This document shows positions 1-64,000 of a stretch of DNA of 64,000 nt, piece after piece. The notes under the pieces were generated by a model that worked only from the letters and a program-made list of their open reading frames with translations, was not told the DNA's origin and did not search any database. Source of the DNA: Magnolia sinica (Eukaryota; Streptophyta; Magnoliopsida; Magnoliales; Magnoliaceae); assembly GCF_029962835.1 (NCBI RefSeq), contig NC_080588.1, positions 44,561,001-44,625,000 of the forward strand, given 5' to 3'. The translations under genes were made by a program, and so were the position numbers. Every line of letters starts with the position of its first letter. Position 1 is the first letter of the stretch.

Positions 1-1968
1 TCAAATACATCACAATGGGCCTCTCCATCTAGGCCTCGTATACATCACGCTGAGCCACACAGCAGGTGGACGTTGCACAACTAGCAGGTAGGCCTGCACC
101 TCCCAAATGGGTCCACCAGATGAACAAAATGGATGTACAGCACATACATCAAGGTGGACCCCACCATAACATTTATTTTCCATCCAATCTATTCACAAGG
201 TCACAAAGACCTAGATAAAGAGGAAAACAAATTTCATACTTATCCAAAACTTCAGTACTCCCAAAAGGGGTTTCAATGGTAAGCATTCATTCCCCACTGT
301 TTTTGTGATGTGGTCCACCTAATCAATGGCTGGACACATCACGGTGTGGTCCGCCGTGATATATCTGTGATCCAACCTATACATAAGTTAACATAGAGAT
401 AGATGAAGTGAAAACACAATATATCAGCTTGGTGGGAAACTGTTGTGGCCATTAGAAGTTTTAACGGTGGATGTCACTGTCCCCCACTATTTCTCAAAAT
501 AGTTGGACGGTAAGGATACAACACATGCAACATGGTGGGTCTCATAGATGGACGGAGTGGATGAAGCAGGTGGGACACACAAAACATGCTGCCGTCAGTA
601 CAGCAGCTATATGGATAGTGTGAGATATCCCAACCAATCTGCTTCCCAAGGTGGGTCCACACGTGTGGCACACCAGTCCAGTAGAATGGACAGACAGTGT
701 AGATATCAACATACATCATGATGGGTCCCACATCAGGTGGGCCCACTATAGCTGGCGTCAATAAAGTAACTATTGAGCTACATAAGATGCAGTGTCAGCT
801 GCTGCTGATGGTACAGGTGGGTCCCACGTAAGGACCACCACCATAAACCCTCTAATATATATTTTTTTATATTTTATTTTATATTTTATTTTTTTATTAG
901 CTATTTAGTACACCCCACTACCGGTTCACACTTCACTGTATCGGCACGTTCAGCGTCCCTGGATGCTGGACGATACGGATATGCATGTGCTCCCACATGT
1001 GGTGGCCATGGCTGGTTGGTCCCACGAAGATGAGGTCCACCTGATTTAGACTAATCTAACATTTGTGTTTTCCCAACACCATAAAGGTGGGGCCTACATG
1101 GCACCATCCAACACATCTATCAGGTGGATCTCACACACACCAAACTGCTGGATGGTATGGATGCAATATATCATCAAGGCAGGCCATCAAAATAGGGAGA
1201 AGAAAGAGGGGAAAGAGAGAGAAAAAAAAGGATGGATGGAGGAGGGACCCCGCCACTATGAGCCCCTCTAAACAATACAAACCATACAATAAATGGCTCC
1301 CACCACAAGTGGGCCCTCAAATCATCAAATCAAAGCAAAAGAAACAATTTAAATCTTAGAAAACACCCACCTTTAGATCTTGGACTCCTCCTTCCGTCGA
1401 TGCGATCTAGATCTCCATGAAATGCATTTCAACGATCGAGAAGAAGCTTGGATGGTGGAGATGGGAGGTAAGAAGGTGGGCCACACCAAGCTCTCCTCTC
1501 TTTAGGAAGCCATGGATGGTTCCCTCCTTGGGGTTGCTTGGGAGAATAAGAGAGAGAATGAGAGAGAGAGAGAGATGAAGGGAGAGAAGTGATGGGAGAG
1601 AGGGATGGTGGGTGATGGATGGGTATACTTAGTTGTAAGAGAGAGTTGACTTTAGGGGAGGGGGATGGGATGTGAGGTGATGTGTACTTGACATGGGATG
1701 TGATTGATGGGACATATCATAGAGATTCTCTCGAAATTCATAACACGCGACGTTTTCCTCGAACTGAATGCGGGCCCACATCTCTTGGCCTGGGTATCGC
1801 CTCACCATGCGAGACAAGGCATCGGAACTGGGTTAAGCTGACTCTGGTTTACAGGATATGACTCAGGGTCATGCGCAACTGCTGATTACAGATGGTGGGT
1901 TGTCGGAATTCAACCGGGAGGACTGCGGAAGCCTACGAAACGGTACGGTCTTCGATACGGGTCTCATA
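1..1968 (-). repeat. Giant LTR copy a (partial)
   Basis: Bases 1-1968 align throughout with 6052-8061 and with about 12428-14427. On the minus strand the LTR starts at 1968; the terminal CA/TG dinucleotide is mutated here compared with 8061 and 14427. It contains a T/A-rich tract near 850-895 and a GA-rich microsatellite near 1550-1580. Short ORFs here sit in repeat sequence and resemble no protein, so this copy is treated as non-coding. Confidence 0.8.
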
Positions 1969-2060
1969 GCTCTCCCATCCTAATAAAAATTCCGTCCTCG
2001 AAATTTATAGAATAAACAAGGGAAGAGGAAATATCATCAAGTATACATGTCAAGGCTCAA

Positions 2061-2160
2061 TCAATTTACAAAAGGTGAAAGATAGTGCTCCATAATCTTA
2101 ACCTCGCCCTCCCAAGATGCATCATCAACACTATGCTGATCCTACTAAACTTCAGACCCC
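2061..2160 (-). pseudogene. Remnant of pol C-terminus (chromodomain end), copy 1
   Basis: The minus strand reads DDASWEGEV followed by a few more residues and a stop at 2061-2063. The xATWE-type motif followed by acidic/basic residues and a tyrosine is typical of the end of chromovirus polyproteins (compare ATWEYEAEV in the Tekay-like element near 56840). Only about 30 codons remain. It is non-functional by itself and serves as evidence of family origin. Confidence 0.6.
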
Positions 2161-2346
2161 GGATCAGAGACAATAGAAACTGGAATACTATGCAGCCTCG
2201 CAATCTCAATGGTAGGGGGGCTATATCATAAAATCTCTAAGTTATTCGAACTCGGGGATCTAACCACTCTAGGTTCTCAACAATCATAGAGTGTAGGGTA
2301 GCTATTTGCAGATATGTGATGTTATCTTCAGGTATTCCCAAGTTAT

Positions 2347-2358
2347 GCTCTAATACCA
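2347..2358 (-). other. Primer-binding site, Met-tRNA type
   Basis: The plus strand reads GCTCTAATACCA, the reverse complement of the plant initiator Met-tRNA primer-binding site TGGTATCAGAGC with one mismatch. It lies five bases from the LTR edge at 2364, as expected for reverse-transcription priming. Confidence 0.7.
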
Positions 2359-4075
2359 TCTTCTGTTATGCCCTAAACTCGAAAATCAAATTCATAGGAA
2401 TCCAAATCACTGAATCCGGTGTCGATAACCTCCGTAGTACCCCATTCTCGACTCCCAGTACTCATATGTCAGGTTCCAATCCTGGGATCCTACAAGGAGA
2501 ATTTTTCCAACGTACATTTATCTCGTAAGAAATATAACCATAAGTTTACCCAAATCACAAAAGCAACATCATCATCACATATCCACTAATATAAACTTTG
2601 AATACAATACTGAATAGGAAATACATATGTCAAAATAAAATCAAAGCTCTAGAAGATAGTTGTCCGCTCCATGTTCAACGCCAATGCAGTAACCTAACAT
2701 TACCTTCACGCATCTATCGTGCATAAGCTTATAGAAGCTTAGAGGGTAGTGTAAGTGTGTGCACAAGGTAAGTGCCAAGTATTCAATACAAAGCCATATC
2801 ATATACTATCGAAAATAATGGTAAGATTATGAATCATACGATATCATAGTAAGGGGAAATACAGACAAGTCCATGAGTCAATCAATATCAAAATACGCAA
2901 TACAGATCAGCTATGCAAAAGAGGAGTCATAAAGAGCAAAATATCAGATGTCGAGGATGCAATACAATATACAATTTTTGATGAGTTCACGAATAGCGTT
3001 AGCCGTACCTTAACCATATAAATACAGGAACACAGTAACCCAAAATGTCATATGTCACAGATGTAATGTAATATGCGGTGTGAATGGAATGACCATGCTG
3101 GAGTGCGAAGTCGAGATGATATTACGTAGTATCACAGGCTATGGGGTCAATCACAAGGGACTTCTATCTAAACTAGTCACATACCTAATTTGGATAGTTA
3201 AACACAATGCGGTAAACTCCTAGCCTCAGGTTAGTCACGCGCCCTAACCGAAATCCTAGCCAATGTGAAGTCAAAAGTAATAAATAATTACGCACTACCA
3301 GCCTGAGTGGATAGCGAATGAATGAATGAATAAGTATGAAACTCCTTCCCAATAAGTCAACATATCAGTACTATTCATCTCTTGGTCATCACCGGGGTCT
3401 AATACACTCTATACCAGCTTACCGCCCCATCAAGCACACAACTAGGTAAGTGGAAGAACCTCACTATCTGCCTAGCCAATAGTTAGCCAATATCTACCCG
3501 GCACGTCGATAGCGGACCCATTCACGATCTGGTCAAACTCAGCCTAGCTATGCCTACTCCCTCAGGTGGGTAAGGCCACACCCCCGCCCAACCGACCACG
3601 ACACAGTGGGAGATGCGGCGTAATAGTATACGGCCCTCATGCGCTCATATATATCCACTCAGTCTCGACGTTGGGGCATCCTCTTGTACCAAGAGGGTTT
3701 AGAGATTTTCACCCAGGGCCATCTATGTCAACCCAATGCTAGTAACAGATTTTTGGTATCCCATCTGGCCAACCACGATATGCCTATGGAGGCTACGACC
3801 AAGATGCATAAGTCACACAGTCCAATCATGTATCAATCATGCGCATACCGTGCGCTCATGTGGGATAACTCTACCTATCAGGGAGTCTCATAAACCATCT
3901 GTACAGTGGCATATGTAATGGTCAATCACATCTCATAACAAATATGTAGATGATGCGTATGGGCATGTATTGTGATGCTATGCTGTCACATACTCATAAT
4001 TGGTATCAATAACCGGTACCAATAATCAACATCAATAGTTGACCTTAATAATCGGCATCGACAATTGGCTTCGAC

Positions 4076-4455
4076 AATGTGGACATTTAGCCAACATTGC
4101 CACCCAAGGGATGACCCACATAGAGTCTAACATATAGTGGACCTATGGCCTCACACAAGGGCCTAATATACAACACCATGAGCCTCACTCGTGAGCTTAA
4201 TACACATCACGATGAGCCTCTCACATGGGCCTAATATACATCACAATGGGCTTCATCGCCTGGCCCTCAAATGCATCACAATGGGCCTCATCACATAGGC
4301 CTCATATACATCACATTGGGCCTTAAACACAGGCCAAATGCACATCACAATGGGCCTCAAATATAGGCCGCATATACATCACATTGGGCCTAAAAAAAGG
4401 GCCGAATGCACATCACAATGGGCCTCAAACACGAGCCACATATATATCACATCAG
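4076..4455. repeat. GGGCC-phrase repeat block, left of satellite (LTR b)
   Basis: Degenerate repeats of about 30-40 bp carry the phrase TACATCACAATGGGCCTC plus a second GGCC element. The opening (4076-4230) is a direct repeat of 5583-5740 on the other side of the 19-bp array, starting in both places with CAATGTGGACATTTA. The same arrangement occurs in LTR copy c. Confidence 0.7.
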
Positions 4456-5430
4456 GCCTCGACAATCGACCTCGATAATCTAACTTGACAATCGAAATCG
4501 GAATCCTCAACAATCGACCTCAACATTTGGAATTAGAATCGGCCTCAACAATCGGCTTCGGCAATCGGAATTGGAATTGCCCCCAAAAATTGGCCTCAAC
4601 AATCAGAATCGGCCTTAGCAATCGGCTTCGACAATCGGAATCGACTTCGATAAACAGAATCGGCCTCGACAAACAATCGGCCTCGACAATCAGAATCGGC
4701 CTCAACAATCAGCCTTAACAATCGGAATCGGCCTCGATAAACAGAATTACAATCAGAATCAACCTCAACAATCGGAATCGGCCTCAACAACCGGAATCGA
4801 CCTCAATAATCAACCCCGACAATCAGAATCAGCTTCGATAAACGGAATCAGCCTCAATAATCAGAATCGGCCTCAACAATCGCAATCAGCCTCGATAAAT
4901 GAAATCGACCTCGACAATCAGAATTGGCCTCAATAATCAGAATCGGCTTCAACAATCGAAATCGGCCTCAATAATCGGAATCGACCTCAACAATCAGCCT
5001 CTACAATCGAAATCGGCCTCAATAAACAGAATTGGCCTCAACAATCAGCCTTTACAATCAGAATCACCCTAGATAAATGAAATTGGCCTCGATAAACGAA
5101 ATCAGCCTCAACTATCGGCCTCGACAATCGAAATCGGCCTCAATAAACGGAATCAGCCTCGACAATCGGAATCGGCCTCGATAATCAGAATTGGCCTCGA
5201 CAATGAGAATCGGTCTCAATAATTAGAATCAGCATCAATAATTAGAATCGGCCACGACAAATAGAATCGGCCTCGATAAATGGAATCGGCCTCAACAATC
5301 GGCCTCGACAATCGGAATCGACCTCGATAAACAGAATTGCCCTAGATAAACGGAATCGGCCTTGACAATCTGAATCGGCCTCGATAATCGAAATCGGCCT
5401 TAATAATCAGCCTCAACAATTGGCCTCGAT
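4455..5430. repeat. 19-bp tandem array inside LTR b
   Basis: About 980 bp consist of degenerate copies of AATCGGCCTCGACAATCGG (19 bp). Steps of 19 are easy to follow around 5160-5290. Some units lack part of the sequence and give shorter steps. This amounts to about 50 units. The array interrupts the GGGCC-phrase repeats. The reading frames in it are artefacts of the repeat. Confidence 0.85.
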
Positions 5431-5582
5431 GCAAGGCAGGGTCCATAGATGGACGGCCGATGATGAATCAAGCAATATCAATAGGGCCCAATAATTTGGG
5501 TTAACCCACTAGAGAATGATGAGAATGGGCGTAACCAGGCCTAAGGGAAGGTCACAATGTGGATATTTAACCATCACTATCC

Positions 5583-6110
5583 ATCAATGTGGACATTTAA
5601 CCAACATTGCTCCTAAGGAGTGGCCCACATAGGGCCAAACGTATAGTGGGCCTACGGTCTCACACAAGGGCCTAATATACATCGCCATGGGCCTCATTCA
5701 AGGGCCTCACATTCATTGCACTATACCTCACTCATGGGCCACAAATGTTTCACAATGGGCCACACCCATGGGCCTCGAATACATCGCAATGGGCCTTACC
5801 CATGGGCCTCAATACTAGGCCTCATATATCAAGTGGGCCACATCCACGGACCGCACCAATGGGCTTCATATACATCAATTGGGCTGCATCAATGGACCCA
5901 CTAATGGGCCTAATACATATCACAATGGGCCTTGCCCATAGGCCACAAATAAATCACAATGGGCCTTTCCCATGGGCCTTAGATTCAAGCAAGTGGGCCC
6001 CATCATGTGTGCCTTGTATACATCACATCAGGCCTCACTCACGGGCCCAATATACATCACAATGGGCCTCTCCATCTAGGCCTCACATACATCACGCTAA
6101 ACCACACAGC
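5583..6110. repeat. GGGCC-phrase repeat block, right of satellite (LTR b)
   Basis: This continues the phrase repeat with units such as CATCACAATGGGCCT alternating with CCCATGGGCCTC. It begins with the same sequence of about 150 bp that precedes the satellite at 4076. It runs into the conserved 5' block of the LTR that starts around 6110. Confidence 0.7.
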
Positions 6111-8154
6111 AGGTGGGCCTTGCACAACCAACAAGTGGGCTACACCTCCCAAATGGGCCCACCAGATGAACAACATGGATGTACAGCACATACATCAAGG
6201 TGTACCCCACCATAACGTTTATTTTCCATCCAATCTATTCACAAGGTCACAATGACCTGGATAAAGAGGAAAACAAACTTCATACTTATCCAAAACTTCT
6301 ATACTCCTAAAATGGGTTTCAATGGTAGGTGTTCATTCCCCATTGTTTTTGCGATGTGGTCTACCTGATCAATGGCAAGACAAATCACGATGTGGCCCGC
6401 CGTGATGTATCTGAGATCCAACCTATACATAAGTTAACATAGAGATAGATGAAGTGAAAACACAATATATCAACTTGGTGGGAAACTGCTGTGGCCATTA
6501 GAAGTTTTAACGGTGGATGTCACTGTCCCCCACTATTTCTCAAAATAGTTGGACGGTATGGATACAACACATGCAACATGGTGGGTCCCATAGATGGACG
6601 GCGTGGATAAAACATGTGGGACCCACAAAACTTGCTGTCGTCAGTACAGCAGCTATATGGCTGGTGTGAGATACCCCAGCCAATTTGCTTCCTAAGGTGG
6701 GTCCACACATGTGGCCCACCAGTCCAGTAGAATGAATGGACGGTGTGGATATCTACATACATCATGGTGGGTCCCACATCAAGTGGGCCCACTATAGCTG
6801 ACGTCAATACAACAGCTATTGAGCTGCTTAAGATGCAGCGTCAGCTACTGCTGATGGTACAGGTGGGTCCCACGTAAGGCCCACCACCATATACCCTATA
6901 ATATATATATATATATATTATTTTATTTTATTTTATTTTATTTTTATTAGCTGTTTAGTACACCCCACTACCAGTTCACACTTCACTGTATAGGCACGTC
7001 CAATGTCCTTGGACACTGGACGGTATGGAATGCATGTGGGTCCCTCGTGTGGGGGCCATGGCTGGTGGGTCCCACGTAGACGTGGCCCACCTAATTTAGA
7101 TTAATCTAACATTTGTGTTTTCCCAACACCATAAACGTAGGGCCCACATGGCACCATCCAACACATCCATCAGGTGGGTCTCACACTCACTAAACTGCTG
7201 GATGGTAAGGATGCAATATATCATCAAGGCGAGCCATCAAAATAGGGACAAGAAAGAGGGAAAAGAGAGAGAAAAGGGGGACGGATGGAGGAAGGACCCC
7301 GCCACTATGGGCCCCTCTAAACGATACAAACTATACATCAAATGGCTCCCACCACAAGTGGGCCCTCAAATCATCAAATCTAAGTAAAAGAAACAATTCA
7401 AATCCAAGAAAACACCCACCTTTAGATCTTGGACTCCTCCTTCTGCCGATGCGATATAGAGCTCCATGGAATGTATTTTAATGGTCGAGATGAAGCTTAG
7501 AGGGTGGAGATGGGAGGTAAGAAGGCGGGCCACACAAAATTCTCCTCTCTTCGGGAAGCCATGGACGGTTCCCTCCTTGGGGTTGCTTGGGAGAATGGGA
7601 GAGCAAATGAAAGTGAGATATGATGGGAGAGAAGTGATGGGAGAGAGGGATGGTGAGTGATGGATGGGTGTACTTAGTTATAAGAGAGAGTTGACATTAG
7701 GGGAGAGGTGGTTGTACTTGGGGATGGGGTGTGAGGTGATGTGTACATGACATTGGATGTGATTGATAGGATATGTCATAGAGATTCTCTCAGAATTCGC
7801 AACGTGCAGCGTTTTCCTTGAACTGAACACAGGCCCACATCTCCTGGCCTGGGTATCGCCTCGGCGCCCTAGACGTGGCATCAAAACCGCAGTGATGGTG
7901 CGGTCACTAGGGTATAAGTCTTGAGTTGAGCCGACTCTAGAATACGAGATATGACTCAGGGTCATGTGCAACTGCTAATTACGGATCGCGGGTTGACAGA
8001 ATTCGATCGGGAGGACCGCGGAAGCGTACGGAATGGCACAGTCTAGGATACGAGTCTCACAACTCTCCCCTCCTAATAAAAATTTCATCCTCGAAATTTA
8101 CAGAACAGACAAGGGAAGAGGAAATATCATCAAGTATATATGTAAAGGCTCAAT

Positions 8155-8260
8155 CAATCTACAATAGATAAAAGATAGCGCTCCTTAATCTCAACCTCGC
8201 CCTCCCAAGACGCATCATCAACACTATGCTGACCTACTGAACCTCGGACCCCGAGTCAAA
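8155..8260 (-). pseudogene. Remnant of pol C-terminus, copy 2
   Basis: The minus strand encodes DDASWEGEVEIKER and a few further residues before a stop. It is homologous to the scrap at 2061-2160 and slightly better preserved. The motif matches the C-terminal chromodomain end of Tekay/Del-like polyproteins. Confidence 0.6.
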
Positions 8261-8437
8261 GACGATCGAAACTGGAATACTATACAGCCTCGCAATCTCA
8301 ATGATAGGGGGCTATATCAGAAAATCTCTAAGTTATTCGAACTCGGGGATCTAACCATTCTAGGTTCTCAATAATCATAGAGTGTAGGATAGCTATCAGC
8401 AGATATGTGATGTTATCTTCGGGTATTCCCAAGTTAT

Positions 8438-8449
8438 ACTATGATACCA
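8438..8449 (-). other. Primer-binding site, Met-tRNA type (copy 2)
   Basis: The plus strand reads ACTATGATACCA, the reverse complement of the Met-tRNA site with two mismatches, at the same distance from the LTR edge as in copy 1. Decay of this site suggests the unit is no longer mobile. Confidence 0.6.
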
Positions 8450-10231
8450 TCTTCTTTCATGACCCAAACCCAAAAATTGAATCCATAGGAATACCAACCG
8501 ACGAATCTGGTGCTGACAGCCTTCGTAGTACCCCATTCTCGGCTCCCAGCACTCATATGCTAGGTTCCAATCTTGGGATCCTACAAGGAGGATTTTTCCA
8601 ACGTACATTTATCTCATAAGAAGCATAACCACAAGTTTAGCCAAATCACAAAAGCAACATCACCATCACATATCCATTAATATAAACTTTAAATACAATA
8701 CTGAAAGGGAAATACATATGTCAAAATAAAATCAAAGCTCCAGAAGACAGCTGCACACTCCATGCTTAACGCCGCAGATGTAACCTAACATTACCTACAT
8801 GCATCTATCGTGCATAAGCTTATAGAAGCTTAGAGGGTGGTGTAAGTGTGTGCACAAGGTAAGTGCCAAGTATTCAATACAATGTCATTATCATATACTG
8901 TCAAAAATACTGGTAAGATCATGAATCATACGATATCAGAGTAAGCAGAAATACCAACAAGTCCATGAGTCAATTAATATCGGAATACGCAATACAGATC
9001 AGCTATGCAAATGAGGAGTCATAAAGAGCCAAATATTAGATGCCGAGGATGCAATGCAATTTACAATTCTTAATGAGTTCACGAATAGCGTCAACTGTAC
9101 CTATACCATATAAATGCAGGAACCCAATAACCCAAATTGCCATATGCCACGGATGTAATGCACTATGCAGTGTGAATGGAATGAGCATGATGGAGTGCGA
9201 GGTCGGGATGACAATACGTAGTATCGCAGGCTATGGGGTTCATCACAAGGGACTTCCATCCAAACCAGTCCCATACCTAATTTGGATAATAAGACTCAAT
9301 GTGCTAAACTCCTGGTCTCAGGTTAGTCGTGCGCCCCAATCGAAATCCTGGTCATTACAAAGGCACACGTAACAAATAGTTTCGCACTACCAGCCCGAGT
9401 GGATATTGAATGAATGAATGAATAAGTATGCAACTCCTACCCAATAAGTCCACATATCAATACTGTTCATCTCTGGGATCATCATCGGGTTCTAGTACTC
9501 TCTACACCAGCTTGCCACCCCATCAAGTGCACAACTAGATAAGTCGAAGAGACCTCACTATTCACCTAGCCAGTAGTCAGCCAATATCTACCCGGCACGT
9601 CAATAGCAGACCCATTCACAAGCCGTCAAACTTAGCCTAGCTAGGCCTACTCCCTCAGGCGGGTAAGGCCGCACCCCCTCCCAACCGACCATGACATAGT
9701 GGGAGATGTGGCCTACTGGTATACGGCCCTCATGCGCTCATATATATCCACTCAGTCACGATGTTGGGGTGTCCTCTGGTACCAAGAGGGTTTAAGAATT
9801 TTCACCCAGAGTCATCTATGATGGCCCGATGTTAGTAACAGATTTTCGGTGTCCCATCTGGCCATCCACGATATGCCTGTTGAGGCTACAGCCCTGATGT
9901 CGCTAGGGCATATGGTAATCATAATCACACAATGCAAGATGCATGAGTCATACAATCCAATCATGCATCAATCCTACGCATACCGTGCACTCATGTGGGA
10001 TAACTCTACTTATCAGGGAGTCTCATAAACCATCTATACTATGGCATATGCAATGGTTAATTATATCTCATAACAAACATGCAGATGATGCGTATGGGCA
10101 TGTATCGTGATGCTATGTTGTCACATACTCATAATCGATTGTCATATACTCATAATCGGTATCAATAACCGACACCGAAAATTAACATCGATAGTCGGCC
10201 TCGATAATCGGCATCGACAATCGGCTTTGAC

Positions 10232-10610
10232 AATGTGAACATTTAACCAACATTGCCCTCAAGGGATGGCCCACATAGAGTCTAACATATAGTGGACCCA
10301 TGGCCTCAAATAAGGGCCTAATATACAGCACCATGGGCCTCACTCATGAGCTTAATACACATCACGATGAGCCTCTCACATGAGCCTAATATACATCACA
10401 ATGGGCTTCATCGCCAGGCCCTCAAATGCATCACAATGAGCCTCATCACATAGGCCTCATATACATCACATTAGGCTTAAAAACGGGTCGAATGCACTTC
10501 ACAATGGGCCTCAAATACAGGCCGCATATACATCACATTAGGCCTCAAACACGAGTTGAATGCACATCACAATGGGCCATAAATACGGGCCATATATACA
10601 TCACATTAGG
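10232..10610. repeat. GGGCC-phrase repeat block, left of satellite (LTR c)
   Basis: It corresponds to 4076-4455 in LTR b. It begins CAATGTGAACATTTAACC and contains repeats of the CATCACAATGGGCCTC type. Confidence 0.65.
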
Positions 10611-11715
10611 CCTCGACAATCGGCCTCAATACCCAATCAACCTCGACAATCGGAATTGGCCTCGACAATCGAAATCAACCTCGATAATCTGCCTCAACAA
10701 TCAGAATCGAAATCGTCTCAAAAATCGGCCTCGACATTCGAAATCAGAATCAGCCTCGGCAATCGGATTCAGAATCAGCCCCAACAATCGGCCTCGACAA
10801 TCAAAATCAGCCTCCATAAACCGAATCAACCTTCATAATTTGAATCGGCCTCAACAATCGGCCTCGACAATCAGAATCGGCCTCGGCAATCGGATTCAGA
10901 ATCGGCCCCAACAATCGGCCTCGACATTCAAAATCAACCTCCATAAACCGAATCAACCTTCATAATTTGAATCGGCCTCAACAATCGGCCTCGACAATCA
11001 GAATCAGCCTCGATAAAAAGAATTACAATCAAAATCAGCCTCGATAATCGGAATCAGCCTCAACAATCGGAATCAACCTCAACAATCGACCTCGACAATC
11101 GGAATTGATTTTGATAAACAGAATTGGCCTCAACAATTGGCATCGACAATCAAAATCAACCTCGATAAACGGAATCGGCCTCGACAATCAGAATCAGCTC
11201 AATAATCGAAATCGACCTCAACAATCGACCATGATAATCGAAATTGGCCTCGATAAATGGAATCGGCCTCAACAGTCAGCCTCGACAATCAGAATCGACC
11301 TTGATAAACGAAATTGACCTCGACAATCAGAATCGGCCTCGATAATCGAAATCGGCCTTAACAATCGACCTCGATAATTGAAATCGGCCTCAATAAACGG
11401 AATCGGCCTCGACAATCAGAATCGGCCATGATAATCAAATTCAACCTGGACAATCGAAATCGACATCAATAATCAAAATCAGCCTCAATAATCAGAATCG
11501 ACCTCAACAATCGGCCTCGATAATCAAAATCGACCTCGATAAACGGAATCGGCCTCAACAATCGGCTTTGACAATTAGAATCAGCCCCAACAAACAGAAT
11601 CAGCCTCGATAAATGGAATCAGCCTCGATAATCAGAATCGGCCTCGATAATCAAAATTGGCCTCGATAATCGGCCTCAACAATCAAAATCGATCTCAATA
11701 AACAGAAGCGTCCTC
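10606..11715. repeat. 19-bp tandem array inside LTR c
   Basis: This is the same AATCGGCCTCGACAATCGG-type unit as at 4455-5430, here about 1.1 kb. A segment of roughly 115-120 bp (around 10735-10850) is repeated almost exactly at about 10855-10980, a recent higher-order duplication within the array. Confidence 0.85.
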
Positions 11716-11867
11716 GACACAAGGTAGGGTTCACAGATGGACGGCCGATGATGAATCAAGCAATATCAATAGGTGGGTTAACCCACTAGAGAATGATAAG
11801 AATGGGCCTAACTAGGCCTAAGGGAAGGTCACAATGTGGACATTTAATTGTCACTGCACATCAATGT

Positions 11868-12500
11868 AGAAATTCAACCAACATTGCTCCCAAGGAGTGG
11901 CCCACATAGGGCCAAATGTACAATGGGCCCACGGTCTCACACAAAGGCCAAATATATATCGTCATGGGCCTCACTCAAGGCCTCACATTCATTGCATTGG
12001 GCCTCACTTATGGGCCATAAATGTTTCACAATGGGCCACGCCCATGGGCCTCGAATACTTCACAATGGGCCTCGCCCATGGGCCTCAATACTAGGCCTCA
12101 TATATCAAGTGGGCCACATCCACGGACCGCACCAATAGGCTTCATATACATCAATTAGGTTGCATCAATGGGCGGCACTAATGGGCCTAATACATATCAC
12201 AATGGGCCTTGCCCATAGGCCACGAATACATCACAATGGGCCTTGCCCATAGGCCACGAATACATCACAATGGGCCTTGCCCATGGACCTCAGATTCGAG
12301 TAGGTGGCCCCATCATGTGGGCCTTGTATACATCACATCGGGCCTAACTCATGGGCTCAATATACATTATAATGGGCCTCTCCAACTGGGCCACAATTTC
12401 ATCATAATGGGCCCTATCACTTGGGCCTCAAATACATCATAATGGGCCTCTCCATCTGGGCCTCACATACATCACGCTGAGCCACACAGTAGGTGGGCCC
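11868..12500. repeat. GGGCC-phrase repeat block, right of satellite (LTR c)
   Basis: It corresponds to 5583-6110 but is longer. The unit reading CGAATACATCACAATGGGCC is duplicated around 12220-12285, and extra units around 12365-12450 are missing from copy b. This accounts for part of the length difference. Confidence 0.65.
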
Positions 12501-14427
12501 TGTACAACCAGCAAGTGGGCCTGCACCTCCCAAATGGGCCCAACAAATGAGCAACATGGATGTACAGCACGTACATTAAGGTGGACCCCACCATAACATT
12601 TATTTTCCATCCAATCTATTCACAAGGTCACAATGGCCTGGATAAAGAGGAAAACAAATTTCATACTTATCCAAAACTTCTGTAATCCCAAAAAGGGTTT
12701 CAACGGTAGACGTTCATTCCCCACTATTTTTGCGATGTGGTCCACTTGATCAATGGCTGGACACATCACAGTGTGGCCCGCCATGATGTATCTGAGATCC
12801 AATGTATACATAAGTTAACTTAGAGATAGATGAAGTGAAATCACAAAATATCAGCTTGGTGGGAAACTGTTGTGGCCGTTAGAAGTTTTAACGGTGGATG
12901 TCACTGTCCCCCACTATTTCTCAAAATAGTTGGACGGTATGGATATAACACATGCAACATGGTGGGTCCCATAGATGGACGGCGTGGATGAAACAGGTGG
13001 GACCCACAGAACTTGCTGTCATCAGTACAACAGCTATATGGCTAGTGTGAGATACCCCAACCAATCTGCTTCCCAAAGTGGGTCCACACATGTGGCCCAC
13101 CAGTCCAATAGAATGGACAGATGGTGTGGATATCTACATACATCATGGTGGGTCCCACATCAAGTGGGCCACTACAGCTGACGTCAATACAGCAGCTATT
13201 GAGCTACGTAAGATGCATCGTCAGCTGCTGCTGATGGTACAGGTAGGTCCCACGTAAGGCCCACCACCATATACCCTATAATATATATTATATTTTATTT
13301 TATTTTATTATTTTTTATGTTAGCTATTTAGTACACCCCACTGCCAGTTCACACTTCACTGTATAGGCACGTCCAGCGTCCCTGAACGTTGGACGATATG
13401 GATATGCATGTGAGTCCCACGTGTGGGAGCCATGGCTGGTGGGTCCCATGTAGACATGGCCCACCTGATATAGATTAATCTGACATTTGTGTTTTCCCAA
13501 CACCATAAAGGTAGGGTCCACATGGTACCATCCAACACATCCATTAGGTGGGTCTCACACACACCAAACTGCTAGATGGTGTGTTGAAATATATCATCAA
13601 CGTGGGCCATCAAAATAGGGTGAAGAAAGAGGGGAAAAGAGAGAAAAAGAGGATGGACGAAGGAGAGATCTTGCCACTATGGGCCCCTCTAGACGATACA
13701 AACTGTACATCAAATGGCTACCACCACAAGTGAGCTCTCAAATCATCAAATCTAAGTAAAAGAAACAATTCAAATCCTAGAAAACACCCACCTTTAGATC
13801 TTGGAGTCCTCCTTCCTCCGATGTGATCTAGAGCTCCATGGAATGCATTTCAACGATGGAGATGAAGCTTGGAGGGTGGAGATGGGAGGTAGGAAGGTGG
13901 GCCACACAAAGGTCTCCGCTTTTTGGGAAGCCATGGATGGTTCCCTCCTTGGGGTTGCTTGGGAGAATGAGAGAGAGAGAGAAAGATGTTGGGAGAGAAA
14001 TGATGGGAGAGAGGGATGGTGAGTGATGGATGGGTGTACTTAGTTGTAAGAGAGAGTTAACTTTAAGGGAGGGGTGATTGTACTTGGGGATGGGGTGTGA
14101 GGTGATGTGTACTTGACATGGGATGTGATTGATGAGACATATCATAGAGATTCTCCCAGAATTCGCAATACGTGGCATTTTCCTCGAACTGAACGTCGTT
14201 CCACATCTCTGAGCCCGGGTATCGCCTCATCGCGCTAGACACGGCATCGAAACCGTGGTGACGACGCTGTCACTAGGGTACAAGTCTAGGGTTGAGCTGA
14301 CTCTGGAATATGGGATACGACTCTGGGTCATGTGCAACTACTGATTACGGATCGCGGGTTGCCGAAATTCGATCGGAAGGACCGCGGAAGCCTATGAAAT
14401 GGTACAGTCTAGGATACGAGTCTCACA

Positions 14428-15165
14428 AGAAATAAGCATACTCTCTTGTTCTTGTTCTAGGTGGGAAGAGATCACCACTAGGTATTTCTCATCTTCACCT
14501 AAATAGAGATATTTTAAGTTAGAGGGTAAAGATTTCAGGTCAAGCTTTGACGCTTTAAGGCTAGACGGTAAAGGAACTACATCAGTTTGGGAAAAATTTT
14601 CAAATTGTGGCCTCCATTGGTTAACTTCAAGTACCAGCGTAACATTAAGCATGACATCCATATCCCTAATCGTGTAATCATCTAAATCAGAGGAGTGAGC
14701 GAAGCACGTCTCTAGAGGATCAAAGGATAAGGTCATCAGAGCTCTATCTTCCATGGAAGAATCTATCATATTAATGTGGTGGGCCTCATCATCATCCTCT
14801 GCCTGTCTACTCATGTTGAAAAAGATATTGAGCTCCAACATCATATTTCTAAAAGATAAATTCATGACCCCATTCTTACAATTGATGATAACGTTTGAAG
14901 TAGCAAGGAACAGGCTGTCAAGTATGACAAGAATCTTAGTGCTCATATCTGCAATAAGCTGAGTATCCAGGATGATAAAATCTACTGGATAGTAGAATTT
15001 GTCAACTTGGACCAACACATCCTCGATCATCCCCCTCGGTACACGAACAGAGCGATTAGCAAGTTGTAGTGTGGTCCGGGTGGGTTTTAATTCACCAAGA
15101 CCCAGTTGCTCATAGACTAAGGAATCAAATTTACACTTGCCCCTAAGTCAAGTAATGCATTCTCA
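14428..15165 (-). pseudogene. Athila-like aspartic protease region (interrupted)
   Basis: The minus strand shows the retropepsin active-site motif DLGASVNLIP near 15165-15130. After a small frameshift comes the open stretch 15030-14428 with the downstream sequence found in this family (EDVLVQVDKFYYPVDFIIL). In active elements this domain processes the Gag-Pol polyprotein. Here the reading frame is broken soon after the catalytic motif and ends at the array insertion (14428). Codons past that point come from the inserted LTR. Confidence 0.7.
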
Positions 15166-15599
15166 ATTTAGTGATTCCTAATTATACAAGTGATAGTTGG
15201 GCTGCCAGGATCTTTATATTTCTGTGGCACACTTTTCTTGAGGATGACACTCACTTTTTCTATCAGGAAAATTTTCTTTTTGATACTTTACCGCCTCTTG
15301 ATCGTGCATAGGTCTTTCAGAAATTTGGCATATGAAAGAATTTATTTCACAGCATCCAGAAGAGGGATGTTGACCTTCACTTATTTCAACACCTCTAGAA
15401 TGTCCTGAGAGTTAGCTAGAAGTTTCGGTGCAATCAACTGCTAGGGGAATGGAGCAATCGGCTTATGTAGAGGTTCTAGTTCTAACCCATGTGAGGCAAT
15501 GCTAGGTCTATCATTCTCATCTTCTTCCAGGTCCTTAGGTTGTTTAACCCTCACCGGAATGGATTTCTCAACGATCTTTCCACTCCTAAGAGTGGTGAT

Positions 15600-17032
15600 G
15601 GACTTAGCCTACTTCATCTGATTTGAGGAGCTTGGATCACTTATCTCATGTTGCGGTTTTGGATTGGGGAGAGGTTGTGCTGGGAATATCCCTTTCTCCC
15701 CACTTGCTAAGTGTGACTCCATCTTTTGAAGGGATGATGCAAACATTACCATTATTATTTTGAGATCTTGGAATGCTTGCATCGTATTCTAATTGAATAA
15801 CTCTTGGTTTTACATGAATTTCTGAACCGTATCCTCCTAAGGCTTCTTTTGATTTAAAAATTATGTAAGAGCCTCTTGAGGGTGAGCCGTTTATCCATTC
15901 CTCCAACTGAAATTTAGATGATTTATCCAACTAGGATTGTAAGTATTGGAAGTGGGTCCTTTGAAAGGCCTTTGGTTGTTGTTTACGGTATTTGACTGCT
16001 CATTCAATATTTCTTGAAAAGTAGGTATTGTTAGAAATTCTCAGTTGTATGAACGTTACAAGCACATATACCGTAGACAAATTCCTTAGCCTTATCCCTC
16101 TTAAGTTCCATGGCCTCGAGTTTTCTTGTGAGACTGGCTACTTTAGCATTTATATCATCTTCCTCTTTCAAAAGATATATTGCGCCCTTCTCCTTTAATT
16201 GAGTGGGCTTTGAAGTGGTGCTAGCTTTTAGGGAGATGTTCCATGATTGTGTGTTTTCAACAAGCTTGTCAAAATAATCTCACACATCATCGACATCTTT
16301 GTTCATGAATTCCCCATTACACATTGTCTCAACCATTTGGTGCATGGAAGATGTCAGCCCATCGTAGAAGAAACTTGTTATGTGCCACGTTTCAAAACCA
16401 TGTTGTGAGCGTGAACTGACAAGATCCTTGAACCACTCCCAAATTTGGAAAAATGTTTCATCTTCCTTTGGGGCAAAGTTCATGATTAACTTTCTGAGGG
16501 TGTTTGTTTTATGATATGGGAAATTTTTCTTAATGAACTCCCTTGTCATGTCGTTCCATCTGCCAATCGATCATGGACATAGTGAGTGCAACCACGTCTT
16601 CAAGGGAAAGAGTTTCAGCCTAACCAGTCATCAAACTCATTAGGAAAGTATAAAGTGGTTATGATCTCATTACTCTCTTTCAAGTGTAAATATGAATTTT
16701 CATATTCAAGTCAATGGAATTTTGGAAGGAGTTGGATCACCCCTGGCTTGATATCCATATTTCATATATTTTCTGGAAAAACCATACATGAAGTTGTGCT
16801 CACCCCCACCAGTTGTAAATAATCTCGTAGAGTACAAGGTGGGGGGTGCATGATGCACCTCATTTTCATCCTAGATTTCCTCAACCGGAGGTTGAGGTTG
16901 ATTTGCAACCATAACTTCAACTGACTCAGAGGATCTTAAGTGGTGTCTAATCCTGTGATGGATAGGCAACCCTTCGACTAATCCTCCTTCACTCAAGAGA
17001 CGTAAAGTGTTGTCATAGACCCACCTAAGCAT
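15600..17032 (-). pseudogene. Athila-like gag (degraded)
   Basis: The minus-strand start codon at 17032-17030 matches the gag start of the plus-strand copy at 41834 (shared LRLLSEG, then an HHxIRHH motif). The capsid-type retrotransposon-gag domain is clearest at 16549-16280 (TREFIKKNFPYHKTNTLRKL, then a conserved FFQIWEWFKDLV). A further segment is open at 15930-15646. Several stops and frameshifts separate the pieces, so no full-length Gag can be made. Confidence 0.7.
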
Positions 17033-17305
17033 GAAATACTCTCAGCCCTCAAGTTCAGAATCTAACCTAAAACTTAAAGAGAAAGAAAACTAAGGCAAAT
17101 AGGAAATCTAAAAAAGAAAAGAGAGAGAAAATTAGAAAGAGGTTACCAGATTGGAGATTGCTATGTTAGGATCCTACAAAATAGAAAAGCAAGTTAGCTT
17201 CTAAAAACAAAGCAAAAAAATCCTAACCTATAAACAAAATAGAAAGTAAGTCTAATATTAACCTAATTTTAATACTAATTAAATTCAGAAAAACGCAGTC
17301 ATCAG

Positions 17306-17323
17306 TCCCCGGCAACGGCACCA
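17306..17323 (-). other. Primer-binding site, Asp-tRNA type
   Basis: The minus strand reads TGGTGCCGTTGCCGGGGA, the site common in Athila-type elements (TGGCGCCGTTGCCGGGGA) with one change. It lies six bases from the LTR edge at 17330. Confidence 0.8.
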
Positions 17324-18099
17324 AAAACTTATTCACAACCCCAAGTGTAGGGTCACGATATAGTAATAATCTCGGTAAGACCGAGGTCGAATCCTCAGGG
17401 ACTAATCTTGTGTGTATCCTAAAAATAACTAGAAGTAAAATTAGAAGAAGATCTAATTAGAAATCTGGAATAAAAATAATAATTGTGAATATTGTTTAAA
17501 CTATCAATTATAAGTAGGAACTAGGGTACCAAGGATCCACTTATAGCAATCAGGATGTTTCCTTACTTGATTCAAGAATCACAATTGGAATTGGAGTCTT
17601 ATCCTATCCAATTAGAAGATGAGATAATCAACTCTCTGAACTTTTCATAGATCTATCCATGCATGAGAGAGGATTGTGATGATTGGAAGGGATTTCATCA
17701 CCCAACCATGCCCAGGAGATAATGGTGGACAACAAGATGTGCCAATCTCACAATCTCAAAATAGGAAAAGAAGATATTCAAAGCTATCACAGATCTACTA
17801 TAATTTGAGTCACAACAAACTATTAAAAACTGAAAATATTCCTTAATAAATAACTAGAACTCTATGAGGTTCAACAAGAACAAGAATCAAAGCAAGAAAA
17901 ACATCCTAACATGCTACAAGCTTCACCCCTTAGCCCTAGTTAAGGGATTTACCCAACCATAGACATGATTGGAATCAAAACCCTAAAATAAAGCATTAAA
18001 AACAAACTAGGAAAGAAGAAAAACTCTTGGGAGGCTCCTCCACCCTTTCGCTCAACTCCTTGAAACCATGGATATCTTAAAGAGTGCCTAGGAAACCCA

Positions 18100-18112
18100 T
18101 ATTTATAGCCTT
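18100..18112 (-). promoter_or_regulatory. TATA box of minus-strand Athila-like LTR
   Basis: The minus strand reads GGCTATAAATATGG. It sits downstream (in minus orientation) of the palindrome cluster 18560-18165 and corresponds to CTATAAATAG at 40681 in the plus-strand copy. It is the probable U3/R core promoter. Confidence 0.6.
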
Positions 18113-18164
18113 GTTCATGCAAGATCGCAAAACCACCTCAATTTACGCAATTCACGTAACTCTA

Positions 18165-18560
18165 TGTAACGCATTTGATGACATTAAACAGCCTTTGATG
18201 TCATCAAACGTAAGTTGATCTCCAGAAGTCGCGCATACACACTGCATAACTCCTTGCACACTATGTAAGTTTCTTTGTCATCGAACCTTCCTTCGATGTC
18301 ATTGAGTTGCCTTCTATGCCATCGAATGATCTTCGAGGAATCAAAAAAGTGTCCAAAATAATCCAGCAAGTTGTTTTAGAATTCTTCAGAAAATTCGATG
18401 CCATTGAACAGACTTCGATCTCATCGAGAGAAGCTTCGAGTACTCAAGAATTGAATCCAATGTGTCCAACAAACAACTTGATTTTCATGTAAAAACTCGA
18501 TGTCATCGAAATGTGTTTGATGTCATCGAACTTTAGATTAGATGTCATTGAACTATGGTC
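18165..18560. repeat. Palindrome cluster TTYGATG-N-CATCRAA in Athila-like LTR
   Basis: Roughly ten copies of a short inverted repeat with a one-base centre. Clear examples are TTTGATGTCATCAAA at 18194-18208 and TCGATGTCATCGA at 18497-18509. Several copies are imperfect. The arms differ between copies but remain complementary in the best ones (TTTGATG/CATCAAA versus TCGATG/CATCGA). The cluster ends about 60 bp upstream of the TATA box. Confidence 0.65.
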
Positions 18561-18807
18561 AATGACGCAAGTTTTGTGGACTCTGCACTTTTCACTGCGA
18601 ACTTCCTTCCTTCTCCACTTGGTTTCCTTGGATCTTGGGGTCTTGAAGTCTTTAATCTTGGTCTCCAAAGATCCATTCTTTGCTTTGGCAATTCTTGAGC
18701 CTTAAATATATGTTTTTAACATTCTTTTCAATCCAAGCTCTTAACTCACCTTACAACACAAACATGTATAAAATATACCATTAAGCCTTAAAAGCATCTG
18801 GTGAGCA

Positions 18808-20701
18808 CCTAAAGGAATGGTGAAGAGAGGAATAGTTTATAATCTCGGGGCATTGGAGAATAATTAGTACTAAAATTCATAGTGACATTTGCCACCGGCG
18901 AATAATTGAATTCTCTATAATCTAGCGGCTCCTCTTTCGTGCCCATTGGAGCATCCAATCTACCAATAGGAGTTACTTCGTCAAGATGGTTTTCTTCAGT
19001 AACGCCAACATCTTCAGCATCATTATCATCATAATCATCATCATCAATATTAACATCTACATCCTCTCATGCTTTTTCATCCTCCGTAGAGCTGCTTTCT
19101 CCATTAGAGTTGCTACTTGCAATTGATTCTTCATATTCACTTTCTTCAAAAGAATCCTCTCGAACAAGTTCTTCAATCATAACCTATTTTCCCTTACTTG
19201 ATGAACTAGCCCCGCTTGCATGTGTTCTTAACTCCGTAAGGGTTGGGGAAGTACTTTGTCTGCCTTGTCCAGCAAAAAGAGAAGGAATCAGAATCTGAGA
19301 GCAGGTGGCAGGTGATGAAAAGCTCTACCTGGCAGATTCCATAATGGGAGAAACAATCGAAGGTTCCAGCACAGTTCTAATTTTCTCAATTAGGGCTTCT
19401 CTAGCTGGCATATAATGTGCAGCCATTTACGTCTGTGGACTTCGTTCATTACCCTCCCTTTGAGGACTAGGAGTTGTAGCAACTGCTTATTCTTCAAGTC
19501 TTCTCTCATCCAAATGAGTACCATATGTTATCTAACCATTGAGAGTGTCCATGGGCTTTCTTCAATGAATAGGTTCAACTAGAGAAATTTTCAAAAAAGT
19601 CTGACCAGCTGTAGGGGCGTGATCTTTTTCCATTGTATAACTGATACCCTACTTGAGCTTATAGTTCTTGAGTTTAAGTGGAGCAACCAAACTGGGTAGT
19701 TCACTGAATGATATTGGCAAACTAAGTAATACTTCTGCGCCCAGTAGCGCATCCAACAATATGAGGTCTGAATTGAATGGTTGTACCCAAGCAAGATGAA
19801 ATGGGACAATTTATGCACTATCAGATGTTGTTTATAGATGAAAGCCTAGTAATAAGGTCCAACATCAAAGCTCCTCATTACTCATGTAATAGCATCGCAA
19901 ATCTCCAGAATGGTTTGATCATAGCTGAATTGACGCGCGAACCTACTAGGGTAGTATGGCTTGCGCTAAAATTCGCTACCCTCTTAGGGATTGTTGGAAC
20001 TGATACACATAAAAAAGTAGCATTCATTTGGCAATGACGACTCATCATCCACTACATCTCTGTCTTTATGGATGTTAGAGAGAGGAAATTGGAAGAATAG
20101 GATGGATTCCGTCCTCTCGATCTTTTCCACAACCTAGTATATTTCTTCTTGATCACTTTCCTCTATTAGTAATGCCATAGTGGGAGGTGATCTAGGTTGA
20201 TGTATGCTTTGTCTATTTCATCATACGTCCATGGGAAGTATACTCTAAGCCATCCAACAAAGTTATGCCAAGGAGCATAGGCCGATGATGCTCCAATTTA
20301 AGGGCTTTTGTAATGAGTAACTACATTGTCAAAGGCACGATATAAGGAACAAAGGAGATGATGAGCCAATGAGTACTTTCTTCCTTCATCCATCACCCTA
20401 GCAACTATGAATAAGGTTGGCCTATTAACATCAGCCCACTTGGAACTTGGTAGAACTACCGAGCCAAGCTAGTAGACTAAGAACGTGGCTAACTCACAAG
20501 ATTTGTTAAATTTGGGTCAGCCACATATATTTTGCCTGACATCATCAAGTTCTTTATTATTACTTCTAGCGAAACTAGACAATAAAAGATAAGGTTAGTT
20601 TTGTATGAATCATTGAAACAATATGCAAAAATACGAGGAAATTAAGAGAAGGACATGAATGTACTGAATATTTCTAGTGAAGTGGGTAAGCCAAGTGAAG
20701 T
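18808..20701 (-). pseudogene. Plant mobile domain (PMD) protein, 3' half, degraded
   Basis: The minus strand encodes recognisable parts of the aminotransferase-like plant mobile domain: SKWADVNRPTLF near 20450, and PWHNFVGWLRVYFPW near 20275-20225. A strongly acidic tail follows (Asp/Glu runs around 19075-19000). PMD proteins exist both as host genes (MAIN/MAIL type) and as passengers of plant transposons. Stops and frameshifts interrupt the frame. The 5' half lies at 33457-34640, beyond the inserted copia sequences. The Athila-like LTR abuts its 3' side. Confidence 0.65.
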
Positions 20702-21557
20702 TGAAAAGGCTGAGCTAAGAGTCCTAGAGGGGGGGTGAATAGGAATATGCCAAATTAAAAATTAAATGTGGAAATAAGCAATTGTAAATAAAGATAGAAC
20801 TTAAACAATCTCACAATGCAGAAATGAATAACAACCTCAAACATACAAGTATTGAGAGGTTGATACAGATGTTGTTCTAAGGACAACCTTACACCAAAAA
20901 CCAATGGCTTATGGTAGGACAACCTGATTCCTAGAACGGTCTGTGTATCAAAATCTCAAACTAATACAGAGGAATAAAGAATAAAATAGCAAAGAAAATA
21001 ACTAAGCTATTACAGCATTCCCACACTTGCATAAAAAGATTACAACATTCTCCATAAATGCTTAAAAAGAAAATTACAACATCCACATAATGTCACAATC
21101 AATCATTCACCACAAGGCCAGAAATTATAATGGTTCGCTTGTGCGTAACCAACTATTTAGAAAAATAACCACACAACTACTCCACTCCTAATATCCTCAC
21201 AAATAGGTTTTTCAATGTTTACCTAAAACCTTCACAATTGTGTCTTTCAAGTGAGCTTACACAATTCAAAAACCCCATACTCTGAGTTTTCTTGATCACC
21301 TCAAACAAACCAAAAGAAAGAGATTTTTCTTGGCACAATCTCAAAGAAACCAAAAGAATAGATTTACAGAAATGTAAAATACTTGTCTGGATATTCTCCT
21401 TTGATGTAGCCCGGTAGAACTAATTCGGAGTAGAAGTTCAATGTAGATGTTTAATGTCCACACTCACTTATGAAAAGGTTCTAGGTTCTAAATGATTTTT
21501 AAATTAAATCACCTTGGGCTAGCTTGATTTGATTTTGATTCCAAAAAATGAGAAAAC
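20702..21557 (-). repeat. Solo copia LTR, part 1 (minus strand)
   Basis: The plus strand starts TGAAAAGGCTGAGC, the reverse complement of the end of the SIRE-type LTR (GGCCTTTTCA), and continues with recognisable LTR sequence including AGGGGGGGTGAATAGG. It is interrupted at 21557 by the complete copia element and resumes at 32369. The target duplicate GAAGT lies at 20697-20701 and 33457-33461. No interior is present, so this is a solo LTR of a related but diverged family. Confidence 0.85.
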
Positions 21558-21723
21558 TGTAAGTGCTATAGTTTCTATCCCTCTTTGTTGTCAAATTTGT
21601 AGTGCCAAAATCACTATTATACTCTGTTATATATAACTTGCATAAGTGAAGCTCTCTCAAGGATCAACATACATAAACAAGCAAAGCTCTCAAGTACAAG
21701 ACTCAAGATCTTGATTGAAAAAG

Positions 21724-21813
21724 CTGAACTCAAGACTCAAGTTGAAAGTCAAGCTGAACTCAAGACTCAAGTTGAAAGTCAAGCTGAACTCAAGACTCAA
21801 GCTGAAACTCAAG
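21724..21813 (+). repeat. Three 30-bp tandem repeats in 5' LTR
   Basis: Units begin GCTGAACTCAAGACTCAA at about 21725, 21755 and 21785; the third has small changes. The same triplet is at about 30541-30630 in the 3' LTR. The in-frame translation (repeats of AELKTQVESQ) is a by-product of a 30-bp unit, because no coding role is expected in the U3 region. Confidence 0.85.
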
Positions 21814-21994
21814 CCACTTTCAAGATTGAGCTACTTCAAGGTTTAATCTACATCAAGACTTCAAAGCTCATTCTTCATGGTCTCTTGTTTCAATGTCCAT
21901 ACTTCATGATTGAGGTTTGTTTGACCATAGGTTGACCGTAGAAGTAGGTCATTTCGGATACATAAGCCGAATGTTATTTTACATGTGATTGGTC

Positions 21995-22340
21995 TATTCT
22001 TCGACTAGTCCTAGGGCTTCTTTGACCAGTCCTAGACTTGCTTCGACCAGTCTAAGAAATTCCTCGACCAGTCGTAAGTTTGTTACAAATTCCAAATAAA
22101 ATTTGTTAGCCTTCGACTAGTCCTGGAATCTGTTCGACCAGTCGTAGGAACAGTGTTTCTGCATCTTCGACCGGTCGTAGAATCTACGACTCGAAGTCTA
22201 GCGAAGATATTCAGGACCTACGACCAGTCGTAGGAGAGCTACGACCAGTCGTAGAACGGTCAAAGCAAATCCCGCCGGATTTTTCAAATATCTGTTAGAG
22301 CTTCGACTAGTCGAAGAGCACTCTAGACCAGTCGAAGACC
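21995..22340 (+). promoter_or_regulatory. CGAC-N2-GTCG palindrome cluster upstream of TATA (5' LTR)
   Basis: About ten sites share the core CGAC-N2-GTCG or one-base variants. The best are CCTACGACCAGTCGTAGG (22217-22234), CTACGACCAGTCGTAG (22239-22254) and CTTCGACTAGTCGAAG (22301-22316). The outer arm bases change in a compensated way (CTA/TAG versus CTT/AAG). The cluster ends about 20 bp before the TATA box. Possible roles are binding sites for a dimeric factor or hairpins; this is inference. Confidence 0.75.
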
Positions 22341-22352
22341 CGATCTTCTCAC

Positions 22353-22362
22353 CTATAAATAG
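22353..22362 (+). promoter_or_regulatory. TATA box of SIRE-type LTR
   Basis: CTATAAATAG follows the palindrome cluster and recurs in the 3' LTR at 31171-31180. It is the probable core promoter for the genomic transcript, with R starting some 25-35 bp downstream. Confidence 0.75.
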
Positions 22363-23548
22363 TGCACGAATCTCAGAAGAAATCATCGATTTAATTAAAG
22401 TATTCAAGCCAATCTTCGTCGAACTTCTGAGAGATAATTCTGTGCTCCATCTAAGCTAAGTGTGCTTATTTAATATCTTCTTTCCTTAGCTTTATTTTAA
22501 TTGATTTTGTTTCTTATATTCCAATCTGATTTGATAAAGAGGAATTATTATTCCCTTTCTTTGGAATCAAAATCAATTAAGGCAAGCCCTATTTGGTTTA
22601 ATTTAAAATCTATTAGAACTAGAACCATTGTAATCAAGTACTGGACATTGAACTTGGACATTCAATCATCTACTTTGATTTGGTTCTACCGGGCTGCTAC
22701 AACGAAGAAGATATTCAGGTATTTTACATATTGTAAATTCCTTTCTATTATTTTGGTTTCTTTCAAGATTTGCCAAAAAAATCTTGTTATATTGGTTATC
22801 TGAGGAAAGCCAGGAAAACTCAGAAGTGGGGTTTTTTTAATTGTGTAAGCCCACATACAAAGACACAATTGTAAGGGTTTTGGGTGAACCTGGGAAAACC
22901 TATCTTTAGTGAACGCTAATATCCCCTGTGTGAGGATATTAGGAGTGGAGTAGCTTTTTGTGTGGCTGTTGGATAACAGTTGGTGAACACACAGGCGAAC
23001 CACTATAATCCCTTGTGTTGTGGTTGATTATTTTATTCTTCTATTTTTTTATTCCTTTTGTGGGATGTATGTATAGTGGTGAATGTTGTAATTATTTCAA
23101 GCTTTGTGAGAATGTTGTAATAGCTTAGAATTCACTTTCTGCTATTCCTTTATAAGCTTGATTTTCAATTTCATTTGAAAGTTGTTCCAGCAAGGTTGCC
23201 CTGCCATTTTTATGGTGTATGGCTGTCCCTAGAACAATACATTTTTAATTACAAGTTATTTCAATTCAGTTTGTATTTCTTTTTATATTCCTCTTCGATT
23301 TGAGACTTGATACAAAGACCTTTCTAGAAATAAGGTTGTCCTACCATAAACTCTGTTTTTGGTGTAAGGTTGTCCTTAGAACAACGTTTGTATCAACCTC
23401 TCAAGATCTAAATTTTGAGGTTGTTTTACTTTCCTGCATTGTTATTTAATTTGGCTATCATTTTCTTTATTATTCCGCTGTTATAAGTTTTTATTTGGCA
23501 TTGTCCTATTCACCCCCCCTCTAGGACATATAGCTTGGCCTTTTCAAG

Positions 23549-23560
23549 TGGTATCAAAGC
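23549..23560 (+). other. Primer-binding site, Met-tRNA type
   Basis: TGGTATCAAAGC begins two bases after the LTR end. It matches the initiator Met-tRNA site with one change (A for G) that is common in SIRE-type elements. Confidence 0.85.
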
Positions 23561-23615
23561 CTAATAGCTCGTTTTTTGGATTTAATTCATGAGCTAACGA
23601 TTTAAGCTATATAAG

Positions 23616-24449
23616 ATGTCAAATTTTGATAGCCTTTCATCACTAGGCCTCCACCCTTTGATGGCTCCAACTATGCTTATTGGAAAGCCGTAATGAGGAT
23701 CTTCCTCAAATCAATGGATGAAAATGTATAGCAAGCCACAGACTGAATGGAATCCTCCTATCATGGAAGTTACTGGGGTTGACGGTTCAAAATCTATGAA
23801 AACCACACCATATTACCAATGGACCACCCTTCAGAAAAGTGAGAGTAGTGCAAATGCTAAAGCACTAAATGCAATTACTTGCGCACTATCACCGGATGAG
23901 TTCAAAAGAATCATTTCTTGTGATACTGCAAAGCAAGCTTGGGATACATTAGAAATGACACACGAGGGTACTACAATTGTCAAAAAATCTAAAGTCCAAC
24001 TCCTCACAACCAGATTTGAAGAAATTCATATGGAGGAAAATGAAATGTTTATGGACTTTTACACTAGATTAAATGACATTGTAAACTCAATGTGGGGTCT
24101 TGGCGATAAGATCCCAGAAAGTAAAGTGTGTGCAAAAATATTACGCTCACTTCCTGAATGGTTCAATTCTAAAGTAACCGCGATCCAGGAACTTCGTGAT
24201 ACGGATAATATGAGGGTAGAAGAACTAGTTGGTTCACTACAAACCTACGAGTTAAACTTTAAAGCTCCTAAAGGTAAATCTATCGCACTAAAATCTTCTA
24301 AATGTAATTCAGAAGAAAATTCTGATTCAGAAGATGATATGGCTCTTTTAGCTAAAAATTTTATAAGATTTTCAAAAGCAAGAAAAGGGTTGATTTTCAA
24401 AAATCAAATGACAAAAAGAAGTTTAGACCCAAATCTCGAAAATCCTTGA
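23616..24449 (+). pseudogene. Copia gag (broken)
   Basis: The ATG at 23616 opens a short frame. A frameshift near 23640 leads into the conserved start (PPPFDGSNYAYWKAVM), which ends at an in-frame TAG (23729-23731) where a tryptophan is usual. A second shift leads into the open stretch 23718-24449, which holds the copia UBN2-type gag domain (FKRIISCDTAKQAWDTLE; MDFYTRLNDIVNSMWGLG). The zinc knuckle follows in another frame at 24446. The product would have been the capsid protein of the particle. Confidence 0.8.
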
Positions 24450-27109
24450 AAGATAGTCAATGTTACAACTGTCTAGAATATGGGCACTTAGCAAATAGAT
24501 GTCCTAAAAGGGACAAACCCAAGAAGAAGGGTATGTTGGCTACATGGGATGAATCATCTGATTCTGAAGGTTCTTCTGAATCAGAAGATTCTGAAACTGA
24601 GTCGGGCAATGAGGTTAAAGCTCTTATGACTCTAGCCAAATTCACATTTTCAGATAATGACTCTACAAGTGAAGAAAATCTGAATAGTGAATGTGAAAAT
24701 GAAGATGATCTTCAAGATGCTTACAATGCCCTATATAAGGAAAGTTGTAAAATTGCTGTCAAACTTAAACTTCAAAAAGAAAAGTTTTCCAAACTCAAAA
24801 ATTGTTTTGATTCACTTGTCTTAGAAAAATCACAAATTTCAGATAATTTTGAAAAATCAAAATGTGATTTGGAATTCAAAAACTCACTAATTGTTGATTT
24901 AAAATCTGAAATTGAGAATCTTAAAACAGAAGTATCTTCTCTTCTAAGTTTAAAGGACACATGGAAATATGCCCAAGGTGATCCAAAGTTAGAGAAACTT
25001 TTATCCGGATCTAGAAAATGTGACGATCGATCTGGGTTGGGCTATGATAAAAATTTATCTCCTAAACACATGTATACTCCTATGTTTGTTAAAGGAGAGT
25101 CCTCAAACTCAAAAGGGAAAAATACTTATCAAGATTTTTCTAAAAATTCAAAAACTTTTCAAAAACCTAGAAACAGCCATGTCAACTTTAATCAGAATCG
25201 AAATCCACTAGCTGAAAAGATAGTTGATTTACTCAAGGAGCTATTAAAATCTAACTCTATAGGTCATTCCTACAAGTATACACAAAAGAAGACCAACTAT
25301 GTTCCTAAACCCAAAACAGTTATGAAATGGGTTCCTAAAGTCACCTGCTTGGTTGCTCACACTGCTTTCAAAGCAACAAGTCATTCAAAGTGGTACCTAG
25401 ATAGTGGATGCTCCAGGCATATGACAGGTGACAAAGCTTTATTCACCGATCTGAAAGAGATGACTGATGGTTCAGTCACATTTGGTGATGGTAGCAACTG
25501 CAAGATAATAGGCCAAGGTACGGTTCAACTTTTTAATCTTCCGGTGTTTAAAAATGTTTTATACGTTGAAGGCCTAAAGCACAACTTGCTTAGTATATCA
25601 CAAATATGTGATAATAACCATAATGTTCGGTTTTCTAATCAAAGCTGTGAGATATTAAATAATAAGGGTTCTGTAATATTAATTGGACGTAGAACGTCTA
25701 AAAATTGCTATATTATTAGTGAATCCAGCTCATCTAATCAAACATGTTACATGATCCATACAGACGAGACTGACTTATGGCACAAACGTCTTGGACATGT
25801 ACATTATCGAAATTTATATCGATTGAGCAAACGAGAACTTGTAAGAGGTTTACCCAAACTTCAGAAATTAGATAAAATATGTGGTGAGTGCAAGATAGGC
25901 AAACAAACAAAGAACTCACACAAAAAGGTGAATTCAAATACCACATCAAGACCACTCAAACTTCTCCATATGGACCTGATAGGACCTACCAGAATGGAAA
26001 GTCGTGGTGGTAAAAAGTACATCTTGGTAATAGTCGATGACTTTACCAGATTCACTTGGGTAGTCTTCTTAAGGGATAAATCTGAAACCCTTGAAGAAGT
26101 AAGAAAAGTTCTCAAAAGGATTCAAATTGAAAAATCTTCTCAAATCAGTAAAATTCGTAGTGATCATGGATCTGAATTTGAGAATAGCAATTTTGAGAAG
26201 TTCTGTACCGGCCAAGGAATATTACATGAATTCTCTGCTCCCAAAACTCCACAACAAAATGGAATTGTAGAAAGGAAGAATAGGGTGCTTCAAGAAATGG
26301 CTAATGTTATGTTGAATAGCATGAAGCTCTCTAAAAATCTTTGGGCTGAAGCAGTCAACACAGCTTGCTATATTATTAACCGAGTCTACACTAGAAAAGA
26401 TAATAATAAAACGGCTTACGAATTGTGGTTTAATAAAAAGCCTACTGTTAAATACTTTCGAGTTTTTGGCAGCAAGTGCTATATTTTACGTGATCGTGAA
26501 AATTTGGGAAAGTTCGATACGAAGAGTGATGAAGGTATTTTTCTAGGATACTCTTTAAACAGTCGAGCTTATAGGGTCCTGAACAAAAGGACTGGTGTGA
26601 TTCAAGAATCCATCAATGTTGTCATTGATGATCATTTAAACACACCAACTTCTAATTCAGATAATGATGAAATACTAATCATTGATAAACCTGATACTTC
26701 ATCGAATCAAACTGATTCTGAGTTGAGGACTGTTAAAGATCATCCAACTACACAAATTCTTGGAAACCCTCTCACCGGTGTTCGCACCCGTAGACAACTT
26801 GAGGATATATGTAATTATGTATGTTTTACATCCCAAATTGAACCATCAAACGTAAAAGAAGCTCTTGCTGATGAGAACTGGATTGTTGCGATGCAAGATG
26901 AACTCAACCAATTCATAAGAAATGATGTTTGGTATCTCGTACCAAGACCTAAAGATAAACACATCATTGGAACAAAATGGATTTTCAAAAATAAGTCTGA
27001 TGAATGTGGAAATATAATTAGAAACAAGGCTAGACTGGTGGTACAAGGTTATACTCAAATTGAAGGGATTGATTTCGATGAAACCTTTGCACCGGTAGGC
27101 ACGTCTTGA
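24446..27109 (+). CDS. Copia Gag-Pol open stretch: zinc knuckle, protease, integrase, start of RT
   Basis: 887 codons without a stop. Order: CCHC knuckle ([14 protein letters not shown], residues about 6-19); an acidic, coiled linker (about 30-170); aspartic protease with [13 protein letters not shown] (about 316-328); GAG-pre-integrase with HKRLGH and [11 protein letters not shown]; integrase core with the DDE residues in [15 protein letters not shown] and NGIVERKNR; and the N-terminal RT segment beginning [13 protein letters not shown]. The frame is lost at 27109, just after the conserved FAPV of reverse transcriptase. It starts inside gag, so it could only be expressed as part of a longer polyprotein, and upstream breaks prevent that. 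Assignment to the SIRE lineage rests on the knuckle context and long linker. Confidence 0.88.
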
Positions 27110-28337
27110 ATCTATCAGACTATTTATATCCATTGCATGTTTTAAAAAGATAAAGATCTATCAGATGGATGTGAAAAGTGCTTTTCTAAATGGCGATTTA
27201 CATGAAGAAGTCTATGTTGAACAACCAATGGGATTTGAAGATCCCAAAAATACTAATCATGTATATCGGCTTAAAAAGGCACTTTATGGATTAAAACAAG
27301 CACCTAGGGCATGGTATGAGAAACTAACAAAATTTCTTTTAACTCATAATTTTCAAATGGGATCTGTTGATAAACTCCGTTTGTTAAAAAACATAATGAT
27401 CATATCTTAATGGTACGATTTATGTTGATGATATCATTTATGGATCAACTTGTACTAACTTGACTACGGAGTTGCAGATTTGATGAAATCACAGTTTGAA
27501 ATGAGCATGGTTGGGGAATTGACTTATTTCCTTGGATTGCAAGTAAAGCAACAACCTAAAGGAATATTCATTTCTCAATCTAAGTATGCCTTGAATTTAA
27601 TCAAGAGATTTGGATTTGAGAATGGCAAGAATTTCGATACTCCTATGAGTACTACCCTGAAACTATCAAAAGACTCTAATGGTAAAAATGTTGATTCAAA
27701 ACTTTATCGGAGTATGATTGGTAGTTTGTTATATTTAACTGCTAGTAGACCTGATATTTCTCTAAGTGTTGGTATTTGCGCAAGATATCAATCGATCCAA
27801 AAGAATCTCACTTGATTCTTTGTCAAGCGAATTATTAGATATGTCGCAAATAGTAAATCTAGGTCTCTGGTATCCTCATGAAACCAATGTCCAATTAGTT
27901 GGGTACTGCTGACTGGCTGGTAATCTAGATGATAGAAAATCAACCAGTGGTGGTTGTTTTTTATTGGAAATTGTCTAGTTTCCTGGTTTAATAAGAAATA
28001 AAATTCTATATCACTTTCAACAGCTGAAGTATATCGCAGCTGGTAATGCATGTACACACTTGTTTGGATGCAACGAATGCTAAGTGATTATGGAATTAAA
28101 CAGGATTCTATGTTATTACATTGTGAGATAAATATTTCAAAAAATCCTATTCAGCATTCTCGTACTAAGCACATTGACATTAGATTTCATTATATAAGGG
28201 AATTAGTAGAAGAAAAAGTTATATCTCTAGAATATATTCCTACTGAAGATCAACGTGCTGATATTTTCACAAAACGTCTTGATAAAAGCAGGTTCAAAAA
28301 GATGAAATTTGATCTTGGCATGTGCATTTTAAATTGA
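27110..28337 (+). pseudogene. Copia reverse transcriptase / RNase H (frameshifted)
   Basis: The RT resumes in shifted frames. [20 protein letters not shown] and [16 protein letters not shown] lie within 27165-27410. The catalytic YVDDIIYGS lies at about 27421-27447. The fingers/palm continuation with ELTYFLGLQV and YRSMIGSLLYLTASRPDI lies within 27480-27815. RNase H is broken around 27820-28050 and ends in 28050-28337 with SRTKHIDIRFHYIRE and EDQRADIFTK. At least three frame changes prevent a functional enzyme. The last stop (28337) precedes the extra ORF by about 460 bp. Confidence 0.85.
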
Positions 28338-28429
28338 TAATTTATGCCTTCTTGTATAATATTGTATATATTTGCTAGATTGTATTTCAATTTTTGTAAA
28401 AATTGCAAGCAAATTGAATTTTTGGGGTT

Positions 28430-28503
28430 TATACGACCAGTCGTGAGTATACACGACCAGTCGTACTACGACCGGTCGTAGATACCCACGACCAGTCGTG
28501 GAG
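28430..28503 (+). promoter_or_regulatory. Internal CGAC-N2-GTCG palindrome cluster before the extra ORF
   Basis: Four palindromes lie within 75 bp, including CTACGACCGGTCGTAG (28466-28481, perfect) and CCACGACCAGTCGTGG (28486-28501). They belong to the same class as those upstream of the LTR TATA box, with a further compensated arm variant (CCA/TGG). They lie between the end of RNase H and the extra ORF start at 28795, where a promoter for a separate mRNA could be. No clear TATA box follows, so that role is inference. Confidence 0.65.
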
Positions 28504-28794
28504 CACGGGTTTCACTTGAAATTGGGGATTTTTTCACTTTCTTCCTCATTTCTTCTTTCTTCTCCTTGGAGCCGAACTTCGACTCGTCGAACCCATCCTT
28601 CAAGTTCTTCAAGGTTAGTGTTCCAATTCCGTTTTTCTTGCATATTTGTGTCAAGATTGCTTCCTTTTCTCTCTTGAAGCTTTCTATCTTGAAAATCATT
28701 GAGATTTGGGGTTTGGGTTGTGAAAAATCTGTTTTGAGCAAACCCTCTTCTCAATCCTTTGCAACTTCTTTTTTCCTTTAATTCCTTGTTGCAA

Positions 28795-29934
28795 ATGGCT
28801 TCTAGAGGAAGAAAAACTACTTCACGTGGTCCTTCTTCTTCCTCCAGATCAACTCCTATCTCTAAACGTCATCTTCTTGTTCCCAATGATGATCCATCAT
28901 TTGTTAGGGACATTAGATCTCGTAAGGTTATCGTTGAACATCCTGTTGATGTCAATCACATTGCTCCATTTGACATCCTTCCTATGCTTGAAGTTGTAGG
29001 TTGGACTAACTTATTGCATTGGGGTGGGCCTGCATACCGGTCCATTGCCCAATCCATGTTTTCATGTATTAGTGCATTTTCACAGGATAATTTAACTTTT
29101 CAAATTTCTACTAGAGAAGGGCCATTTGACGTTGATCGTCATTTAATTTCAGCCCTTATGGAAATTCCTGTGAATGATGAGGGTATTCCAATTCATAATT
29201 TAACTGATAAACCCTCAATGGCTGAAAAACGTATGTTAACTAAAGACTTGTGCAATATGGATGTTCAATGGACTCAAAAAGGGAATGCGCTCCCCGCAAG
29301 GTATTTGTTACCCAAATACAGAATTCTCCACAGAATCTTTGTGTCTAATTTGTATCCTCGTTCGGGTAATAAATCTGACCTGACTTCATTTATGGTTCGT
29401 GTTATCCATGCTATCTCAAATGGTACTCAAATTTGTTTGCCTTCCTTAATCTGTCATTTCATTCTTCAGTTTCGACTCCATCCTGGTCATAGTGACATTC
29501 CATTTGCATACTTTATGACTGTATTGGCTACTCATATGTTAGTCGATATGCCTGTTGATGAAGCACCAATCCATCATCTGATCTTCAACAATACAAATAT
29601 TAATAAGATGAAGTTGGATCTGCTTCCTGAACAAGGTGGTGGTGGTGTTGGTGGTCCTGAAGAAGCTGGTGTTGATATTAATATGGATGACATTTTTGAG
29701 GAACTGGATTCTGACTCAGCTAATGATCCAGATTTTGTACCATCTAATGTTGATGCACGTCTGAGTGCATTAGAAGGTAGAGTTGAGGATATAAATGTTA
29801 AGTTGGAAAACATGTCTGTTGCTCATGATTTGCAATTCAAGTATATGCGCAAATATCTTAGGCGCTTGAACAAAGGCATGCACCAACTTGATCCTTCTAT
29901 TCCTGCTCCATCTTCAAGTTCTAGTTCTGACTAG
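28795..29934 (+). CDS. Extra ORF of SIRE-type element (env-position accessory protein)
   Basis: An intact frame of 379 residues from the ATG at 28795 (MASRGRKTTSRGP). Layout: Ser/Arg/Lys-rich N-terminus (1-40); a globular region (about 45-265) with the motif NLYPRSGNKSDLTSFMVRVI; a Gly-rich then acidic linker (about 275-315, EELDSDSANDPDF); a predicted coiled coil (about 318-355, RLSALEGRVEDINVKLENM); and a Ser-rich end. No signal peptide, convincing membrane segment or glycoprotein feature is visible, so it does not look like an envelope protein. It resembles the domain catalogued as 'putative plant transposon protein' and the ORF at 47646-51978 of the chromovirus. Function unknown. It is the only full-length intact ORF of the element. 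Confidence 0.75.
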   Translation: MASRGRKTTSRGPSSSSRSTPISKRHLLVPNDDPSFVRDIRSRKVIVEHPVDVNHIAPFDILPMLEVVGWTNLLHWGGPAYRSIAQSMFSCISAFSQDNLTFQISTREGPFDVDRHLISALMEIPVNDEGIPIHNLTDKPSMAEKRMLTKDLCNMDVQWTQKGNALPARYLLPKYRILHRIFVSNLYPRSGNKSDLTSFMVRVIHAISNGTQICLPSLICHFILQFRLHPGHSDIPFAYFMTVLATHMLVDMPVDEAPIHHLIFNNTNINKMKLDLLPEQGGGGVGGPEEAGVDINMDDIFEELDSDSANDPDFVPSNVDARLSALEGRVEDINVKLENMSVAHDLQFKYMRKYLRRLNKGMHQLDPSIPAPSSSSSSD

Positions 29935-30124
29935 TCTCTATGAGACTTTTTGTATGTAATAACTTTCTTACTTAGCACTTGGCTGATTTTGATTTGGATT
30001 CTATTTATGTTCTTGATGTAATGCTGGATATATGTGATGTTATCTTGTGTTCCTCTTATTCTCTTACTTCCTCATGTTTCTCTCATGACTTCCTTTCTTT
30101 AGTTCTCCTTTGTCATATTGTGAC

Positions 30125-30137
30125 AAAAAGGGGGAGA
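30125..30137 (+). other. Second (internal) polypurine tract
   Basis: AAAAAGGGGGAGAA lies about 240 bp upstream of the LTR and is preceded by TTGTCATATTGTGAC. It is longer and purer than the tract abutting the LTR (30364-30373), and its context (GACAAAAAGGGGGAGA) is what SIRE-type elements normally carry at the LTR edge. Confidence 0.55.
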
Positions 30138-30363
30138 ATGGTTTGTTGTTAATGTGATTGTGAGAGGAGTAGCATTGGTTATGTTACTCGGGGGGAGCGG
30201 GGAGAATATATGTTTGATCTTGAATATATGTTTGATCTTGTTGAATGATAATGGTTGAATGTTGAAACTGGTTGAATGTTGAATATTGAATATTGATTTG
30301 CAGGTATTAACCAGTTGTTTTACTTTTGTTTATCATGGTTATGTGTTTTGTCACTAATTTGAC

Positions 30364-30373
30364 AAAGGGAGAG
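30364..30373 (+). other. Polypurine tract next to 3' LTR
   Basis: AAAGGGAGAG, followed by AT and the LTR start TGTAAGTGCT at 30376. It is the expected primer for plus-strand DNA synthesis. Confidence 0.7.
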
Positions 30374-30375
30374 AT

Positions 30376-32368
30376 TGTAAGTGCTATAGTTTCTATCCCT
30401 CTTTGTTGTCAAATTTGTAGTGCCAAAATCACTATTATACTCTGTTATATATAACTTGCATAAGTGAAGCTCTCTCAAGGATCAACATACATAAACAAGC
30501 AAAGCTCTCAAGTACAAGACTCAAAATCTTGATTGAAAAAGCTGAACTCAAGACTCAAGTTGAAAGTCAAGCTGAACTCAAGACTCAAGTTGAAAGTCAA
30601 GCTGAACTCAAGACTCAAGCTGAAACTCAAGCCACTTTCAAGATTGAGCTACTTCAAGGTTTAATCTACATCAAGACTTCAAGGCTCATTCTTCATGGTC
30701 TCTTGTTTCAATGTCCATACTTCATGATTGAGGTTTATTTGACCATAGGTTGACCTTAGAAGTAGGTCATTTCGGATACATAAGCCGAATGTTATTTTAC
30801 ATGTGATTGGTCTGTTCTTCGACTAGTCCTAGGGCTTCTTCGACTAGTCCTAGACTTGCTTCGACCAGTCTAAGAAAATCCTCGACCAGTCGTAAGTTTG
30901 TTACAAATTTCGGATAAAATCTGTTAGCCTTCGACTAGTCCTGGAATCTGTTCGACCAGTCGTAGGAACAGTGTTTCTGCATCTTCGACCAGTCGTAGAA
31001 TCTACGACTCGAAGTCCAGCGAAGATATTCAGGACCTACGACCAGTCGTAGGTGACCTACGACCAGTCGTAGAACGGTCAAAGCAAATCCCGCCGGATTT
31101 TTCAAATATCTGTTAGAGCTTCGACTAGTCGAAGAGCACTCTAGACCAGTCAAAGACCCGATCTTCTCACCTATAAATAGTGCACGAATCTCAGAAGAAA
31201 TCATCGATTTAATTAAAGTATTCAAGCCAATCTTCGTCGAACTTCTGAGAGATAATTCTGTGCTCCATCTAAGCTAAGTGTGCTTATTTAATATCTTCTT
31301 TCCTTAGCTTTATTTTAATTGATTTTGTTTCTTATATTCCAATCTGATTTGATAAAGAGGAATTATTATTCCCTTTCTTTGGAATCAAAATCAATTAAGG
31401 CAAGCCCTATTTGGTTTAATTTAAAATCTATTAGAACTAGAACCATTGTAATCAAGTACTGGACATTGAACTTGGACATTCAATCATCTACTTTGATTTG
31501 GTTCTACCGGGCTGCTACAACGAAGAAGATATTCAGGTATTTTACATATTGTAAATTCCTTTCTATTATTTTGGTTTCTTTCAAGATTTGCCAGAAAAAT
31601 CTTGTTATATTGGTTATCTGAGGAAAGCCAGGAAAACTCAGAAGTGGGGTTTTTTTTTTAATTGTGTAAGCCCACATACAAAGACACAATTGTAAGGGTT
31701 TTGGGTGAACCTGGGAAAACCTATCTTTAGTGAACTCTAATATCCCCTGTGTGAGGATATTAGGAGTGGAGTAGCTTTTTGTGTGGCTGTTGGATAACAG
31801 TTGGTGAACACACAGGCGAACCACTATAATCCCTTGTGTTGTGGTTGATTATTTTATTCTTCTATTTTTTTTATTCCTTTTGTGGGATGTATGTATGGTG
31901 GTGAATGTTGTAATTATTTCAAGCTTTGTGAGAATGTTGTAATAGCTTAGAATTCACTTTCTGTTATTCCTTTATAAGCTTGATTTTCAATTTCATTTGA
32001 AAGTTGTTCCAGCAAGGTTGCCCTGCCATTTTTATGGTGTATGGCTGTCCCTAGAACAATACATTTTTAATTACAAGTTATTTCAATTCAGTTTGTATTT
32101 CTTTTTATATTCCTCTTCGATTTGAGACTTGATACAAAGACCTTTCTAGAAATAAGGTTGTCCTACCATAAACTCTGTTTTTGGTGTAAGGTTGTCCTTA
32201 GAACAACGTTTGTATCAACCTCTCAAGATCTGAATTTTGAGGTTGTTTTACTTTCCTGCATTGTTATTTAATTTGGTTATCATTTTCTTTATTATTCCGC
32301 TGTTATAAGTTTTTATTTGGCATTGTCCTATTCACCCCCCCTCTAGGACATATAGCTTGGCCTTTTCA
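30376..32368 (+). repeat. 3' LTR of the SIRE-type element
   Basis: 1993 bp with the same ends and content as the 5' LTR: tandem 30-bp units near 30541-30630, palindromes near 30815-31160, TATA at 31171-31180. Visible differences from the 5' LTR are mostly single transitions and T-run length changes near 31655 and 31868. Confidence 0.92.
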
Positions 32369-33456
32369 AAAACTTTAATCCCTTCTTCAAATAAGATTGG
32401 AATATAGAATACAAAATCAAATGCAAAAAGCTAATTAAAGAGAATATAAAATGAGCACTAAATAGCTTAAGAATATCACTAACTTATCTCTCAGAGTGGT
32501 GTCTTGATTTTGCTTGAATTCGATGAAAATCTTTAAAAATCATGCTCTATTTATAAGTGCAGAAACTGCTCACTCGACTGGCCCAGAGGTCAACTCGACT
32601 GGTCGAAGGACCAACAAACTTTTAAAAATTCGGGCGCGATAAGATAAGTCGTTCCACGACTGGTCGAATGGCCTGCATGACCGGTCGAGTAGCCTCCACG
32701 ACTAGTCGAGACATGCCCACGACTGGTTGTGTGGGACCCAATTTGGTTGCTAGAATTTGAGTCGAGCCTGCTCGACTGGTCGAGCACTGTTCACTCAACT
32801 GGTTGAGGCAAGAACAAAAAATCTCAAAAAAAAGTAACAAACCTTGGACTGGTCGAGGAATTTCTAAGACTGGTCGAGCCAGTACTAGGACTAGTCGAAC
32901 ATAGGCTAAGACTAGTCGAGAAAATAGTCTATACACTTATGTAGTGACCCAATTAAAGTATGCAATCAATGTAACCTATCCTATGGTCAATCTAGGGTCA
33001 TTCATACCTTATAAGTGATATTTGAACATTGAAAACTTCTTTTTCTTCAGTTGATGTTGATCATGGAATACACAAAGCTTGATAACTTGACGTACTTTGA
33101 ATCTTGAACTTGAAGTACTTTCGAAGCTTGAATTTGAAACATTTTGAAGCTTGAGCTTGAGTTGCATTTCACCTTGAGCTTTGAGTTCCAAAGTAAAGTA
33201 CTTTGTCTTGACATAGATGAAACTTTGAAACCTTGAACTATTGAAGCTTAAAAGAATGAACTATTAGTTGGTGTTGTACTTGAACTTGTATATCTCTTGA
33301 TCTTACATTTGAAGTTCTTGAGGTAAAGACCTTTGTTCTTGTACATGAGTTGCATGATCTTAAATATGTAGATGAGCTACACAAGACACAGATTCTAAGA
33401 GGTTTTGGCACTACAAAATTTGATAATCATAGGAGCTAGAAAACATAGCACTTACA
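32369..33456 (-). repeat. Solo copia LTR, part 2 (minus strand)
   Basis: This is the continuation of 20702-21557. Its plus-strand end AAACATAGCACTTACA is the reverse complement of a TGTAAGTGCT-type LTR start. TSD GAAGT follows at 33457-33461. Total solo LTR length is about 1.94 kb. It contains a minus-strand TATA box near 32547-32556 and its own palindrome cluster. Confidence 0.85.
32570..32930 (-). promoter_or_regulatory. CTCGAC-N2-GTCGAG palindrome cluster in solo copia LTR
   Basis: About ten sites. The clearest is GCTCGACTGGTCGAGC (32770-32785), with seven-base arms. In minus orientation the cluster lies just upstream of the TATA box near 32550. The arm base differs from the younger element (CTC/GAG instead of CTA/TAG or CTT/AAG). 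Spacing between sites is irregular. Confidence 0.7.
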
Positions 33457-34640
33457 GAAGTTGGTTATCTTTCTAATGTCTAGGAACTTCACCATCTTCT
33501 TAAAAAGTTTGATGGTCATTTAGGTGATTTTTGGCTAGTGGCTTGAGGAAGAAAAATATGTGAACTCATCGTTCATTGGCACATTTTCATTAAAGAAGCA
33601 GCCGGTGATGGGAAGACTAGCCATTCTGTACAAGTCCCAAAGCGTGATGTTGATTTCGCCTATGGGAAGATGGAATGAGTTCGTAATGGGGCACCTGTAG
33701 TTCAAAACCCTTTAAATATAGTCACATCATGGAAAAAATAATCTAATGTGACTTAAATAGCGTTGATGAGATCTGTCTTCATAAGGGTGTCTGAATGCTT
33801 TCTGATGATCGCCTTTGCCCGGGCGTTATAGTGTGTGTGCGAAGAAAGGAAACCGTGGCACCAAAGAGATTCTCTATTGCAAAACCTTAGTCTCGAAGAA
33901 GTGCATTGGGAAAAGATTGTGTGGGTTATAGCTAGGCATTAGAAATCTCATTGAGGATATCTTTCTCATCTTCTGTCTTGAACCCCTATCTATTATTGAG
34001 CCTTCCAAGATGTGTAGCTCCTTTATTACTCGATGCGGTGTATGAAGAATCTTGTTGTGGACCATCTTGTCCTTGGGCTCACTATGCAAAATGGATAGAT
34101 GTTAGCAAAGGTTCATAGGGATGATGATCATCTCATCTCTAAATGGGCTATTGAACTTGATCATTTCTTGCGATACTTTGATATATTCCAAGTGTTCTGA
34201 AGACGCTTGTTATTGAACTCCTTGATTTTCTCTTGGCATTGTTGCTCTTTGGTCTTATTTTACTTCTTATGAGAGAAGGATGGAGGTAGACTAGATTCTC
34301 TAGCAGGGGTCTTGTGTTCTGTGCTTTGATGTTGGAAGTAGTCTATAAGCAATCTTCCCATTCAGATTCTTGACCCCTTCTAGGCAGTCTCTCTATTTCC
34401 CCCATAATGATTGCTTGACGGATGGGTTGGAAAGATGATTTATCATATTTGCAAAGTCTACAATTTGTGGAGCTGGTATCTTGAAAAAAGCAAGATTGTT
34501 AGTGGTAGTTTTAGCCCTTTTACCAAGGCGTTCTTCTGCCTAAGGCAACCGAGTACTTGTCTCCTGTTGGGCTTGACTCTTCTGATGAGGAGTGGTTCTG
34601 GAGCGACTCTAATAGTTCTTTTTGTTTTCTCCATTTTCTA
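33457..34640 (-). pseudogene. Plant mobile domain (PMD) protein, 5' half, degraded
   Basis: On the minus strand a start-like MEKTKRTIRVAPEPLL begins near 34635. The PMD hallmark FHLPIGEINITLWDLYRM lies at 33675-33622, followed by LPITG. Stops and frameshifts are frequent in between. The fragment ends at the TSD of the solo LTR and continues at 20701 on the other side of the inserted sequences. It could be a decayed host gene copy or a transposon passenger; no terminal inverted repeats or transposase were seen. Confidence 0.65.
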
Positions 34641-36041
34641 CAAAGAAAGAAGGAATTGGGAATTAGAAATGTTTTAAATAAGAAGAAGTTTGTTTAAAGA
34701 GATGCGTAAGCAGTCAGAAGGTGTATAAAGTACTCACGGAAGAAATACGAGATGTTGGGACAAGGCAAAATTTTAGCAGTCTTAGTACTTAAAATAGAAT
34801 TTTTTGAAGCAAAAGGGAGTTGCGCGAGCGCAACGAAATAGTGAAGACAGAGAGTTGCGTGGTTGCGTAATGAAACAGTGAAGGTAAGGAGTTGCAATAA
34901 CATCCCGAACATTTCAATAACCAAGTATTGAAAGTTCTCGAGCGTTACCAAGAAGTTAACTTAAAATGTACATGTGTAGGATACAAATCTAACTATCCTA
35001 ACCTTACATCTATTCCCTGACATGAATCTAACCATTGGAAATTATCTCCATTCATAGATCGAGCAATATGACCATTGATTTTGAGACAAGACCATCCATC
35101 ATATAATTTGACGTGTGTACCTTCCCTTAAATAAATTGGTGAATAACTCCTTATCCATAATGATTTAGATGTAAGTTCTTTTATAAGAATTATTTGAAAA
35201 GGTGCATATAACCATGTAGAAACATTAGATTTCACAAAACTCTTAGATCAACAATAATAATAAGAATGTCATTAATCTAGAGCCCTAAATCCTAAATCAC
35301 ATGGTTCCCACTCTCCGTTTAATGTGAAATTTTATATCATGCCTATGTATCATAAATTAACCATACATATTGAATTTTAGACCTTAGATCATTGTAAAAG
35401 TGGCCCAATTGACAGATCAACCCCTTAACCATTGATTTTGGCTTCCATTGAGTGAAGAAACCTCATGGGTAGTCGTAGTTAGATATTTTCCTTCATATGA
35501 ACGACTTCAATTGCCCATCATATGGACTAAGTGTGAAATATGAAGACTCTACTTTGTTAGACTTTTCCTTAGGCACAAAGTTATCCTTTCGAGATTTATT
35601 AACTCCTTATAAATCTAGATCTTCAAATCTAGCCACTTCATACCGTCTATCGAAACTCAAACTTAGACCACACCTTTACCTTACATGACTATAACATCAT
35701 ATAAAATTTAGACCCCAATCTATGATCCTACACCGTCTTCCTTTTGACGCAAAAGGTGATATTTCAGATCTAGCATTTTTCCACCATCGATCAACCACCA
35801 AATTTTGTCCAATTTTTTCCTTATCTTAGCTATACATTTTCTCAAAGTTGGACCCTAATCATTAAGCGCAGACCGTTAATTAAGATCAAGTCCTTTTTAG
35901 CACCCACTAGGAGAATTTCTAAGATCAGCTTATGTAAGACTCCGATATACTTCATATTTGGGCTCAAGGGCCAACACGGCCTAACTTGAGTGATAGGTGG
36001 AATGGATTTCCCAAAACTGAATCATAGTGGACCCCACTTAG
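34641..36041. other. Unassigned spacer
   Basis: About 1.4 kb of AT-rich sequence between the PMD remnant and the Athila-like LTR. I see only short reading frames without recognisable motifs. A short repeated phrase with GAGTTGCG occurs near 34820-34890. It may be ancestral low-copy DNA or an unrecognised old repeat. Confidence 0.4.
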
Positions 36042-36471
36042 TGTTGAGGGTCAAATATTGCATATTAGCCCCCATTTATTACTTGGTTTTATGAACATGA
36101 TAATGCTTAATATTCTATTTTAATCATGTTTGTGTTGCAAGGTGAATTTAAGAGCTTGGATTGAAAAGGATGTTAAAAGCATGGATTTAATGCTCAAGAA
36201 TTATCAAGGCAAAGGAGAGATCTTAGGAGACCAAGATCAAAGAATTCTCATGCCAAAGATCTAAGGAAACCAAGTACAAAGGACGGAGAAAAGATTGGCA
36301 AGAGCATAAGTAAAACAGGAGCAAAATAGCCAATTTCGGTGCTACCCAAGCCAAATTCAGTAGCTGCTTAAAGTGTATAAATAGTACAGCATGAAAACAG
36401 ATTAATTCAGTGCTACCTAAGCTTAATTCGGTACCACCGAAGCCAATTTCGGTTGCTACCTAAGCAATTTC
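36042..36471 (+). repeat. Athila-like 5' LTR, part 1
   Basis: It starts TGTTGAGGGTCAAATATTGC. It contains repeated TTCGGT...ACC phrases, including the inverted repeat TTCGGTACCACCGAA (36427-36441). Ends at ATTTC (36467-36471), which is one copy of the TSD of the inserted solo LTR. Confidence 0.75.
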
Positions 36472-39400
36472 TCTCACGCCCCAAATCCAGGAACAAACAG
36501 CTTCTATAATGCCCCGATTCTGGCACTCGACTTCCATACACCAAGTCCCGAGTTCGGCGCACCACAAGGAAGATTTTATATATATTTATATTTATATATA
36601 TATATATGAGCATAAAGATTAATGATCATAATACCAAGCAACAATCTTCATTATAGATTTAGTCATAATATGAGTATAATGTTTTTCCAAAATGTACAAA
36701 AATGAAGGCATCGCCAAAATATAGCTCAGACAAAATGTATCCAAAAGTTAAGTCCTCCAAGCTACTCTTGCCCTGAAAAAAAAAAGGAAAATAGGAAGCT
36801 TAGGCAAAAAACCTAGTGAGTACACTCGTGTGTAAGTAGTGTACAAGCATACAGTAACAATTAAAATGTCAAAGTACACGAACTAAAACATAATGATATG
36901 TAATGCTACATAAAGCAAGTGGATAGGATGCAATGCAAGTGATGATATGCAAAGGCATGCTAGATATATGTAGGCATGCAGGTCCTCCTCTAAAAATCCA
37001 CATCACAATATAGTTATCATTATTGGGAATCACCGGGGCCTGGTATCTAAAGCAAGTTTGAAACTTGTTGAATAGAGGCCTCGCATACATGCCTTGTTAG
37101 TGGAGGGCCTATAGCCATGCCAATACCCACCCGGCATGCCGGTAGCAGACCCATTTCAAGGGCTAGTCAAACCCAATCACATTCGCTCCAACTCTTCAGG
37201 TAGGCATGGCCGAACCTTTTCTCACCCGACCGCGTTGACTAGAGTCAGGCCTACTATGGTCTTCAGCACCAGGTGACCCATGGCATCTGTCCGGTCTTGA
37301 TGATGAGGCTCGAGGGTACCACTCAAGGTTTAGGGAGTTTCACCCAGGGGTCTGGGACCTAGTATAAAGAAACTCAAATTTCCAGTGTCCATATATACCG
37401 ACCACGGTGCCACTATGGTGGTCTCATTAGTACAACCATGATGTTGTTGTGGTGTTCCATCCGTCACACAAGGATGTTATGATATATGCTATGATATACG
37501 CAAGCACACCAAACAATATATTTGCACACGACAATACTATGCATTTTCATCATGTACGCACCCAAGTTAGCTCTAAGGCCAATCGGGCTCCTCTCCCATC
37601 CACATCCAACCTTGACCCATAGTCATCTTAGACCGGATATATGTGCAACATCCACACGAAATGCACCATCATCATCCTATGATCTCAATATGCACATGCA
37701 TCCATGCATGATCACACTACATACAATGTGCACCTCAAGTCCATGATGTATGTATATGTATACGTGTACATAAATCCAACATGTGCAACACACTGGGCTA
37801 ACCGAAAACTACCACAATGTCAAAGAAGTAAAACAATAGTCTGGTGTGCACTCCCTACACATGGTCAAGAAGGTTATGCAAGTGTTTATACCTTCCGCAT
37901 CATAAGCGTGTACAGATCCGCTCCATTTCATAGCTAGTTATCAACCCATCACTTAACATAACACACAACAAGAATCGCATATGGTCTATTAAAATGGTCG
38001 CATCACCGACACATTCATTGGCATATAATGATTAAGTGGTTCATCTCAATGGGTTCATAACGGGTTTATGTACAGGTATCATGCCACCAATCAACACTTA
38101 GCACACTTTTAGCAATTCCAAGCGGTTCATGAGGTGGCCCCACTTAGTCCTTAGGCTCACATAGGCATAGGTGTACACATGTATTATCATAGTATCTAAC
38201 CTCCTCCATATATTATCATCATATACACCCTCATTACACATGTCCCACCACCACAAGCATAGATAATCGCAACCAACACATGAATAATGTTTGTTTGTTA
38301 TCACAAACGACTACCTACTAGAATGGATCGATTAATGGGTTGCCATAACCTACTTGTATGGCTTGTTGGGTGGTCCATTTGGCTTCCACAATCAGCCCAT
38401 TTAAGGGATTCAACATCATCACTTCAAAAATTACAATATCAATTTGACATACATTCAACACATGGAGATCACAAACTCTTACCGAAGAGGCTCAATGGTT
38501 GGCCCAAACAAACTACCACTGATGGGCCCACATGGCATTCACTCAAAATGGGCCTTAAATTTTTGGGCCCACTACTCTAATACCATTGTGAACACATCAA
38601 TGGAATTCACAAAGGGTTCTATGCGGTGGAGCTCATGGGGACCTCCCATGAGGTCGAGCTGTGTGGGGCCTAAAATCAGGTCAGTCTGTAGCTAGTGTGG
38701 GCCATACCACACACACAAGTTGAGTGGGTTACCCTCCATTAAACATTCATAACCATTTGTCGAGCCCACCAAGATGTGGTTCATGAATCCAACCCATCCA
38801 TTATGTGTGTCCCACTTGGTTGAGGGGTCATTCCAAGTTTCAGATGCATCCAAATTTCAGGTGGACCCTAGTAAGTGTTTTTATAAGTTTTATCTAGTCT
38901 TCACATGATTTTAGATGCTGTGGACCACCTGAGTTCCGTGCACGGTTGATTTTTGGGGTATCCCATTTTTAAAGGGGATCCATCAAATGCACGGTGTTAA
39001 TGCTCGACATACATCACGGTGGGGCCTATGGTGGGACACACGGTCCCTGTCTTCTCAACAAGCAATAGGACACTACTTGCTGCAACGTCCTTTGGACGCT
39101 GACAGTAAGGGTGTCTAGCCTTGTTGTGTTGTTTTTTTTTTTGTTATTTCATAAGTGGGGCCCATATCAAGATGATCCACTCCATCTATAGGGTTCTCCA
39201 AGTCATGGCAAGCCCAATGAGTCCAATATTCAATATATTTAGGCGTACAGAAACATTACAATGGGCCCTAATAGATTTGATAGTAAATATCACTATTAAG
39301 ATGATTTTCAATGGTGTGGCCTACCAGAGATTTGGATTGGCTTCATTTTTCGGCTCAAGGTCTAAAATGATCTAGGAAATCAGATGGATGATGTGGATCA

Positions 39401-40495
39401 AATACATACATCATGGGGGGGCGTTGTGGTTCCACAGCCCCTACCCCTATTTCAAGCAACTGGGATGCTGCTTACAGCAACGTCCACTATTTTTTATTTT
39501 TTTTAGATGTTGTGTGGACATGTGTGCATGGGTGTGTGTTTGTGTGTGTGAGTTTGGCCAACCCAATGGGCCATACTTGGATGATTTGGACAGCATACAA
39601 ACATTCTGGTGGGACCCACTATCAATGGGTCCCACATGAAGTCTATAACAAATTAGTTTTGTATGTCTTCTCATATGCATCCACACCATTAATCATATCA
39701 TTATCATCATTATAATTATTCTCTCCAACAATCATATTATCTTCATCATCAACACCACCTCCACCATACATAAATACAAGGTAAACAAAATAAGAATGAG
39801 TGAGGAGGGTTTACTCACCTTGATGGACTAGATGAATGGTTGAGATGGATGGAAGGGATGGGATTGATGGCCCACCAAGATCACTCCACTCTCTCTCATG
39901 GTAGGAAAATCATGAAAATGTTGAGGATTGAAGGAGGTATTTGTAGAGAATTTATTAAAATTGTGATTAAGTTAGATTAATGTGGTTATGATTGGCTTAA
40001 GCAAGTATCATGGCAAGTAATGCATGATTAGGACTTAATGGTGGATTAAATGAGACATGGGGTGGCATGGCATGATGACATCATGCATAAGGTGTTATAT
40101 GGAGAAGGGTTGACTTTGGATACACATGAAAGAGGGGTGGTATGGGTGTGTGACATCACACACATGGGTAGAGATTCTCTCACCCCATGTGTGGCATGGT
40201 ACATGTGTGCATAGCATGTGTTGTGTACATGTGTGGAATGTAATATATGGTGTCATGCGCACATGATATACCAACGATTCTTCACGGCATATGTCACTAA
40301 CGGAGCGTCGTACAGATGCATGAGTGGTACCTCCATGACCGCAGTGACGGGACGATCGATATGGCGAGGGTTTCGAAGTCTTGGGTTTTTGGTCGGTTAG
40401 ATGTGCACTATGCATGGCCAATCTAGGTCTAGCCAAGGGCATCGATCATCGTTCACATAAGCATAGAAAACGTACGGAATGGACAAGGTCTTACA
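36472..40495 (-). repeat. 4.0-kb solo LTR related to the giant LTRs
   Basis: Reading the minus strand it begins TGTAAGACC (40495) and ends GGGGCGTGAGA (36472), a TG...CA LTR with one decayed end. ATTTC flanks both sides (36467-36471, 40496-40500). Internal passages match the giant LTRs, for example the segment with CCCGGCATGCCGGTAGCAGACCCA (37130-37155) versus CCCGGCACGTC near 3498. Phrase repeats of the GGGCCCAC type also occur. No interior is present. The ORFs in it have no recognisable motifs. Confidence 0.8.
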
Positions 40496-40500
40496 ATTTC

Positions 40501-41467
40501 GGTAACTACCTAAGCACTCTGCACATACAATTTCAGATGCGATAAATTTCAGATACGACTTCGTTGCTACCAAAATCAAGCAGAGTTGTAACATAAGGCC
40601 GATGTGGATTACGTAAATTAAGACCTTTCACAAGCGGTTTCTGAAAATTTCAAGTCGGTGCGTAAGAGGGGGATGCATAACTATAAATAGGAGTCCCTAG
40701 GACGTTCCTAGTCATCATCTAAGGTTTGAGTAGTGGAGCAAAAGCATAAAGAGCCGCCATCAAGAGTCTTTCTTCTTCTTCTTTAGTTATTTTTATGCTT
40801 TTCTTAAGAGATTTTAGTTCAATCATGTCTATGATTGGCTAAACCTCTTAGCTAGGGCTAAGAGGTGAAGCTTGCAGCGTGATTAGGATGTTTACTTTGC
40901 TTTAATTCATGTTTATGTTTGAATTTCATTGAATTCCAGTTGATTCTAAGGAATATTTTTAATTTTTAATGGTTTGTTGTGACTCAAATTATAATAAATT
41001 GCAATAGCTTTAAATATCTTCTTTTCTATCTGAGATTGTGGATTTGGTAAATATCGTTATTTGCCATCATCTCCTGGCATGGTTGGGTGATGAAATCCCT
41101 TCCAATTCACCACAATTCTCTTATTGAGGCTAGATCAATGAGAAGTTCAGAGATTTGACCATCTTGTCTCCCAACTAGATAGGATAGGACTCTGATTCTA
41201 GTTGGATCTCTTGAATTAAGCTAAGTACCATCTCCATTCCTACAAGTAGATCCTTAGTACCCTAGTTCCCACCTTTAAATTTACAATGTTTTAATTACAT
41301 CCTTCATAATTACTCTTCAAAAATTCTTCAGATTTATATTTACATCTTCTTCTAGTTCTACTTCCAGTTACTTCTAGAAATGTACGAGATTAGTCCCTGC
41401 GGATTCGACCTCGATCTCACCGAGATTATTACTACATCACAACCCTACTCTTGGGGTTGTAAACAAG
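40501..41467 (+). repeat. Athila-like 5' LTR, part 2, with TATA box
   Basis: It resumes with the TTCGGTAACTACC phrase and has CTATAAATAG at 40681-40690 as probable core promoter. It ends with a conserved region (ATTCGACCTCGATCTCACCG) and GTAAACA at 41467. The end matches the minus-strand copy at 17330-17400. Confidence 0.75.
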
Positions 41468-41473
41468 TTTTTG

Positions 41474-41491
41474 GCGCTGTTGCCAGGGATT
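41474..41491 (+). other. Primer-binding site, Asp-tRNA type
   Basis: TGGCGCTGTTGCCAGGGA matches the Athila-type site with two transitions, six bases after the LTR end. Confidence 0.8.
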
Positions 41492-41833
41492 AACGGTTGT
41501 ATTTTTCTGAGATATAACTAGTTTTTAAATTAATTTAAGATTAGGTTTTTTCTACTTTCTATTTTTAGGTTTAGAAACTTTCCTTTTCTAATTTTAGAAA
41601 CTAGATTGCTTTCTTAAAAACTTTCCTTTTTAGTTTTAGACACTAACTCATCTTCTTATTTCTATTTTTTTAGAAACTTTCTTATTTCTTTTTTAGAAAC
41701 TAACTCACTTTCCCTTTTCTTTTGCAGGATCCCAATATAGAAACTTCTAATTTGGTAACTTCTTTCTATTTCTAGAGTTCTATTTCCTTTTAAGTCTAGG
41801 TTAGATTCTAAAATTAAGGACTGAGAGTGTTTC

Positions 41834-43590
41834 ATGCCCAAGTGGGTCCGTAATAACACTCGACGTCTCTTGAGTGAAGGAGCATTAGTTGAGGGTTTAT
41901 CTATCCATCACAAGATTAGACACCACTCGAGATCCTCGAAGTTAATTGAAGTGATGGCTACAAATCAACCGGGCAATCAACCTACGATCGAACCTCAACC
42001 TCGGGTTGAGGAAATCCAGGATGAGAATGAGGCACATCAAGCACCCCACCTCATACTTTATGAGATTATTTACAACCGGCGGGGGTGAGCACACCTTCAT
42101 GCATGGTTTTTTCAGAAAATACGGGACATACGGATATCAAGCCAAGGGTGATCCGACTTCTTCCAAAATTCTATGGACTTGAATCTGAAAATCCATATTT
42201 ACACTCAAAAGAGTTTGATGAGATCATAGCCACTTTATATTTTCCTAACGTGTCCGATGACACGGTCAAGCTGAAACTCTTTCCCTTTTCTTTAAAAAAG
42301 AAAGCTAAGACGTGGTTGCATTCGCTCCGTCCTCGATCTATTGGAGATGGAACAATATGACAAGGGAGTTCATAAAGAAATTTTTCCCTCACCATAAAAC
42401 GAACACCCTCAGAAAGTCAATCATGAACTTCGCCTAAAAAGAAGATGAAAGATTCTTCCAATGTTGGGAGCGGTTCAAGGATCTTGTCAGTTCATGCCCA
42501 CAACATTGTTTTGAAACGCGGCGCATTACACACTTTTTCTATGATGGACTGACATCTTCCATACGCCAATTGGTCAAGACAATGTCCAATGGAGAATTCA
42601 TGAAGAAAAATGTCGATGATGTGTGGGATTATTTGGACAGACTTGCTAAGAACGCACAATCATGGGACTCCTACCCAAAATCATGCACTACTTCTAGGCC
42701 CACTCAAGAGGTGGAATATACCTTCTGAAAGAGAATGATGATATCAATGTTAAAGTAGCTAATCTCATAAGGAAATTCAATGTCATGGAACTAAAGAAGG
42801 ATAAGGCTAAGGAAACTGTTTGCAGTATTTGTGCTTGCAATATTCACACAACTGAAAGTTGCCCAACAATACCTACTTTTCAAGAGGTACTGAATGAGCA
42901 ATCTAATGCCATAAATAATTACCAAAGACCTTTCAATGGATCGACTTGCAATACATACAATCCTAGTTGGAGAAATCATCTAAAGTTCAGTTGGAGGAAT
43001 GGACAAAATGCTACTCCTCAAGGATTCTTCAATCAAATTTCAAATCAAGGGAAACCTCAAGAGGATCCAATTCTAAAGCATCAGCAAAATCAAGAGCTTT
43101 TCAATCAGGGTATGCTACAAGCCTTTCAAGACCTTACAAAGGCCATACAAGGGCTTGAGACAAAGAATACGATTGGGAACAAGGGAAGCCTTCCAGCTCA
43201 ACCTCTTCCCAATCCAAAACCGCGATACAAGATCAGTGACCCAAGCTCTTCAAATCAGATGGAGCAAGCTAAATCTATCACCACTCTTAGGAGTGGGAAG
43301 ACCATTGACAAATCTATTCTGATAATGGCTGAAATGTCTAAAGACTCGGAAATAGATGAAACTGATAAACCTAATAACACTCCACATGAATTAGAACCAG
43401 AACTTCAAGGCAAGCCAATTGCACCATTCCCCCAACGGTTGATTGTAGAAAAATTTCTCTCTAACTCTCAGGACATTCTAAAGGTGCTGAAACAAGTGAA
43501 GGTCAACATCCCTCTATTGGATGCTTTCAAACAAATACCTTCATATGCCAAATTTCTGAAAGATTTATGTACAACCAAAAGACGGTAAAA
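41834..43590 (+). pseudogene. Athila-like gag (broken)
   Basis: It opens with MPKWVRNNTRRLLSEGALVE and continues through frames at 42085-42360 (PRVIRLLPKFYGLESENPYLH), a capsid core around 42357-42640 with stops (TREFIKKFFPHHKTNTLRK), and the C-terminal part 42785-43588. That part includes a cysteine-rich CSICACNIHTTESCP, a Gln/Asn-rich stretch and LRSGKTIDK. Active Gag forms the particle. Here at least three frame breaks and a stop (TAA in place of a codon near 42435) inactivate it. Confidence 0.78.
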
Positions 43591-43656
43591 TATTTAAAAG
43601 AAAATCTTTTTAATTGAAATAGTGAGTGTGATCCTAAAGCAAGATGTGCCACAAAA

Positions 43657-46600
43657 TGTAATGACCCTGAAAATTTTGTGCCAAGACCCGAGTACTACCT
43701 CTATTCTTTCCTTAGAAGTTTTTTGGGGTAATTAGCCCTATACTCGATTGATTGTGAAATTTGCATCAATCACTTTAAATTTGATCTGCATGACTTTAAA
43801 CCTGTAGAATGGTTAGCGCTAGGTTACTCTGAAATTTCGGATTCATTGCTAAATCCAGTTGTTCTTGGGAATTTTTGAAAGTTCTGGATCGGACCTGGAC
43901 CGCGCGTCGAAAGTCCGATAGCAATGATCTTATGCTGTTCCGGTCACCATGCTGGACTTCGCCATCGCCTCAAAAATCAAGTCCAGATGATGTTCTGGGT
44001 CGAGTTGATTGAGTTCGGAGTGAAGAGTGTGAGAATGGTTGGAAATTAAATAAGATTTTGTGAAATCTGAGTCGTGTCGCTTGCACGACAATTTTAAGCA
44101 ATCTGACCGTTGGATTCTGATCCAATTTCACCCTCTGATCAGGGAAGGTGGCCCAGGCATGTTCTTGTGCTTGTGGACCTGATCGAGATTCGGTGACTGT
44201 TAAATTGAGTGTGGTCCGCCACGGCTGATCTGAAGATCCGGTCGGTACGAAAACTCAGCTTGACCTAGATCCATGGTCAAAGAGCTTAAGTCCGACCTTT
44301 CATGGTAATAGGCCCACCGGAAGTGCTTCGTTGGATCGAGAGAGGCTTGTTTTGGTTATACCCTAAGTATACCTTGGCCCTGGGGTTATTTTCATCAATG
44401 TTAGGCCTATTTATAGACCTTAAAACCCTAGTTCTCTTTTCCATACGAATTTCCTAACCCTAGCCTAGAAAGAGAGTAGAAAAGAGAGATAAAGTGAGAG
44501 AGAAGTTGGTGAATCATCTTAGATTCTTCCATGTTCTTCTTCTTCCTTGAACCTTCACTTTTGAATCGTTATTCCGGCGATTCTAAGTTCATCTTTGGGT
44601 AAGTTAACCTAACCCTAATCTGTGTTAGAGATTAGAATAATCCTTATGTGTTGTAACTCATTTCTATTCTTGCTTTAGGTTATCCTGTCGCCGTTGACGA
44701 AGACAAATCGTCTGAAATCAGTTCGGTGTTCTTTTCTGGATTAAGGTGCGGACTTTAATCATATAGGTTATAGTTTTCAAGGCTTTCAATGTTAGTGAAT
44801 GGTTTATTCTTGCTATGGATGAGATTTCACATGCCAAATGTTATGTTTATTTTGCGTTCCTGTTATGCATGTGTTACATTGAGATTTGTGTATTCTATGT
44901 GTATGTATAAAGTACCGTATGCGTATAAAATATGAACCTGTGATTGCCATGATTATTTATCGTGTACTTATGCTTATTGTATGTGCGGTAACTCCTTGGT
45001 AAAAGGAATTGTCCAAATGCGTGTATTTCAACATGCATCATGTATGTTGTATTATGTATTCTAAGTGTTTGTAGAAATGTTTGAATGATCTAAAGTGTGA
45101 TATATCAACCTAGTATGGGCGTCGAGAAGCGATTCTCAACTCTCCCACTAGTGTGTATGATTTCCTTCATGCAAGTTACATTCCTTGTTGTTTAATTTCA
45201 AGTCTTACTTATGTTTAAAGCTATGTTAAGTTGATAGTCTTCAAATGCTTACGTACTACATGATTTGAGATGTTGTTCCATTACTATTCTAAATTGTAGA
45301 TATAAATATCTATTGTAGTGGAATGTGTGGGACTATGCATTAGTCCAGGAAATCAGTAATCGGCCTTAAGTTCGTGGCTGAGGTTGCTTTCGCCACGTAG
45401 GACGTGATTAGACGAACCCGAGTCGTATTAGAGTTGTCGGCAGTGGTTTGGCCACGCGGAGTGTTTGCGCACTCTATGTCATTCAACCCAATGTGCGCTC
45501 ATGCTAGTCGAGTTCGTCAAGTAACCCGATTGTCAAATGTATGTTCACCATGTATGGATACTGTTTGAATCTAGGGTACCGAATTTACCAATGAAATCCT
45601 GTTAACCATGGTACCTTGATCCGCTAAGACTCATGAGCCGGACATGGTGGTATGGGACACCGTGGTCGAGCTGTCGGCCTACGCTGGGGTGACGAGCCTC
45701 CCCGTAGTGACTAGTGAGCAACCAAACTCATAAGCCGATTATGGTGGTATGGGACACTATATTCGTGTTGTTGGCCTACATTGATTAGTGACGAGCCCTT
45801 TGTAGTGACCTCGAGCATACCTGGATACCGCATTGAGGTGACGAGCCTTAGTGTAGTAACGAAGGTGTGATAGGCGTGCATTGATTGGTGACGAGCCCTT
45901 TGCAATGACCTACAACCATATGATCGTATGAGATGTCTAGGACTAACGACCCTAGAATGGATCACTATTTGAATGGTGATATGAGGAAGGTATCTTAGCT
46001 TCCCAATCCTGCTGTATGAAAAAGACTAATAACAACTTGGTAATCATGTTCATGCACCGCATTTGCATGTGCTTTGTAGACATGACGCACTTTGAGGCGA
46101 TGTCATGTGTAACGTAAGATGAAGACGCTAAGGGTATACACGTGAGGGCACGCATCATTCTTCATACATTCTTGCATTAACAAGAGTACTTAGGACATGT
46201 TTAATTGTTCTGCTTTATCATTACTGCTTGATTGAACTGATAACATGTTAACCTTTACTTTATTGTTCCACTGAGTTGATCACTCACTCCCACGTTCTGG
46301 GGCGGTGTTAAACACCCAGAAGACTCTGTCGTAGTTGCTAATGTTGCAGATGTTGAGGCGACCTCTGAGGCAGAGCAGGAGATTGATGATGATGAGGCTG
46401 CTTTCTCTTTTATGCAGTTTTCAGACGAGTTCTAGTGAGCCTTGTTCTGATGCGCAGGATGTTGGAATTTCTTTTAGGAATTAAATGATGTAATTTAATA
46501 CTTGTAATTTTGATAGTAACACTTGTCAGTACGACCTGGTATGTATATGATTTCAGGGATTTGCACATGTACACATATATTTCTATAAGTCTTCCGCTTG

Positions 46601-46766
46601 CTTTCTTCACTTATCCCTGAATTATAATTGTAATTTGGCTTAATCTATTCCATGTTTTATGCACTAATACAGACAACATACATCCATCATTAAATATGTT
46701 GCATAAGTGATGTTTTGGAACTCGGGAGCTGAGTTATGCTCGACCCCCAAATTTCAGGGCGTTACA
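43657..46766 (+). repeat. 5' LTR of the chromovirus
   Basis: 3110 bp. It is closely similar along its length to 56943-60055 (3113 bp) and more distantly to the solo LTR 48494-51590. A TATA-like CTATTTATAG is at 44408-44417 (57694-57703 in the 3' LTR), followed by pyrimidine-rich leader sequence. ORFs inside the LTR are not considered genes. Confidence 0.9.
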
Positions 46767-46769
46767 AGT

Positions 46770-46781
46770 TGGTATCAGAGC
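46770..46781 (+). other. Primer-binding site, Met-tRNA type
   Basis: TGGTATCAGAGC, a perfect match to the plant initiator Met-tRNA site, three bases after the LTR end. Confidence 0.9.
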
Positions 46782-47645
46782 ATGATTTGGATTAAACCAG
46801 ACCTGGATTATGGTCACACACTGCATGCTGTCGCCACATTAGTGTATTTGGGTGCGAGTTTATCGTAGATTGTGTGTTTGTGTTCCGTTACTTCTATCGG
46901 TGAAAGTTTACTGAAAATGATCGCCGAGATCGAGTCTGTGTTCTTTCCTGATCACACACAACAACCCGAAACTCCTCCTAGACCACCTATTAATGATTAT
47001 AGATGGTCTATCATCTCATCTTAACCCTTAAATCTTTAAGAAATCTCTAATCGTATCAGATTTCTCCCCGAATGGCCCGATAGGCGTCGAATCATGCAAA
47101 TGGGCCGATCGGGGCATTTTCAGTGGGGCCCAGGGGGGACCCACATCTTTTAGAGCATAAGGGACTAGGAGGACCTCGCCCAAACGGCAAGCCATCGCCG
47201 GTCGGTCCAGAGACCTGTGATGTCATCGCCGGTTCGGCGAGGGCTCTCCAATCAGCGGGCCGGCTCGGGCCGACGAATGTTTGGCCTAGTGTGGCCCACC
47301 CTTCCACGGTTCGTTGATTTAAACCTCTTCTATACCCTACTTCCTTCACAAACCTTCCTCCCTAGCTCTCTTTTCCTTCAAGTTCTTCTCCAAACTCCTC
47401 CAAATCTCTTCCAAATCTTCTTCTTCTTCCATTTTCGTGTAAACCCTACCAACCCATCTCAAAACCCTCACCCCCATTGCTGTTTACCTTTCCTTTTCTT
47501 CTCATTTGGGCTCTCAAATCCATCTTTAGGATCTCAAGTGTGTGGAAGCTTCACCAATCTTCTTATTTCTCTCTTTCTCTCATTTCTCATGGCCCTCTTT
47601 AAGTTTATCATGGCCATCTTTTTCATTTCCTCCCTTCTTTCTTTG

Positions 47646-48493
47646 ATGGGGAAGAAGAGAGCGCCCGTGGATGAAGTCAGGCCTAGCCGCCCAACCCGTG
47701 CACGGAGGCCGAGAGGTGCCGCCGCGAGCACGACCGCCGCTCGTGAATTCCAGACCAAGCAGGACCTTGATCCTCGAGCTCCCATTGGTAGAACCTTGTT
47801 AGTGGAGTTGTCGCATGGAGTCTATGAAGGCCGTAGAGTTCTTTTTGAGGCTCATGTTGATCCGCAGCTGTTTGGCGAATTCCTGTTGTTGGAGCGCCTG
47901 GAAGGGGCTAGTTGGTGTCCCTTGTTTGAGGGCGAGTATCATGCGAATGCAAGTACTATTTGAGCTTTTATGCCAATATTCTTGATCCGTTGCTGGAGCC
48001 TCTGCAGTTCAAGATTCCTTGTGGTAGTGGTCGGGAGGCTGCGGTCAACGTCGCTTTAATATCCCGACTCCTGAATGTGTCACTTGGTGAGGTGCATGCC
48101 AGTGAGAAGAATTTGAACAGTATGCACGAGAAGGATCATCGCACCCGATCCTTGTGTGGTCGTCTGGTCGAATGGCAGCCTAATAGGAGTCTTCTGGCTA
48201 CCAACATGACGGATGACTTCCACTTGCTTCACCACATGTGTATGTTTAATGTATATCCAAGGTGGAGTAATCGCAGCGAGTGTACGCGCCTGATGGTAGA
48301 TTTCCTGTATCAAGTGGGGCAAGAAGCGAAGTTGTGTGTGCCAACATACATTTTGCGTCAGATTATCCTTATCGCTCGTTCAACTAGGAGGACTGAATCG
48401 CTTCCTTTTGGCCGACTCATTTGTAGCTTATACATGAGTTTGGCTATAGGCTTGGAGTAAAGAAGCCGGCTCTTGTTCGTCATCTTAATTTAT
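47646..48493 (+). pseudogene. Extra ORF of the chromovirus, N-terminal part
   Basis: It begins MGKKRAPVDEVRPSRPTRAR (an upstream in-frame ATG at 47589 would add a hydrophobic leader). The N-terminus is Arg/Pro-rich, followed by a globular region. A frameshift near 47955 leads into the stretch ending at 48460, which holds FNVYPRWSNRSECTRLMVDF. A second small frameshift near 48445 is needed to read on to 48493, where a solo LTR is inserted. The frame continues at 51591. It lies between primer-binding site and gag, an unusual place for an ORF. It resembles the extra ORF of the copia element (28795-29934) in order of regions and in the YPR.xN+S motif. Function unknown. Confidence 0.65.
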
Positions 48494-51400
48494 TGTAACG
48501 ACCTTGGAAATTTTTGTGCTAATCTTTCCTTAGTAGTTATTTTTGGAGTAATTAGCGCTATACTTGATTGCTTGTGAAATTCGCATCAATCACTTCAAAT
48601 TGTATCTGCATGGCTCAAAACTTGTAGATTAGTTAGCAATACGTTACTCTGAAATCTGGGATCCATCGCTAAATCCAGTTGTTCTGGGGAATTTTTAGAA
48701 GATCTGGATCAGACCTGGACCGCGCGTCGAAAGTCCGATAGCGATGATCTTAGGCTGTTGCGGTCATTATGTTGGGCTTGACCATCACCTCGAAAATCAA
48801 GTCCATCTGATGTTCTGGGTCGATTTGATTAAGTTCGGAGTGAAGAGTGTGAGAACGGTTGGATATTTATTAAGTTTTTATGAAATCTGAGTCGTGTCGC
48901 TTGCGCAACGATTTTAAGCATTCTGACCGTTGGATTCTGACCCAATTTCACCCTCTGATCAGGGAAGGTGGCCCAGGCATATCCTAGTGCTTGTGGACCT
49001 GATCGAGATTCCGTGACCGTCGAATTAAGTGTGGTCTGCCACGGCTGATCTGAAGAGCCGGTCGGTACGAAAACTCAGCCTGACTTAGATCCATGGTCAA
49101 TGAACTTAAGTCTGACCTTTCGTGGTTATAGGCCCACTAGAAGTGCTTCGTTGGATCGCGAGAGTCAGGTTTTGGCTATACTTTAAGTATACCTTGACCC
49201 TGGGGTTATTCTCATCAATTTGAGGCCTATTTATAGTCCTTAAACCCTAGCTCTCTTTTCCATACGAATTTTCTCTAACCCTAGCTTGGAAAGAGAGTGG
49301 AAAAGAGAGAGAAAGTGAGAGAGATAAGTTGGTGAATCATCTTGGATTCTTCTTTGTTCTCCTTCATCCTTGAACCTTCACTTTGAATCGTTATTCTGAC
49401 GGTTCTAAGTTCATTTTGGGGTAAGTTAACCTAACCCTAACCTGTGTTAGAGCTTAGATTAGTCTTGGTGTTGTTGTATCTCATTTTTATCCTTGTTTTA
49501 GGGTATTCTATCGCCGTTGACGAAGACAACTCGTCTAAATCAGTTCGGTGTTTCTTTCCTTGCTTAAGGTGCGGACTTTAAGTGTATAGGTTAGGTTTTC
49601 AAGGCTTTCAATGCCAGTTAGTGATTTATGCTTGTTATGGATGAGATTTCACATGCCAAATGTTGTGTTTACGTTGCTTTCCTGACATGCATGCGTTCTA
49701 TTGAGATTTGTGTATTCTATGTGTATGTATAAAGTACCATATACGTATAAAATATGCACTTATGTTTACCATGATTATTTGTCATGTATGTATGCTAGAT
49801 GCATGTATGACAACTCCTTGGTAAAAGGAATTGTCAAAATGCATGTATTTCAACATACGTCATGTATGTTGTTCCATGTATGCTAAGTGTTTGTAGAAAT
49901 GCATGAATAATCTAAAGTGTAACTTATTACACTAATTGCAGGCGTTGAGAAGTGATTCTCAACACTCCTATTGATGTGCATGATTTCCTTTATGCAAGTT
50001 ACATTCCATGTTATTTAAATTCAAGCATTTAATATGCTTACATTTATGTTAAGTTGATATTCTTCAAATGTGCATGTACCATGATTTGAGTTGTTGTTCC
50101 TTTACTGTTTTACATTCAATATGAACATCTGTAGTAGTGTAATGTGTTTGGGACTATGCATTAGTCCAGAAAATCGGTAATCGACCCTATGTTCGTGGTT
50201 GAGATTGCTTTCGCCACGTAGGACGTATGAGACGAACCCGAGTCGTATTAGAGTTGTCGGCAGTGGTTTGGCCACGCGGAGTGTTTGCGCACTCTATGTC
50301 GTTCAACCCAATGTGCGCTCATGCTAGTCGAGTTCGTCAAGTAACCCGATTGTCCGATGTATGTTCACCATGTATGGACGCTACTGTTTGAATCTAGGGT
50401 ACCGAATTTATTAATGAAATCCTATTAACTATGGTACCTTGATCCGCTAAGACTCATGAGCCGAACATGGTGGTATGGGACACCGTGGTCGAGCTGTCGG
50501 CCTACGCTGGGGTGACGAGCCTCCCCGTAGTGACTAGTGAGCAACTAAACTCGTGAGCCGATTATGGTGGTATGGGACACTATATTCGTGCTGTCGGCCT
50601 ACATTGATTGGTGACGAGCCCTTTGTAGTGACCTCGAGCATACCTGGATACCGCAATGAGGTGACGAGCCGAACTGTGGTAGTAAAGGTATGAAAGGCGT
50701 GCATTGATTGGTGATAAGCCCTTTGCTACGACCTCAAACATATGATCGTATGAGATGTCTAGGATTAACGACCCTAGTATAGATCACTGTGTGGATGGTG
50801 ATATGAGGAAGGTGTCTTAGCTTCCCAATCCTGCTGTACGTAAAAGGACTAATAACAACTTGGTAATCATATCCATGTACCGCATTTGCATGTGCTTTGT
50901 AGATGTGGCGCACTTTGAGGCGATGTCATGCGTAACGTAAGATGAAGACGTTGAGGGTGTACGCGTGAGGGCACACATCATTTTGCATACATCCCTGCAT
51001 TAACAAGAGTACTTAGGATTTATTTAATTGTTCTACTTTATCATTACTGTTTGATTGAACTGATAACATGTTAACCAGTGCCTTATTGTTCCACTGAGTT
51101 GATCACTCACTCCCATGTTCTGGGGCGGTGTTAAACACCCACTAGACTCTGTCTTAAGTTCTGATGTTGCAGTTGTTGATGCGACTTCTGAGGCAGAGCG
51201 GGAGATAGATGATGATGAGGCTGCCTTCTCTTATATGCAGTTTTCAGACGGGTTCTAGCGAGCCTTGGTCTGATGCGCGGGATGCTGGGATTATTTTTGA
51301 AAACTTAAATGATGTAACTTGATACTTATAATTTTGTTAAATAACACGTTCATACGACCTGGCTTGTATATGTACTTCAGGGATTTACACTTGTACACAT

Positions 51401-51590
51401 ATTTTTCTATAAGTCTTCCGCTTGCTTTATTCACTTATCCCTGAATCATATCTGTGTTTTGGCTTAATCTATTCCATGTTTTATGCACTAATACAGTCAA
51501 CATACATCCATCATGAAATATGTTACATAAGTGATGTTTTGGAACTCGGGAGCTGAGTTATGCTCGACCCCCGAATTTCAGGGCGTTACA
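48494..51590 (+). repeat. Solo LTR of the same chromovirus family, nested in it
   Basis: It starts TGTAACGACC and ends GGGCGTTACA, 3097 bp, collinear with the host element's LTRs but clearly more diverged from them than they are from each other. Flanks are TTTAT (48489-48493) and TTTAA (51591-51595), a target duplicate with one change. The reading frame of the extra ORF resumes cleanly after one copy of the target sequence is removed. Confidence 0.85.
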
Positions 51591-51978
51591 TTTAATGACC
51601 CTTAAGCAGATGGAGATTGGTCCTCGTCGTCAGGCCTCAGAGAGTGAGGATGAGTCAGAGAGTGATGAGGATGAGAGTTATGCTGAAGGTGGTGCTGAGA
51701 TTAAAGAAGAAACAGAGCAGGACGAGGAAGAGGTAGAGGCACAGGATATGAGTGAGAGCTCTCCTCATGTGGCACCAGAGCAGAGCGCAGATCAGGCTGC
51801 CAGGGATGCCCATATCGCTCGGCTTGAGGAAGGGCAGGTTGTTCTGCGCCAGGATATTATGGATCTTCGAGGCCTTGTGAAGCATAAGTTTAAGAAGGTG
51901 ACTCGAACTCTGAAGTCTATCCTGTGTTGCTTGCAGGATAAGGGTGCCCCACCTGCATCTCCTGATTTTGACGAGTAG
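51591..51978 (+). pseudogene. Extra ORF of the chromovirus, C-terminal part
   Basis: 128 codons downstream of the solo LTR: a basic start, a long acidic stretch (EDESESDEDESYAEGG, and more Glu/Asp to about codon 60), then a probable coiled coil (ARLEEGQVVLRQDIMDLRGL) and a short Pro/Ser end DFDE before the stop. The acidic-then-coiled-coil order is the same as at the end of the copia extra ORF. It is separated from gag by about 290 bp. Confidence 0.65.
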
Positions 51979-52269
51979 TTGTCGTTGTAGTCGTCCTTTA
52001 CTTTGTTTGTTGTTTCTTTCTGTGTGTAGCCGTTGTTGGCTTTGTAGTTGGAGTTGTTTGTAGTTGTTTGCTGTTGTTTGGAGTTTTAGATGTTGTAGTT
52101 CATATGCTTTCCCTGTCATGATTCATGTAATGCTGCACTACTTGTATTGCGACGATTTTGTTTAATGGAATGCATGTTGTTTGTCTTTGAAGTTGTGCTA
52201 TGAATGCTGTATGGATGGATTATGTGGACGTAGAATCTTACAGGTTGCATCCTCTATTGAATGTAGGGA

Positions 52270-53367
52270 ATGCCTCCTAAGGGTTCAAAGTCTTCGGCCC
52301 GTCTCTCCTTGGTTGAGTCGCTTGTCGAGTTTCCTCCCTTGAGCGATAGCCAGACGGATCCACAGACGGGCCCGTCTCATGCCGGTGTTGGGCCGACACC
52401 TATGGCTCCTCCAATCACGCCTTCGTTTCCTAAGCCGAGTTGTGCATCTTCGTCTGCTCCACCTACTGATAGGTTTGAGCAGATGATGCTGTTGATGCAG
52501 CAGCAGCAGATTCAACAGCAGCAGCACCACCAGCAGTTCCTATCTTCCGTGGCTAGCATCTTTGCTCAGTCAGTGGGGGTGACTACTCCTGCTTCACCTA
52601 TGCCTCCATCTGGGAGCACCAGTGCGAGTGCACTTTTGAGCGATTCCAGCACTTACGACCTCCCACATTTGCGGGTTCTCATAGACCCGAGGAGGTCGAG
52701 TATTGAATCGATCGCATCTCTAAGATGCTAAGACCGCTGCACTACTCTGAGGTTGAGCAGGTTGAGCTTGCCTCCTTCATGTTTGAGAAGGAGGCCAGTA
52801 TATGGTAGGACAGTGTTCTTCGCACTGTCGAGGAAGGATTTGAGTGGTCGTGGCAAGCATTTGAGGCATGCTTCCACGAGAAGTATTTCTCGGTTATGTA
52901 CCGACATGAGAATCAGAGTGAGTTCCTTCGCCTCCACCAGGGAGGGCTGTCGGTGACAGAGTATGAGAACCTGTTCACTGAGCTAGGTCAGTATGTGCCT
53001 TTGATTTTAAGCGATCAGCCGATGAGGATGCGACGCTTTTCTGGGATTAAGGCCTTAGATCCGATCGAAGATTTGCTGTGCTAGCATTTCTTCCTATGCG
53101 GAGTTGGTGAGCATGTCCTTGCGAGCAGAGCAGGACGGGGACAGGTCGTCCCGTATGCGAGCATCGATGGTTCCTAGGCCGCGACCCGACTTTCAGGGTG
53201 TACCTTTTCTCGGCAAGAGGCCGCGAGCAGATTCTCCTCCTAGGCGTTCAGCGCCGCCCGCTCAGCAGATGAGAGCTGATCTTCGCTGTTCGTATTGTGG
53301 GAAGATGGGGCATTTGGATCATTTTTGCTTTTCGCGTATGCGGGCCAGTGGTTTTACTCCACCGTAG
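52270..53367 (+). pseudogene. Chromovirus gag (broken)
   Basis: The ATG at 52270 (MPPKGSKSSARLSL) starts a Pro/Ser/Gln-rich N-terminus with a run of Gln around 52490-52530. The frame ends at 52731. The capsid domain follows in a shifted frame (SEVEQVELASFMFEKEASIW at about 52747-52806) with an in-frame TAG at 52806-52808, then YENLFTELGQYVPLI. The CCHC knuckle CSYCGKMGHLDHFC lies near 53287-53328. Two or more frame breaks inactivate it. Confidence 0.8.
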
Positions 53368-53382
53368 AGGATTAGCCGTCCG

Positions 53383-53853
53383 ATGCCTCAGGTTATTTCT
53401 CCTCCACCTCTTCGTTCAGCGCCAGCTCATCTATCCTTCAGACCTGCAGTACCTAGCTTCAAGCCACCTCAGCGGCCCATGGTTCCTCCGCCGAATCGTC
53501 AGCAGCAGGCTCGAGTTCATGCGCTCTCAGCTGAAGTGCCTATGTCTGACTTGGTGCCGAGATCCTTCGAGGTTATAGCGCACATTGAAGGTATTCCTAT
53601 TTCTATGTTGGTGGATACAGGGTCCACTACTTCTCTTATATCATATGCGGCAGTTAGGCGTTTGGGTTTGAGCACTGTTTCTATGCAAGGAGTGACGCTT
53701 ACTACCGCTACGGGGATTTCCTCTGCTGTGATCAAGCGTTGTATGGATTGTTTGGTTGATCTAGGAAGTGGATCGATCCGGGTTGAATTCTTTGTCGCAC
53801 CTCTTTATAATTACGATGTTATTATGGGTATGGATTGGCTCACAAGGATGTGA
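53383..53853 (+). pseudogene. Chromovirus aspartic protease
   Basis: 156 open codons. The active-site motif VDTGSTTSLIS lies near 53611-53643. The flap and C-terminal part (YDVIMGMDWLTRM) reach the stop TGA at 53851-53853, which interrupts what should be a continuous Gag-Pol frame. This is the retropepsin that would cleave the polyprotein. Confidence 0.82.
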
Positions 53854-53880
53854 GCTAAGATTGATTGTGAAGCAAGGTCA

Positions 53881-54864
53881 GTGACTATCCATGGACCTAA
53901 GGGCGAGACAGTTACTTTCCCAGTTCGGGTTAGTTACCCTTTTCGTCTTGATTATTATACTTCTCTGTTGGAGTGTATGGCTGAGTCGGTGTTTGATAGC
54001 ACGTTAGTAGTTCGGGAGTTTGAAGATGTGTTTGAGTCGATTCCTAGATTACCTCCTCAGCGCGAGATTGATTTTACTATCGATCTCATGCCTGTTACGG
54101 CGCCCATTTCTTTGCCCACCTATCGTATGCCTCCGAGTGAAATGGAGGAGTTGAGGAAGCAGATAGATGGTTTGCTGAATTTGGGTTTTATTCGGCTTAG
54201 TGTGTCTCCCTGGGGAGCACCTGTCTTGTTTGTGAAGAAGAAGGATGGTTCCTTACGATTATATATTGATTATCGCAGGTTGAATCTAGTGACTGTGAAG
54301 AATAAGTACCCTTTGCCCAGGATTGATGATCTGTTTGATCACTTAAAGGGGGCACGGTACTTTTCAAAGGTTGATCTGCAGTCAGGGTATCATCAGTTAC
54401 GCGTCAAGGATGAGGACATGCAGAAGACCGCTTTCAGGACTAGCTTCGGTCACTATGAGTTCCTTGTGATGTTGTTCGGTCTTACAAACGCACCGGCTAT
54501 GTTTATGGATCTGATGAACAGGGTATTTCAGCCATTCTTATTCCGATTCGTCATTGTCTTTATCGATGACATCTTGATATATTCTACGAGTCAAGAAGAG
54601 CATGAGGAACACTTAAGAGCGGTTTTGGATACTCTTAGGAAGAATCAGCTTTTTGCACAGTTCAAGAAGTGTGATTTTTGGAAGGAGGAAGTCAAGTTCC
54701 TGGGACATGTGGTGTCCAAGGAAGGGATAGCTGTCGATCTTACCAAGGTAGCTGCAGTGCAGGACTAGAAGCAGCCTGGTTCAGTTACTGAGGTAAGGAG
54801 CTTTCTGGGTCTTGCAGGCTATTATCGACGCTTCATTCAAGACTTCTCGAAGATTGCCAGACCA
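53881..54864 (+). pseudogene. Chromovirus reverse transcriptase
   Basis: Open to 54768. Motifs: [38 protein letters not shown], then [33 protein letters not shown]; and the catalytic [12 protein letters not shown] (54550-54585), with FIDD in place of the usual YVDD-type (common in plant gypsy). The thumb region ends at an in-frame TAG (54766-54768) at a Trp position and continues in frame with [17 protein letters not shown]. Confidence 0.85.
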
Positions 54865-55330
54865 TTGTCACAGTTGACACGGAAGGATTTGAAGTTTGCT
54901 TGGAATGAGAGGGCGGAAGAAGCTTTTCAAGAGCTGAAGGACAAGTTGACGTCCGCCCCTGTGCTAGTATTGCCAGAGCAAGGGGTTAAGTATATTATAT
55001 ATACTGACGCCTCTCACGTTGGTCTGGGTTGTGTCCTTATGCAAAATGACAGGGAGATTACTTATGCTTCGCGTCAGTTGAGGAAACACGAAGAGAATTA
55101 CCCTACGTACGACCTGGAGTTAGCAGTTGTCATTTTCGCATTAAAGCTCTGAAGACATTACCTCTATGGTGAGGAGTTCGAGCTCTTTTGTGACCACAAG
55201 AGCCTTAAGTATATTTTCACGCAGCGTGACTTGAATATGAAGCAGCACCAATGGATGAAAACATTGAAGGACTTTAAGTTTAATGTTTCTTACCATCTGG
55301 GCAAGGCGAACCTTGTGGCAGACGCGTTGA
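54865..55330 (+). pseudogene. Chromovirus RNase H
   Basis: [19 protein letters not shown] introduces the RNase H domain. The first catalytic Asp is in [33 protein letters not shown] follows. An in-frame TGA (55150-55152) replaces the Trp of the usual LKLWRHYL motif. The domain resumes with CDHKSLKYIF and ends with LGKANLVADALSR near 55335. Confidence 0.82.
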
Positions 55331-56572
55331 GTCGTAAGAAGGCTATTGAGTTTGAGGCTCTGCTGATGATAGCAGAGTGGGATATGTTGGAGTTTGTGCG
55401 GGATTTTGAGCAGAAGCTTACGGTGGTTGAACCGTATGAGGTTATCGCACACATTCGTGTACAATCCCTTATCGATAAGAAGATCGTTGCAGCTCAGGCA
55501 GATGATGAGCTTTTGGTAAAAATGAGGAAGTGGGTTGGTACAGATGAGAACTCCGACTGGAGTATTAGTTCTGATGGGGGCCTACGATTTCGTGGCCGGT
55601 TATGTGTTCCTGACATCCCTGACTTGAGATGGGAGGTTCTCAAGTTAGCCCATAGTTCTAAGCTTGCGATGCATCCAGGTAGCATGAAGATGTAATATGA
55701 GGAGATCATATTGGTGGGACAACATGAAGGTCCACATTGCTAAGTTTGTTTCTCATTGTCTCACGTGCCAGCAGGTCAAGGCAGAGCATCGCCGACCTCC
55801 TGGGCTGCTGCAGCCCATGCCCATAGCAGAATGGAAGTGGGACTTCATCTCTATGGATTTTATTTCTGGGTTACTGAGAACAAGGAAGGGATATGACTCT
55901 ATTTGGGTGATTGTCGACCGATTGACGAAGTCGGCTCATTTCTTACCGATCAGAGTCACAGTCTCTGCAGACGAGTTGGCTAGGCTGTATATCAAGGAGA
56001 TTGTGCGTCTGCATGGAGTTCCCTTGGAGATTGTGTCTGATAGAGACACGCGTTTCACATGTATCTTCTGGACTCGTATTCAGGAAGCGATGGGTGTGAA
56101 ACTGAAGTTCAGCACCGCGTTTCATCCACAAACAGATGGGCAGACGGAGCGCGTGAATCAAGTCCTGGAAGACATGTTGCGAGCTTGTGCTTTGGATTTC
56201 AAGGACAGTTGGGATGATTCTCTCCAGTATGCAAAGTTCGTGTATAATAACAGTTTCCAGGCGAGTATTGGCATGGCTCCCTATGAGGCGTTGTATGGTC
56301 GCTCGTGCAAAGCACCGCATTGCTGGGCAGAAGTTGGTGAGCGTAGTTTGCTTGGCCCAGAGTTGGTGCAGGTGACTTCAGAGAAAGTTGACATCATTCG
56401 ACGTCGACTTCTGACAGCCCAGAGTAGGCAGAAGAGTTATGCTAATACGAGGCGTCGACCGCTTGAGTTTGAGGTTGAAGACCATGTTTTCCTCAAGGTC
56501 TCTCCTATGAAGGGAGTTCTGCAGTTCGGTAAGAAGGGGAAGCTTGCGCCGAGATTTATTGGTCCATTTTAA
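55331..56572 (+). pseudogene. Chromovirus integrase
   Basis: The zinc-binding region has His in AHSSKLAMHPGSMKM and Cys in HCLTCQQVKAEH, with a frame break at 55693-55697 between them. The catalytic core has Asp in FISMDFISGL, Asp in IVSDRDTRFT, and Glu in DGQTERVNQVLEDML (DDE triad). The C-terminal region has KSYANTRRRPLEF and ends at IGPF followed by TAA (56570-56572), where the frame should go on. It would have integrated element cDNA. Confidence 0.85.
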
Positions 56573-56907
56573 GTTTTGGATCGAGTGGGAGCGGTAGCAT
56601 ACCGCCTTGCTTTGCCCACACCTCTTGCGGCGTGCATAACGTATTTCATGTTTCTATGCTGAAGAAGTACGTTCCTGATCCTTCGCATATTATCAGTTGG
56701 GAGCAGCTGCAGTTGAGTGAGGATGCCACTTATGTACTGCGACCGACGCATATTCTCGACAGGAAGGAGCAGGTATTGCGTAGCAAGGTTATCCCTCTTG
56801 TGAAGGTGTTATGGACGCATCATAGTGAGGAAGAGGCTACTTGGGAATATGAAGCTGAGGTTAGAAAGAGCTACCCTCAGATCCTTGAGGAATATGAGAA
56901 GGTATGA
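56573..56907 (+). pseudogene. Integrase tail / chromodomain-like end of chromovirus pol
   Basis: After the stop the frame resumes with HNVFHVSMLKKYVPDPSHII and ends with LVKVLWTHHSEEEATWEYEAEV, then SYPQILEEYEKV and a stop. The layout matches the C-terminal chromodomain-type module of Tekay/Del elements, thought to direct integration to certain chromatin. The aromatic cage was not verified. Confidence 0.75.
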
Positions 56908-56928
56908 ATTTCGAGGATGAAATTTTCT

Positions 56929-56940
56929 TTAAGGGGGTAG
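56929..56940 (+). other. Polypurine tract of the chromovirus
   Basis: TTAAGGGGGTAG directly before the 3' LTR at 56943, preceded by the end-of-pol context TTTCGAGGATGAAATTTTCT typical of this lineage. The degenerate counterpart in the giant-LTR interiors (1969-2020, 8062-8100, minus strand) has the same context. Confidence 0.75.
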
Positions 56941-56942
56941 AT

Positions 56943-59900
56943 TGTAATGACCCTGAAAATTTTGTGCCAAGACCCGAGTACTACCTCTATTCTTTCCTTA
57001 GAAGTTTTTTGGGGTAATTAGCGCTATACTCGATTGCTTGTGAAATTTGTATCAATCACTTTAAATTTGATCTGCATGACTCTAAACCTATAGAATGGTT
57101 AGCGCTAGGTTACTCTGAAATCTGGAATTCATCGTTAAATCCAGTTGTTCTTGGGAATTTTTAGAAGTTCTGGATCGGACCTGGACCGCGCGTCGAAAGT
57201 CTGATAGTGATGATCTTAGGCTGTTGCGGTCACCATGTTAGACTTGGCCATCACCTCAAAAATCAAGTCCAGATGATGTTCTGGGTCGATTTGATTGAGT
57301 TCGGAGTGAAGAGTGTGAGAATGGTTAGAAATTAAATAAGATTTTGTGAAATCTGAGTCGTGTCGCTTGCGCGATAATTTTAAGCAATCTGACCGTTGGA
57401 TTCTGACCCAATTTCACCCTCTGATCAGGGAAGGTGGCCCAGGCATGTTCTTGTACTTGTGGACCTAATCGAGATTCGGTGACCGTTAAATTGAGTGTGG
57501 TCCGCCACGGCTGATCTGAAGATCCGGTCGGTACGAAAACTCAGCTTGACCTAGATCCATGGTCAAAGAGCTTAAGTCCGACCTTTCGTGGTAATAGGCC
57601 CACCAGAAGTGCTTCGTTGGATCGATAGAGGCTTGTTTTGGTTATACCCTAAGTATACCTTAGCCCTGGGGTTATTTTCATCAATGTTAGGCCTATTTAT
57701 AGACCTTAAAACCCTAGTTCTCTTTTCCATACGAATTTCCTAACCCTAGCCTAGAAAGAGAGTGGAAAAGAGAGAGAAAGTAAGAGAGAAGTTGGTGAAT
57801 CATCTTAGATTCTTCCCTGTTCTTCTTCTTCCTTGAACCTTCACTTTTGAATCGTTATTCCGACGATTCTGAGTTCATCTTTGGGTAAGTTAACCTAACC
57901 CTAATCTGTGTTAGAGCTTAGAATAATCCTTGTGTGTTGTAGCTCATTTCTATTCTTGCTTTAGGTTATCCTGTCGCCGTTGACGAAGACAAATCGTTTG
58001 AAATCAGTTCGGTGTTCTTTTCTGGATTAAGGTGTGGACTTTAATCGTATAGGTTTTGCTTTTAAAGGCTTTCAATGTTAGTGAATGGTTTATTCTTGCT
58101 ATGAATGAGATTTCACATGCCAAATGTTATGTTTATTTTGCGTTCCTGTTATGCATTTGTTATATTGAGATTTGTGTATTCTATGTGTATGTATAAAGTA
58201 CCGTATGCATATAAAATATGAACCTATGATTGCCATGATTATTTGTTGTGTACTTATGCTTATTGTATGTGCGGCAACTCCTTGGTAAAAGGAATTGTTC
58301 AAATGCGTGTATTTCAAATGCGTCATGTATGTTGTATTATGTATTCTAAGTGTTTGTAGAAATGTCTGAATGATCTAAAGTGTGATATATCAACCTAGTA
58401 TGGGTGTCGAGAAGCGATTCTCAACTCTCCCACTAGTGTGTATGATTTCCTTCATGCAAGTTACATTCCTTGTTGTTTAATTTCAAGTCTTACTTATGTT
58501 TAAAGCTATGTTAAGTTGATAGTCTTCAAATGCTTACGTACTACATGATTTGAGTTATTGTTCCGTTACTATTCTAAATTGTAGATATGAATATCTGTTG
58601 TAGTGGAATGTGTGGGACTATGCATTAGTCCAGGAAATCGGTAATTGGCCTTAAGTTCGTGGCTGAGGTTACTTTCGCCACGTAGGACGTGATTAGATGA
58701 ACCCGAGTCGTATTAGAGTTGTCGGCAGTGGTTTGGCCACGCGGAGTGTTTGCGCACTCTATGTCATTCAACCCAACATGCGCTTGTGCTAGTCGAGTTC
58801 ATCAAGTAACCCAATTATCCGATGTATGTTCACCATGTATGGACGCCACTGTTTGAATCTAGGGTACCAAACTTACCAATGAAATCCTATTAACCATGGT
58901 ACCGTGATCCGCTAAGACTCATGAGCTGGACATGGTGGTATGGGACACCGTGGTCGAGCTGTCGGCCTACGCTGGGGTGACGAGACTCCCCGTAGTGACC
59001 AGTGAGCAACCAAACTCGTGAGCTAATTATGGTGGTATGGGACACTATATTCGCGCTGTCGGCCTACATTGATTGGTGACGAGCCCTTTGTAGTGACCTC
59101 GAGCATACCTGGATACCGCATTGAGGTGACGAGCCTTAGTGTAGTAACGAAGGTGTGATAGGCGTGCATTGATTGGTGACGAGCCCTTTGCAACGACCTA
59201 CAACCATATGATCGTATGAGATGTCTAGGACTGACGACCCTAGAATGGATCACTGTTTGGATGGTGATATGAGGAAGGTATCTTAGCTTCCCAATCCTGC
59301 TGTATGAAAAGGACTAATAACAACTTGGTAATCATGTTCATGCACCGCATTTGCATGTGCTTTGTAGATGTGGCGCACTTTGAGGCGATGTCATGCATAA
59401 CGTAAGATGAAGACGCTGAGGGTGTACACGTGAGGGCACGCATCATTCTTCATATATTCTTGCATTAACAATAGTACTTAGGACATGTTTAATTGTTCTG
59501 CTTTATCATTACTGCTTGATTGAACTAATAACATGTTAACTTTTACTTTATTGTTCCACTGAGTTGATCACTCACTCCCACGTTCTGGGGCGGTATTAAA
59601 CACCCACCAGACTCTGTCTTAGTTGCTGATGTTGCAGATGTTGAGGCGACCTCTGAGGCAGAGCGGGAGATTGATGATGATGAGGCTGTTTTCTCTTTTA
59701 TGCAGTTTTCAGACGGGTTCTAGTGAGCCTTGTTCTGATGCGTGGGATGCTGGGATTTCTTTTGGGAATTAAATGATATAATTTAATAATTGTAATTTTG
59801 ATAGTAACACTTGTCAGTACGACCTAGTATGTATATGTATTTCAGGGATTTGCACATGTACACATATATTTCTATAAGTCTTCCGCTTGCTTTCTTCACT

Positions 59901-60055
59901 TATCCTTGAATTATAATTGCTATTTGGCTTAATCTATTCCATGTTTTATGCAGTAATATAGACAACATACATCCATCATTAAATATGTTGCATAAGTGAT
60001 GTTTTGGAACTCGGGAGCTGAGTTATGCTTGACCCCCGAATTTCAGGGCGTTACA
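56943..60055 (+). repeat. 3' LTR of the chromovirus
   Basis: 3113 bp, TGTAATGACC to GGGCGTTACA. Its pairing with the 5' LTR (43657) and the flanking CAAAA at 60056-60060 define the insertion boundaries. Confidence 0.92.
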
Positions 60056-60060
60056 CAAAA

Positions 60061-62165
60061 ATACAAAGATCCTAGTAGCCCAACCATCGATTGTGTATTG
60101 GGAACTACTGAATTGAGCACGCACTTCTTGAATTAGGAGCGAACATAAATCTGATTCCTTACTCGGTCTACGAACATCTAGGTTTGGGTGAATTAAAACC
60201 TACCCAAACCACATTACAACTTACTAATTGCTCAGTTCGTGAACCGAAAGAGATAATTGAGGATGTGTAGTTCCAAGTTAACGAATTCTACTACCTGGTA
60301 GATTTTATCATTCTTGATACTCAACACATCGTAGACATGAGCACTCAAATACTTGTCATTCTTGGTCGCCCATTCCTTGCCACATCAAATGCAATCATTT
60401 ATTGTAGAAATGGAGTCATGAGTTTATCTTTTGGAAATATGACATTGGAGTTGAATATCTTTTCAATACGAGCAAACAATCAAAGGATGATGATGATTCC
60501 CATGACATTAAAATGATTGACTCTTTCGTGGAAGATAAAACACTTTTGACCTTATCCTCTGACCCTCTAGAGATGTACCTGGCCCACTCCCATAATTTTG
60601 ATGATGATATGATTAGGGACATGAGGACCATGCTAGACACTGTGCCGGTACTTAAAGTTAGGCGGTGGAGGCCACAATTTGAAGAATTGCCCCAAACTGA
60701 TGTAATGCCTCTACCATTTAACCTCAAGGCACCGAAGTTTGACCTAAAACCTTTACCCTCTGATTTGAAATATGTCTATTTAGGTCAAAATAAGACATAC
60801 CCGGTGGTGATTTCTTCTCACCTTAAGTAGGAACAGGAGAGTATACTCATCTCTATTCTCATTGCACATAAGGGAGCCCTTGGATGGTCGATTGCGGACC
60901 TCAAGGGAATTGACCATTCGATTTGTACTCACTGCATTGATCTAGAGGATAATGCAAAGATCTCCCAGCAACCACAATATGGATTAAATCCAAACATAAA
61001 GGAAGTGGTTAAAGCCGAGTTTCTTAAGCTATTAAATGTGGGTATCATATACCCCATATCCGATAGTCAATGGGTGAGTCCAACTCAGGTGGTTGCTGAG
61101 AAGTCCAGAATCACCATCATAGCTAATGCCAACAATGAACTCGTGCTAACTAGAGTTACTACTGGTTAGAGAATGTGCATTGACTAAAGGAAGTTGAATA
61201 CCGTCACGAGGAAGGACCACTTTCCTTTGCCCTTCATTGATCAAATCTTGGAAAGGCTAGCTAGTCACTCGTACTATTGCTTCCTTGACATGTATTCAGG
61301 CTACAACCAGATAGAGATAACCCTTGAAGATCAGGAAAAGACCACGTCCACATGTCCCTTTGGCACCTTTGCTTACCAAATGATATCATTTGGACTGTGT
61401 AATGCCCCCTTCACTTTTCAACGATGCATGTTGAGTATTTTTTCTAACATGATAGGGCAATATCTATACGTCTTCATGGACGACATCTCTGTCTTTAGTC
61501 CATCCTTCAATGATTGCTTGGAAAATCTTAAATGTGTGTTGAAGTGATGTAAAGAAAAGAATTTGGTACTCAATTGGGAGAAGCGTCATTTCATAGTTCA
61601 TAAGGGAATTGTTCTGGGACATATCATCTCGTCCAAGGGAATTGAGGTAGATAAAGCCAAAATTGATCTTATCTCTATCCTAACTTCACCCAAAGCATAC
61701 GAGACGTGTGATCCTTCTTAGGAATCGATGGGTTTTACAGAAGATTCATAAAGACTTTGGTCACATCTCTCATCCTTTATGTAATCTACTTCAAAAGGAT
61801 GTTCCATATGAGCGGACTGAGAAATACCAAGAAGCTTTCTCTAAGCTCAAGAGCATGTTGACTACCGCACCTATCATGCAGCCACCCGATTGGAACATTC
61901 CTTTTGAACTTATGTGTAATGCGTCTGACTATGTTCTTAGGGCAATGTTAGGCTAAAGAAAAGAAAAGAAGCCCTACGTTATTCATTACGCAAGTAAGAC
62001 TCTAAATTCAGCCCAAGTGAATTACACTACTACAGAAAAGGAACTCTTGGTCATGGTATTCGCTTTGGACAAATTTAGATCTTACTTAATTGGATCTAAG
62101 ATCATCATCTACACCGATCATGCGGCACTCAAGTACCTTCTTTCTAAGAATGATGCTAAGCCCCA
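60061..62165 (+). pseudogene. Athila-like protease, reverse transcriptase and partial RNase H
   Basis: This is the continuation of the element after the nested chromovirus. The protease region (about 60090-60480) is frame-broken. A linker (60513-60830) matches the minus-strand copy. RT motifs FPLPFIDQILERLA, FLDMYSGYNQI, FGLCNAPFTFQRCM and VFMDDISVF lie at 61194-61547. The connection and RNase H lie at 61708-61956 and 62017-62165 ([34 protein letters not shown]). In-frame stops include TAG at 61167-61169 and TAA at 61185-61187 in the segment before RT block 2. It ends at the LTR inserted at 62166. Confidence 0.8.
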
Positions 62166-64000
62166 TGTAAGACCCGTATCCTTATACCGTACCCTTCCAC
62201 CGACTCCGGCAAACCTCTTCGTCGAGTTTCGGCAACCCATGACCTGTAGACAGCAAATGTGTGTGACCTTAAGAAGCACCTTGAAGACCTGAGTCAATTC
62301 AACTCGAAAGTCATACCCCCGTGATCGCACCGTCGCCGCAGTTCCAATGCCGCATCTTACGCACCAATGCAATACCTAGGCTAGGAGTTGTGAGCCAGCG
62401 AATAATTCAAGTAAACACCACACACAACATATCCCAGAAGATTCCAGGTTGGGAGAGAGGAATATCTACCCATACCTCTTTCATCCAAAAGTCAACAACA
62501 ATCATACCTTCCATCCCATCCCTTCTTACACACCCATCCCTCTCTCCTTACATCTCCCATCTTTCACTCATTCCATCTCTTCTCCCTCCATTTCCTTAGT
62601 AACCAAGTCAACAATAATCATACCTTTCATCCCATCCCTTCTTACACACCCATCCCTCTCTCCTTTCATCTCCCATCTTTCACTCATTCTCTTCTCCCTC
62701 CATTTCCCTACCAACCAAGAGAAGAAAAATCCTAAGGAGAGAAAAAGAAGTCAAGTGCTAGACCTATTGTCCTACCCCAAATCTTACCATCCAACCATCC
62801 AAACTTCATCATCCACCATTGAAAAGAGAGCTTAGGAACTAAGAATTTCAAGGAGCCAAGAAGAAGAGTTATTGGTGGGTGTTTATAGGATTAGATTGTA
62901 GTTTTTAGTTATGGGCCAATTGGGGCCTATCGGTTAATGGTATGGATCCCATTTGGGACCCAAGGTGTGGCCAATGGCCCACCATGATACATACATGTAA
63001 TCCATGATGGGGTCATTCTTCATGGACCCCACCATGATGTTTATTTGATATCCAACTTGTTAATTTAGACCATGATTTTGTGGTGGGAATGGGATTCCCA
63101 CCCAGATTTTTTCTGATTGAGGGCCCACATGAAATGGGCCCAACTTGTTGTATGTATTATATTTACACCTCTAGGGGAGCTCATAGTGGCGAAGCTCACC
63201 CACCACACGTATCTCTCTCTCTCTCCCATGTTGTAGGCCCACCCTGATGATGTATGTATTTTATTTATGATGTCCATCTAGGGGGACATCCAACCGTCCA
63301 CCAAGTAGGGCCCATCTTGCTGCCCAAATCGGGCTTGCATGGCCGGTCAGGTCATATAGGCCTGTTTGAAGGAAAAACACAAATATTAGCTTGATTCAGG
63401 GTTGGGTGGTCCACCTATTCGTGGACCTTTCCATGATGTATGTATTTCATCCCTGTTATCCAGCAAGTGGATCGCCCTGATTAGCCAAGGACAGGCCTAC
63501 ATGACCAATCGGTCATGCAGGACCGTCTGGATGAAAGGAAAGCACAAATACTAGTCTGATCTTTGGCAGGGTGGCCCACCTACATGGACCCCACCATGAT
63601 GTGTATGTTATCCACACCGTACATCTAGAATTTTCATATCATTCTAGGCCATGGGCCCGAGAATGATCAGATCCAATGCTCAGCAGACCACGCTGTAAGA
63701 AAAATAGCGGGGTTGGAGTTACCATTGGGACCTCCTTAGGCCCACTGTGATGTTTGTGGAAGGCCAACGGCTAGCCCACCTCCTGGATGGCCCACATCCA
63801 GAAGGACCGACCATGTATGTGTTTCAATCCAGGCCATCCACTAGCTAGACGCCTAGCTAGACCAGGACACTGTTGGACTAACCGTCCAACAGCTAGCCAT
63901 CATGATGCATGTGTTATATACACATGCTATCCATCTGGTGGTGCCCATCTGTAATGTGTAGGCCCACCATGAGGTGTATGTATTTATCCAGGCCGTCCAT
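62166..64000 (+). repeat. Start of another long LTR (plus strand, runs out of window)
   Basis: It begins TGTAAGACCCGTATCC right after CCCCA (62161-62165) and aligns with the starts of the giant LTRs read on the minus strand (from 14427 and 8061), including the shared phrase GAGTTTCGGCAACCC. Further in come pyrimidine-rich repeats and GGCCCACCATGATGT-type phrases. No end is seen. ORFs here have no protein motifs. Confidence 0.75.
62490..62708 (+). repeat. Tandem duplication of about 110 bp, pyrimidine-rich
   Basis: Two copies contain CATCCCATCCCTTCTTACAC and the phrase CTCCCATCTTTCACTCATT. They correspond to the GA-rich segment near 1540-1680 of the giant LTR read in the opposite orientation, where the unit is not clearly doubled. 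Confidence 0.7.

What the first reader, a model, noticed from the sequence alone, without database searches (positions are those of the whole stretch)
22000..22340. Arms of LTR palindromes covary: CTA/TAG, CTT/AAG, CTC/GAG and CCA/TGG around CGAC-N2-GTCG
In the SIRE-type LTR and the older related solo LTR the core CGAC-N2-GTCG recurs about ten times. The outer bases differ between sites but stay complementary: CCTACGACCAGTCGTAGG (22217), CTTCGACTAGTCGAAG (22301), GCTCGACTGGTCGAGC (32770), CCACGACCAGTCGTGG (28486). Compensated change indicates the symmetry itself matters, as hairpins or as sites for a dimeric DNA-binding protein. It may also act as a signal recognised by an element- or host-encoded factor.
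Basis: partly seen in the sequence, partly recalled or inferred. Interest (0 to 1): 0.75.

Follow-up and report, generated by a model that had tools for sequence, protein, structure and literature searches.

The report
Palindromic promoter repeats in plant retrotransposon
The repeated palindromes are the known type of regulatory repeat that sits upstream of the promoter in Sirevirus-class plant retrotransposons; their two arms do match across subfamilies, but mainly because whole arrays changed together a few times in the past rather than because each palindrome was compensated on its own.

Summary
The palindromes are real: 21 exact CGAC-N2-GTCG in the window against 0.16 expected. They form an array just upstream of the TATA box in the LTRs of a Sirevirus-type (Ty1/copia) element, in the older solo LTR it is nested in, and in its linker upstream of the env-like ORF. 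This is the palindromic "repeated motif" (RM) architecture of Bousios et al. 2010, with a CGAC...GTCG core instead of their CGG-CCG signature.

Within the window, arm covariation is not significant (25 sites, p=0.35). In 80 LTRs (948 site observations) it is clear at positions +-6 and +-7 from the dyad (z 11.0, 12.7). But left and right arms of different sites in one LTR are nearly as associated as arms of one site, and the excess comes from a few deep branches. So arms switched array-wide between subfamilies; site-by-site compensation is weak. Predicted RNA folds pair mostly different sites, and shuffling arms among sites costs little. Best reading: multiple binding sites for a dimeric nuclear factor, about half spaced exactly 21 bp, whose preferred flank differs between subfamilies. 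Binder unidentified. New member of a known kind.

The parts
21558..23546 (+). 5' LTR of the young Sirevirus-type element; TSD AAAAC at 21553-21557
   Evidence: direct repeat, ends and TSD read
22002..22334 (+). palindrome (RM) array in the 5' LTR: 11 sites with exact inner GAC-N2-GTC, centres CA, TA or CG; spacings 21,21,21,49,21,33,53,21,62,21
22217..22234 (+). CCTACGACCAGTCGTAGG, TA/TA arm type
22301..22316 (+). CTTCGACTAGTCGAAG, TT/AA arm type
22354..22361 (+). TATA box (cTATAAATAg) just downstream of the last palindrome
   Evidence: sequence; same order in the 70 of 80 sampled LTRs that hold an exact TATAAATA
23508..23526 (+). polyC-rich 'integrase signal' near the 3' end of the LTR
   Evidence: motif described in PMC2829016
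23547..23560 (+). primer-binding site region AGTGGTATCAAAGC
23718..24449 (+). gag ORF (Retrotran_gag_2)
24446..27109 (+). pol ORF (zinc knuckle, pre-integrase, integrase core, start of RVT_2)
27480..27815 (+). further pol ORF piece (end of RVT_2)
28434..28589 (+). linker RM cluster, 5 exact sites, upstream of the accessory ORF; CpG o/e 1.36
   Evidence: same layout in 9 fetched relatives
28486..28501 (+). CCACGACCAGTCGTGG, CA/TG arm type (linker, not LTR)
28798..29934 (+). accessory / env-like ORF; weak PF20167 Transposase_32 (40.4 bits, cut-off 45)
30366..30375 (+). terminal polypurine tract AGGGAGAG followed by AT
30376..32368 (+). 3' LTR of the young element; TSD AAAAC at 32369-32373
30820..31152 (+). 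palindrome (RM) array in the 3' LTR
32374..33456 (-). first part (U3 side) of the older solo LTR, read on the minus strand; TSD copy 33457-33461
32576..32918 (-). palindrome array of the solo LTR, with blocks of 21-bp spacing; GCTCGACTGGTCGAGC (CT/AG type) at 32770-32785
20702..21557 (-). second part of the same solo LTR; TSD copy 20697-20701. The young element is inserted between the parts

Best explanation
These are the Sirevirus LTR repeated motifs: an array of about 6-13 short, same-orientation, imperfect palindromes in U3, ending a few tens of bases before the TATA box, plus a second cluster in the linker upstream of the env-like ORF. Most likely each is a cis-regulatory binding site for a dimeric nuclear (host) factor that reads the conserved inner half-site GAC/GTC with its CpG step and, less strictly, the two flanking base pairs at +-6 and +-7. 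Within blocks the sites lie 21 bp apart (two helical turns), which would put the bound dimers on one face of the DNA. Between subfamilies the favoured flank changed (CT/AG, CA/TG, TA/TA, TT/AA) in many half-sites on the same branch, so left and right arms look compensated. Shown here: position, array layout, 21-bp spacing, CpG richness, covariation concentrated at +-6 and +-7 (and +-8), array-wide rather than mainly site-wise association. Inferred: that a protein reads the sites, that it is a dimer, that it acts on transcription.
For: 78 of 80 sampled LTRs from the same genome carry 6-13 sites (up to 1 core mismatch); in the 70 LTRs with an exact TATAAATA the sites lie upstream of it. 325 of 645 spacings of 15-120 bp are exactly 21 bp. 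The inner core is largely conserved while spacer bases vary. CpG observed/expected 1.29 in the array and 1.36 in the linker cluster against 0.21-0.51 in four other parts of the element. Association of half-sites at offset 6: LL 0.092, RR 0.103, LR different site 0.091, LR same site 0.119; offset 7: 0.128, 0.094, 0.113, 0.162; offset 8: 0.099, 0.035, 0.067, 0.041; between -0.007 and 0.021 at offsets 1-5 and 9 (all slots): both orientations of the half-site in many sites follow one subfamily type, and the adjoining spacer base does not go along. On the tree, same-direction co-changes at different sites exceed expectation at offsets 6 (63 against 29.6), 7 (81 against 42.7) and 8 (54 against 35.4), not at 1, 2, 4, 5, 9, 10; offset 3 has only 3 against 0.6. 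Position and palindromy agree with the RMs of PMC2829016, which its authors link to regulation.
Against: No binding, expression or small-RNA data; no factor identified. The centre is strongly polar (CA 557 against TG 10 in LTR sense, of 948), which a perfectly symmetric dimer would not require. Distal sites are stably asymmetric. Only 157 of 948 site observations are perfect palindromes from offset 2 to 7. A small same-site component exists that a purely array-wide model does not need (within one LTR, offset 7 matches 0.690 against 0.623 with right arms permuted among slots). The array-wide signal rests on few deep branches: without branch 73 the different-site excess remains at offset 6 (38 against 25.2, p=0.02) and 8 (47 against 32.5, p=0.019) but not at 7 (31 against 32.1); without four deep branches it is gone at 6 (19 against 19.3) and stays at 8 (46 against 31.9, p=0.02). 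Spacings other than 20-22 bp show little helical phase (48 distinct values, R=0.19 at 10.5 bp). Offset 10 shows some left-left association in the proximal sites (0.102), which homogenisation could also give.
Confidence: 0.55

Rival explanations
1. Neutral repeat turnover: the array descends from one oriented unit by tandem duplication, and units were homogenised or exchanged (unequal exchange, template switching at the shared core), so arms of a unit travel together and look compensated without selection on symmetry.
For: 21-bp register, one orientation of the sites (CA 557: TG 10), and unit-number differences in the proximal block (slots 951 and 972 are empty in the window copy and filled in many relatives). 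In the window LTR pair 12 of 23 differences fall in the array (expected share 17%, p=1.6e-4), fitting exchange or fast mutation there. Association at offset 7 falls with distance between sites (rho -0.33).
Against: Concerted change is concentrated at offsets 6-8, absent at 9 and nearly so at 10, i.e. the spacer part of the unit; association at offset 6 does not fall with distance between sites (rho -0.01, p=0.95); slots are alignable between the young and the old LTR.
Confidence: 0.3
2. RNA structure: the array is kept because U3-containing transcripts fold into hairpins that serve the element (packaging, stability) or feed the host's siRNA production, as proposed for maize Sireviruses.
For: RNA fold of 21995-22345 is far more stable than 100 dinucleotide shuffles (z -7.7) while a U3 control stretch is not (z +0.84); mean z about -6 against single-base shuffles in 20 of the 80 sampled arrays. 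In the seven symmetric slots T-G exceeds C-A at offset 7 on the sense strand (55 against 13). Papers report smRNA hotspots on maize Sirevirus LTR palindromes (passages in PMC5311732 and PMC10760457; the 2016 original not held).
Against: An array of palindromes is expected to fold well whatever its role. Of 2486 predicted pairs in 20 arrays, 3.3% are within a site and 39.5% between sites; swapping right arms among sites changes energy by 1.2 kcal/mol on average (z -0.3). Over all slots there is no G-U excess at offset 7 (122 against 151), and 37 of the 55 in the symmetric slots come from slots 1015 and 1078. The common sense-strand centre CA cannot pair, and the antisense strand folds better in 20 of 20. 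Inter-site pairing could still reward array-wide matching, so this is not excluded.
Confidence: 0.12
3. Direct site-by-site compensatory evolution.
For: Complementarity at offsets 6 and 7 is 0.559 and 0.690 against 0.441 and 0.541 in permutations over all LTRs; a residue survives permutation among ten tree neighbours (z 4.6 and 2.9) and, at offset 7, permutation among slots of one LTR (0.690 against 0.623). Same-site co-changes 7 against 2.9 and 11 against 4.1.
Against: Not significant once branch 73 is left out (p 0.24, 0.13); gone in blocks of two neighbours; different-site arms covary about as much; intermediates with one changed arm (cta-aag) are common.
Confidence: 0.1

Closest known systems
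Sirevirus repeated motifs (RM boxes), Bousios et al. 2010, PMC2829016 (section 9, first part of section 15 and search passages read)
   Same: Many copies of a palindrome in the upstream half of the LTR, before a conserved TATA box; extra copies upstream of the env-like gene; CpG island; motif differs between elements while palindromy stays; the authors already suggest that substitutions in the symmetrical motif may change the binding factor.
   Different: Core here is CGAC-N2-GTCG, not the CGG-CCG signature (stated for all of their 13 elements except Tnd-1). 21-bp register, stable asymmetric distal sites, fixed centre polarity and array-wide arm types by subfamily were not in the passages I read.
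[quoted passage not shown] 2016 Genome Res (not held; known through passages of PMC5311732 and PMC10760457)
   Same: Palindrome cluster in the LTR cis-region that is variable in sequence and folds strongly.
   Different: Maize motif is of the CACCGGAC-N-GTCCGGTG type; small RNA evidence exists there, none here.
Repeated cis-activators of other plant copia elements (Tnt1, Tto1; mostly recalled)
   Same: Tandem boxes in U3 that bind stress-related factors (box I of Tnt1 is mentioned in PMC2829016; the rest recalled).
   Different: Fewer copies and unrelated sequence (recalled, not tested).

Membership tests
Sirevirus (Ty1/copia) retrotransposon | copia-type gag and pol | tested here: met
   Retrotran_gag_2, rve, RVT_2 pieces, zinc knuckle in separate ORFs
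Sirevirus (Ty1/copia) retrotransposon | polyC-rich integrase signal near LTR 3' end | tested here: met
   CACCCCCCCTCTAGG in both LTRs and in the solo LTR
Sirevirus (Ty1/copia) retrotransposon | PPT octamer AGGGGGAG two bases before TG of the 3' LTR, further copies upstream | tested here: met
   Window terminal copy is AGGGAGAG+AT (one change) with AGGGGGAG at 30129; exact AGGGGGAG starts 10 bases before the LTR start in 10 of the 13 fetched related regions that showed an LTR start (15 fetched)
Sirevirus (Ty1/copia) retrotransposon | PBS TATCAGAGC at the 5' LTR junction | tested here: inconclusive
   TATCAAAGC, one difference
Sirevirus (Ty1/copia) retrotransposon | additional env-like ORF after pol (part of the group) | tested here: inconclusive
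   378-aa ORF present; only a sub-cut-off PF20167 match, no usable fold
Sirevirus RM box | at least eight palindromic copies per element, mostly in the upstream half of the LTR, before TATA | tested here: met
   11 sites in the window LTR plus 5 in the linker; in the sample 6-13 per LTR in 78 of 80, with 17 LTRs at 6 or 7
Sirevirus RM box | linker copies upstream of the env-like gene | tested here: met
   28434-28589; clear in 10 of 15 fetched related regions, unclear in one more (L113)
Sirevirus RM box | CpG island over the RM cluster | tested here: met
   CpG o/e 1.29 (LTR array), 1.36 (linker), 1.00 (old array); GC only 0.46-0.49, no formal island caller run
Sirevirus RM box | CGG-CCG core signature | tested here: not met
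   Core is CGAC-N2-GTCG; one of the 13 described RMs (Tnd-1) also lacks the signature, so it is a common, not a necessary, feature
Sirevirus RM box | regulatory activity | not testable with these tools
   no expression or binding data here; PMC2829016 says experimental confirmation is required

The most novel reading that the evidence does not exclude
A retrotransposon family re-tuned its whole promoter array to a new half-site on a few occasions: on single deep branches many half-sites of the array, in both orientations, and some linker sites about 2 kb away, took the same new flank at +-6/+-7. That would be array-wide specificity switching, either to follow a host factor or paralogue, or to escape silencing that targets the old palindromes.
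Probability: 0.3. Interest if true: 0.62.

Novelty: new member of a known kind. Interest (0 to 1): 0.35.

Why it matters
It shows that apparent arm covariation in LTR palindromes can be array-wide subfamily turnover rather than per-site compensation, and gives a simple control (left arm of one site against right arm of another) that separates the two. With 16,489 anchor matches in one genome, the family is large enough to test whether retrotransposon promoters change transcription-factor preference in steps, and whether silencing drives it.

Tried and rejected
(1) Chance: rejected. (2) Site-wise compensation as the main cause: rejected on the different-site control; a small same-site component remains. 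(3) Sense-RNA hairpins inside single sites as the selected unit: not favoured. (4) Whole 21-bp unit homogenisation: disfavoured, since offset 9 and mostly 10 are not concerted, but kept as rival. (5) Helical phasing beyond the 21-bp blocks: little seen. (6) Accessory protein as binder: single-sequence structure model useless. (7) Related elements in viral contigs: pol query found nothing; a three-site pattern gave 19 stretches that I did not examine further and do not use. (8) Literature search for the exact cores: 68 papers hold at least one of four strings; none of the 20 listed titles concerns retrotransposons. (9) Linker against own LTR (read by eye, regions with the linker set plus the window): five elements with at least one TA/TA (cta-tag) proximal LTR site (window, L109, L118, L119, L120) have aca or ata as left arm of linker site 2; five without (L108, L110, L111, L112, L114) have act. 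Linker site 1 follows less cleanly, sites 3 and 5 do not, and this is probably one clade split, so it is only suggestive. (10) I did not get a second independent LTR sample or genome-wide arm counts, because the genome search stopped answering. Many offsets and tests were examined; p-values are not corrected.

Full report
What is there. The window holds a young copia-type element (5' LTR 21558-23546, 3' LTR 30376-32368, target-site duplication AAAAC) with gag and pol ORFs, an accessory/env-like ORF (28798-29934) and non-coding marks of a Sirevirus: polyC-rich signal near the LTR end, polypurine tract followed by AT/TG, TATA box. It is inserted in an older related solo LTR that lies on the minus strand (33456-32374 and 21557-20702, duplication GAAGT in plus-strand letters). 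The two LTRs of the young element differ at 23 of 1989 aligned bases (1.2%), and 12 of the 23 lie in the 348-bp palindrome array (p=1.6e-4).

The palindromes. CGAC-N2-GTCG occurs 21 times exactly, 0.16 expected. In LTR orientation the centre is CA or TA in most sites; the CTC/GAG example at 32770 reads TG only because the solo LTR is on the other strand. Sites come in blocks of 21-bp spacing with other gaps between blocks. A cluster of five lies in the linker before the accessory ORF (20, 15, 20, 91 bp apart).

Is the covariation in the window? Not significantly. With the 25 exact inner-core sites of 5' LTR, linker and solo LTR (3' LTR left out as a near copy), arms at offsets 5-9 are complementary in 60 of 125 cells against 57.9 when right arms are permuted, p=0.35; with one core mismatch allowed, 31 sites, 72 against 63.9, p=0.065, the best single offset being 6 with p=0.026.

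Sampling the family. The window's genome (1.84 Gb) has 16,489 matches to a 25-base LTR anchor outside the array with up to 3 mismatches. The tool lists only the first 100, all on contig C1 and all exact; 85 remained after dropping same-strand neighbours within 16 kb (likely LTR pairs), and I fetched the first 80 of these. 78 of 80 have 6-13 sites (two have none: L043, L105), upstream of TATA in the 70 that hold an exact TATAAATA. 325 of 645 spacings between 15 and 120 bp are 21. An alignment of these 78 plus three window LTRs gave 13 slots; with the 3' LTR of the window dropped, 80 LTRs and 948 site observations remain.

Covariation in the sample. Permuting right arms within each slot over all LTRs: offset 6 complementary in 0.559 against 0.441 (z 11.0), offset 7 in 0.690 against 0.541 (z 12.7), offset 8 z 4.3, offsets 5 and 9 z 2.5 and 2.2. 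Permuting only among about ten tree neighbours leaves z 4.6 at offset 6 and 2.9 at 7, and under 1 at 5, 8, 9; in pairs of neighbours none of the five offsets is significant. The table of LTRs in tree order, read by eye, shows why: subfamilies carry different arm types in many symmetric slots, CT/AG, CA/TG, TA/TA and TT/AA, with half-changed forms such as cta-aag between them.

The deciding control. If each palindrome were compensated on its own, left and right arm of one site should covary clearly more than left arm of one site and right arm of another. The difference is small: offset 6 same site 0.119, different site 0.091, left-left 0.092, right-right 0.103; offset 7 0.162, 0.113, 0.128, 0.094; in the seven proximal symmetric slots same site 0.144 against different site 0.139, and 0.313 against 0.286. 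Within one LTR, permuting right arms among slots gives 0.690 observed against 0.623 at offset 7 (none of 4000 permutations reached it), 0.559 against 0.542 at 6 (p=0.06), and at offsets 5, 8, 9, 10 observed values below the permuted ones: a small same-site component at 7. The association is close to 0 at offsets 1-5 and 9 and small at 10 (0.022 left-left over all slots; 0.102 in the proximal ones), so the spacer mostly does not go along. Parsimony on a tree from 361 columns outside the array gives the same: same-direction co-changes at different sites exceed expectation at 6 and 7 about 2-fold and at 8 about 1.5-fold (offset 3: 3 against 0.6), same-site ones at 6 and 7 by 2.4- and 2.7-fold but not at 8 (2 against 4.5). 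Most of it sits on a few deep branches; one (branch 73, 42 leaves) changes C to T at offset 7 in 11 half-sites of six slots. Without it the same-site excess is not significant (p 0.24 and 0.13), the different-site excess stays at 6 and 8 and vanishes at 7; without four deep branches it also vanishes at 6. So the statement is: a few array-wide switches, many independent one-arm changes.

RNA or DNA? The array folds well as RNA (z -7.7 against +0.84 for a control stretch), but in 20 of the 80 arrays the predicted pairs are more often between sites (39.5%) than within a site (3.3%), and dealing right arms out anew among sites changes the energy by 1.2 kcal/mol on average. There is no general wobble excess on the sense strand (122 T-G, 151 C-A at offset 7, all slots); in the symmetric slots there is (55 against 13), 37 of the 55 from two slots. 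The non-pairing CA centre prevails (557 of 948). I therefore favour reading as double-stranded DNA by a protein; inter-site RNA pairing is not excluded, since it too would reward a common arm type. The explanations overlap, so their odds are not meant to add up to one.

Comparison with what is known. Bousios et al. 2010 (PMC2829016; section 9, the first part of section 15 and search passages read) describe this architecture: palindromic repeated motifs, at least eight per element, mostly in the upper half of Sirevirus LTRs before a conserved TATA box, CpG islands, and extra copies upstream of env; [quoted passage not shown] Maize work (passages of PMC5311732 and PMC10760457; the 2016 original is not held) reports small-RNA hotspots and high variability there. 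The element here differs in its core (CGAC-N2-GTCG). No listed title or abstract start in four searches dealt with array-wide arm switching; I saw listings only for these, apart from the papers named, and the library lacks most subscription journals.

Limits. One contig, one anchor, one genome of unnamed species; slot orthology rests on one alignment; parsimony states are simple; many tests without correction; no binding or expression data.

Noticed in passing
22023-22028 and same slot in relatives: Loss of the CpG in a half-site turns TTCGACC into TTTGACC, which contains a W-box-like TTGACC (motif recalled, not tested); decayed sites could gain a different reader.
   Followed up: no
21998-22345 against 30816-31163: 12 of the 23 LTR-LTR differences of the young element lie in the array, some clustered in spacers (22092-22103, 22235-22238), as if by exchange with another copy rather than point mutation.
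   Followed up: partly
L108-L112, L114, L118-L120, linker sites: The linker palindromes keep their own spacing (20, 15, 20 and, where a fifth site is found, 88-90 bp) in 9 related copies (five sites in 7, four in 2), and the second one differs in arm type in step with the LTR array between two groups.
   Followed up: partly
45667, 50490, 58955: A repeated stretch holding CGAGCTGTCG occurs three times; the first lies about 1.1 kb before a different LTR/PBS-like junction (TTACAAGTTGGTATCAGAGC at about 46760), apparently another LTR element.
   Followed up: no
28798-29934: Accessory ORF has a basic N-terminus, a weak plant-transposon domain match and a C-terminal stretch that looks like a coiled coil by eye.
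   Followed up: partly
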